This document shows, one piece after another, positions 1 to 37,442 of a stretch of 37,442 nt of DNA. Position 1 is the stretch's first letter. Each line of letters starts with the position of its first letter. The position numbers and the translations under genes were made by a program. The notes beneath the pieces are model-generated. The model was given only the letters and a program-made list of their open reading frames with translations, searched no databases and had not been told where the DNA came from. This DNA is from Desulfobacteraceae bacterium. GTDB taxonomy: Bacteria > Desulfobacterota > Desulfobacteria > Desulfobacterales > JAABSP01. The stretch lies in contig JAABSP010000049.1 in assembly GCA_011390345.1 (NCBI GenBank), forward strand, positions 1 through 37,442, written 5' to 3'.

Positions 1-11
1 TCTTCCGATCT
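1..11. other. Probable Illumina adapter remnant at the contig end
   Basis: The first 11 bases, TCTTCCGATCT, equal the 3' end of the standard Illumina TruSeq adapter (reverse complement AGATCGGAAGA). They sit exactly at the window edge and run in frame into the metV reading frame, giving a false tail at its last visible codons. Genomic DNA most likely starts at base 12. A chance match is possible but unlikely at precisely this position. Confidence 0.8.
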
Positions 12-609
12 GAAAGAGCTTCTCATAATCTTCGAGCCTGCCCAGGGCCTTGAGCCGGTCCACGATCAACTGCCATGCGCAGTCAACATCCTTGCTGATC
101 TCGCACTTCCCCTCCGTAGAGCCGCCGCAGGGGCCGTTGAGGACCCGCTTGGCACACCGGGTTACGGGGCAGACCGCGCCCGTGAAAGCCAGCACGCACT
201 CGCCGCACCCCTGACACCGCTCCACCCAGAGGCCCCGCTCTTCGGTGGCGCCCATGAAGCAGGTGTTGACGCCGGGATAGACCGGCATGTTCGGGTACTC
301 TTCAGCCATGAACTGGATCCCCACGCCGCAGGCGATGGAGACGACCCCGTCATACTCGCGGACGGTGCCGGCGATCTCCTGAAGGTACTCGTGGTCGCAC
401 TGCCGTTCCAGGGTCACTTCGTCGATGCGGACATCTTCTCCCTTGTTCTTGAAGTACATCCGAAGGGCCGACGCGAGGATTCCCACCTCTTTCTTCCCTC
501 CCGCTTCACAGACCGTGACGCACTCGTTGCAGCCGGCCACGAGGATGCTCTTCTTGTCCTTTACGTATTCGATGATCTCTTCGATCGGTTTTTTATCGGC
601 AACAATCAT
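1..609 (-). CDS. metV: MetV-like zinc/iron-sulfur subunit of methylene-tetrahydrofolate reductase (3' end missing)
   Basis: Minus-strand frame of 203 codons open to the window edge; the last few codons are adapter, so about 199 are real. MetV is the small Cys-rich partner of MetF in the methyl branch of the acetyl-CoA pathway. Visible features are an N-terminal CNEC motif in AGCNECVTVCEAGG, a central half with ACGVG and PGVNTCF, and a Cys cluster near the C-terminus (CQGCGEC, then CPVTRCAK and GPCGGS). The MetV family is about 200-220 residues, so little is missing. The ATG at 609 is preceded by AGAGG nine bases upstream. It lies 100 bp behind mvhD and hdrA, the arrangement expected for the cytosolic MetFV-Hdr-MvhD complex known from Moorella. 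metF should follow off the left edge (inference). Confidence 0.85.
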   Translation of the reverse strand, partial: MIVADKKPIEEIIEYVKDKKSILVAGCNECVTVCEAGGKKEVGILASALRMYFKNKGEDVRIDEVTLERQCDHEYLQEIAGTVREYDGVVSIACGVGIQFMAEEYPNMPVYPGVNTCFMGATEERGLWVERCQGCGECVLAFTGAVCPVTRCAKRVLNGPCGGSTEGKCEISKDVDCAWQLIVDRLKALGRLEDYEKLFQIGR

Positions 610-645
610 CTGTCGCAACCTCTTTAGTTGTCGTTTTCTATATGG

Positions 646-705
646 GGCATCCGGGAGAGGCGCCTGTTTTGATCGAAATCAAAAAGATGGGGCTTCCCGG
701 ATGTC
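646..705 (-). other. Nested stem-loop between mvhD and metV
   Basis: CATCCGGGA (648-656) pairs with TCCCGGATG (695-703), extendable to 646/705 with one wobble. Inside the loop, on the mRNA strand, UUUUGAU pairs with AUCAAAA around a UUCG tetraloop (667-684). There is no run of U directly after the outer stem, so it is a better candidate for an mRNA processing or stability element, or a partial terminator, than for a strong terminator. Confidence 0.5.
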
Positions 706-709
706 GATA

Positions 710-1138
710 TCATGCCGCTTTCTCTTTGGCGAGCTTCAGGGGGTTTGGCCCCAGCTCCTTGATCTTCTGAAAGAACTCCTCGGCATACTTGACGAATGTC
801 GGGGCCTCGGCCGAGGAGAGATTGTACATCTGCGCCCGCTCTCCGCCGATGCCGATGGTGTCCAGGAGCTTCTGGACCTGCTCCACCCGCTTGCGGGCAC
901 GGAGGTTGCCGCTGTTGAAATGGCAGTCCCCCTCCATGCAGCCAATAGCGCAGACGCCGTCCGCGCCCTTCTCAAAGGCGCGCATGAAGTGGATAACGTC
1001 CACCTTTCCGGTGCAGGGGACCCGGATGATCTTGATGTTGCTCGGATACTCCAGTCGCATGGAACCTGCCAGGTCCGCGGCCGAGTACCCTCAATAATTG
1101 CAACAAAAAGCGATGATGATCGGTTCGAATTCCGCCAT
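710..1138 (-). CDS. mvhD: MvhD, electron-transfer [2Fe-2S] subunit, selenoprotein
   Basis: The delta subunit passes electrons between HdrA and a hydrogenase or oxidoreductase partner. The frame is 142 residues if the in-frame UGA at 1093-1091 (codon 16) is read as selenocysteine. The context FCCNYU-GYSAADLAG matches the conserved family N-terminus FxCNWC-xYxGADLAG, so UGA stands exactly where family members have a metal-ligand Cys. The downstream part (RLEYPSNIKIIRVPC, CAIGCMEGDCH) is typical MvhD. A conventional start at codon 27 would remove the first cluster ligands and is rejected. The ATG at 1138 follows AAAGGG nine bases upstream. A hairpin fits a bacterial SECIS directly after the UGA. 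Selenocysteine in this family is known in methanogens and anaerobic bacteria; the reading here is inferred from sequence. Confidence 0.9.
1061..1076 (-). promoter_or_regulatory. Candidate bacterial SECIS hairpin in mvhD
   Basis: On the mRNA strand GGACCUGGCAGGUUCC folds as GG-ACCU-(GGC)-AGGU-U-CC with a bulged U; outer CGC/GCG pairing can extend it. The short loop begins with G about 20 nt after the UGA. Position, bulge and loop G agree with the known spacing of bacterial SelB-binding elements. Fold judged by eye. Confidence 0.6.
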
Positions 1139-1165
1139 AAAGCCGTACCCTTTCCCTAGTTTTTG

Positions 1166-1201
1166 GGGATCTGCGAAAAAGGCTTCTTCCCCGCAGATCC
1201 C
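1166..1201 (-). other. 10-bp perfect stem-loop between hdrA and mvhD
   Basis: GGGATCTGCG (1166-1175) and CGCAGATCCC (1192-1201) are perfect inverted arms around a 16-nt loop, within the 80-bp gap between the hdrA stop and the mvhD start. On the mRNA strand the 3' arm is followed by CAAAAAC rather than a U tract, so read-through is expected. It may set the hdrA:mvhD ratio or protect a processed 3' end (inference). Confidence 0.55.
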
Positions 1202-1218
1202 GGTTCACTTATACAATC

Positions 1219-4200
1219 TTATAATACACCCTCTAAGAGGGAATCGATCTTGCACATGAGCTGCTCATCCTCGTACCAGTTCAGCTCGATGGCCTTGGCC
1301 GGGCACTCGGCCGCGCAGACCCCGCATCCCTGACAGAGGGCCGGATCGATCTCCGAGACCCCCTCCTCGTTGATCCGCGGCACCCCGTAGGGGCAGGAAC
1401 GGACGCAGACGAGACAGGATGCGCACTTGGGCTGATCCACATAGGCCGTGACCGCAGAGAGGGTCAGGTGCGGCTGGGAGAGAAAGGTCACAGCTCTCGA
1501 TGCCGCGGCCTGGGCCTGGGGAATCGATTCCGAGATCAGCTTGGGCGCATGGGCCGTGCCGCATAGGAAGACGCCCTCAGTTCCCATGTCCACGGGCCGC
1601 AGTTTGACGTGGGCCTCGTTGAAGAAGCCCTCGCTGCTGCGGGCCAGCTTCATGATGGTGGCCAGCTCCTGGGTCTCGGCCGGCCGCACACCTGCGCTTA
1701 AAGCCAGCACATCGGTGCTTACCGTCAGGTTCTGGCGGAGCACATGGTCGAAGAAGGTGACTTCGATCTCATCTCCGTTCTTCTCCACCACCGGCGGGTT
1801 GTCCGGGGTGAACCGGAAGAAGAGTACCCCTTGGCGCCGGGCCTCGGTGTAGTAATCCTCCAGCAGGCCGTAGGTCCGGATATCCCGGTAGAGGATGAAG
1901 ACCTGCGCGTCCGGGTTGACCTTCTTGACGGCCAGGGCATTCTTGACCGCATTCTGGCAGCAGACCCGGGAGCAGTTGGGAAACTCCTCGTTTCTCGATC
2001 CCACGCACTGGATCATAACCATCTGCTCGGCCTTCTTGATCTTTTCGGAATCGGCATCCAGCGCCTCTCCCAGTTCGAGCTGGGTCATGACCCTGTCATC
2101 CTCGCCGTAGAGGAACTCTTTGGGCTTGTACTCCTGCGCGCCCGTGGCGATGATGGCCACACCGTGGTCGATCTTCTGCCGCTCCATATTGTCGCCGACA
2201 ATCACCTCGGTGGTGAAGTTGCCTTTGAAGCCGGAGAAGTTGACCACCACGGCCTGGGTTTTGACCTCGATCTTGGGATGGTCCGTTACCCTGCCGACCA
2301 GCTCCTTGACATAGGGCCGGATCTTTGCGCCCTCGATGGTCTTGGTGAGCCGGTTGCCGAGGCCCCCGAGCTGCGCATCTTTCTCCAGAAGCACCACTTC
2401 ATACCCCTGCTCGGCCAGCCCCAGAGCCGCATTCATGCCGGAGATCCCGCCGCCGATCACCAGGCCCCGGGATGTGACCGGAATCTGCTTTTCATGCAGA
2501 GGCGAAAGGGTTCCGGCCCGGGCAATCGCCATCCGGACCAGATCCTTGGCCTTGGCTGTGGCCGCGGCCGGGTCCGCATGGCACCAGGAGTCCTGGTTCC
2601 GGATATTGGCCATCTCGAAGAGATACTTGTTCAGGCCCGTGGCCTGCAGGGTATCCATGAAGATCGGCTCATGGGTCTTGGGGGTACAGGCCGCGACCAC
2701 CACCCGGTTCAGCTTCTCATCTTTGATGATCTGCTTCATGGAATCCTGCGCGTCCTGAGAGCAGGTGAAGAGGCTCTGGGTCACATAGGTCACATTGGGC
2801 AGGGTCTTGACATACTCCTCCAGATCGTCCTCGTCCACCACGCCTGCAATGTTGACGCCGCAGTTGCAGAGGAAGACGCCGATGCGCGGGTCCTGACCCT
2901 CCACGTCGATCTCTTCAGGCACCTCCACGCTCTTGGTCTGCGTATTTCTCGATTCATTCAGCTTCGCGCCGGCAAGGCAGGCGGCCGCACTCGCATCCAC
3001 CACCGAGGTGGGGATGTCTTTTGGCCCCTTGAAGATCCCGCAGGCGTAGACGCCCTGCCGGTTGGTCTCCACCGGTGCAAAGGGCTCGCTCTTCGCGAAC
3101 CGGTCCTTGTTCACCTCGATGCCGAGGCGGCCCGCCAGCTCCAGGGTGGAGTCGGGAACCTGGAGGCCCACGGAGAGGACCACCATATCGAAGATCTCCT
3201 CCTGCATCTCGCCGGCCTCGTCCGCGTACTTGATCAGGAGCTGATCCGATTCGGTCTGCTCGTAGACCGTATGGATTCGGGCCCGGACAAAGTTGATGCC
3301 CTGATTCTTGGCCCGATCATAATACAGCTCATAGTCTTTTCCAAAGGTCCGGATGTCCATGTTGAAGATGGTGCAGTCCAGACCGTTGTGAGCGTGCTCC
3401 TTTGCGATCATGGCCTCTTTGAGCGCGTACATGCAGCAGACCGAAGAGCAGTAGGAGTTGCCGCACTTGTTGGTATCTCTCGATCCCACGCACTGGAGCC
3501 AGGCGATCTTTTTGGGCTCGGTCTCTCTGTCCGAAAGCTTCACCACATGGCCCATGGTGGGGCCCGAGGCCGACAGGAGCCGCTCGAACTCGAGGCTCGT
3601 CACCACGTTCGGGTTGTCCTTGTAGTGGTAGAACTCGTTCAAGACATACGGGTCGAAGACCTCGTTGCCGGGGCAGAGGACAACAGATCCGATCTCGATC
3701 TCCCGGCTCTGGGGCACCATCTCGTGGTTGATCGCCTCCGCGAGGCAGGCATCCACGCACTGGTAGCACTCGCAGCAGTACCCGCAGTTGATGCAACGGT
3801 CCGCCTCGGCCATACCGATTTCGGGGGTGAATCCCAGCTCCACCTCGTTGAAGTTGCCGACTCTCTGATCGGCCGGAAGCTCCCGCACTTTGGCCCTGGC
3901 CTGGGGGGAGATCCCTTCGGGGACGGGCCGGTACATGGGATCATCCACTGTGGTCGGCTCACGGCCTTCGGCCATGTCCCGTCCGTCGCAGTAGCGCAGG
4001 ATCGACTCGGCCGCCTCCTGGCCCGCTGCGATCGCGCCGATCGCGACCCAGGGGCCGGTCTGGAGATCGCCGCCGGCAAAGACACCTTCCCGTCCCGTGA
4101 CATAGGTGACGGGATCGACCTCAACAGTTCCCCACCGGGTGAAGGCGAGGCCCTCGATGTTCTCCAGCGGGGAGATGTCGGGCCGCTGCCCGATGGCCGG

Positions 4201-5658
4201 GATGAGCTGGTCGATCTCGATGTCGAACTCCGAGCCCGGCTTGGGCACGGGCCGGCGCCGGCCCGAGGAATCAGGCTCGCCCAGCTCCATCTCGATGCAG
4301 CGCAGGCCCGTCACCTGGCCGTCCTCGGTGATGACCTCCTGGGGCGCGGTCAGATAGGTGATCTTGACGTCCTCATGCTCGGCCGCCAGGATCTCCTCCT
4401 CCCATGCCGGCATTTCCGCGCGGGTTCTGCGGTAGATGATGGTCACCTCTTCCGCACCCAGACGCACCGATGCCCGGGCCACGTCGATCGCGACGTTTCC
4501 GCCGCCGATGATCGCGACCTTTTTGCCCACTTCGGCCTTGCCTTCGAGGTTGACTTCTCTTAAGAAATCGACACCCTGGCGCACGCCGTTGGCCCTCTCG
4601 CCCGGGATGCCGAGACCAAAGCCGATGTGTGCCCCGGCCGCGAGATAGACGGCCTTGAAGCCCTCTTTCTCCAGCAGGCCTTCCACGGTCAGATCGCCCC
4701 CGATGGGGGTGCTGGTCTTGATCGTAACGCCGAGGTTGGTTATGATTTCGATCTCCTGATCCAGAATATCCTCGGGGAGCCGGTGGTTGGGGATGCCGAC
4801 GCGGAGCATGCCGCCGGCCTTGGGCAGGGACTCGTAGATGGTCGATTTGATCCCCTGTCTGGCCAGATGGAAGGCCGCGGAGAGCCCAGCCGGGCCCGAT
4901 CCGACGATGGCCACCCGCTCGGGCCGCTCCGGCTCACACTTGATCTCGATCTCCCGCGGGTCGAACTGGTCCGCCGCAAGGCGTTTGAGATCCCGGATGG
5001 AGATGGGCTCATCCAGATCCGCGCGGCGGCAGGCATCCTCGCAGGCATGGGGGCAGATTCTGCCGAGAACGCCCGGCAGGGGGAGGTTCTCCATGATGAT
5101 CTCCAGGGCCCTTTTGTAATTGCCCTGTTTGACCATCTGGACATACCCCTGGACGTTCAGGCCCGCGGGGCAGGCCAGGCGGCAGGGGGCCTTGTCGGCC
5201 TTCTGGATCGAATATGCCCCGGGAATGGCCTGGGGATACTGCTTGTACGCGGCCTGCTTGTCCGAAAGGTTCTTGTCATATTCATTTGGAAGGTTGACGG
5301 GGCAGACCTTCGCGCACTCCCCGCAGCTTGTGCATTTGGAAAGATCGATATAGCGGGGATACTCCTGTACCCGGGCATTGAAATTGCCCGGTTCGCCATT
5401 GAGATTCAACAGCTCCGAATTGGTAATCAGCTCGATGTTCATGTGCCGGCCGACCTCGACCAGCTTGGGTGAGATGACTCACATCGCACAGTCATTGGTG
5501 GGAAAGGTCTTGTCCAACTGCGACATCAGGCCGCCGATGGCCATGGTCCTCTCCACCAGATAGACATAATATCCGGAATTTGCAAGATCGAGTGCCGACT
5601 GCATTCCTGCGATGCCGGCGCCGACTACCATTACGGATCCGATGGGTTTTTCACTCAT
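1219..5658 (-). CDS. hdrA: HdrA-type flavin/iron-sulfur oxidoreductase, tandem fusion with internal GltD-like module, selenoprotein
   Basis: Encodes 1479 residues if the UGA at 5481-5479 (codon 60) is selenocysteine. HdrA carries the FAD at which electron bifurcation or confurcation occurs. Domains: FAD site VGAGIAG (about 12-18); [10 protein letters not shown] (51-60), where the last residue is Cys or Sec in known HdrA; ferredoxin Cys from 109; a GltD-like NAD(P)H/FAD module (about 157-560; GSGPAG near 253, GGGNVA near 385); a second Cys cluster from 622; HdrA core with CVGSRD and CSSVCC (723-742); a second HdrA unit from about 924 (FAD GGGISG near 1069); and two C-terminal [4Fe-4S] motifs (1412 and 1442). 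The ATG at 5658 has AAGGAG six bases upstream. A TTG 24 codons earlier and an ATG after the UGA were rejected. The inserted module suggests NAD(P)H is a partner. Physiological direction is not visible. Confidence 0.92.
5449..5464 (-). promoter_or_regulatory. Candidate bacterial SECIS hairpin in hdrA
   Basis: Fourteen bases after the UGA, GCUGGUCGAGGUCGGC can pair into a 6-bp stem (three G-U wobbles) with a CGAG loop, placing a loop G about 21 nt from the UGA. This is weaker than the mvhD hairpin but at the same distance. Folded by eye only. Confidence 0.4.
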
Positions 5659-5982
5659 TCGATACTCCTTATGTTGATTGCCATTATTGATGGTAAACGA
5701 TGATTCTCCTTGAAAATCGATTTGCGGCAATGGTATGCTGTCGCTGTTCGTCCTTTTTCGAAGCAGCGTTCGGTTCGTCTGTGGAAGCGGTATTTTTTCG
5801 AATCATTGCGGATGGATTACCGTTTTCGTCGAGTCGGAGAAATCCAAAGAAAAGTCAACATACTCAAATAACTCCCTTTCGTCAAGGGGAAAACTGCAAA
5901 AAAATGGTTTCGAAATGAGACAGCTCCCGTGATGCCGATACAAAACCGGTATTAAAGAGAATTCGAAACAAAGGAGGCGGTT
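5659..5982. other. Divergent intergenic region between hdrA and the histidine kinase
   Basis: This 324-bp stretch must hold the promoters of the hdrA operon (minus) and the kinase operon (plus). No convincing -35/-10 or -24/-12 pair was seen on either strand. The hexamer TTCGAA occurs four times (5757, 5797, 5909, 5962), twice preceded by a T run, which is more than expected and may mark a regulator site. Small open frames here have no support. Confidence 0.5.
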
Positions 5983-7566
5983 TTGACAGGTCCTGAACCC
6001 TCCATCATAAATGTGGCCATCGTGGGCGGCAACCAGTGCTGCCGGGATGTTCTGGAGCGGACCACCCTCGATTTCAACGAGAAGGGGGTCAACGCCCGGT
6101 TCAAGGCCGTTGTGGATGTGGACCCCGAAAGCCCCGGCATCAAAATGGCCCGGGAAAGCGGCCTGATCACCCTGTCCCACTACCACGACCTCTACAAGCC
6201 CGAATACGAGATCCACCTGATCATCATCATCACTCCGGACGAGGCGATCTTCGAAGACATTTTAAAGACCCGGCCCCCCCATATCCGGATCATGTCCTAC
6301 CAGATATTCCAGCTCTTCTGGCACACCATCCGCTCCGAGGAACGCAAACTCAGGGGGCAGAACATCGAGATGAAGACGATTCTGGACGGGATCCAGGATT
6401 TCATTTTAGTGATCACCCCGGAGATGGAGATCGTGGAGGCCAACGATGCCTTCCTCTCCAAGATGGGCTATTGCCGGGAGGAGGTGATCGGCAAGAAGTG
6501 CTACGAGGTCTACAACCACCTGGATCATCCGTGTAACCGGCCAGAAGAGCCCTGCCCATTAAACGAGGTGATCCGGAACAAGCGCCGGGTCAAACAGCTC
6601 CGGAGCCGCTCCAATCCAAAAGGAGTGATGCGCTACTTCGAGGCCGACATCTACCCGGTCTGGGAGAAGGACGGCAAGATATCGAAATTCATCCACATCA
6701 GCCGGGACATCACCAAAAGAAAGCTGGAGGAGGAGCGGATCACCCGGAGGCTCGAACAGATGGTGGAGGAGCGGACCCGGCAGCTCAAGGAGACCCATGA
6801 GCAGCTCCTGCACCAAGACAAGATGGCCTCATTGGGGAAGCTGGCCGCGTCCGTGGTGCATGAGATCAACAACCCCATTGCCGGAATTCTGAACCTGTTG
6901 ATGCTCATCCGGCGGATTAACGAGGAGGGGCCCATCACGGAAAAGGAGCGGGATCAGTTCAAGCATTACATCAATTTAATGGAGACCGAGACCCGGCGCA
7001 TCAGCCGGATCGTCTCCAACCTCCTCTCCTTCTCCCGCCAGTCCAAGATGGAGTTCCGGGAGGTGGACGTGAACCACCTGGTGGAGACCACCCTCTTCAT
7101 CAATGCCAACCTTTTGAAGATCAAGCGCGTCAAGGTTCAAAAGGATCTGGCCACGGACATTCCCAAGCTGGTCGGCTCTGAAGATCAGCTCGAACAGGTC
7201 TTCATGAACCTGGTTTCTAACGCGGCCGAGGCCATTGACGGGGCCGGGGGCGGAACCCTTTCCATCGAATCCCGCTTCGAGGAGGCCGAGGGCCGCATCA
7301 CCGTAACCTTCAGTGACACGGGGATCGGCATCCCCCAAGAGAACATCCCCCGCCTCTTCGAGCCTTTTTTCACCACCAAGAAGAAGGGCAAAGGCGTGGG
7401 GCTGGGTCTGTCGGTGGCCTACGGGATCGTCAAGGAGCACGGCGGCTGCATCCAGATCGATTCCGAGGTGGGAAAGGGAACCCGGTTTACCATACAGCTT
7501 CCGCTCAAAACCGCAAATCCGGAGAAGGTGACAGAATATGGGAAGCACCAGAATTCTGATTGTTGA
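5983..7566 (+). CDS. PAS-domain sensor histidine kinase with N-terminal Rossmann-like domain
   Basis: A 527-residue cytoplasmic kinase without membrane segments. Residues 9-110 (VAIVGGNQCC..., then a beta-alpha pattern) resemble a dinucleotide-binding fold. A PAS domain (about 130-245) contains a Cys-rich HPCNRPEEPCPL stretch. A short coiled coil (245-280) leads to the H-box, with the phospho-acceptor His at 293 in VVHEINNP. The ATPase domain has an N-box (NLVSNAAEA, 409-417), DTGIGI (446), FEPFFTTK and GVGLGLS (471). The start is TTG at 5983, decided by AAGGAGG ending five bases upstream. The gene overlaps the next one by 29 bp, so the two form a two-component pair. It probably senses an internal redox or nucleotide signal (inference). 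Confidence 0.9.
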   Translation: MTGPEPSIINVAIVGGNQCCRDVLERTTLDFNEKGVNARFKAVVDVDPESPGIKMARESGLITLSHYHDLYKPEYEIHLIIIITPDEAIFEDILKTRPPHIRIMSYQIFQLFWHTIRSEERKLRGQNIEMKTILDGIQDFILVITPEMEIVEANDAFLSKMGYCREEVIGKKCYEVYNHLDHPCNRPEEPCPLNEVIRNKRRVKQLRSRSNPKGVMRYFEADIYPVWEKDGKISKFIHISRDITKRKLEEERITRRLEQMVEERTRQLKETHEQLLHQDKMASLGKLAASVVHEINNPIAGILNLLMLIRRINEEGPITEKERDQFKHYINLMETETRRISRIVSNLLSFSRQSKMEFREVDVNHLVETTLFINANLLKIKRVKVQKDLATDIPKLVGSEDQLEQVFMNLVSNAAEAIDGAGGGTLSIESRFEEAEGRITVTFSDTGIGIPQENIPRLFEPFFTTKKKGKGVGLGLSVAYGIVKEHGGCIQIDSEVGKGTRFTIQLPLKTANPEKVTEYGKHQNSDC

Positions 7567-8884
7567 CGACGAACTGATCATGCGGGAATCGCTGGCCGGC
7601 TGGCTGGAGCGGGACGGCCACCATGTGGAAAAGGCCCCCAGCGGCGAGGATGCCCTGGAGATCCTGAAGGAGAGCCGCTTCGACATCCTGCTCGTGGACA
7701 TCAAGATGGAGGGGATGAGCGGCCTTGAGCTTCTGCGACGGGTCAAGGAGAACGACCCGGATGTCGCGGTGGTGATGATCACCGCGTACGGCTCCATCCC
7801 CTCCTCAATCGAGGCCATGAAGCACGGAGCCCAGGACTATCTGCTCAAGCCCTTCGACCCCAACGAGCTGGGGGTGCTGATCGAAAAGATCATCGAAAGC
7901 CAGGCCCAGGCCAAGGAGAACCTCTACCTGAAGGAGCAGCACAAGGAGCGGACCCGGTTCGAGTCGATGATCGGCCAGTCCCCGTCCATGCAGAAGGTCT
8001 TCGACTTCATCAAAGATGTGGCCCCGACCGACACCACGGTACTCATCACCGGAGAGACCGGAACCGGCAAAGGACTGGCCGCAAAGGCGATCCACTCCAA
8101 CAGCCCCCGGAAAGAGGGGCCATTTGTGGGGATCAACTGCGGCGCGATCCCGGAACACCTTATGGAGAGCGAACTCTTCGGCCACCAGAAGGGCGCGTTC
8201 ACCGACGCGAAGGAGAACAAGAAGGGCCGGCTGGAGATGGCCCACGGCGGGACACTCTTTTTAGACGAGATAGGCGAGATCAACATGCGGATGCAGATCG
8301 ACCTGCTCCGGGTGCTGGAGGACCGGGTCTTCTACCGGGTCGGGGGAACCCAGCCAATGGAGGCCGACTTCCGGGTGATCGCGGCCACCAACCGGAACCT
8401 GGAGAAGGCGATTGCAGATGGCATCTTCCGGGAGGATCTGTTTTACCGGCTCAACGTCATCGCGTTCACCATGCCGCCCCTTCGGGAGCGCAAAGAGGAC
8501 ATCCCGCTGCTGGCGGATCACTTTCTCCGGCGTTTCTCCCAGGAGACCAACAAACCCTTAGAGGGGATCGACCGGGAGGCCATCGACGAGATGATGATGT
8601 ATGAATGGCCGGGAAACATCCGGGAGCTGGAGAATGCGGTGGAGCGGGCCGTTGTGGTCTCCAAGGCGAGAAAGATCCGTGCGGAAGACCTTCCCATCTT
8701 CCGGCCCGAACATATCACGCCGCAGGCTGCGGGCAAATCCTTAAAGGATATGGAGCGGATGCACATCCAGCAGGTGCTGGAGGAGACCGACTGGAACATC
8801 GCACAGAGCGCAAAGCTGCTGGAAATCGACCGCACTACCCTCTACAACAAGATTCGGAAGTACGATCTTCAAAAAGCCGACTGA
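7538..8884 (+). CDS. NtrC-family sigma-54-dependent response regulator
   Basis: 448 residues. The receiver domain has acidic residues D10/D11, phospho-acceptor D54 in VDIKMEG and K104 in LLKPFD. The AAA+ domain has Walker A GETGTGKG (172-179), the sigma-54 contact loop GAFTDA (219-224), Walker B TLFLDE (239-244) and an arginine-finger region (REDLFYRLNV). A Fis-type helix-turn-helix ends the protein (NIAQSAKLLEIDRTTLYNKIRK). It starts inside the kinase gene and its stop overlaps the archaemetzincin ATG (TGATG), so all three genes are probably translationally coupled. The intact GAFTDA loop predicts action at -24/-12 promoters; the nearest strong one lies at 12047-12061. Confidence 0.95.
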   Translation: MGSTRILIVDDELIMRESLAGWLERDGHHVEKAPSGEDALEILKESRFDILLVDIKMEGMSGLELLRRVKENDPDVAVVMITAYGSIPSSIEAMKHGAQDYLLKPFDPNELGVLIEKIIESQAQAKENLYLKEQHKERTRFESMIGQSPSMQKVFDFIKDVAPTDTTVLITGETGTGKGLAAKAIHSNSPRKEGPFVGINCGAIPEHLMESELFGHQKGAFTDAKENKKGRLEMAHGGTLFLDEIGEINMRMQIDLLRVLEDRVFYRVGGTQPMEADFRVIAATNRNLEKAIADGIFREDLFYRLNVIAFTMPPLRERKEDIPLLADHFLRRFSQETNKPLEGIDREAIDEMMMYEWPGNIRELENAVERAVVVSKARKIRAEDLPIFRPEHITPQAAGKSLKDMERMHIQQVLEETDWNIAQSAKLLEIDRTTLYNKIRKYDLQKAD

Positions 8885-9438
8885 TGGGAGCTGAAAAACC
8901 GCGCATCCTCATCTCTCCGGTGGAGGATTTCGATGATGAACTGGTGGACCGGGTGGCCGCCGAAATCGAAAGGGCATTCGATTTTCCGGCCGAACGCCTC
9001 CCCCTGATCGACGATCTCTCCTTTGCCCATGATCCCGGTAGGAACCAGTTCCATTCCACGCCGATTCTGGAGCGGCTTGATGCATCCGCGCCGGAGCATT
9101 TCTTAAAGATCATCGGGATGACCCGGGTCGATCTCTTCATCCCCATCCTCACCCATGTCTACGGCGAGGCCCAGCTCGGGGGGCGGGCCTGCATTGTCTC
9201 CACCCACCGGCTGAAAGAGGAGATGAAGGCCGAGAGCACCTTCCTGGAGCGGGTGGCCAAAGAGGCCGTGCATGAGCTGGGGCACACCTTCAAGCTCCTC
9301 CACTGCAAGGACAAGACCTGCATCATGCACTACTGCCGGCACATCAGTGATGTGGACAGAAAGTCGGGGGATCTGTGCCGGTACTGCAAGATTCTTCTGG
9401 GGGATGAGGTGAAGCGGATCGGCAAAGCCGGCGATTAA
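8884..9438 (+). CDS. amzA: Archaemetzincin-type zinc metalloprotease
   Basis: 184 residues with the archaemetzincin signature HELGHTFKLLHC (zinc ligands H130, H134, H140; catalytic E131), followed by CIMHYC (C146, met-turn M148, C151) and a CRYC pair (165/168) that bind a second zinc in this family. The length is normal. The ATG at 8884 overlaps the stop of the sigma-54 activator by one base. A longer in-frame extension upstream to 8605 lies inside the activator gene and is not used. No signal peptide, so it is cytoplasmic. The biological substrate of bacterial archaemetzincins is unknown; coupling to a two-component system suggests it belongs to the same stress or regulatory response (inference). 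The stop overlaps the converging DUF2442 gene by four bases. Confidence 0.9.
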   Translation: MGAEKPRILISPVEDFDDELVDRVAAEIERAFDFPAERLPLIDDLSFAHDPGRNQFHSTPILERLDASAPEHFLKIIGMTRVDLFIPILTHVYGEAQLGGRACIVSTHRLKEEMKAESTFLERVAKEAVHELGHTFKLLHCKDKTCIMHYCRHISDVDRKSGDLCRYCKILLGDEVKRIGKAGD

Positions 9439-9743
9439 AGCACCTCTTCCATACGGCTTTCCAGCCACTGTTGAAAAGAGCGCTGACTTTCCCCCGACGG
9501 CTTTCCGAAGATAATTCCCTCCACGCTGATATCCTCATCCAGATCCGGCCAATGGATGCCCCCTCCCCTGCCGATCATGCGGCAATTGTTCCGCTCCTCG
9601 GACGTGCCGTGAAGCAGGCGGGAGAACCAGGCCAGTGGAACAGAGACCGTTCGACCATCATCGAGATCCACGATCAGGCTGTCGTCTGTCACAGAGACGT
9701 TCATGGCCAGGGGAGGCCGAGTTTCAATCGCCAAAGTACTCAT
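9435..9743 (-). CDS. DUF2442 family protein
   Basis: 102 residues with the DUF2442 core: TDDSLIVDLDDGRTVSVPL, then WFSRLLHGTSEER and GIHWPDLDEDISVEG. DUF2442 genes usually sit directly behind a DUF4160 gene and the pair is often treated as a putative toxin-antitoxin module; no molecular function is firmly established. The remains of a DUF4160 reading frame overlap its start by 20 bp. The protein has an extra C-terminal helix (about 76-102) beyond the core. The ATG at 9743 is the only good start. Confidence 0.85.
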   Translation of the reverse strand: MSTLAIETRPPLAMNVSVTDDSLIVDLDDGRTVSVPLAWFSRLLHGTSEERNNCRMIGRGGGIHWPDLDEDISVEGIIFGKPSGESQRSFQQWLESRMEEVL

Positions 9744-9816
9744 TCCAAGCCCTCAACAAATCGTCCTTGTAATGAAACAGCCATTCGAGATTTCGGACAT
9801 GCAACAGCTCAATGAT
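9724..9816 (-). pseudogene. DUF4160 gene remnant (C-terminal 30 codons)
   Basis: The minus-strand frame reads ...HYKDDLLRAWNEYFGD and stops within the start of DUF2442. This matches the conserved C-terminus of DUF4160 proteins (FLEAWxEYFG) and their usual overlap with DUF2442. Upstream the frame is closed by TAA at 9819-9817 and there is no usable start codon; the N-terminal three quarters of the family are absent. A deletion or frameshift has therefore destroyed the partner of DUF2442. The assignment rests on a short stretch. Confidence 0.65.
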
Positions 9817-9885
9817 TTATCGGAATACCGAATCTGCCCCGCAGCGTCTCCGCAAATCGGTCATTGGCTTTTGAAGAGACCATAA

Positions 9886-10824
9886 CTATGTCTCATCTTC
9901 TCCCGCGGTATGTAGAAACATCCGGGAGAGCCGGGCCCACCCGAGCTGCGGCAGACTTCCGTAGATGTCATACCCCAAAAATCCGCCGTCCGCGGCCAAC
10001 GGCGCAACCTCTTCGATGGCCCCGTAGAGCTGGTCGATCTCCGACTCCAGCACATCCCGGGCTTCGGTTCCGATCATCAGGTTCTTCAGATCCTTCCGCA
10101 GATTCTCGGCATGAACCCGCATCACCCAGCCGTCGGAATAAGGGGCTTTGTTGGCAAGACCGCCCGTCTCCCGGAGCGCGGGATTGATATCGGTCACCAC
10201 GCCGCTGACCGGAGAGAGCAGTGCGGCTCGCTTCTCCCCGCGGCGCAGAAGGATATGGGGCTGGTCCTGTCGGATCGGCTTCCCCATGAGCGGCGCCTCG
10301 ATTGCGTCGGGAGGCCCCAGCAACCGCAGGGCAAAATCATCGATACCGACCCGGACCGTTCCGCCCTCCTCCATCTTCAGCCATGTATGTCCCCGGTGAA
10401 AATAGTAGCCCTGGGGAATTTTAAATCCCTCAATATCCAGCACATCCACGGGCCGAACCACCGTATGCACCGCATACTGATCCTTAAAGTACTGGTCAAA
10501 ATCGCAGTCCCGGCAGCGGTAGCTCTGGGTGCAGGCCCTGAAGTCGATCCGGCCCTTCATGTGGTGGATGCAGGGGCGCTGCCAGGCCGGAAGCTTGCGC
10601 ATCCGCTCCTTCCAGAAGAGGATCGCGCCCCGGTTTCCTTCGGGAACCCTTCCTACCAACCGCGTGTTGCGGTTCTCTCCGGCCGTCTTCCGCATCACCC
10701 GGTCGAACCGGCAGGCCGGGCATTCGTAGTCGATTCGGCATTCCTTCTTCCGAACCACCCCCGCCTGCATCCAGAGACAGGGGCTGAACCCTGTGAAACC
10801 ATTTATCTTTTGTTTTGCATCCAT
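9886..10824 (-). CDS. Cys-rich protein with glycine-cleavage-H-like domain, copy 2
   Basis: 312 residues. The N-terminal half contains two related Cys motifs, CLWMQAG...CRIDYECPACRFD (16-41) and C...CTQSYRCRDCDFD, which could bind zinc or an iron-sulfur cluster. The C-terminal half has a GcvH/lipoyl-like hammerhead: GHTWLKMEEGGTVRVGIDDF and LLSPVSGVVTDIN. In true H-proteins the lipoylated Lys lies eight residues before the Pro of SPVSG; here that residue is Glu, with Lys one place off, so lipoylation is doubtful. The ATG at 10824 is preceded by GGAG six bases upstream; a longer frame to 11010 overlaps the neighbouring gene and is rejected. It ends in PLAADGG...DIYGSLPQLGW, shared with its tandem paralogue. 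Function unknown; not part of a glycine cleavage operon. Confidence 0.8.
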   Translation of the reverse strand: MDAKQKINGFTGFSPCLWMQAGVVRKKECRIDYECPACRFDRVMRKTAGENRNTRLVGRVPEGNRGAILFWKERMRKLPAWQRPCIHHMKGRIDFRACTQSYRCRDCDFDQYFKDQYAVHTVVRPVDVLDIEGFKIPQGYYFHRGHTWLKMEEGGTVRVGIDDFALRLLGPPDAIEAPLMGKPIRQDQPHILLRRGEKRAALLSPVSGVVTDINPALRETGGLANKAPYSDGWVMRVHAENLRKDLKNLMIGTEARDVLESEIDQLYGAIEEVAPLAADGGFLGYDIYGSLPQLGWARLSRMFLHTAGEDET

Positions 10825-10879
10825 TTTCGACTCCGTGAATGGAATGAGCAAATTCAATTGCGCACTCTCAAGCCCTGTT

Positions 10880-10894
10880 ACAAAGCTTTTGCCA
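10880..10894 (-). promoter_or_regulatory. Weak sigma-54-like site upstream of H-like copy 2
   Basis: TGGCAAAAGCTTTGT on the minus strand keeps the GG and TTG spacing of a -24/-12 promoter but has GT in place of the key GC at -12. It lies about 55 bp before the ATG at 10824. It may be a weak or decayed second promoter. Confidence 0.25.
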
Positions 10895-10915
10895 AAAATC
10901 CTGAAAATGGCAGGA

Positions 10916-10948
10916 CCTGCGGAAAGGGCTTTTTGATCTCTCCGCAGG
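10916..10948 (-). terminator. Stem-loop between the two H-like genes
   Basis: CCTGCGGA (10916-10923) and TCCGCAGG (10941-10948) form an 8-bp perfect stem with a 17-nt loop, just after the stop of copy 1. There is no U tract after the minus-strand 3' arm, so it may be an attenuator or processing site rather than a full terminator. Confidence 0.4.
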
Positions 10949-10973
10949 CCCCGGTTCATCTTTATCCATTGAA

Positions 10974-11966
10974 TCAGGTCTTGAGGAACCGCTTGGTCAG
11001 GTTCTGCCATCCGAGTTCGGGCAGGTTGCCGTAGATGTCGGTCTGCAGCAGACCGCCGTCTGCGGCCAGGGGTCCGGCCACCTCTTCGATCATCTGCTCG
11101 AGCTGCCCCACCTCCTCATTCATCCAGTTGATGCTCGTGCCTTCGCTCATCAGCGCCTTGACCGACTTTTTGATGTCGCCGGTGCGGATCAGAAAGAGCC
11201 ATCCGTCGCCGTAGGGATCTTCATTTGCAATCTGCGGATTCTCTCTCATCTTCTGGTTGACATCGGTGATCACACCACCCACCGGAGAGAGCACATCTGC
11301 CAGATTGTCCTTGCGCCGCATTCCCCAGCCCACGCGGTCCGGATCGAGTTCCTTGCCCATCAGCGGAAGATCGAGCGCGTCGGCCTTTCCAAAGACCTTC
11401 TGGGTGAAATCGTCGATGCCTATGCGGATGTATCCGCCGCTTTCGATCCGGGCCCAGGTGTGGCCATTGTGGAAGTGATAGTCCACGGGAACCGCAAAGC
11501 CCTTGACCTGATGGACCTCGAAGGGGACGCTCCGGGTATTCGGGGACAGGACATCTTCGAAATACTGGTCGAAGTCGCAGTGTCCGCACTCGTAGTTGTA
11601 TGCGCAGATCCGGTTTTCGATCCGGTTGGTGAGGCTGTGGCGGCAGACCCGGTGCATTGAGGGCCGCATCCGCAGCGAATCCTGCCAGGTCAACTGCTTT
11701 CCTTCGGCCGCCTTCCGCAGCATCCCGTGATCGTATTTGCAGGTGTTGCAGTCATAATAATTGTTGCAGTTCTTGAATCTGGCCAGCCCCGCCTGCATCC
11801 AGATGCAGGGGTTGTCAGTTTTGGCCTGCTGATCGGGCCGAACCATCCAGACCTGTCCGCCGAAGACCGCGCCGATCTCCTGCCCCTGCCCCAGATCCCG
11901 ATGCGCACCCTTGCGATAGGTCGAACCGAATCCTACATGGCTTTTCTTGTTCTCTTTGGTTGTCAT
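10974..11966 (-). CDS. Cys-rich protein with glycine-cleavage-H-like domain, copy 1
   Basis: 330 residues, tandem paralogue of the gene downstream, with the same layout: CIWMQAGLARFKNC plus YYDCNTCKYDHGM, then C...CAYNYECGHCDFDQYF, then the H-like domain (GHTWARIESGGYIRIGIDDF, VLSPVGGVITDVN) and the closing PLAADGG...DIYGNLPELGW. The position that carries lipoyl-lysine in GcvH is Asp here. The ATG at 11966 has AGGAGG with eight bases spacing; an ATG seven codons earlier contains the ribosome site and is rejected. About 80 bases upstream lies a strong sigma-54 promoter. No transmembrane segment or signal peptide is evident, so a soluble redox or metal-binding role in the cytoplasm is the cautious reading. 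Confidence 0.85.
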   Translation of the reverse strand: MTTKENKKSHVGFGSTYRKGAHRDLGQGQEIGAVFGGQVWMVRPDQQAKTDNPCIWMQAGLARFKNCNNYYDCNTCKYDHGMLRKAAEGKQLTWQDSLRMRPSMHRVCRHSLTNRIENRICAYNYECGHCDFDQYFEDVLSPNTRSVPFEVHQVKGFAVPVDYHFHNGHTWARIESGGYIRIGIDDFTQKVFGKADALDLPLMGKELDPDRVGWGMRRKDNLADVLSPVGGVITDVNQKMRENPQIANEDPYGDGWLFLIRTGDIKKSVKALMSEGTSINWMNEEVGQLEQMIEEVAGPLAADGGLLQTDIYGNLPELGWQNLTKRFLKT

Positions 11967-12046
11967 CTCTCTTTCCTCCTGTTTCATTTATCATTAAATT
12001 GAAAAGTTTTCACTCGTTTCTCATGCTTTGTTGCAGATTTATAAGA

Positions 12047-12061
12047 GCAAGGGCTGTGCCA
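12047..12061 (-). promoter_or_regulatory. Sigma-54 (-24/-12) promoter of the H-like gene pair
   Basis: The minus strand reads TGGCACAGCCCTTGC, matching the consensus TGGCACG-N4-TTGC at all positions except the seventh, with exact GG-to-GC spacing. Transcription would start near 12036, giving a leader of about 70 nt before the ATG at 11966. It needs an NtrC-type activator; one is encoded at 7538-8884. Confidence 0.85.
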
Positions 12062-12241
12062 TACCTTTTAAAAGCGGTTGTTATTTTTTCATCTATCTGA
12101 TTCTATTAATCATTATTCATAGCAGATCGATAGGGCTCCTGTGGCAGAATCCATTGCAGATGTTGAAGAATCCAACAATCCTTATGCGACGTGAAGTCCC
12201 TTTTGATCTATTTATATTGATATAACATAGCCTTAACTCAA

Positions 12242-12279
12242 TGTAGCAGAATTCGACACCCATGTAGGAATTCTCTACA
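12242..12279. promoter_or_regulatory. Two palindromic sites 21 bp apart, candidate enhancer (UAS) for the sigma-54 activator
   Basis: Two 17-bp inverted repeats, TGTAGCAGAATTCGACA (12242-12258) and TGTAGGAATTCTCTACA (12263-12279), have centres exactly 21 bp apart, two helical turns. They lie about 180-230 bp upstream of the -24 element, the usual place for NtrC-type activator sites. Confidence 0.65.
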
Positions 12280-12447
12280 TCCATTCAGCTCCTCTCCCGA
12301 TGCCTGCAAAAGGAGTTTTTTTCAAAGAAAAATCCTGCTATATTCACAGATCATATGGAGATCTCCTCGCAGCTTCGCAATGAGGGTAAAAAAAGCTTTT
12401 GCCGGGAACGGCTTCTGATGGAATGGAACGACAAAAGGGGGCAAAAG

Positions 12448-13236
12448 ATGAAACAGGAAAGCGGCATGATGGCAATGGCAATCGGAATGATCCTGTTTTC
12501 CACATCCTGCATGTTGCTCGAAAAGCAGGAAATTCCTGTGACCGCCTATCCGGAGGCCGAAAGGGAATTGCCTGCACAAGCCTCTATAGCAGCAGGGACG
12601 GAGCAGGATATGGAGGGAACAAAGCAGTATGCGGAGGACGGAACCCTTACCTATTGGCAGGGGGAAAACCTGACGGGCCCGTTGGAGAATGATCCGGAAT
12701 TTCTTCAACTTCAGCAGGAGAATGCGGATGGCGGGATCGCTATGGCCTTTGTCCGCCACTATGCAGATCAACTGAAACTGAAAAATCCCGCAGATGAGCT
12801 TCGCCTCTCTTCGGTACAGACCGATGAACTCGGCATGACCCATGTCCGCGTTCGGCAGCGATATGAAGGGATTCCGGTCTGGGGGGCCGAGATGATCGTC
12901 CATCTCAATCCGGCCAATCAGGTCTATCTGATGGAGGGGCAATACATCCCGACGCCGACGGAGATCGAAACCGAGCCGGCACTAACGCCCCTGGATGCCA
13001 TGAACCGGGCCGCGCTGCACCTGGGCAAAGGGACCTGCACCGGGTGCGAAACGGAATTGATGATCTATCCCGAATCTCCCGGCCGCGGCCCCTGTCTGGC
13101 CTACCGGGTCCGCATCCGGCCGAGCCTTACCGAAGGCTGGAACTACTTTATCGATGCCCGGACAGGCGGTATTCTCAACCGCTATTCCACGGTACAGACG
13201 AGCAATTCTCAACCCTCAATTCCCCCTATTGAATAA
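12448..13236 (+). CDS. Free-standing FTP/PepSY propeptide-like secreted protein
   Basis: 262 residues. It starts with MKQESGMMAMAIGMILFSTSC, a short charged start, hydrophobic stretch and Cys resembling a lipoprotein signal, although the lipobox is weak. The body matches the propeptide part of M4 (thermolysin-type) proteases: an FTP-like segment (FVRHYADQLKL... to IPVWGAEMIVHLNP) and a PepSY-like segment (CLAYRVRI...GWNYFIDARTGGIL). No protease domain follows; the frame stops 12 bp before an M4 protease that has its own propeptide. It may act as a separate inhibitor or chaperone of that enzyme (inference). The ATG at 12448 follows AGGGGGCAAAAG; the extension to 12355 has no ribosome site. Confidence 0.75.
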   Translation: MKQESGMMAMAIGMILFSTSCMLLEKQEIPVTAYPEAERELPAQASIAAGTEQDMEGTKQYAEDGTLTYWQGENLTGPLENDPEFLQLQQENADGGIAMAFVRHYADQLKLKNPADELRLSSVQTDELGMTHVRVRQRYEGIPVWGAEMIVHLNPANQVYLMEGQYIPTPTEIETEPALTPLDAMNRAALHLGKGTCTGCETELMIYPESPGRGPCLAYRVRIRPSLTEGWNYFIDARTGGILNRYSTVQTSNSQPSIPPIE

Positions 13237-13248
13237 AGGAGGCCTCTC

Positions 13249-16086
13249 ATGAAAAGAACTTGGTTGCCGATCATCGCTTCCTTCACCATTCTTCTTCTCT
13301 TCAGACTCTTATCCGGAGCCCCGGCAGCAGCATTTGCAAAGACCGGGCCAAAGGAGATCGAACAGCGGCTGAAGAAAACGCTGGAGCAGATTTCCGAAAA
13401 AGCCGATGCTTCCGAGACGCCAGAGTCGCTTTCCGCAAGATCCGATCCTTCCGGAAGACAGGCCCCGAGATCCCTTCCGGCCCAGGAAGTGCGCATCCGG
13501 CCCAAAACCCAAACCCCCATGCAGATCCGGGTCACTTCTCCGAGCCGGGGGACCCGCATGACCGCTCAATCCGAAGAGGAGATTGCCAGAGACTTTCTCA
13601 GAAGCCACAGGGCACTGCTCAACCTGATCGATCCGGACGAGGAATTGCTGCTGGAATCGAAATTGCAGGATAACATAGGATACACCCATCTCCGATACGC
13701 CCAGCGTTATTTCAATATCCCGGTCTGGCCGGCGGAGCTGATAGTTCACCTCGATCCGACGGGCAACCCCTATCTCTTAAACGGCGCTTTCGTTCCAACC
13801 CCGAAAAAGGCGGCCCTGCATCCGGAGCTGACCGCGGAAGATGCTGAAGCCCGGGCAAGGGAGCATGTTTCCGGGGGCGATGGCGCAGCAGTTGTTGCTC
13901 CGGAACTGATCTTCTATGCGGACATGGAAAGACGACCACAACTGGCATGGAAGACGGAGCTGACCCTCTCCCTCACCGAAAAATGGGTGGTGGTGGTGGA
14001 TGCGGTGAGCGGAGCCATTCTCACCGCGTACAACCGGGTTCCGGATGCTTCGGCAAGCGGATCAGGGGTCGATCTTCTCGGCGTCCGCCGGAACATCGAA
14101 CTCTGGCAGGCCGAGGGCGAATACTATATGGTCAACACCGCAAAGCCCATGTATGACCCGGCCGCATCGGCCCCGCCAAACCCGGATGAAACCCGCGGCG
14201 GCATCATCATCCTCGATGCGGAGAATCAGCCCCCCACCAGCGATGTGCAGTATCTCTCCCACATCACCCATGTCACCTCCGGAAGCACAAACGAGAACTG
14301 GCTGCCCGATGCGGTGAGCGCGGCCCGCAATATATCGGAATCCTACGACTACTTTCTGGAACGCCACAATCGGGATTCCATTGACGGCCAGGGCGGCTCC
14401 ATCATCGCGATCGTCCGGGTGGGGCAGAACTTTGCCAATGCGGCCTGGGCCGATATGATGATCTTCGGGGATGCGCAGCCATTTGCCGCGGCCCTGGATG
14501 TGGTGGCCCACGAACTGGCCCACGGCGTGACCACCGCAACGGCCAACCTGATCTACCAGAACCAGTCGGGCGCGCTCAACGAGGCCTTTTCCGATATCTT
14601 CGGAGAGATGACCGAGGCCAGGACCAACGGTTCCACGGACTGGGTGCTGGGAACCCGTCTGCCGGAACAGATCCGGAGCCTTTCAGACCCCGCTTCCCAG
14701 GATACCGGAATCGGCCGGCCCTACCCTTCCAGGATGAGCGAGTACATCAACACCTATCAGGATTACGGCGGGGTGCATCTAAACGCCACCATCATCACCC
14801 ATGCCTTCTATCTGCTGGCCCAGGGCATGGACGGCGCGATCGGAATGCGGGATGCCGAAAGGATCTTCTACCGGGCGCTGGCCTACCATCTCGTCTCCAG
14901 CTCCCGCTTTATCGACGCCCGGCTCGCCTGCATCGTTTCTGCAGAGGAACTCTTCGGCCAGGGATCTGCCCAGGCCATCCGAACCGCGGCCGCGTTCGAT
15001 GCGGTGGAGATCACCGATGCGGAACCGACCCCGAACCCCGATGAGACCGAATACATTCCCCCGCCTTCGGGGCCCGATGCCATCCTCTTTGTCTATTACG
15101 ACGAGGGACAAGGGGACCATTATCTGGGACGGCGCCAGTCAGGTGATCCGGCGGCCGGGGTTCGCCTCTCCCATTTCCCGGTCTCCCCGGCAAGGGCTTC
15201 GGTGAGAGAAGATGGCGGCTTTGCCGCATTTGTGAACAAGTTCAACGATATGTGCCTGATCCTGACGGACGGAGCCGGAACCGAGGAGTGTCTCGGATAT
15301 GAGGGGCTAGTCAGCTCCGTGGCCATGTCGCCGGACGGCCGGTTCTACGGGTTCGTCTTCCTGGATGAAACCGGAATGCCCGGAGATTCCATTACGGTGA
15401 TCGACACCGACAGCGACAATGATGTCACATATGAACTGGTAGCTCCCGCGTTCGACGGCGTCTCTACCAACACCATCATCCGGGCCGATGCCATGACCTT
15501 CACCTCGGACAACCGGTATATCGTCTATGATGCCCTCAACCGGATCGAACTTTTAGATGGGGCCAAATACGACGCCTGGAGCATCTATGCCATCGATCTG
15601 ACCAACGGACAGACCCTTGTGCTGATGCCGCCCACCGGAAAACTCGACATCGGCTTTCCAGCCCTGAGCCAGACCAACGACAACTTCATCACCTATGATG
15701 CATTCGATCCCAACATCACCGGTTCCACCATCTATGCCCAGAACATGATCAAAAACACCACACACACGATTACAGAAGTTTCTGGGGACTGGGGAACGCC
15801 CTTTTATATGGCCGATGATTCCGGCATCATCTATTCCCAGCGAAACCCGACCATTCCCACCGGTTTCAATATCTGGCTGCAACCATTGGCCGGGGATCGG
15901 ATCACCCCTGCCGGCGAACCTTCCCTGTATCTCACTAACGCGGATTTCGGTGTGGTCTACCGTAGGGAGGCCTTGCCGGATGAACCCGACGTGCCGGACA
16001 ATGGAGATGATGACGTTGTTGTGCCGGATGATGGGAACGGCGGAGGCGGAGGCGGCGGATGCTTTATCGGGGCTGCGGGTTTCTGA
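13249..16086 (+). CDS. Secreted M4-family (thermolysin-like) metalloprotease with C-terminal propeller region
   Basis: 945 residues. Signal peptide 1-30 (WLPIIASFTILLLF core, AFA-K cleavage); propeptide with FTP and PepSY parts (about 105-265); M4 catalytic domain (about 280-605) with zinc ligands H421 and H425 in HELAHG, E422, third ligand E445 in NEAFSD, and the transition-state His510 in DYGGVHLN. Residues about 620-915 look like a TolB/WD-type propeller (SPDGRFYGFVF, TSDNRYIVYD, MADDSGIIYS). The tail is acidic, then GGGGGGGCFIGAAGF and stop. Gly-rich plus CFI tails are common in delta-proteobacterial exported proteins and may be an anchoring signal, though usually longer. A good ribosome site (AAAGGAGG) precedes the ATG. 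It forms an operon with the propeptide protein. Confidence 0.9.
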   Translation: MKRTWLPIIASFTILLLFRLLSGAPAAAFAKTGPKEIEQRLKKTLEQISEKADASETPESLSARSDPSGRQAPRSLPAQEVRIRPKTQTPMQIRVTSPSRGTRMTAQSEEEIARDFLRSHRALLNLIDPDEELLLESKLQDNIGYTHLRYAQRYFNIPVWPAELIVHLDPTGNPYLLNGAFVPTPKKAALHPELTAEDAEARAREHVSGGDGAAVVAPELIFYADMERRPQLAWKTELTLSLTEKWVVVVDAVSGAILTAYNRVPDASASGSGVDLLGVRRNIELWQAEGEYYMVNTAKPMYDPAASAPPNPDETRGGIIILDAENQPPTSDVQYLSHITHVTSGSTNENWLPDAVSAARNISESYDYFLERHNRDSIDGQGGSIIAIVRVGQNFANAAWADMMIFGDAQPFAAALDVVAHELAHGVTTATANLIYQNQSGALNEAFSDIFGEMTEARTNGSTDWVLGTRLPEQIRSLSDPASQDTGIGRPYPSRMSEYINTYQDYGGVHLNATIITHAFYLLAQGMDGAIGMRDAERIFYRALAYHLVSSSRFIDARLACIVSAEELFGQGSAQAIRTAAAFDAVEITDAEPTPNPDETEYIPPPSGPDAILFVYYDEGQGDHYLGRRQSGDPAAGVRLSHFPVSPARASVREDGGFAAFVNKFNDMCLILTDGAGTEECLGYEGLVSSVAMSPDGRFYGFVFLDETGMPGDSITVIDTDSDNDVTYELVAPAFDGVSTNTIIRADAMTFTSDNRYIVYDALNRIELLDGAKYDAWSIYAIDLTNGQTLVLMPPTGKLDIGFPALSQTNDNFITYDAFDPNITGSTIYAQNMIKNTTHTITEVSGDWGTPFYMADDSGIIYSQRNPTIPTGFNIWLQPLAGDRITPAGEPSLYLTNADFGVVYRREALPDEPDVPDNGDDDVVVPDDGNGGGGGGGCFIGAAGF

Positions 16087-16176
16087 TTGTGCAGAAACCT
16101 CTTGAAAAAAATCTATCTTACCGGTAGAAAGGAGGGCTTTGAAAAAACGAAAGCGATATCGAACACAGGAGAAACC

Positions 16177-17058
16177 ATGAAAGGCATCATCCTCGCCGGG
16201 GGATCGGGAACCCGGCTCTATCCGGTCACAAAGGTGGTGAGCAAGCAGCTCCTGCCGGTCTATGACAAGCCGATGATCTACTATCCCCTTTCGGTGCTCA
16301 TGCTCGCGGGCATCCGGGATATCCTGATCATCTCCACCCCCCATGACCTGCCCCTCTTCAAGCAGCTTCTGGGGGACGGAACCCAGTGGGGCGTCTCCTT
16401 TGCCTATGCGGAGCAGCCCCGGCCCGAGGGATTGGCCCAAGCATTTGTCATCGGCAGGGATTTTGTTGGGGACGGAAATGTCTGCCTGATTTTGGGGGAC
16501 AACATCTTCTACGGGTACGGCTTTTCGGGCCAACTAAAGAATGCCCGAACCCGGGAATCGGGCGCGACGGTCTTCGGCTACTGGGTCAAAGATCCCCAGC
16601 GGTACGGCGTGGTCCGTTTCGATGATGCGGGCAAAGCGGTGGAGATCGTGGAGAAGCCGGAAAACCCCTCCACCAACTATGCGGTGACGGGCCTCTATTT
16701 CTACGACAACCGTGTGCTGGACATTGCGGCCGATCTGAAGCCCTCTCCCAGAGGAGAGCTGGAGATCACCGATGTCAACATGGTCTACCTGGAGATGGAG
16801 GCTCTCCAGGTGGAGCGGCTGGGCCGGGGAACCGCATGGCTCGACACCGGAACCCACGAGACCCTGATCCAGGCGGGCCGCTTTATCGAGACCATCGAGG
16901 CGAGACAGGGGTTGAAGATCGCATGTGTGGAGGAGATCGCCTATCGGATGAAGTACATCGACGATGCCCAACTGGAAGCTCTGGCCAGACCCCTGGCCAA
17001 GAACAGCTATGGCCAGTATCTTTTGGACCTGCTCACCTACAAGAGGATTCCCGAATGA
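16177..17058 (+). CDS. rfbA: Glucose-1-phosphate thymidylyltransferase
   Basis: 293 residues, standard length. It makes dTDP-glucose from dTTP and glucose-1-phosphate, the first step of dTDP-L-rhamnose synthesis. Visible motifs are the nucleotidyltransferase signature [11 protein letters not shown] (9-19), [16 protein letters not shown] with its metal-binding Asp, EKP, and [11 protein letters not shown]. The ATG at 16177 follows AGGAG six bases upstream; an in-frame extension back to 16087 lies in front of this ribosome site and is rejected. It overlaps rfbC by four bases (ATGA). rfbB, the 4,6-dehydratase, is absent here; the epimerase-family gene at 26661 is a distant candidate only. Confidence 0.95.
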
Positions 17059-17618
17059 AGATCCTTCCCACCGAAATCGAAGGGGCGCTGATCATTGAGC
17101 CGAAGGTCTTCGGAGACTCGCGGGGCTTTTTCATGGAGACCCATCACCGGAATCGGTACCGGGATGCGGGAATTCAACGGGAATTTGTCCAGGACAATCT
17201 CTCCTTTTCCGTAAAGGGGACTCTGCGGGGCCTTCACTTTCAGGTGCGCAGGCCCCAGGCAAAGCTGGTCATGGCCCTCACCGGCGAGGTCTTCGATGTG
17301 GCCGTTGACATACGCCCCGGCTCCCCCACCTTCGGGAAATGGGCCGGGGTGCATCTGAGCGGAGAGAACCACCGCCAGTTCTATGTTCCGGAAGGTTTTG
17401 CCCACGGCTTCTGCGTCTTGAGCGAGACCGCGCACTTTCTCTACAAGTGCAGCGACTTCTACGCGCCCGAGGATGAGGGCGGGATTCTCTGGTCCGATCC
17501 GGAGATCGGCATCGAGTGGCCGGTAAAAGATCCCATCATTTCCGAAAAGGATAAAATTCTTCCCCCCCTGGCCGATCTTTCGGGGGAAAGGCTCTTTGCA
17601 CCGGAGAAAAAAGTATGA
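17055..17618 (+). CDS. rfbC: dTDP-4-dehydrorhamnose 3,5-epimerase
   Basis: 187 residues, normal for RmlC cupins. It inverts C3 and C5 of dTDP-4-keto-6-deoxyglucose. Motifs: [33 protein letters not shown] (catalytic His in GLHFQ), [13 protein letters not shown] and [14 protein letters not shown]. Its start overlaps rfbA and its stop overlaps rfbD, both as ATGA, so the three genes are translated as a coupled unit. Confidence 0.96.
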
Positions 17619-18508
17619 AAATCCTCGTAATCGGAGCATACGGCCAGTTGGGGCGGGAGCTGGTTCAACAGGGGCCGGCGCTCGGCTTTGAAATTGACGC
17701 TGCAGACATCGACCGGATCGACATTACGGACGCCGGTAATGTCGCCGCGTTTATGGAAAAGTCCCGGCCCGATATGGTGATAAACGGTGCGGCCTACACC
17801 GCGGTGGATCGTGCCGAAACCGAGATTGATGCGGCCTTTGCCGTCAACCGGGACGGGCCGGCCATTTTGGCCGATGCCTGCAATGGGGCAGAGATCCCGC
17901 TGATCCATGTCTCCACAGATTTTGTCTTTGACGGAGAGAAGGGAGCCCCCTACACCGAGACCGATCCGATCTCTCCCATCGGCGTCTACGGAAGGAGCAA
18001 GGCGGACGGAGAGGCCGAAGTCCGAAACCGGCTCGACAGCCATCTGATCGTGCGCACTGCATGGCTCTACGGCGTATGGGGGGCCAACTTCGTCAAGACC
18101 ATGATCCGGCTGGCCCGGGAACGGGAGGAACTTAGGGTGGTGGCGGATCAGCAGGGTTGTCCCACCAGTGCGGAGGATCTTGCCGGGGCTCTGCTGAAGA
18201 TGGCGCAGAAGATCGAAAAGGGCGATTCCATTCAGTGGGGGACATATCATTACTGCGGGGCCGGCGTCACTACATGGCACGAATTTGCGCAAAAAAGCAT
18301 CGGATATGCCGGTGAATACCTTTCGATTCGGGTCAAATCCGTCCATCCTATTCCGGCAAGCGATTATCCGACGCCGGCAAAACGGCCCCCATATTCGGCA
18401 ATGGACTGCAGCCGGATCGAACAGCATTTCGGAGTCCGTGCGCTTCCGTGGGAAGAGCGGCTGAAGCGGACCATCGGGCGGATGGCTCAACTGGATCAAT
18501 GGGAATGA
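17615..18508 (+). CDS. rfbD: dTDP-4-dehydrorhamnose reductase
   Basis: 297 residues. It reduces dTDP-4-keto-L-rhamnose to dTDP-L-rhamnose with NAD(P)H. Visible: the Rossmann motif GAYGQLGREL (8-17), VINGAAYTAVDRAE, STDFVFDGEKGAPY, the YGRSK catalytic Tyr-Lys pair (about 129-133), RTAWLYG and VADQQGCPTSAEDLA. It is the last gene of the rfbACD set. The product probably feeds cell-surface polysaccharide. No clear terminator follows in the 90-bp gap before the toxin-antitoxin pair. Confidence 0.96.
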   Translation: MKILVIGAYGQLGRELVQQGPALGFEIDAADIDRIDITDAGNVAAFMEKSRPDMVINGAAYTAVDRAETEIDAAFAVNRDGPAILADACNGAEIPLIHVSTDFVFDGEKGAPYTETDPISPIGVYGRSKADGEAEVRNRLDSHLIVRTAWLYGVWGANFVKTMIRLAREREELRVVADQQGCPTSAEDLAGALLKMAQKIEKGDSIQWGTYHYCGAGVTTWHEFAQKSIGYAGEYLSIRVKSVHPIPASDYPTPAKRPPYSAMDCSRIEQHFGVRALPWEERLKRTIGRMAQLDQWE

Positions 18509-18598
18509 TGCGGGGGCATATTTCCGACAACCAATTCAATTCCCCGTATCATTTTCGGCAGGTGCAATCCGATAAAGCAGAGCAAGGAGCTTATAGAA

Positions 18599-18883
18599 AT
18601 GGAAACCGTAACCGTTCAACTGGAATTTCCCCGGAATCTGCTCGGAGCGCTGGATGTTCCGGAAAACCAGCTCGAAAATAGGTTAAAAGAGCTGATTATC
18701 CTTGAACTTGTCGAATCCCGGATGATCTCCTTGGGCAAAGGAGCAGAACTTCTCGGCAAGGGTCGGATGGACTTTATTCGACTTCTGGCCAAAAAAGAGA
18801 TCGCCTACTTTACAGAATCTCCGGACGAACTCTCCCACCAGATTCTTTCAGTTGAGCAGATGCTGGAGAAACAATCCGAATGA
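18599..18883 (+). CDS. UPF0175 family antitoxin
   Basis: 94 residues. UPF0175 proteins are small helical DNA-binding antitoxins usually paired with DUF3368 PIN toxins. The N-terminal VTVQLEFPRNLLGAL strand-turn and the helix LVESRMISLGKGAELLGKGRMDFIRLLAKKEIAYF are typical. AAGGAG precedes the ATG with about ten bases spacing. Its stop overlaps the toxin start by four bases (ATGA), which fits a coupled antitoxin-first operon. Confidence 0.88.
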   Translation: METVTVQLEFPRNLLGALDVPENQLENRLKELIILELVESRMISLGKGAELLGKGRMDFIRLLAKKEIAYFTESPDELSHQILSVEQMLEKQSE

Positions 18884-19368
18884 TCGTCGTTTCCGATGCC
18901 AGTCCACTGATTGCACTGGGCCGAATTCAAAAAATCGAACTGCTGAAAGATCTCTTTGGTAATATCATCATTCCTGGTGCGGTTCTTGAAGAAGTTGTCA
19001 AAGCTGGAGATTATCTTCCTGGTGCTGCGAAAGTAGCAGCCGCAGATTGGATCAAATCAATGAGTGTCAGGAACCGCACAATCGTCGAAATATACAGAGA
19101 AAAGCTGGATGCCGGCGAGAGTGAAGCCATTGTTTTGGTTTTTGAAACTGATGCAGATCTCTTGCTGATCGATGAGGCTAAAGGCAGACGGATCGCCGAA
19201 ATTCGAAAGATCAATACCATTGGAACCCTCGGTTGCCTGGTGTTGGCCAAAAAACGGGGCTTAATTCCATCAGTAAAACCGCTTCTTGAAGCTTTGTCGA
19301 TCAGCGGTTTCCGTATGGATGAAAAGCTCTATCAAAGGGCATTATCGTTAGCTTTGGAAACCTCCTGA
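18880..19368 (+). CDS. DUF3368 PIN-domain toxin (VapC-like)
   Basis: 162 residues of the PIN-like DUF3368 family, predicted metal-dependent ribonucleases. The acidic residues are in place: D6 in VVSDASPLIALG, E78/E81 in LDAGESEAI and D97/D98 around LLLIDEAKGRR. The length and the overlap with an upstream UPF0175 antitoxin are standard. It converges with the next gene after a 21-bp gap. Sequence gives no sign of decay, so the pair is probably functional. Confidence 0.9.
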   Translation: MIVVSDASPLIALGRIQKIELLKDLFGNIIIPGAVLEEVVKAGDYLPGAAKVAAADWIKSMSVRNRTIVEIYREKLDAGESEAIVLVFETDADLLLIDEAKGRRIAEIRKINTIGTLGCLVLAKKRGLIPSVKPLLEALSISGFRMDEKLYQRALSLALETS

Positions 19369-19389
19369 GCAAATTCAATTATGAGAAAT

Positions 19390-20184
19390 TCAGGCTGACC
19401 GATACCGCTCCTTCAAATACCGAACCCGCTCTCCAATCCTATCCTTGTTCTCCCCATAATAGCTTTTGCAGAAGCTTCGAAGGCTCGATTGAACCTTTTC
19501 GGGCTTGGGAAGCTCCGGATAGGGCGTCAGTTCAAAGGACTCAAATTCGATCGGTTGATAGGCCAGCCGCTGATTCATCCCTTGGCTGTAATCGGAGAAG
19601 AGTCCCCCGGTGATCCTGCCCTTCCCCCGGGTCTCGGGATCGAATCCGCGGACAAACCGCATCACCTCGCCGGGCTCCATGTTTTTGTTGACCTTCCGGA
19701 TCTCCTCGTTGATCAGCATCACCATATTTTTGATCAGGCCATAGCTTGCCGGAATCGACTCTAGGCTTTTGTCCGAGGGGTCCACATCCGCTCTTCCGTG
19801 AAGGTATTCGTCCGTATTTGCATAAAGCTGGGAATAGACAGCTTCCACCATCTGAATAAATGTCCCCTTTCTTGTAAAGGCCGATGGCGGCGGATTGGGC
19901 AGAGGGGATTTTGAGGGCTCGGTTGCAATGAGGGGTTCTGCGGCTGCCGCTTCCACGGAAAGCTCCCCGTAGAATGCCTCTGTACCTTTCCGGTCCAGCA
20001 GCAGGTAATTGAGAAACCCGGCCGCGGACGCGACCTCCCTCCCCTTTTCCCGGCACTTCTCCGCCAGATGCTCCAGCAGTTCCGTAAAATCATCCACCTG
20101 CTTTCTTGCGCCGAAAAAGGATTCGGCCATATCATTTAAAACCTCTTCGGTAAGGGATCGATTGAAATCTTCAAATGAGTCCAC
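19390..20184 (-). CDS. Hypothetical protein, 264 residues
   Basis: I do not recognise a family. The sequence is largely helical: an N-terminal helical part (SLTEEVLNDMAESFFGARKQVDDFTELLEHLAEKC), a Pro-rich linker (PLPNPPPSAFTRKG), a middle helical part with YLHGRADVDPSDKSLESIP, and a basic C-terminus (GERVRYLKERYR). There is no signal peptide or membrane segment. Two GTG starts are possible; the second, at 20184, is preferred because AGGAGG (20195-20190) then has five-base spacing, whereas the first abuts the ribosome site. It stands alone, divergent from the PAC2 gene, with a perfect palindrome between them. Confidence 0.7.
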   Translation of the reverse strand: MDSFEDFNRSLTEEVLNDMAESFFGARKQVDDFTELLEHLAEKCREKGREVASAAGFLNYLLLDRKGTEAFYGELSVEAAAAEPLIATEPSKSPLPNPPPSAFTRKGTFIQMVEAVYSQLYANTDEYLHGRADVDPSDKSLESIPASYGLIKNMVMLINEEIRKVNKNMEPGEVMRFVRGFDPETRGKGRITGGLFSDYSQGMNQRLAYQPIEFESFELTPYPELPKPEKVQSSLRSFCKSYYGENKDRIGERVRYLKERYRSA

Positions 20185-20257
20185 CTGCACCTCCTGATAC
20201 TTTTATTTTGACACTCATGATCCGGTTTTGATACGATTCTTCATCGATTGTACGCGC

Positions 20258-20273
20258 ATTCGATGCATCGAAT
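20258..20273. promoter_or_regulatory. Perfect 16-bp palindrome in a divergent promoter region
   Basis: ATTCGATGCATCGAAT reads the same on both strands and lies in the 150-bp gap between the divergent hypothetical gene (19390-20184) and the PAC2 gene. Its place and symmetry suggest a dimeric repressor or activator operator. No other full copy was seen in the window. Confidence 0.45.
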
Positions 20274-20336
20274 CAAGTCTATTCAATTTCAATATTCAAT
20301 GGAAACGGAAGTGAGATCCTTTATGAGATCCGTCAG

Positions 20337-21203
20337 ATGGTGAAGGAACATGGCATAGAGATTGATCATCTCCCGGAGCTGGATGCGCCGTGGCTGATCG
20401 CGGGTTTCAATGGATGGGGCAACGCGCTCGATGTCTCCAACGGTATGGCCGGCTATCTGGCGCGCCAGATGCAGGCCGCGCCCTTTGCCCGGATCGATCC
20501 GGATGAATATTACCGGTATGACGGCGCGCGGCCCCATATCAAAATCGATGCGGGGAGTCTCAAGCGGCTCAAGCCCCCCGGCGGAAACTTCTATGCAGTG
20601 AAAGGGCCGGGAGAGGAGCGGGATCTTGTCATTCTACAGGCTGATGAGCCGAATCTTCGCTGGTACGGCTTTACCGCGGCCATTCTCTCCCTCTGCCGAC
20701 GGCTGGGAGTGACGCATATCATCACCCTGGGCAGCATGCTCGACAATGTGCTCCATACAGACCGGCTCATCTCTTTTGTTGCATCGAATGATGCCCTTTC
20801 GGACCGGCTGAAAGCCAATGATGTGCTGCCCATCTATTACGAAGGGCCCACTGCGATCCATTCGGTGATCCAGTCCGAGGGCGTCCGTGACGGCTTCGGG
20901 TGCATCAGCCTCTGGTGCCACTGCCCCTTCTATCTGGAGAACATCACCCACCACGGAATGCTCATCGCGGTGGGAGAGCTGCTGGCCGATCTTGCGGGGT
21001 TCACCTTTCACTCGGATGGGCTGGAAAGGGAGTGGCAGAAGGTCGCGGAGAAGATTCAGCAGCTCATCGACGAGAATCCCAAGGTGCAGGAGATGATCCA
21101 GGATCTGCGAAAGTCAAAGCTGACCCGAAACCGAACCGAGATCAAAGGCACTTCAGAAGGAGGCAATGTGATCAATCTGCAGGATTTTCTCGATCCGGAC
21201 TGA
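20337..21203 (+). CDS. PAC2 family protein (proteasome-assembly-chaperone-like fold)
   Basis: 288 residues. The N-terminal PAPWLIAGF-type opening (DAPWLIAGFNGWGNA), a core with ITLGSMLDNVLHTD and the fold order match the PAC2 family, named after the eukaryotic proteasome assembly chaperone. Bacterial members have no agreed function. A C-terminal helical tail (EWQKVAEKIQQLIDENPKVQEMIQDLRKSK) is common in actinobacterial and delta-proteobacterial versions. The start is weakly supported: there is no clear ribosome site, and the frame is open upstream without a better start codon. It is followed by a converging hydrolase gene. Confidence 0.8.
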   Translation: MVKEHGIEIDHLPELDAPWLIAGFNGWGNALDVSNGMAGYLARQMQAAPFARIDPDEYYRYDGARPHIKIDAGSLKRLKPPGGNFYAVKGPGEERDLVILQADEPNLRWYGFTAAILSLCRRLGVTHIITLGSMLDNVLHTDRLISFVASNDALSDRLKANDVLPIYYEGPTAIHSVIQSEGVRDGFGCISLWCHCPFYLENITHHGMLIAVGELLADLAGFTFHSDGLEREWQKVAEKIQQLIDENPKVQEMIQDLRKSKLTRNRTEIKGTSEGGNVINLQDFLDPD

Positions 21204-21213
21204 TCTCTTCCAC

Positions 21214-22188
21214 TCAGCCCTGTCTGGGGAACATCACGTTCTTTTCCGCTGTAAAATCATCAAAACAGCGCCAGAATTGAGCCCGGAGCCGATCCCTTTC
21301 CATCAGAATCTCGTGGAGGGCTTCGGGGATGGTCCGGATGCGGCAGTTTCTCAGATTTCGGCAGACCTTTTCCTGGGCTTCGCGACTCACCACCCGGTCC
21401 CGGCCAGCGGTCACCATCAGCACCGGCAAAGAAATCCCTTCCAGATATCCGGGCGCGGTCAGGATATCCACAGAGCGGAAGGTGGCGTCGAGCCAGCTGT
21501 AAGTGACGCCGCCCAGTGCCAGCGCGGGATTCTTCACCACTTCTCGTTTCACCGCTGAAAATCGTTCATAATCGGAAGTGAGCCGATTGCCGCGATACCG
21601 CTCGTCCAAGAGGATGTAATCGGTCCCCCCCGGCACATACGCGCTCTCAAATCCGTACCGGACCCCGGTCTTTGCCAGCAGCCTCGCAAGCCATTTCGGG
21701 AAAGGATCGGTTCTGACATCGATCATGGGAGAGACGAGCACTGCTCCGTCGGCCCTGTCCGGATGATGATGGAGATAACGCAGAACAATGTGTGCGCCCA
21801 TGGAGTGGGCCAGAAAGAGGCGCGGTTCATCTTTCCCGCGAGGCACAACCGTATCCATGAAGAATTCCAGATCCCGAATATAATCGGCATAGTCGGCCAC
21901 ATACCCCCGATGGCGAAATGGGAGCATTCGGGAAGAGAGCCCCTGCCCCCGCCAGTCAAAGGTGAAGACCGTAAATCCCCGTTCGTTCAATTCTTCGGCG
22001 GTCTCGATATATTTTTCCATGAACTCGAACCGGCCCCCCAGCAGCACCACCGTGCCGCGGCGGTTCTCCTTTTCCGGCCGGAAGAGACCGTACCGCAGCG
22101 AGATGCGGTCAGGCGTCGTCAGGTAGTTCCAACTCCTCATACGCGGCTGTTGACCTCCCCATCGGTTTCCGATAACATTAAAATTCAT
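21214..22188 (-). CDS. Alpha/beta hydrolase (lysophospholipase/monoglyceride-lipase type)
   Basis: 324 residues of the alpha/beta hydrolase fold. The nucleophile elbow is AHSMGAH (Ser near 129), the oxyanion region is LLGGRFEFMEKY, the DWRGQGLS motif is typical of Hydrolase_4 lipases, and the acid and His follow in TAGRDRVVS and ALHEILME. It resembles bacterial PldB-type lysophospholipases. The first 16 residues are weakly supported; ATG at 22140 is a plausible shorter start with GGGGAGG further upstream. No signal peptide is seen. The substrate is not predictable from sequence. Confidence 0.85.
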   Translation of the reverse strand: MNFNVIGNRWGGQQPRMRSWNYLTTPDRISLRYGLFRPEKENRRGTVVLLGGRFEFMEKYIETAEELNERGFTVFTFDWRGQGLSSRMLPFRHRGYVADYADYIRDLEFFMDTVVPRGKDEPRLFLAHSMGAHIVLRYLHHHPDRADGAVLVSPMIDVRTDPFPKWLARLLAKTGVRYGFESAYVPGGTDYILLDERYRGNRLTSDYERFSAVKREVVKNPALALGGVTYSWLDATFRSVDILTAPGYLEGISLPVLMVTAGRDRVVSREAQEKVCRNLRNCRIRTIPEALHEILMERDRLRAQFWRCFDDFTAEKNVMFPRQG

Positions 22189-22258
22189 CCCATCCGCAAC
22201 AACGATAGCGGATCGGACACTACTTTCATACCACCTTTAACAGATTTGAAAAGAGAAA

Positions 22259-22519
22259 ATGGCAACACATACCCATGACTTTGTTGAGACCTACGACGGT
22301 CTGGTGGGATTCGGCTTCAACCGGGAGACCGATGAGAAGACCGTGATCCATTATCTGCAGAAGTTTGCAGACGATGCGCTGATGGCGGCGATCATCGGCC
22401 GAATGAAGGACGAGGAGCTGGAGGAGGTCTTCGAGATGATCAGCCGCCTGCTCAAAAACCATTTGACCGAGGATGAGTACCACCGCCTCTTTTTGAAAGA
22501 GGAAGATCACCACCACTGA
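22259..22519 (+). CDS. Small acidic hypothetical protein
   Basis: 86 residues, family not recognised. Acidic and mostly helical, with VIHYLQKFADDALMAAIIGR and LEEVFEMISRLLKNHLTEDEYHRLF, and a tail of EEDHHH that could bind a metal. The start is ATG after GAAAAGAGAAA. It is read in the same direction as the aminopeptidase 40 bp downstream, so the two may be co-transcribed. Cytoplasmic by composition. Confidence 0.7.
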   Translation: MATHTHDFVETYDGLVGFGFNRETDEKTVIHYLQKFADDALMAAIIGRMKDEELEEVFEMISRLLKNHLTEDEYHRLFLKEEDHHH

Positions 22520-22559
22520 CCCGATCCCGGAGAAGGTCGGCAGAATAAGGAGCTTATTG

Positions 22560-23759
22560 ATGTTTACGGAAAAACAACTGCGCGGATATGCAGAGGTGCT
22601 GATCTGGGCCATGAAGATCTCCCGGACAAGCCCCTTTGCAGATAACGATATCGTCCTGCTTCGGTATGACCGGCCCGCGATCCGCCTGGCCGAGGTTCTC
22701 TATGAGAAGCTGCTGGAGATGGGCGTCAATCCGATCCAGCGGATGACGCTGACGCCGGCCATGGAGAAGAGCTTCTATCAGCTCTCAAATGATGATCAGA
22801 TCGTTTTCCAGGCCCCGGGGGATCAGGAGTTGTACAGCCGGGCCAACGGGAGCATCTATCTCTATTCGCCCGATTCAATTACCCATTTGAGCGAGATCGA
22901 CCCGAAGCGGATCGGGAAGGCGGCCGTGGCCCGGAAGCATCTGCGGGATATTCTGACGGAGAGGGAGGAGAAGAGGATTTTCGGCTGGACATTGTGCGCG
23001 TATCCGACGCCGGAGCTGGCAAAACATGCAGATCTCTCCATCGGGGAATATACAGAGCAGATCCGTAAGGCCTGTTTTCTCGATGAGGAGAATCCGGTGG
23101 GTGCGTGGGAGAAGATCTACGGGGAGGCTGTTCGGATCAAAGAGTGGCTCAATGGCCTGGAGATCGAGTCGCTCCATGTGGAATCGGACCGGATCGATCT
23201 GACGGTGAAGCCGGGAAAGCAGCGGCGCTGGATCGGGCTGTCCGGGCACAATATCCCGAGTTTTGAGATCTTTTTGTCTCCGGACTGGCGGGGGACCGAG
23301 GGGCGGTATTATGCGAACCAGCCCTCTTTTCGGAGCGGGAATTTTGTGGAGGGGGTCTCGCTGACTTTCAAGGAAGGGATTGCAGTGGAGATCTCTGCGG
23401 AACAGGGGGAGGATTTCGTTAAAAAGCAGCTTTCAATGGATACTGGGGCAAACCGGGTGGGAGAGTTTTCATTGACGGACCGGCGCTTCTCCCGGATCGA
23501 CCGGTTCATGGCCAACACCCTCTTTGATGAGAACTACGGCGGAGAGCATGGGAACTGCCATCTGGCGGTGGGCTCCTCCTATTCGAACAGTTTTGACGGC
23601 CCCCCCGAATCCTTGACCAAGGCGGCCAAAGAGGGGCTGGGGTTCAATGATTCCGCGCTGCACTGGGATCTGGTCAATACCGAGTCTAAGCGGGTGATGG
23701 CTGCCCTTTCTTCGGGGGAGCGGGTGGTCATTTATGATGATGGGGAGTTTCGGTTTTAG
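22560..23759 (+). CDS. M29-family aminopeptidase
   Basis: 399 residues. M29 enzymes are two-metal exopeptidases that remove N-terminal residues. Matching features are the N-terminal helical half (FTEKQLRGYAEVLIWAMKI, then DIVLLRYDRPAIRLAEVLYEKL) and the catalytic half: NIPSFEIFLSPDWRGTEG, GVSLTFKEGIAVEISAEQGE, GEFSLTDRRFSRIDRFMANTLFDEN, HLAVGSSY and SALHWDLV with its metal ligands. AAGGAG lies seven bases before the ATG at 22560; a TTG one codon earlier is less likely. No signal peptide, so it acts in the cytoplasm, perhaps in amino-acid recycling alongside iorAB (inference). Confidence 0.88.
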   Translation: MFTEKQLRGYAEVLIWAMKISRTSPFADNDIVLLRYDRPAIRLAEVLYEKLLEMGVNPIQRMTLTPAMEKSFYQLSNDDQIVFQAPGDQELYSRANGSIYLYSPDSITHLSEIDPKRIGKAAVARKHLRDILTEREEKRIFGWTLCAYPTPELAKHADLSIGEYTEQIRKACFLDEENPVGAWEKIYGEAVRIKEWLNGLEIESLHVESDRIDLTVKPGKQRRWIGLSGHNIPSFEIFLSPDWRGTEGRYYANQPSFRSGNFVEGVSLTFKEGIAVEISAEQGEDFVKKQLSMDTGANRVGEFSLTDRRFSRIDRFMANTLFDENYGGEHGNCHLAVGSSYSNSFDGPPESLTKAAKEGLGFNDSALHWDLVNTESKRVMAALSSGERVVIYDDGEFRF

Positions 23760-23762
23760 AGG

Positions 23763-23899
23763 CTTAAAAAGGACCCAAAGGACGAAAGGGACCTCAAGGA
23801 CGCAGTTCAAGGTGAATTTTGGAAATGAAGATCCCGGCAAAAGGTCTTGGGGTCTTCAGCCTCCACTCTTTCCATACTGTCCACTTCGTCCTTTTTAAG
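23763..23899. repeat. GGAC-rich degenerate tandem repeat with flanking 12-bp inverted repeat
   Basis: Between the converging aminopeptidase and iorB genes, AAAGGAC-like units repeat four to five times (23767-23802). CTTAAAAAGGAC (23763-23774) is exactly inverted as GTCCTTTTTAAG at 23888-23899. It could be a dispersed intergenic repeat or a two-way terminator. The gap has no coding potential. Confidence 0.5.
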
Positions 23900-23934
23900 A
23901 GGAGATTTTGATTTCAGAAAATCGCCTAAGCGCT

Positions 23935-24510
23935 TCATGGTTTTCCGGTGGAGAAGAGGCGCAGGTTCTTTTCCAGCATTTCTCCCTCCATGAGGTCGGT
24001 CATGGCTTCTTTGATGTGTTCGGTTTCGATCTCGGGCAGGAGGTTGTTTCGGTCGATTTCTCCCAGGAGGGCCATGTTCTGCATTCGGGGGTCCTTCACC
24101 GCGGGGTTGAGGACCCGGATAACCCGGATCTCTCTGGATTTTCCTTCCGCTTCGATTATGGCTTCATCTGCGCAGCCGCCGGCTCCGAGGCGCACCCCAA
24201 GGGGCTGCCAGACCGCGTCGTAGTAGATCATGGTTCCGCCCTCTTTTACTGCGGTCTGGAGGCTTCGGAGGGCTTCGTGGCGCTCCAGGGAGATGCCGAG
24301 GTCCGCGCTCCGGCCCCCGGTCAGCGGCGAGTAGACCGCTTTTCCGAACCGGATGCGGGAGACGACGATGCCGCCTCTCTGGGCAAGGCCGTGGGTGTCG
24401 ACGCCTTTGACTTGATGGCCCGCATGGTCGGCCGCTCTTAATAGGACTTCGCTCAACAGGCCGATGCCCTGGCCCCCGACGCCGGTCAGATAGATGCTGA
24501 AAATTTCCAT
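23935..24510 (-). CDS. iorB: Indolepyruvate ferredoxin oxidoreductase, beta subunit
   Basis: 191 residues. With IorA it oxidatively decarboxylates aryl-pyruvates to aryl-acetyl-CoA, reducing ferredoxin. The gamma-type fold of 2-oxoacid oxidoreductases is visible: LTGVGGQGIGLLSEVLLRAA, GVDTHGLAQRGG (family motif), VVSRIRFGKAVYSP. Length is standard. AGGGGGAG precedes the ATG. It is the second gene of iorAB, 54 bp behind iorA. The 174-bp gap on its other side contains a repeat. Confidence 0.93.
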   Translation of the reverse strand: MEIFSIYLTGVGGQGIGLLSEVLLRAADHAGHQVKGVDTHGLAQRGGIVVSRIRFGKAVYSPLTGGRSADLGISLERHEALRSLQTAVKEGGTMIYYDAVWQPLGVRLGAGGCADEAIIEAEGKSREIRVIRVLNPAVKDPRMQNMALLGEIDRNNLLPEIETEHIKEAMTDLMEGEMLEKNLRLFSTGKP

Positions 24511-24564
24511 GTTCTCCCCCTTTTGAAAAAGCGCTGCGTCGATGTCAAGGATACCGATAACATT

Positions 24565-26463
24565 TTATCCTTCAACTGGTTCTTCCGCGATATGGGGTAT
24601 ACCGATGGCCTCCGCAGGACAGGTCCGGATGCAGGAGCCGTCTCCGATGCAGAGATCCGGGTTGACTTCGATGCGGCCGTCCGGGTACTGGGTGAAGGTG
24701 GGACAGCCGAATTCGGCGATGCATTCCTGAATTCGGCGGCACTTTTCCTGATCGATATCCACCTGCCGGGATTTGTAGCCCGGCTTTTTCCGCTGCTCAC
24801 GCATGAACTTGAGCATGCAGGGGTGGCGGGCGATGACGACCGAAAAGCCGTCGGTCTCCACGGCCTCTTTGACCATCCCGGTCAGCTTGGCCTGCTGGTA
24901 GGTATCGACCTCGAAGATGTGCCGGACGCCGAGCCCTTCGAGGACCTGCCGGACCGGGATCTTTTCGGCCGGGCCGTTGAAATTGCTTCCCGATGCCGCG
25001 TGGGGCTGGTGGCCCGTCATCGCGGTAGTGCCGTTCTCCATCAGGATCAGGGTGAAATTGTGCCGGTTGAAGACGCTGTTGATGATGCCGGGAAGGCCCG
25101 CATGGAAAAAGGTGGAATCCCCCAGAAAGGCCACCACCCGCCGGCTGTCGTTGAAGAGAGAGAGGCCCGCGGCCATGCCCGGAGATGCGCCCATGCACAT
25201 GAGGAGCTGGCCCATCTCATAGGGCGGCAGGAATCCAAGGGTGTGGCAGCCGATGTCGGCAACGGTGATATCGGTTTCCGCAAGCGCCTTTTTGATCGCG
25301 TAGAATGCGCTTCTGTGGCCGCATCCGGGGCAGAGCTGGGCCGGTCTCGGGGAGACTTCCGATTTTCCCTTGGCATCCGGGGATCTGGGGGCCAGCAGTT
25401 CGGGCCAGGTCCGCTGCATTACCGCATAGACCTTGTCCGGAGTGTACTCTTCGAGCCAGTCCTCGGGGTCGGTCTTGCCGATGATCCGGACATCGAGCCC
25501 CTCATCATAGGCCATGGACTTGATCTCCTTTTCCAGAAAATCGTCCAGCTCCTCTAAAATCTTCACCTCCTGGTGATCGGCCAGAAAGTTCTCGATGGTC
25601 TCCTTGGGGATGGGATGGACAACCCCGAGCTTCAGGATATTCGGTTTCTCTCCGCAGACCTCCCGGAGGCTCTCCATGAGCGACAGGAACGGAAGACCTG
25701 CGGTGATGATCCCCCGGGATTTGTTGCCGTTGTCCGTCAGACGGTTCAGCAGGCTCTCGTCGGCCCATTTCCGAACCTCTTCCAGCCGCTGCAGGGCCCT
25801 GCGCTTCAGGGGAAAGACGGCCTTTGCAATGGGGATATAGGGGCCGTTGTCCGGATCGAACTTGGGGGTGTTGTCCGGCGGCTCCTGGCTCCACCGGTCG
25901 AATTCCACCCGCTGTTTCGCGTGGCAGACATGGGTGGTGAGGCGCAGAATCACCGGCATGTGCTTCTCCTGGGAGAGTCGGGCCGCGGCCTTGTAGAAGG
26001 TGTAGACCTCGGCCGGATCGGCCGGCTCGAGAACCGGCGTGTAGGAGAGGCGGGCGTAGTGGCGGTTGTCCTGCTCGTTCTGGGAGGAGTTCACGCCCGG
26101 ATCGTCTCCAAGGACCACCACCATGCCGCCGATGATGTTCATCAGCCCCAGTTGCACAAAGGTGTCGGCTGCGACATTCAGCCCCACGCTCTTGAAAAAG
26201 ACCGTGGAGAGATGGCCGTTGACGGCCGCGCCGTAGCAGAGTTCGGTCGCCACCTTCTCGTTTGTGGAGAATTCAAAATAGAATGGCCGCTTCTCCTTTG
26301 GAATGGAACGGATCGCGGCCGCGATCTCCGGTGTGGGGGAGCCGGGATAGGAGGCGACCACCCGGGTTCCGGCCTCGATCATGGCCCGAACCAGCGCGGT
26401 GTTGCCCATCACGATCTCCGAAAAGGGTTCTCTGGTCAAGAGCAGTTCGCCCAGCTTCTTCAT
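24565..26463 (-). CDS. iorA: Indolepyruvate ferredoxin oxidoreductase, alpha subunit
   Basis: 632 residues. Pyrimidine domain from the N-terminus (LLTREPFSEIVMGNTALVRAMIEAG, SYPGSPTPEI); the TPP-binding half has CPGCGHRSAFYAIKKAL and the metal/diphosphate motif GDSTFFHAGLPGIINSV, with LMENGTTAMTGHQPH. A C-terminal ferredoxin part has CIGDGSCIRTCP and a more distant Cys pair (CRRIQECIAEFGC). The chosen ATG at 26463 follows AGGAGAGGAACC; an extension of seven codons lies before that ribosome site. IorAB serves peptide or amino-acid fermentation, or arylacetate use, in anaerobes and links to the ferredoxin pool. Confidence 0.95.
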   Translation of the reverse strand: MKKLGELLLTREPFSEIVMGNTALVRAMIEAGTRVVASYPGSPTPEIAAAIRSIPKEKRPFYFEFSTNEKVATELCYGAAVNGHLSTVFFKSVGLNVAADTFVQLGLMNIIGGMVVVLGDDPGVNSSQNEQDNRHYARLSYTPVLEPADPAEVYTFYKAAARLSQEKHMPVILRLTTHVCHAKQRVEFDRWSQEPPDNTPKFDPDNGPYIPIAKAVFPLKRRALQRLEEVRKWADESLLNRLTDNGNKSRGIITAGLPFLSLMESLREVCGEKPNILKLGVVHPIPKETIENFLADHQEVKILEELDDFLEKEIKSMAYDEGLDVRIIGKTDPEDWLEEYTPDKVYAVMQRTWPELLAPRSPDAKGKSEVSPRPAQLCPGCGHRSAFYAIKKALAETDITVADIGCHTLGFLPPYEMGQLLMCMGASPGMAAGLSLFNDSRRVVAFLGDSTFFHAGLPGIINSVFNRHNFTLILMENGTTAMTGHQPHAASGSNFNGPAEKIPVRQVLEGLGVRHIFEVDTYQQAKLTGMVKEAVETDGFSVVIARHPCMLKFMREQRKKPGYKSRQVDIDQEKCRRIQECIAEFGCPTFTQYPDGRIEVNPDLCIGDGSCIRTCPAEAIGIPHIAEEPVEG

Positions 26464-26502
26464 GGTTCCTCTCCTTTTCCGCATGGACCAATTACAGGCT
26501 TG

Positions 26503-26534
26503 GGTCAGCTTTTCATCATCTTCAGGTCAGCTTT
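26503..26534. promoter_or_regulatory. Two 10-bp direct repeats 22 bp apart upstream of iorA
   Basis: GGTCAGCTTT occurs at 26503-26512 and 26525-26534, a spacing of about two helical turns, 40-71 bp upstream of the iorA start and within the divergent region shared with the epimerase gene. It is a candidate regulator-binding pair; no matching protein is known here. Confidence 0.35.
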
Positions 26535-26660
26535 GGGTTGCGCTCAGCCATCTTATCATATAAGAGATATTATCGGATAAAATAATTATGGCCGGTTTCG
26601 GATCTTCCAAAAAGAATTGCAGAAGAAAGCCGGCAACGATACAGGGGAGCATATGCAGAT

Positions 26661-27641
26661 ATGAGGGTATTGATAACGGGCGGTGCGGGATTCATCGGTT
26701 CCCATCTTGCACAGGCCTGTCTGGAACGGGGGGACGAGGTCTATATCATCGACGATCTCTCTACGGGATCTTTGAAGAACATCAAGCCGCTTCAGGAGAA
26801 TACGGCCTATAAAGGACGCTTTTTTGCCACTATCGACTCGATTTTGAATCAGGATGCAATGCTGGAGCTGACCGGGATCTGCGATGTGGTCTTTCATCTG
26901 GCCGCGGCCGTAGGGGTCCGCTACATTCTGGAGAACCCGCTGGTCTCCATCAAGGTCAACATCCAGGGGACCGAAAAGGTGCTGGAGATGTGCGCCAAGT
27001 TCAAAAAGAAGGTGCTCATCGCCTCCTCGTCCGAGGTCTACGGCAAGCATCTCCACGCGCCCCTGCGGGAGGATGACAACATCATCTACGGCCCCTCGAG
27101 CAAGTCCCGGTGGAGCTATGCCGCTTCAAAGCTGATGGATGAGTTTACCGCGCTGGCCTATCATCGAACCAAGGGGCTGCCGGTGATCATCACCCGGCTT
27201 TTCAATACGGTGGGGCCCCGCCAGACCGGGGCCTACGGCATGGTGATCCCCCGGTTCGTCTCCCAGGCGCTGCGGAACAGCCCCCTGACGGTCTATGGGG
27301 ACGGAAAGCAGACCCGCACCTTCACCTATGTCAAGGATGTGGTCTGGGCCCTTCAGCAGTTGATGGACAGCGAAGATGCCGTGGGTCAGGTCTTCAACGT
27401 GGGGGGGACAGAGGAGATCACCATCTGGGATCTTGCGGAGCGTGTGATTCGGGAGACCGGGGCCTCGTCGGAGATCGAGACCATCCCGTATGAAAAGGCG
27501 TTTGAGAAGGATTTCGAGGATATGCAGCGCCGGGTTCCCTGCATCGAAAAGATCCACGGATGCATCGGCTTCAAGCCGAGAACCGATCTGACCACCATCA
27601 TCCGATCGGTGATCGATGACCGGCGGAAAGCGGCTATTTGA
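26661..27641 (+). CDS. NAD-dependent sugar-nucleotide epimerase/dehydratase
   Basis: 326 residues of the extended short-chain dehydrogenase family. NAD-binding GGAGFIGSH (7-15), DDLSTGS, FHLAAAVGV, SSSEVYG with the catalytic Ser, YAASK with the catalytic Tyr-Lys, and RLFNTVGPRQTGAYG, VYGDGKQTRTFTYV. These fit UDP-glucose 4-epimerase, UDP-glucuronate decarboxylase or dTDP-glucose 4,6-dehydratase-like enzymes; the exact substrate cannot be told by eye. GGGGAG lies about 11 bases before the ATG. Its 3' end overlaps the converging gene by eight bases. Confidence 0.85.
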   Translation: MRVLITGGAGFIGSHLAQACLERGDEVYIIDDLSTGSLKNIKPLQENTAYKGRFFATIDSILNQDAMLELTGICDVVFHLAAAVGVRYILENPLVSIKVNIQGTEKVLEMCAKFKKKVLIASSSEVYGKHLHAPLREDDNIIYGPSSKSRWSYAASKLMDEFTALAYHRTKGLPVIITRLFNTVGPRQTGAYGMVIPRFVSQALRNSPLTVYGDGKQTRTFTYVKDVVWALQQLMDSEDAVGQVFNVGGTEEITIWDLAERVIRETGASSEIETIPYEKAFEKDFEDMQRRVPCIEKIHGCIGFKPRTDLTTIIRSVIDDRRKAAI

Positions 27642-28359
27642 CCACCTTGAGGAAGTTTCCCGATTGAACCTTTTTGCGGACCGCCTTTAAAATGACCCAG
27701 ACCGGGGCCTGGTCCGGCGAGATCTGCCGGCAGGAGTGGATCAAGTCCATGTTGCCGACGCCGAGCCGGAACTCGTTCATCATATAGCGGCCCAGGGAGT
27801 CCCGCAGTTCCGCCAGTTTCTCGTCGTTCATGTTGGCAATCCGGGTTTTCTCCTGAAAGGTGAGCCGGTCGATAAGAGATTTGGCTGCCTCGTCAACGGT
27901 GCGGGGGATGTCGAAGACCTTTTTCAGCTCCCCCCGATCCCCCCGGAACATGGCAAGGGCCCCGGGCATGGCCGATTCAGTGATAGTGAGCCGGAACGCG
28001 GCCCCAAGCACATCCGCGATGGCTTCATACCGGCGGTTCTCCACATCGGGGCCCGTGATCAGCAGGGTCTCGATCCGGTGTTCCACGATCCAGGTGCTGA
28101 TCTTTCTGGCGGCATTGAACGCGGTATCCTGATCCATCCGGAGAGAAAGAAAGGGCAGATTCCCCTCTTCGATGCTGTTCGCGTCGGCATCACTGCACGC
28201 GATCAGGAGAATGCCGTCGGCATCGGTCTTTGCAAGGGAGGCGGTCTTCTCGGCTTCGATATCGAGTTCTTCGGCCACATGGAGGGCCGCACGTTCGGGC
28301 GCGGTCCATCCGCGGGAGATGATCTTTCGGATCATGAGGATCTTTCCATTTTTCGGCAA
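27634..28359 (-). CDS. YpsA/SLOG-like putative molybdenum-carrier-type protein
   Basis: 241 residues. The N-terminus RKIISRGWTAPERAALHVAEEL resembles the nucleotide-binding opening of YpsA/molybdenum-carrier-like proteins (IxSGGQTGVDRAALDxA), but the GGQTG loop reads GWTAP and is degenerate. Residues 60-110 (LRMDQDTAFNAARKISTWI, LLITGPDVENRRYEAI) match the rest of that fold. A C-terminal domain (LGRYMMNEFRLGVGNMDLIHSCR) is typical of proteins fused to or following this fold in delta-proteobacteria. The start is TTG at 28359 after GAAGGAACGA; ATG at 28335 is possible. Function unknown. Confidence 0.65.
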   Translation of the reverse strand: MPKNGKILMIRKIISRGWTAPERAALHVAEELDIEAEKTASLAKTDADGILLIACSDADANSIEEGNLPFLSLRMDQDTAFNAARKISTWIVEHRIETLLITGPDVENRRYEAIADVLGAAFRLTITESAMPGALAMFRGDRGELKKVFDIPRTVDEAAKSLIDRLTFQEKTRIANMNDEKLAELRDSLGRYMMNEFRLGVGNMDLIHSCRQISPDQAPVWVILKAVRKKVQSGNFLKVVK

Positions 28360-28391
28360 TCGTTCCTTCAGTCGGAAATTTGATGTGCGGG

Positions 28392-28796
28392 CTAATCCCT
28401 TGGCGCTTTCTGCCGCTTGAGGGTTCGGATCAGGATTTCAGCCAGATCCCGGTTCTCCCGCGAGATCCGGATGAACTCGAGCCCGATCTCAAAGCAGCTC
28501 TCCGGAACGGCCCAGCGATACCAGCGGATCACCACATCGGTGCGCAGGACTCCTTCCGGGGTAAAAAGGGTCAGTTCCAACGCCGGCACCGGGTTTGCAA
28601 TGGTAAGATGGCGGCCCTCGATCTCGATGCGGTCCGCCAGGATCTTGATCCCGATGGCCGAGAAATTGGCCGTTTTTACCGTCATCTCCCCGGTATCCTT
28701 CGGGAATTGTGCCTTCAGCCGGGCGTTCCAGTCGACCCGAAACCGTTTCCGCCGGCGTCTCTCTCTATCCGCTTCGATCATGGCTGCAAGGATCAT
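28392..28796 (-). CDS. PilZ-domain protein
   Basis: 134 residues. PilZ domains bind cyclic di-GMP through an RxxxR motif and a (D/N)xSxxG motif; both are present as RKRFR (near 17-21) and NFSAIG (near 44-49). Length is that of a single-domain PilZ adaptor. It has no partner domain, so the output is unknown; motility or polysaccharide control are the usual roles. AAAGGGA abuts the ATG, so the second ATG (28781) may be the real start. It could be co-transcribed with the gene at 27634. Confidence 0.85.
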   Translation of the reverse strand: MILAAMIEADRERRRRKRFRVDWNARLKAQFPKDTGEMTVKTANFSAIGIKILADRIEIEGRHLTIANPVPALELTLFTPEGVLRTDVVIRWYRWAVPESCFEIGLEFIRISRENRDLAEILIRTLKRQKAPRD

Positions 28797-28886
28797 TCCC
28801 TTTCATTAGCAGAATCCTTCCAGAAGGGTCAAGCCGGGGAGGCACTATCCGCGTGAAACCGGACAAGGAATGATCCGGGCCCGCCA

Positions 28887-30518
28887 CTATTTCTTCCCCT
28901 GCTTCCAGTAGGGGTTGATGAGGTCTTCGAAGATGCTAATCGCGGCCTCAGCCCCCTGGCCTGCGGCCGTGACGATCTGCTTGTATCCGCCCTCCACGTC
29001 TCCGGCCGAATATATTCCGGGGATGTTGGTGCGGTGGCGCTCGTCCCGCTTGATGTATCCCTCTGGTGTGAGGGCCACGCCGATCTTCTCGGCCAACTCC
29101 ACCGAAGGGGAATAGCCGATCGCGACAAAGACCCCGTCAATGGGGAGGTTCGATTCCTCCTTGGTCTTGCTGTCGATCAGGGCCACGGCCTTGACCCGCT
29201 CCTCCCCCAGGATCTCCTTGATTTCGGTGTTCCAGAGTACCGGAATACCGTTGTCTTTGAGGCTCTTGATCAGGTACTCCTGAGCCCTCAGGTTGTCCCG
29301 GCGGTGGACCAGGGTCACGTCCACGCCCATGTGGTAGAGGTAGAGGGCTTCGGTCACCGCGCTGTTGCCGCCGCCCACCATGATCACTTTCTTCCCCTTG
29401 AACAGGGGGCCGTCGCAGGTGCTGCAGTAGCTCACCCCGCGGCCTGAAAGACGATCCTCCCCCGGAATCCCCAGATGTTTGTGGGTCGCGCCGGTGGCGA
29501 TGAGCAGGGTCTGGGTGTTGAATCTGCGCCGGCTCGTCTGCACCGCGATGGGCTGCCCCGGCTCGATCGCAAGCACCTCCTCCCCCTGAAAGATGTCTAT
29601 GTACTCCAGCGCATGCTGCACCATGATGTCCACCAGGGTCTTTCCGCCCACAGAGGTGAAGCCGGGATAGTTCTCCACCACCGGGGTGGTGGCCACCTGG
29701 CCTCCGAGAACGCCTTTTTCCACCAGCGCGGTCTTCAGGCCGCTCCGCTTGGCGTAGATCCCTGCGGTCAGTCCGGCCGGGCCCCCGCCCACGATCAGCA
29801 GATCCGTCTCCACCAGTTCCGCTGTACTCTCGGGGATGAAGATCCGCTGCTCCTCCAGCTTCTGCAGAGACTGGATAAAGACCTCTTCGGCCTGGGCCCC
29901 CAAGCCGATGAGCAAATCCTCGGCAAAGGTCTGGGGGACGCTGTGTGCGCCGTAATCATCTGCGATGTCCGGGTTGGCCTGGATGTCGATCAGTTCCAGA
30001 GAGACGAGGTCGGGCCGCTGCACCATTGCCCGGGCCGCATTGACCGCCTGCTGGGGGCAGTAGGGGCAGGAGGGGCTGACAAAGACCTTGACCGATCTGG
30101 GGCCGTCCAGGTCATCCATCATCCGGATCGACTGTTCGCTCAGGCTGCTCTGGCCGAAGCCGATGAGGAAGAGGATCTCCATGAAGGTGCGGCCCTCTTC
30201 TCCTGCGGGTGCGCCGAGCCAGCGGATATTATAGGTCTCCGGGTTGAAGAGAAGGGTCGGCGCGGTTTCGATCCCATATTTTCGGGCAAGTTCGTGGTTC
30301 AGTGGATACTCCTCCACCCGAACTTTTTTGCTCATCTTGGAAAAGAGTTCAAGGGACTGGCGGGCCACCTGGGAGAAAACATTATCATCATCGTCTCGGC
30401 CCGCGAAGAGAATCACCCTGACCTCATTGGGCATCCGGTCCAAAGAACCGCCCAGATGCCGCATCATCTCCTCGTTCGACATGCCGTGGGCTTCACCTTG
30501 ATTTTGGGAATTTGCCAT
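28887..30518 (-). CDS. Thioredoxin reductase fused to a tandem thioredoxin-fold (PDO-like) domain
   Basis: 543 residues. Two N-terminal thioredoxin-fold units (about 30-125 and 140-225): the first has no CxxC, the second has CPYC (151-154) as in archaeal-type protein disulfide oxidoreductases. The FAD/NAD(P)H thioredoxin-reductase part follows (GGGPAG at 244-249, redox CSTC at 365-368, GGGNSAV at 382-388). The design parallels AhpF, where an N-terminal dithiol passes electrons from the reductase to a partner. The natural partner may be a thioredoxin or peroxiredoxin encoded elsewhere. The ATG at 30518 is preceded by GAGAGGACATC. Cytoplasmic. Confidence 0.93.
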   Translation of the reverse strand: MANSQNQGEAHGMSNEEMMRHLGGSLDRMPNEVRVILFAGRDDDDNVFSQVARQSLELFSKMSKKVRVEEYPLNHELARKYGIETAPTLLFNPETYNIRWLGAPAGEEGRTFMEILFLIGFGQSSLSEQSIRMMDDLDGPRSVKVFVSPSCPYCPQQAVNAARAMVQRPDLVSLELIDIQANPDIADDYGAHSVPQTFAEDLLIGLGAQAEEVFIQSLQKLEEQRIFIPESTAELVETDLLIVGGGPAGLTAGIYAKRSGLKTALVEKGVLGGQVATTPVVENYPGFTSVGGKTLVDIMVQHALEYIDIFQGEEVLAIEPGQPIAVQTSRRRFNTQTLLIATGATHKHLGIPGEDRLSGRGVSYCSTCDGPLFKGKKVIMVGGGNSAVTEALYLYHMGVDVTLVHRRDNLRAQEYLIKSLKDNGIPVLWNTEIKEILGEERVKAVALIDSKTKEESNLPIDGVFVAIGYSPSVELAEKIGVALTPEGYIKRDERHRTNIPGIYSAGDVEGGYKQIVTAAGQGAEAAISIFEDLINPYWKQGKK

Positions 30519-30691
30519 GATGTCCTCTCGATGGGTTTGAAGGGTCCGTTTTTTTCACTGCCACAGGAGATTATGTTACCATTTTCTCGGGATCAATGCC
30601 ATTTTTTCGGCTTTCACCAATCCCCTTCTTTTTGGGAGTTGCCGGGGCCGTTAAGATCATTTCAAGGAGAAGCAGAGGAAAGCGAAAAAGA

Positions 30692-31279
30692 CTATTTTTG
30701 AAATTCAACCCGGTAATAGATGTCTGAAAGGAGCAGCTCACAGTCGATGGACTCTATTTTGACGGTCTGATCCATATCTGTGCATGGGTTCAATATCTGC
30801 CAGATACCGTTGTCCCCGCGGATAAACCGTTCGACATTGCAGAAATGCTGGGATATGAGGATATATTCCTGAAGGGAGGGAATGAGCCGATAGTGGGTAA
30901 ACTTCTTTCCCCTGTCATATGCCTCGGTGGAATCGGAGAGGATCTCCATGATGACCGTGGGATTGAGCAGGGTCTCCAGTCCCCCCATTTTTTCCAGCTC
31001 GATGTTTCCGCATACGACCACGATATCAGGATAGGTGTACATATCCAGCTTGTCGATTTTGACCCGCATGTCTCCGACAAAATTTTCGCAAGGTGAGCCT
31101 TCAAGCCGGTTTCCAAGCTGTCGGACAATATTTCTGCCAATCCGGTTATGATTCAAACTGCCGCCCGTCATGGCAAAGATATCACCATCAAAGTACTCAT
31201 GCCTGATTTTTGAATTCCTTTCAAACTGAAGATATTCTTCCGGGGTCATCTTCGGCGTTTCTAGTGGCTGGCTGTTCAT
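30692..31279 (-). CDS. Uma2-family (DUF820) PD-(D/E)xK nuclease-like protein
   Basis: 195 residues. The Uma2 fold is recognised by MTPEEYLQFER, IRHEYFDGDIFAMTGGS, NHNRIGRNIVRQL, TYPDIVVVCG (catalytic Asp region) and PTVIMEILSDSTEAYDRGKKFTHYR. The family is abundant in mobile and cyanobacterial-like accessory regions, with unproven nuclease activity. AAAGGTG precedes the ATG. It marks the left edge of the AT-rich accessory region. Confidence 0.88.
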   Translation of the reverse strand: MNSQPLETPKMTPEEYLQFERNSKIRHEYFDGDIFAMTGGSLNHNRIGRNIVRQLGNRLEGSPCENFVGDMRVKIDKLDMYTYPDIVVVCGNIELEKMGGLETLLNPTVIMEILSDSTEAYDRGKKFTHYRLIPSLQEYILISQHFCNVERFIRGDNGIWQILNPCTDMDQTVKIESIDCELLLSDIYYRVEFQK

Positions 31280-31348
31280 TGCAGCACCTTTCCCTATCGT
31301 TCAATAATGCGGATCGAAAAACGGTCTCTTATTTTCCTTGCCGGAGTT

Positions 31349-31389
31349 AAGGATGCGGCTCTATCCTGCTGTCAAGTCTGCGTCTCAGT
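31349..31389. repeat. 41-bp perfect repeat, copy of part of the MNT gene
   Basis: The 41 bases are identical to 32643-32683, inside the MNT nucleotidyltransferase gene (codons for RLRRRLDSRIEPHP). Here they are out of context: they adjoin directly the end of the duplicated membrane-protein block. The identity points to a recent recombination. Confidence 0.9.
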
Positions 31390-31466
31390 TAATCTGTTGA
31401 ACATGTGAAAACCAGTTCCAAAATAAAGTCATCATCAGCATTTTTCAGGAAAGGTCTTAGCGGCAA
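31389..31466 (-). pseudogene. PIN-toxin fragment, copy A
   Basis: The frame reads LPLRPFLKNADDDFILELVFTCSTD and then stops at the junction with the 41-bp MNT repeat. It matches the conserved RPFLxDPDDDFILELA segment of PIN-family toxins and parallels the longer fragment at 33907-34083. It overlaps, in another frame, the end of the upstream membrane protein gene. It is a relic, not a gene. Confidence 0.6.
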
Positions 31467-32125
31467 TCGACGACAATAAAATCAAGACATACCCGAAAAG
31501 CTCATTTATTTCTTCAAAAAAGACACTGTGATGGAGAATTGTATCGTTCTTCTCAAAAAAATCACCTATCAATAGGAATACACCTCCTGCCATCAGTAAC
31601 CACCCCGGTCTTGATTTAGCAAATTCAACAGCCGCTTTCTTGTAATGGGTATGTTTTAATCCGGTATAGATGAATATTGCAACAAATGCCGCAGTCAAGA
31701 TCGTATTTCGGCCTGCGCCGCTTCCAATGAATATCAGCGCATACGGGATATCAAAATCCTCAACATCAACTTCCCTTAAAAAGAAGGTGAGGCAAAGCAG
31801 AGAACAAAACATAATAATCAGTTTTTCCGAACTTTTATCTAACGCGGCCGTCGCAAAATAAACAATGCTGGCGATTACCAGTATACATGCCTGTACATTT
31901 TCAATCAGCCGATTTTCAGCATAAATATGAACATTATTGTCATGAAAAACAGAGTATGCGGCCCAAAGGGTGAATCCAAACCAAGCGATTATAATCGCCG
32001 CGCTTGTTACGTCTACACCAAGCAATCTTCTGGCCATAATTCCTTCTCGGTTATAACCAGTTTTCATACGATTGTTTATACGGTTTTTTCGACTGATATC
32101 AGGCCTCATCAAATTCCCGCTCAGA
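31391..32125. repeat. Duplicated block A (membrane protein plus PIN fragment)
   Basis: About 735 bp nearly identical to block B at 34008-34739, with scattered substitutions and one 3-bp difference. It includes the six-TM gene, about 90 bp upstream of its start and about 45 bp after its stop. Confidence 0.9.
31435..32037 (-). CDS. Six-TM membrane protein of unknown function, copy A
   Basis: 200 residues with about six hydrophobic helices: AAIIIAWFGFTLWAAYSVF, VQACILVIASIVYFATA, KLIIMFCSLLCLTFF, TILTAAFVAIFIYTGL, GWLLMAGGVFLLIGDFF and GYVLILLSSIAA. I do not recognise a family. The ATG at 32037 (ARRLLGVDVTS) with GAAGGA just upstream is preferred; the frame is open further to 32178 but that part is not alike in the second copy beyond the duplicated block. 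The C-terminus overlaps a PIN-toxin fragment in another frame, so the last residues may derive from a fusion joint. A close paralogue lies at 34052. Confidence 0.75.
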   Translation of the reverse strand: MARRLLGVDVTSAAIIIAWFGFTLWAAYSVFHDNNVHIYAENRLIENVQACILVIASIVYFATAALDKSSEKLIIMFCSLLCLTFFLREVDVEDFDIPYALIFIGSGAGRNTILTAAFVAIFIYTGLKHTHYKKAAVEFAKSRPGWLLMAGGVFLLIGDFFEKNDTILHHSVFFEEINELFGYVLILLSSIAAKTFPEKC

Positions 32126-32193
32126 ATACCGGAAGAGAAATCGTCTGTATCTGTATACTTTTTTAACATGCCTGCCATATTACCAAGATCAAT

Positions 32194-32478
32194 TCACTTC
32201 GTTTCAATATTTCTTCCGCTATGCACTGCTGCAATTACAACTATGCTTGAATTTTCCAGAGTATATAAAATTTTATATGAAAAGCGGTTTATCAAACAGC
32301 GGCGAACTTGCTTATACTGTTCCGGGAAAAGATAAGGCTCTCGCTGCAACAAACGCAGTATAACGTCAACCTGAAGAAGGAGATCATGGCCCAAGCCTTT
32401 TCGCCTGCTTTCATACCATCGGAATGTTTCGTTTAAATCTTCTTCAGCTTCAGGAGTAATTGAAAGTTTATAATGGAT
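32194..32478 (-). pseudogene. RelE/ParE-family toxin, probably without a valid start
   Basis: The frame reads HYKLSITPEAEEDLNETFRWYESR...GLGHDLLLQVD, then RFSYKILYTLENSSIVVIAAVHSGRN, a full ParE/RelE toxin body of about 94 residues. There is no ATG, GTG or TTG at the expected start; the codon in place of Met is ATC (32478-32476). An ATG at 32513 with an AAAGGA site is out of frame, so a small indel may have split start from body. No antitoxin gene of the usual type is seen next to it. Expression from an internal start would give a truncated protein. Confidence 0.65.
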
Positions 32479-32556
32479 AGACTTAGTGTATCTTTGACAC
32501 TTATTTGTTTCATAATTTTTTTCCTTTTATTAGACAAATATCATGATGCTGTTATA

Positions 32557-32874
32557 TCAACAGGGCAAGGTGTCGATTCTCAGGCCATGCTTCAAAATTT
32601 CATGCACAACCGGATTGGAGGCATTGAAATCTTTCTCTCTGAAAGGATGCGGCTCTATCCTGCTGTCAAGTCTGCGTCTCAGTCTCATTAATTTCAACTG
32701 CATATCTGTCGGATTGTCAAAATCCTTCAGAACCACGGCAATATCAATGTCGCTCTCATCGTGCCATGCCTCCTTGGTGTATGAGCCGAAAAGAAATATC
32801 TGACTGCAGTCAAAATTTGTCTTTATCAATGAGGCATATTGCCGGGCAAGCTTCAAAGCATCTTTTTTATCCAT
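32557..32874 (-). CDS. MNT-type nucleotidyltransferase (MntA-like antitoxin)
   Basis: 105 residues. The polymerase-beta-like signature is FLFGSYTKEAWHDESDIDIAVV (GS at 30-31, catalytic D42 and D44). MNT partners of HEPN toxins are known to adenylylate the HEPN protein in MntA/HepT systems. It overlaps the HEPN gene by 22 bp. The gene contains the 41-bp stretch duplicated at 31349. All catalytic residues are present, so the pair could be active. Confidence 0.85.
   Translation of the reverse strand: MDKKDALKLARQYASLIKTNFDCSQIFLFGSYTKEAWHDESDIDIAVVLKDFDNPTDMQLKLMRLRRRLDSRIEPHPFREKDFNASNPVVHEILKHGLRIDTLPC
32643..32683. repeat. 41-bp perfect repeat, source copy in the MNT gene
   Basis: Identical to 31349-31389; here it is part of an intact reading frame, so this is the likely donor. 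Confidence 0.9.
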
Positions 32875-33263
32875 TCACGAAGCTCCTTTATCCGACTGAT
32901 CCACAGCTCAGTGTATTCTCGCGTGCATAGACTGCGAAATTCTTTTTTGTAATCATCGTACCGGGAATTTATATTGAATGATGTAATGGTGTCAAGCCAG
33001 TCGGAGTATTCATCAGACGGTTCAGTATCACACAGTTCCGCCAGTCTGTACAAATTATGAATGAGGGGTGCGTGTTTTTTATGCAGTTTCACATACAGCG
33101 CCTTGAGCAGTTTTTCCACCGATATGTGTCCGACAAACAAAGCCCAGTGATATGAGCCTGTTTCGAACAGGTCGTTCATCGTTTTGAAATCTTCACATGA
33201 AGTCTCAATCAAATGATTTTTTATTATCTCAATATTGATGCTGTCGATATCCTGATTTTCCAA
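32853..33263 (-). CDS. HEPN-domain protein (HepT-like toxin)
   Basis: 136 residues, all helical: MNDLFETGSYHWALFVGHISVEKLLKALYVKLHKKHAP is the HEPN core, followed by LIHNLYRLAELCD and a C-terminal helix (EYTELWISRIKELREWIKKML). HEPN proteins next to MNT genes act as RNases or tRNA-targeting toxins in known cases. A clear RX4-6H motif is not seen; the KHAPLIHNL region is the nearest. The start is TTG at 33263 with GGGAG about nine bases upstream. It is the first gene of the pair, the usual HEPN-MNT order. Confidence 0.82.
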   Translation of the reverse strand: MENQDIDSINIEIIKNHLIETSCEDFKTMNDLFETGSYHWALFVGHISVEKLLKALYVKLHKKHAPLIHNLYRLAELCDTEPSDEYSDWLDTITSFNINSRYDDYKKEFRSLCTREYTELWISRIKELREWIKKML

Positions 33264-33462
33264 ATCATATTCTCCCTTTACCGTCGCTCAATCTCTTCCA
33301 TCCATAAGGCTTCCGGTCTGAAACGGCCTGATCATCATCCAGGCTCAGAATCAGGCGATGTGCTGAAAAACGCCAGATCAGACTCCGGCAGTGCAAAGAT
33401 CAAAGATGTCGTCTGCATTGTTCATCAATTCAACAACATACCGTTTTTGGCGTAATCCACAA

Positions 33463-33594
33463 TTAAAGATTTTTCGGTTTTCCATTTTCAACGGCATGAG
33501 GGCCGTATAAAATCAGTTTATCAACCTGAATATTGAGTGATTCCGATGCTTTTTTGAATTGTCTGATATCGTTTAAAACTGTGCCTTGATCCAT
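33463..33594 (-). pseudogene. Truncated MNT nucleotidyltransferase remnant
   Basis: A 43-codon frame, MDQGTVLNDIRQFKKASESLN then VDKLILYGPHAVENGKPKNL, looks like the first third of a second MNT nucleotidyltransferase. The GSxA...DxD signature is degraded (YGPHAVENG) and the frame stops before the catalytic Asp residues. It lies just upstream of the intact HEPN/MNT pair. The remaining 200 bp to the HEPN gene hold no recognisable gene. Confidence 0.55.
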
Positions 33595-33673
33595 TTTTTG
33601 TTCCGCAGCAAAACGCCGGTGGGGGGTTAAACTTTTTGGATTAACACGCTTTTATGGAAACGAGATGTTATAA

Positions 33674-33910
33674 TTATAATTCATCATAATCCTCGGGCGA
33701 CACATCCGGAATCTGCGAAAGTACCAATGAAAAGCCCTGACCGGTTGCATGTTTTGCTCTTTCTTCCAGATATGGATCTGGAATAATGTGATAAAGCTTT
33801 TGTGCAAGTGAGGCCGCAATGATTTCATCAATTGGTATATTGTTTTTTCTTGAAACCTCGCAAACTTTTTGATGCAATTTATCAGGAAGTTTGATTGATA
33901 ATTCTGTCAT
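33674..33910 (-). CDS. Ribbon-helix-helix antitoxin-like protein
   Basis: 78 residues. The N-terminus TELSIKLPDKLHQKVCEVSRKNNIPIDEIIAASLAQKL is a typical ribbon-helix-helix DNA-binding unit of CopG/HicB-type antitoxins; the acidic C-terminus (DVSPEDYDEL) would contact a toxin. AGGAGAG precedes the ATG. Its start overlaps by four bases (ATGA) the stop of a PIN-toxin fragment, so it is the orphaned antitoxin of a broken PIN module. Confidence 0.8.
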   Translation of the reverse strand: MTELSIKLPDKLHQKVCEVSRKNNIPIDEIIAASLAQKLYHIIPDPYLEERAKHATGQGFSLVLSQIPDVSPEDYDEL

Positions 33911-34083
33911 GGTATCTCTCCTATTTGATGAAATTCTTTTGGCTTTATAATTTCCACTCCGAAAGATTCTGCCATTTTGAATTTACTTGTATTATATGTG
34001 ACAATAAAATCTGTAGAACATGTGAAAGCCAATTCCAAAATAAAATCATCATCAGCATTTTTCAGGAAAGGTCTTAGCGGCAA
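33907..34083 (-). pseudogene. PIN-family toxin fragment, copy B
   Basis: The frame reads LPLRPFLKNADDDFILELAFTC then STDFIVTYNTSKFKMAESFG and VEIIKPKEF, the C-terminal third of a PIN-family toxin with its last acidic residues (DDD, TDFIVTYN). The N-terminal two thirds are missing: its upstream side is replaced by the six-TM gene, whose 3' end overlaps it in another frame. It runs into the ribbon-helix-helix gene with an ATGA overlap. Confidence 0.7.
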
Positions 34084-34739
34084 TCGACGACAATAAAATC
34101 AAGACATACCCGAAAAGCTCATTTATTTCTTCAAAAAAGACATGGTGATGGAGAATTGCATAGTTCTTCTCAAAAAAATAACCTGTCAATAGGAATGCAC
34201 CTCCTGCCATCAGTAACCACCCCGGTCTTGATTTAGCAAATTCAACAGCCGCTTTCTTGTAATGGGAATGTTTTAATCCGGCATAGATGAATATTGCAAC
34301 AAATGCCGCAGTCAAGATCGTATTTCGGCCTGCGCCGCTTCCAATGAATATCAGCGCATACGGGATATCAAAACGCTCAACATCCACTTCCCTTAAAAAG
34401 AAGCTGAGGCAAAGCAGAGAACAAAACAGAATAATCAGTTTTTCCGACATCTTACCTAACACGGCCGCAAGATAAACAATGCTGGCGATTGCCAGTATGC
34501 ACGCCTGCATATTTTCAATCAGCCCATTTTCAGCATAAATGTAAACATGATTGTAATGAAAAACAGAGTATGCGGCCCAAAGGGTGAATCCAAACCAAGC
34601 GCTTATAATCGCCGCGCTTGTTACGTCTATATCAAGCAATCTTCTGGCCATAATTCCTTTTCGGTTATAACCAGTTTTTATACAATTGTTTATACGGTTT
34701 TTTCGGCTGATATCCGGCCTCATCAAATTCCCTCTCAGA
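34008..34739. repeat. Duplicated block B
   Basis: Counterpart of block A (31391-32125). At its left the sequence continues into the PIN fragment; at its right it is cut by the insertion sequence at about 34739. Confidence 0.9.
34052..34651 (-). CDS. Six-TM membrane protein of unknown function, copy B
   Basis: 199 residues, about 90 percent identical to copy A by eye, with one residue fewer near IVYLAAVLGK. The hydrophobic helices are conserved, so the copies have been under some constraint or are recent. The ATG at 34651 (MARRLLDIDVTS) follows AAAGGA. A longer reading frame to 34834 is a chimera: its first 36 codons come from the end of the insertion sequence and are not considered native. 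The insertion lies only 87 bp upstream and may supply or remove its promoter. Confidence 0.75.
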   Translation of the reverse strand: MARRLLDIDVTSAAIISAWFGFTLWAAYSVFHYNHVYIYAENGLIENMQACILAIASIVYLAAVLGKMSEKLIILFCSLLCLSFFLREVDVERFDIPYALIFIGSGAGRNTILTAAFVAIFIYAGLKHSHYKKAAVEFAKSRPGWLLMAGGAFLLTGYFFEKNYAILHHHVFFEEINELFGYVLILLSSIAAKTFPEKC

Positions 34740-37324
34740 CAGGACTTCCGGTGGCCACCCCCATATTCGACGTTATGAAATGCGCCATCATCGAGATGGG
34801 TGTGGTGCCCGAAGCGGCGGCGGTTCAGGGTCAACTTCCACTCTCAGTTTTCGGCCGCTGCGCATATGTAAGCCCCGCTCGTTGATTGCACTGCTGAACT
34901 CCTTGAGCAAGGCCATCATCTCAGGATCCCGCTGGTTCCAGGAAAAGGTGATGATCTCAAAATTCGGAGTCATCCGTTGACGTGCCGGCAGGGTGGCCAT
35001 CCGCTCCAGGAAAGTCAATGCAGTCATTCCGGCGTTGCCCAGGTATTCGCGCAGAACATAGGAAACGAGGAAGACCAGCGCCACTTTCAGCAGATTGAAC
35101 AGGGAGTCGAGTTCCACGTCATGAGCAAAGATCTTTCTTCGTCCTTCCAGTTTCTCTTGCTTTTTTTCGTACCCGTCGAGCCGGTTTCGGGTACGATCCA
35201 ACTGGGCTCCTGTCTTGTCACAGCGGTCTCGATTCTTTGTCAGCCGCTCATTGGATTTGGCGATTTCAGTGCCAAGGCTGCGCTGCTCATCCGCCAGACT
35301 CTGCACAGAGGGCGTGACAGTACGGCCGGCTTCCAGACGGGCTTCCAGGTGACGATTCACCGTCTCCTGCCGCCGCACCCGGCGATTGAGCTGTTTTTTT
35401 TCTTCATGGACCTTCTGCTCCAGGTCTTTCAGTTTCGTCTCCTGCTGCGCAAACCGCAGGCGGGCAGCAGCGCTCTTGCGGGCCAATTCGTCGAGTTCGG
35501 TGACGACACTGATGTTGTCCACCAGTTGCTTGCCGTATCCATGAACCTCCTTGAACCCGGCGGCCTGGTTCACGGCCCGGAAATCGGCTTCCTGGTTCGG
35601 CCACCGGTCGAAGTAGAGATCCGCGACATCGGCCGCGTTCCAGTCATGGAGATCCAGAAGGGTGCTTCCCCCGAGGTATGTCACCTTTCCGGAGCTGCGC
35701 CGCTCGATTTCCACCACTCGCATCCGGAATTTCCCGTCCTTGACTTCCGGGTCGTTGAAATCGGCAATCCCCATGCGGACTCTGTCTCCGTTGCGATACG
35801 GGCGGTAGTTGCAGCGGTTGAAGATCCTCTTGTCCGCAACCGAGTCCTCCGGAATGCGACTTACCCATGCCCGGGGCGGATCCCCCTGCTCCAGCCCTTT
35901 GAGAAAGGAAATTGCAAACCCCTCTGCATCGATGACCATGATTCGGCCCACCGACGACGAGCCGCAGATATCATCGAGCCTTCCGATCGCCTCCGGAATC
36001 ACCTTGACCAGCGGGGTCCGGCCGCTGCAGGTCAACATCCAGAGCGGTGTCCCATAGCCGCTGTGAAAAGCCACCGTTTCCAGTCCCGGCATCGTACGGC
36101 CCACCATGCTCACGGGAGTGGACTGACTGAAGAGCCGGGTCCAGATCGGCTTGGTGGTCCCGTCAACAAAGATCACCGCGTCCCTGCGACCGTCTCCCCA
36201 CTGCATGGACTGGTAAAGGGTATGGCGGGCATGGACCTCCCAGAGAGTGGCGCTGACCCCGGCATACTTGAGTTCCCGGGTGAAGCGGTCCAGGGTGGCC
36301 GGCATGTAAGGATGGCCGCAGACCTCGTTGAGCAGTATGCCTGCCTGCGGCGTGCGCAGAGTGTCCCAGCCCCTTCCGCCGATCATGGGAGTGACCAGCA
36401 GGGCGATCAGTTTGCGCTCGATCACTTCCTGGCTGGCCCCCGCGATCTCGAAGCGATCGACATCCATTCCCAGGCGTTTTTCCGCAACAGAAGCAAAGCC
36501 GGGGCCGATGGGATCATCCGGCCCTTTGCGGAAGCGCTCGTTGTACGCCGGCAGAAACCGCCCGTCCGCATCCCGGCCGCTCTTGTCGATTTCCCGGACC
36601 GTCTCGGGCCTGGGCAGATTCTCGACATGTGCGGTAATCGCCTGGCTCAATTCGCCCAGGTAGCCGGTTTCAACAATGGCCGCCTCCAACAGTTTCAAGC
36701 CGCCGTATGCAAGCGGCTGTTCCTTTGGTTCCCGTTTTCTTCCCGAAACAGCACCCCGCGGGCGATTGAGTCCGTTCTCACGCAGCACCTTTTTGATTGT
36801 AGTAGGCCCCACTGTGACGCCGTGGTGCTGCTTCAGATGGGCGGCAATATCTTCTGTGGCAATGTCCGGATCTGCCCGCCGTAGCGTACAGATAGCGATA
36901 CGAACCTCCGGATCGACCGGCAGGCGAGGGCCTGTCCGGGTATCGATGAGGCCGTCGAAACCATGCTCCTGGTAACGCTTACGCCAGCGAAGGATGGTTG
37001 TGCGATCCATCTCGGCATTCAACTGCCTTGCGGCCTCGCGTTCAGTTAGGTCTTCGGATTTGCTGTCCAATGCCCGGATCAGTTCGAGCCGACGCCTCGC
37101 CTGGGCCAGCCGCTTTTCACGAACAGAAGGAGACAATCGCTGCCAGATGCCGGCAACTTTATCATTCTTCGGCTCATAGCTCATTTTCTCTTGGGACATC
37201 GGGGCACCGCCGTTGGCTGAGGTTTGGTTCAGAAAATACGACGACTACAGACTGACAGAGCTATCTATAAGGGAATCAGTGGGTAATGTCAACAACCTTG
37301 TTGAAGAGAACCGGAAGTCCTGTC
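34738..37324 (-). mobile_element. Insertion sequence, about 2.6 kb, with 15-bp perfect terminal inverted repeats
   Basis: GACAGGACTTCCGGT (34738-34752) is repeated in inverse orientation as ACCGGAAGTCCTGTC (37310-37324), enclosing one large transposase gene. Comparison with block A suggests the first two bases may be host DNA, so the ends could be 34740 and 37322. Flanks give only TCAGA versus TCAGT as a possible imperfect 5-bp target duplication. I cannot assign the family with certainty. Confidence 0.85.
34788..37199 (-). CDS. Transposase of the insertion sequence
   Basis: 803 residues. The N-terminus holds two helix-turn-helix units (REAARQLNAEMDRTTILRWRKRYQEHG; HGVTVGPTTIKKVLRENGL). A DDE-type core is indicated by IFVDGTTKPIW, IMVIDAEGFA and FDRWPNQEADF, giving candidate D, D and E. 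A long basic-acidic coiled coil (about 590-690) and a hydrophobic stretch (LLKVALVFLVSYVL) follow near the C-terminus. It is longer than most IS transposases. The frame is intact and ends 50 bp inside the left terminal repeat, so the element may be active. The ATG at 37199 has only a poor ribosome site; the next ATG, five codons on, is an alternative. Confidence 0.88.
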   Translation of the reverse strand: MSQEKMSYEPKNDKVAGIWQRLSPSVREKRLAQARRRLELIRALDSKSEDLTEREAARQLNAEMDRTTILRWRKRYQEHGFDGLIDTRTGPRLPVDPEVRIAICTLRRADPDIATEDIAAHLKQHHGVTVGPTTIKKVLRENGLNRPRGAVSGRKREPKEQPLAYGGLKLLEAAIVETGYLGELSQAITAHVENLPRPETVREIDKSGRDADGRFLPAYNERFRKGPDDPIGPGFASVAEKRLGMDVDRFEIAGASQEVIERKLIALLVTPMIGGRGWDTLRTPQAGILLNEVCGHPYMPATLDRFTRELKYAGVSATLWEVHARHTLYQSMQWGDGRRDAVIFVDGTTKPIWTRLFSQSTPVSMVGRTMPGLETVAFHSGYGTPLWMLTCSGRTPLVKVIPEAIGRLDDICGSSSVGRIMVIDAEGFAISFLKGLEQGDPPRAWVSRIPEDSVADKRIFNRCNYRPYRNGDRVRMGIADFNDPEVKDGKFRMRVVEIERRSSGKVTYLGGSTLLDLHDWNAADVADLYFDRWPNQEADFRAVNQAAGFKEVHGYGKQLVDNISVVTELDELARKSAAARLRFAQQETKLKDLEQKVHEEKKQLNRRVRRQETVNRHLEARLEAGRTVTPSVQSLADEQRSLGTEIAKSNERLTKNRDRCDKTGAQLDRTRNRLDGYEKKQEKLEGRRKIFAHDVELDSLFNLLKVALVFLVSYVLREYLGNAGMTALTFLERMATLPARQRMTPNFEIITFSWNQRDPEMMALLKEFSSAINERGLHMRSGRKLRVEVDPEPPPLRAPHPSR

Positions 37325-37371
37325 AGTACGGCAATGATTGCCAGATTGAAAATCCGCTTTCCGCTTTGCAT
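37325..37371 (-). pseudogene. 5' end of a small gene cut by the insertion sequence
   Basis: On the minus strand AGGAGG and a six-base spacer precede an ATG at 37371. The frame reads MQSGKRIFNLAIIAVL, a basic start plus hydrophobic helix like a signal peptide, and then enters the right end of the insertion sequence, where it stops after about 15 more codons. It looks like an exported or membrane protein interrupted by the element. If the element and a 3-bp CTG repeat are removed, the frame would run into the upstream part of block B, but this is not proof of one original gene. Confidence 0.5.
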
Positions 37372-37442
37372 AGGTCTCCTCCTGTGGTGATGGTTTGACG
37401 TGTAAAGGGTGAACGATAAGGGGTTACAGACAATTACTTTTC

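What the first reader, a model, noticed from the sequence alone, without database searches (positions are those of the whole stretch)
1219..5658. HdrA is a second selenoprotein: UGA at codon 60 joins two apparent reading frames
Seen: an 83-codon frame and a 1407-codon frame are collinear in one frame and separated by a single UGA in [16 protein letters not shown], where HdrA homologues have Cys or Sec. The start at 5658 has a strong ribosome site. Standard annotation would report a truncated HdrA without the N-terminal FAD motif.
Basis: partly seen in the sequence, partly recalled or inferred. Interest (0 to 1): 0.75.

Follow-up and report, generated by a model that had tools for sequence, protein, structure and literature searches.

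The report
Selenoprotein HdrL beside methylene-THF reductase

Summary
Confirmed, and of a known kind. Window 1219-5658 (-) is one 1479-residue frame with a single in-frame UGA at codon 60 (5481-5479). The solved HdrA 5odc has Cys there. In loci fetched from 30 genomes (this one included) a motif search finds UGA in 29 copies and Cys in 7; in 80 named loci UGA in 34 and Cys in 52. A hairpin follows whose 18 nucleotides (six codons) are identical in 29 of 29 and 30 of 34 UGA copies and in 0 of 7 and 0 of 52 Cys copies: a bacterial SECIS element. The genome has selA, selB and a selD with its own UGA. selC was not found; an assembly gap is the likeliest reason. The protein is the HdrL type (HdrA with an inserted GltD-like NAD(P)H domain), printed as a selenoprotein for Desulfobacterium autotrophicum in 2009. 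Selenoprotein MvhD and MetV follow; MetF lies on another contig, and next to MetV in relatives. It most likely couples NAD(P)H, ferredoxin and methylene-THF/methyl-THF by flavin-based electron bifurcation or confurcation. Sec insertion and the reaction are inferred, not measured.

The parts
1219..5658 (-). hdrL (HdrA with inserted GltD-like domain), 1479 residues, Sec at 60
5479..5481 (-). in-frame UGA, codon 60, read as selenocysteine (last position of a CxxU motif with Cys57)
5445..5464 (-). apical hairpin of the SECIS element, 8 base pairs, loop AGGU (5453-5456)
5665..5670 (-). AAGGAG ribosome site before the ATG at 5658
710..1138 (-). mvhD, 142 residues, second selenoprotein, in-frame UGA at 1093-1091 (CCNYU); its own stop codon is also TGA
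   Evidence: the VhuD match is below that model's cut-off (178 of 215 bits)
1..609 (-). metV-like gene, 3' end cut by the contig end
   Evidence: the name rests on recall and on its place before MetF in relatives; no NCBIfam match at E 0.001

Best explanation
The gene encodes a selenocysteine-containing HdrL. The ribosome decodes UGA-60 as Sec with SelB bound to the hairpin 15-34 nt downstream. HdrL probably works with selenoprotein MvhD and with MetV/MetF as a methylene-tetrahydrofolate reductase complex: NAD(P)(H) is handled at the FAD of the GltD-like insert, and the FAD of the first TrxR-like half (Glu692, Lys747) bifurcates or confurcates electrons between ferredoxin and the MvhD-MetV-MetF branch. 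Sec60, in a CxxU motif of that same half, is proposed to serve as a redox group or Fe-S ligand. Shown: gene structure, conserved Cys/UGA column, frozen hairpin, selA/selB/selD, conserved gene order in many relatives. Inferred: actual Sec insertion, complex formation, direction and stoichiometry, role of Sec60.
For: One UGA only in 1480 codons. The UGA aligns with Cys of HdrA 5odc_A and 8rvv_A. UGA 29 and Cys 7 among motif hits in loci up to L061; UGA 34 and Cys 52 in 79 of 80 named loci. Codons +6 to +11 after the UGA are the same in 29 of 29 Sec copies, while most neighbouring codons vary synonymously; the exact 18-mer is in 30 of 34 Sec and 0 of 52 Cys copies; the 4 others have another hairpin. 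selB 360 bits, selA 600 bits, selD 386 bits with a UGA in GAGUASK. Sec MvhD, MetV and MetF follow in 10 of the 14 downstream regions of Sec HdrL genes that I fetched for this. Glu692 and Lys747 are invariant in 23 aligned first halves; the second half has Gly for the Glu.
Against: No tRNA-Sec gene in the assembly: the one Rfam hit over the cut-off is a tRNA-Trp, and a relative's selC has no full match. In 4 of 14 regions the order Sec MvhD-MetV-MetF is not seen, and L057, another Sec HdrL, has a Cys MvhD without MetV; 10 of 34 named Sec copies precede a Cys-type MvhD without MetV in reach, so HdrL serves other partners too. No hdrB/hdrC lies beside the gene, unlike the Moorella cluster in print. 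The hairpin is not the minimum-energy fold of every copy (7 of 29 fold otherwise). The structure model is poor around Sec60 (pLDDT under 50 at 49-61), so the role of Sec is not shown.
Confidence: 0.75

Rival explanations
1. The UGA is a sequencing or assembly error of a TGC/TGT codon, or a pseudogene mutation.
For: The window comes from an assembly in 199 contigs, and Cys codons stand at this column in many homologues.
Against: 17 of the first 18 rows of the genome search, from many genomes, list one in-frame TGA, and the 18th two; the motif loci show it at this column, with an 18-nt downstream sequence that is frozen only in the TGA copies. The rest of the frame is intact.
Confidence: 0.02
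2. Translation stops at UGA and restarts at 5442, giving an N-terminally truncated HdrL as the real product.
For: Mechanical ORF calling gives exactly that 1407-residue ORF from ATG 5442.
Against: It would lose the first GxGxxG stretch (Gly13, 15, 18), invariant in 23 of 23 aligned proteins; residues 10-59 keep homology to HdrA of solved structures; it would leave the frozen hairpin unexplained.
Confidence: 0.02
3. HdrL is a selenoprotein but not part of a methylene-THF reductase complex; it serves another acceptor, such as sulfite reduction or DsrC.
For: HdrL1 of D. autotrophicum lies beside dsrABC, and many HdrL genes in the named set have no MetV in reach (contig ends limit this).
Against: In this clade Sec HdrL, Sec MvhD, MetV and MetF follow each other in 10 of 14 regions, and 12 of 12 named Sec copies with MetV in reach have a Sec MvhD.
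Confidence: 0.2

Closest known systems
HdrL1/HdrL3 of Desulfobacterium autotrophicum HRM2 (PMC2702500, passages read)
   Same: HdrA/glutamate-synthase fusion with an NADH site, selenocysteine-containing, followed by an mvhD gene (four mvhD genes of that genome are listed as Sec-containing)
   Different: HdrL1 and its mvhD are followed by dsrABC in that paper; here a metV-like gene follows
HdrA of the Moorella thermoacetica HdrCBA-MvhD-MetVF methylene-THF reductase (PMC9430772 and PMC5736913, passages read)
   Same: 1487-residue HdrA with a GltD domain interrupting an extra N-terminal TrxR-like half; MvhD and MetVF in the same cluster; one HdrA and one FrhD selenoprotein are listed for Moorella (PMC1794560), though the passages do not say that it is this HdrA
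   Different: Moorella has hdrB and hdrC in the cluster; none lies beside the gene here
Selenoprotein HdrA of archaea and Deltaproteobacteria (PMC1794560, PMC13188914, PMC5109826, passages read)
   Same: CxxU motif in HdrA, association with FrhD/MvhD; in Desulfococcus multivorans the UGA splits hdrA into two annotated pieces
   Different: no GltD insert is mentioned in the passages that I read

Membership tests
Bacterial selenoprotein | in-frame UGA aligned with Cys of homologues | tested here: met
Bacterial selenoprotein | SECIS hairpin immediately downstream of the UGA, conserved | tested here: met
Bacterial selenoprotein | selA, selB, selD in the genome | tested here: met
Bacterial selenoprotein | selC (tRNA-Sec) in the genome | tested here: inconclusive
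   not found in G000; present at 76.5 bits in two of three same-family genomes; the syntenic place seems to lie at a contig end
Bacterial selenoprotein | Sec in the protein by experiment | not testable with these tools
   no culture or proteome
HdrL (HdrA-GltD fusion) | HdrA domains plus inserted GltD-like FAD/NAD(P)H domain in one chain | tested here: met
   GltD-like matches from about 150 to about 560-658 between HdrA segments 10-153 and 626-835; further HdrA segments 922-1093 and 1330-1474
HdrL (HdrA-GltD fusion) | neighbouring mvhD | tested here: met
   710-1138 (-)
Electron-bifurcating HdrA | Glu356 and Lys409 of M. thermolithotrophicus HdrA | tested here: met
   Glu692 and Lys747, matched by my counting along the alignment; invariant; the Glu is Gly in the second half
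Moorella-type HdrCBA-MvhD-MetVF complex | hdrB and hdrC in the cluster | tested here: not met
   upstream of hdrL is a divergent histidine kinase gene, downstream mvhD and metV up to the contig end; hdrB/hdrC were not sought elsewhere in the genome, beyond metF on C60, or in relatives
Moorella-type HdrCBA-MvhD-MetVF complex | metV and metF next to mvhD | tested here: inconclusive
   metV follows mvhD in the window and is cut by the contig end; the one MTHFR gene found is on C60 behind a near-identical metV; 10 of 14 regions of relatives have MvhD, MetV and MetF together

The most novel reading that the evidence does not exclude
HdrL, MvhD, MetV and MetF form an NAD(P)H-linked, electron-bifurcating methylene-THF reductase of sulfate reducers that needs no HdrB/HdrC and carries selenocysteine in both of its electron-relay subunits.
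Probability: 0.4. Interest if true: 0.45.

Novelty: new member of a known kind. Interest (0 to 1): 0.2.

Why it matters
Correct reading restores the FAD-binding N-terminus of a large electron-transfer protein that mechanical ORF calling cuts off, and does the same for MvhD beside it. [quoted passage not shown] the electron carrier of MetVF-type methylene-THF reductases is an open point in print (PMC8760232, title and start of abstract in the listing; PMC9430772, passages). The finding itself repeats what is in print for related organisms.

Tried and rejected
The Rfam scan of the window at gathering scores gave no match. The tRNA-Sec hit was rejected: it is a tRNA-Trp; the seven other hits are Leu, Ser or Arg tRNAs. 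A search with a relative's selC gave only matches of 14-26 bases. An attempt to place Sec60 in a predicted structure gave low confidence at 49-61, so nothing is concluded from it; no fold search was made. In one search the MetF query was a wrong-frame reading; it was replaced. Pair covariation was not counted, because the hairpin's main 18 bases do not vary among the 29 copies. The confidence of the best explanation was 0.93 in my draft and is 0.75 now: the draft figure fitted the Sec reading alone (I put that at about 0.95) and clashed with the rival at 0.2 that denies the MetVF partnership; the recount also added L057, a Sec HdrL without MetV.

Full report
Observation. Window 5658-1219 (-) reads as 1479 residues with one step outside table 11, TGA at codon 60. 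By table 11 it falls into an 83-aa ORF (from TTG 5730; 59 codons from ATG 5658) and a 1407-aa ORF from ATG 5442. AAGGAG stands at 5670-5665, six bases before the ATG.

Sec or error. phmmer against solved structures aligns residue 60 with a Cys of HdrA 5odc_A (TNDCSIC; position 197 by my counting along the alignment) and of 8rvv_A. A search of 30 genomes, this one included, found relatives in 30 of 30. Of its first 18 rows, 17 list one in-frame TGA and one lists two; the second TGA of that one (L054) is most likely its own stop. Not all matches were fetched. By the motif PTN[DE]C..[UC] in loci up to L061, 36 copies were found: 29 UGA, 7 Cys. By my tally, 21 of the 29 and 5 of the 7 lie in frames that match HdrL from its N-terminal part; the other 8 and 2 lie in HdrA-type copies matched from about residue 620 on. 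In 80 named loci from the genome collection a slightly wider motif was found in 79 (none in L197), 86 copies: 34 UGA, 52 Cys. The two sets overlap (L124, L131 and L134 have the contig lengths of G024:C169, G022:C328 and G024:C341), so they are not summed.

SECIS. The strand after the UGA folds into an 8-pair hairpin with loop AGGU (z -2.33 for the whole 53-mer, 4 of 200 shuffles as good). In 7 of 29 UGA copies (L023, L024, L033, L034, L035, L053, L054) the minimum-energy fold of 45 nt is another one. The stronger evidence is at the codon level. Codons +6 to +11 (CTG GTC GAG GTC GGC CGG) are identical in 29 of 29 UGA copies, though each amino acid has two to six codons, and most codons on both sides vary. 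By the codon usage of stretches further down in these genes, one sequence would show the six codons with a probability of 0.0017. Shared descent makes the 29 non-independent, but the surrounding codons share that descent and vary. None of the 7 Cys copies has the 18-mer. In the named set the exact 18-mer is in 30 of 34 UGA and 0 of 52 Cys copies; one Cys copy, L169, differs from it in a single base and may be a SECIS remnant or chance. The 4 UGA exceptions are the second hdrA-type copies in L150-L153, which fold into a different hairpin with its loop at +28 in place of +23.

Machinery. selB (360 bits), selA (600 bits) and selD (386 bits) are present; selD itself has UGA in GAGUASK. selC was not found: the only Rfam hit over the cut-off, at C44, is a tRNA-Trp. 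Of three same-family relatives, G001 and G003 have selC at 76.5 bits and G002 (73% complete) shows none over the cut-off; 25 of 30 genomes have some hit over the cut-off there, but one search shows that such a hit can be another tRNA. ARAGORN confirms tRNA-SeC in the five loci that I gave it. In G003, selC lies between a gene with a cyclic-nucleotide-binding look and a signal-peptidase-like gene (both names recalled). In this genome the first has 16 matches; one of them, 68% identical, breaks off at the very end of contig C81 (base 5470 of 5471, query residues 5-203 of 369). The second (179 aa, itself incomplete) has no match in this genome, though the tool warns that an empty answer without a control shows nothing. 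An assembly gap is the simplest reading, not proved.

What the protein is. HdrA segments (10-153, 626-835, 922-1093, 1330-1474) surround a GltD/NfnL-like stretch from about residue 150 to 560-658. This is the HdrL architecture. The best HdrA model of NCBIfam stays below its cut-off (934 of 1100 bits), as a fusion may; the NAD(P)-binding subfamily model PRK12771 passes its own (554 of 516). Glu692 and Lys747, by my counting the counterparts of Glu356/Lys409 that two papers name as marks of bifurcating HdrA, are invariant in 23 aligned first halves. The second half has Gly for the Glu and lacks the Sec loop.

Surroundings. mvhD (710-1138) has its own UGA at 1093-1091; the fold after it is not better than shuffles by much (z -1.40), and its SECIS was not tested further. 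A metV-like gene (609 to the contig end) follows. The one MTHFR (MetF) match in the genome is on C60 behind a metV of 98.5% protein identity, so C147 and C60 are probably neighbours, or copies or strains were mixed: the overlap differs at 32 of 685 positions, 6 of them in the last 11 bases. I fetched 16 downstream regions of relatives. 14 follow Sec HdrL genes: 10 have Sec MvhD, MetV and MetF (in L103 MetV is more distant and lies after a gap), L110 and L114 have a Cys MvhD without MetV, L116 has a Cys MvhD, then a second, Sec one and part of a MetV, and L113 shows no MvhD in 2.9 kb. The 2 behind Cys HdrL genes have Cys MvhD, MetV and MetF. Five loci from earlier calls were searched in the same run: L055 (the same gene as L114), L057 (Sec HdrL, Cys MvhD, no MetV), L028 (Sec HdrL, Sec MvhD, then the contig end), L056 (Cys HdrL, Sec MvhD, MetV, MetF) and L058 (Cys HdrL, Cys MvhD, no MetV in the stretch). 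In the named set, 12 of 12 Sec copies with MetV in reach have Sec MvhD; of 22 Cys copies with MetV, 14 have Sec and 8 Cys MvhD; 22 of the 86 copies show no MvhD downstream, some because the contig or locus ends.

Known or new. HdrL1 and HdrL3 of D. autotrophicum are printed as selenocysteine-containing HdrA/glutamate-synthase fusions, each HdrL with a neighbouring mvhD (PMC2702500, passages). HdrA and FrhD are listed bacterial selenoprotein families since 2006 (PMC1794560, passages) and in a 2026 review with the motif CxxU (PMC13188914, passages). The Moorella HdrCBA-MvhD-MetVF enzyme has a GltD-bearing HdrA (PMC9430772, passages), and HdrABC next to metF is reported in syntrophic sulfate reducers (PMC10553843, passages). 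The finding is thus a new member of a known kind. The exact combination of Sec HdrL, Sec MvhD and MetVF without HdrBC I did not meet in five searches, of which I saw listings, plus passages of a few papers; that is weak evidence of absence.

Noticed in passing
window 1-11: The contig begins with TCTTCCGATCT, the reverse complement of AGATCGGAAGA, which I recall as the start of a common Illumina adapter; the near-identical contig C60 has other bases there. The last bases of the cut metV are likely an adapter remnant.
   Followed up: partly
window 9886-11010 (-) and 10974-11987 (-): Two adjacent, overlapping frames of 374 and 337 aa, each with a glycine-cleavage H-like domain behind an N-terminal part with several Cys.
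   Followed up: no
L150, L151, L152, L153: Two hdrA-type copies in each locus, both with UGA at the same column but with two different hairpins at different distances from the UGA.
   Followed up: partly
L169, HdrA-type copy with Cys: Its Cys codon is followed by a sequence one base away from the 18-mer of the Sec genes, perhaps a remnant of a SECIS after a Sec-to-Cys change.
   Followed up: no
L196 and L199 (records titled Euryarchaeota): Two motif copies per locus, with Cys at the column.
   Followed up: no
window 34788-37199 (-): 803-aa frame with helix-turn-helix/transposase-like matches near the other contig end.
   Followed up: no
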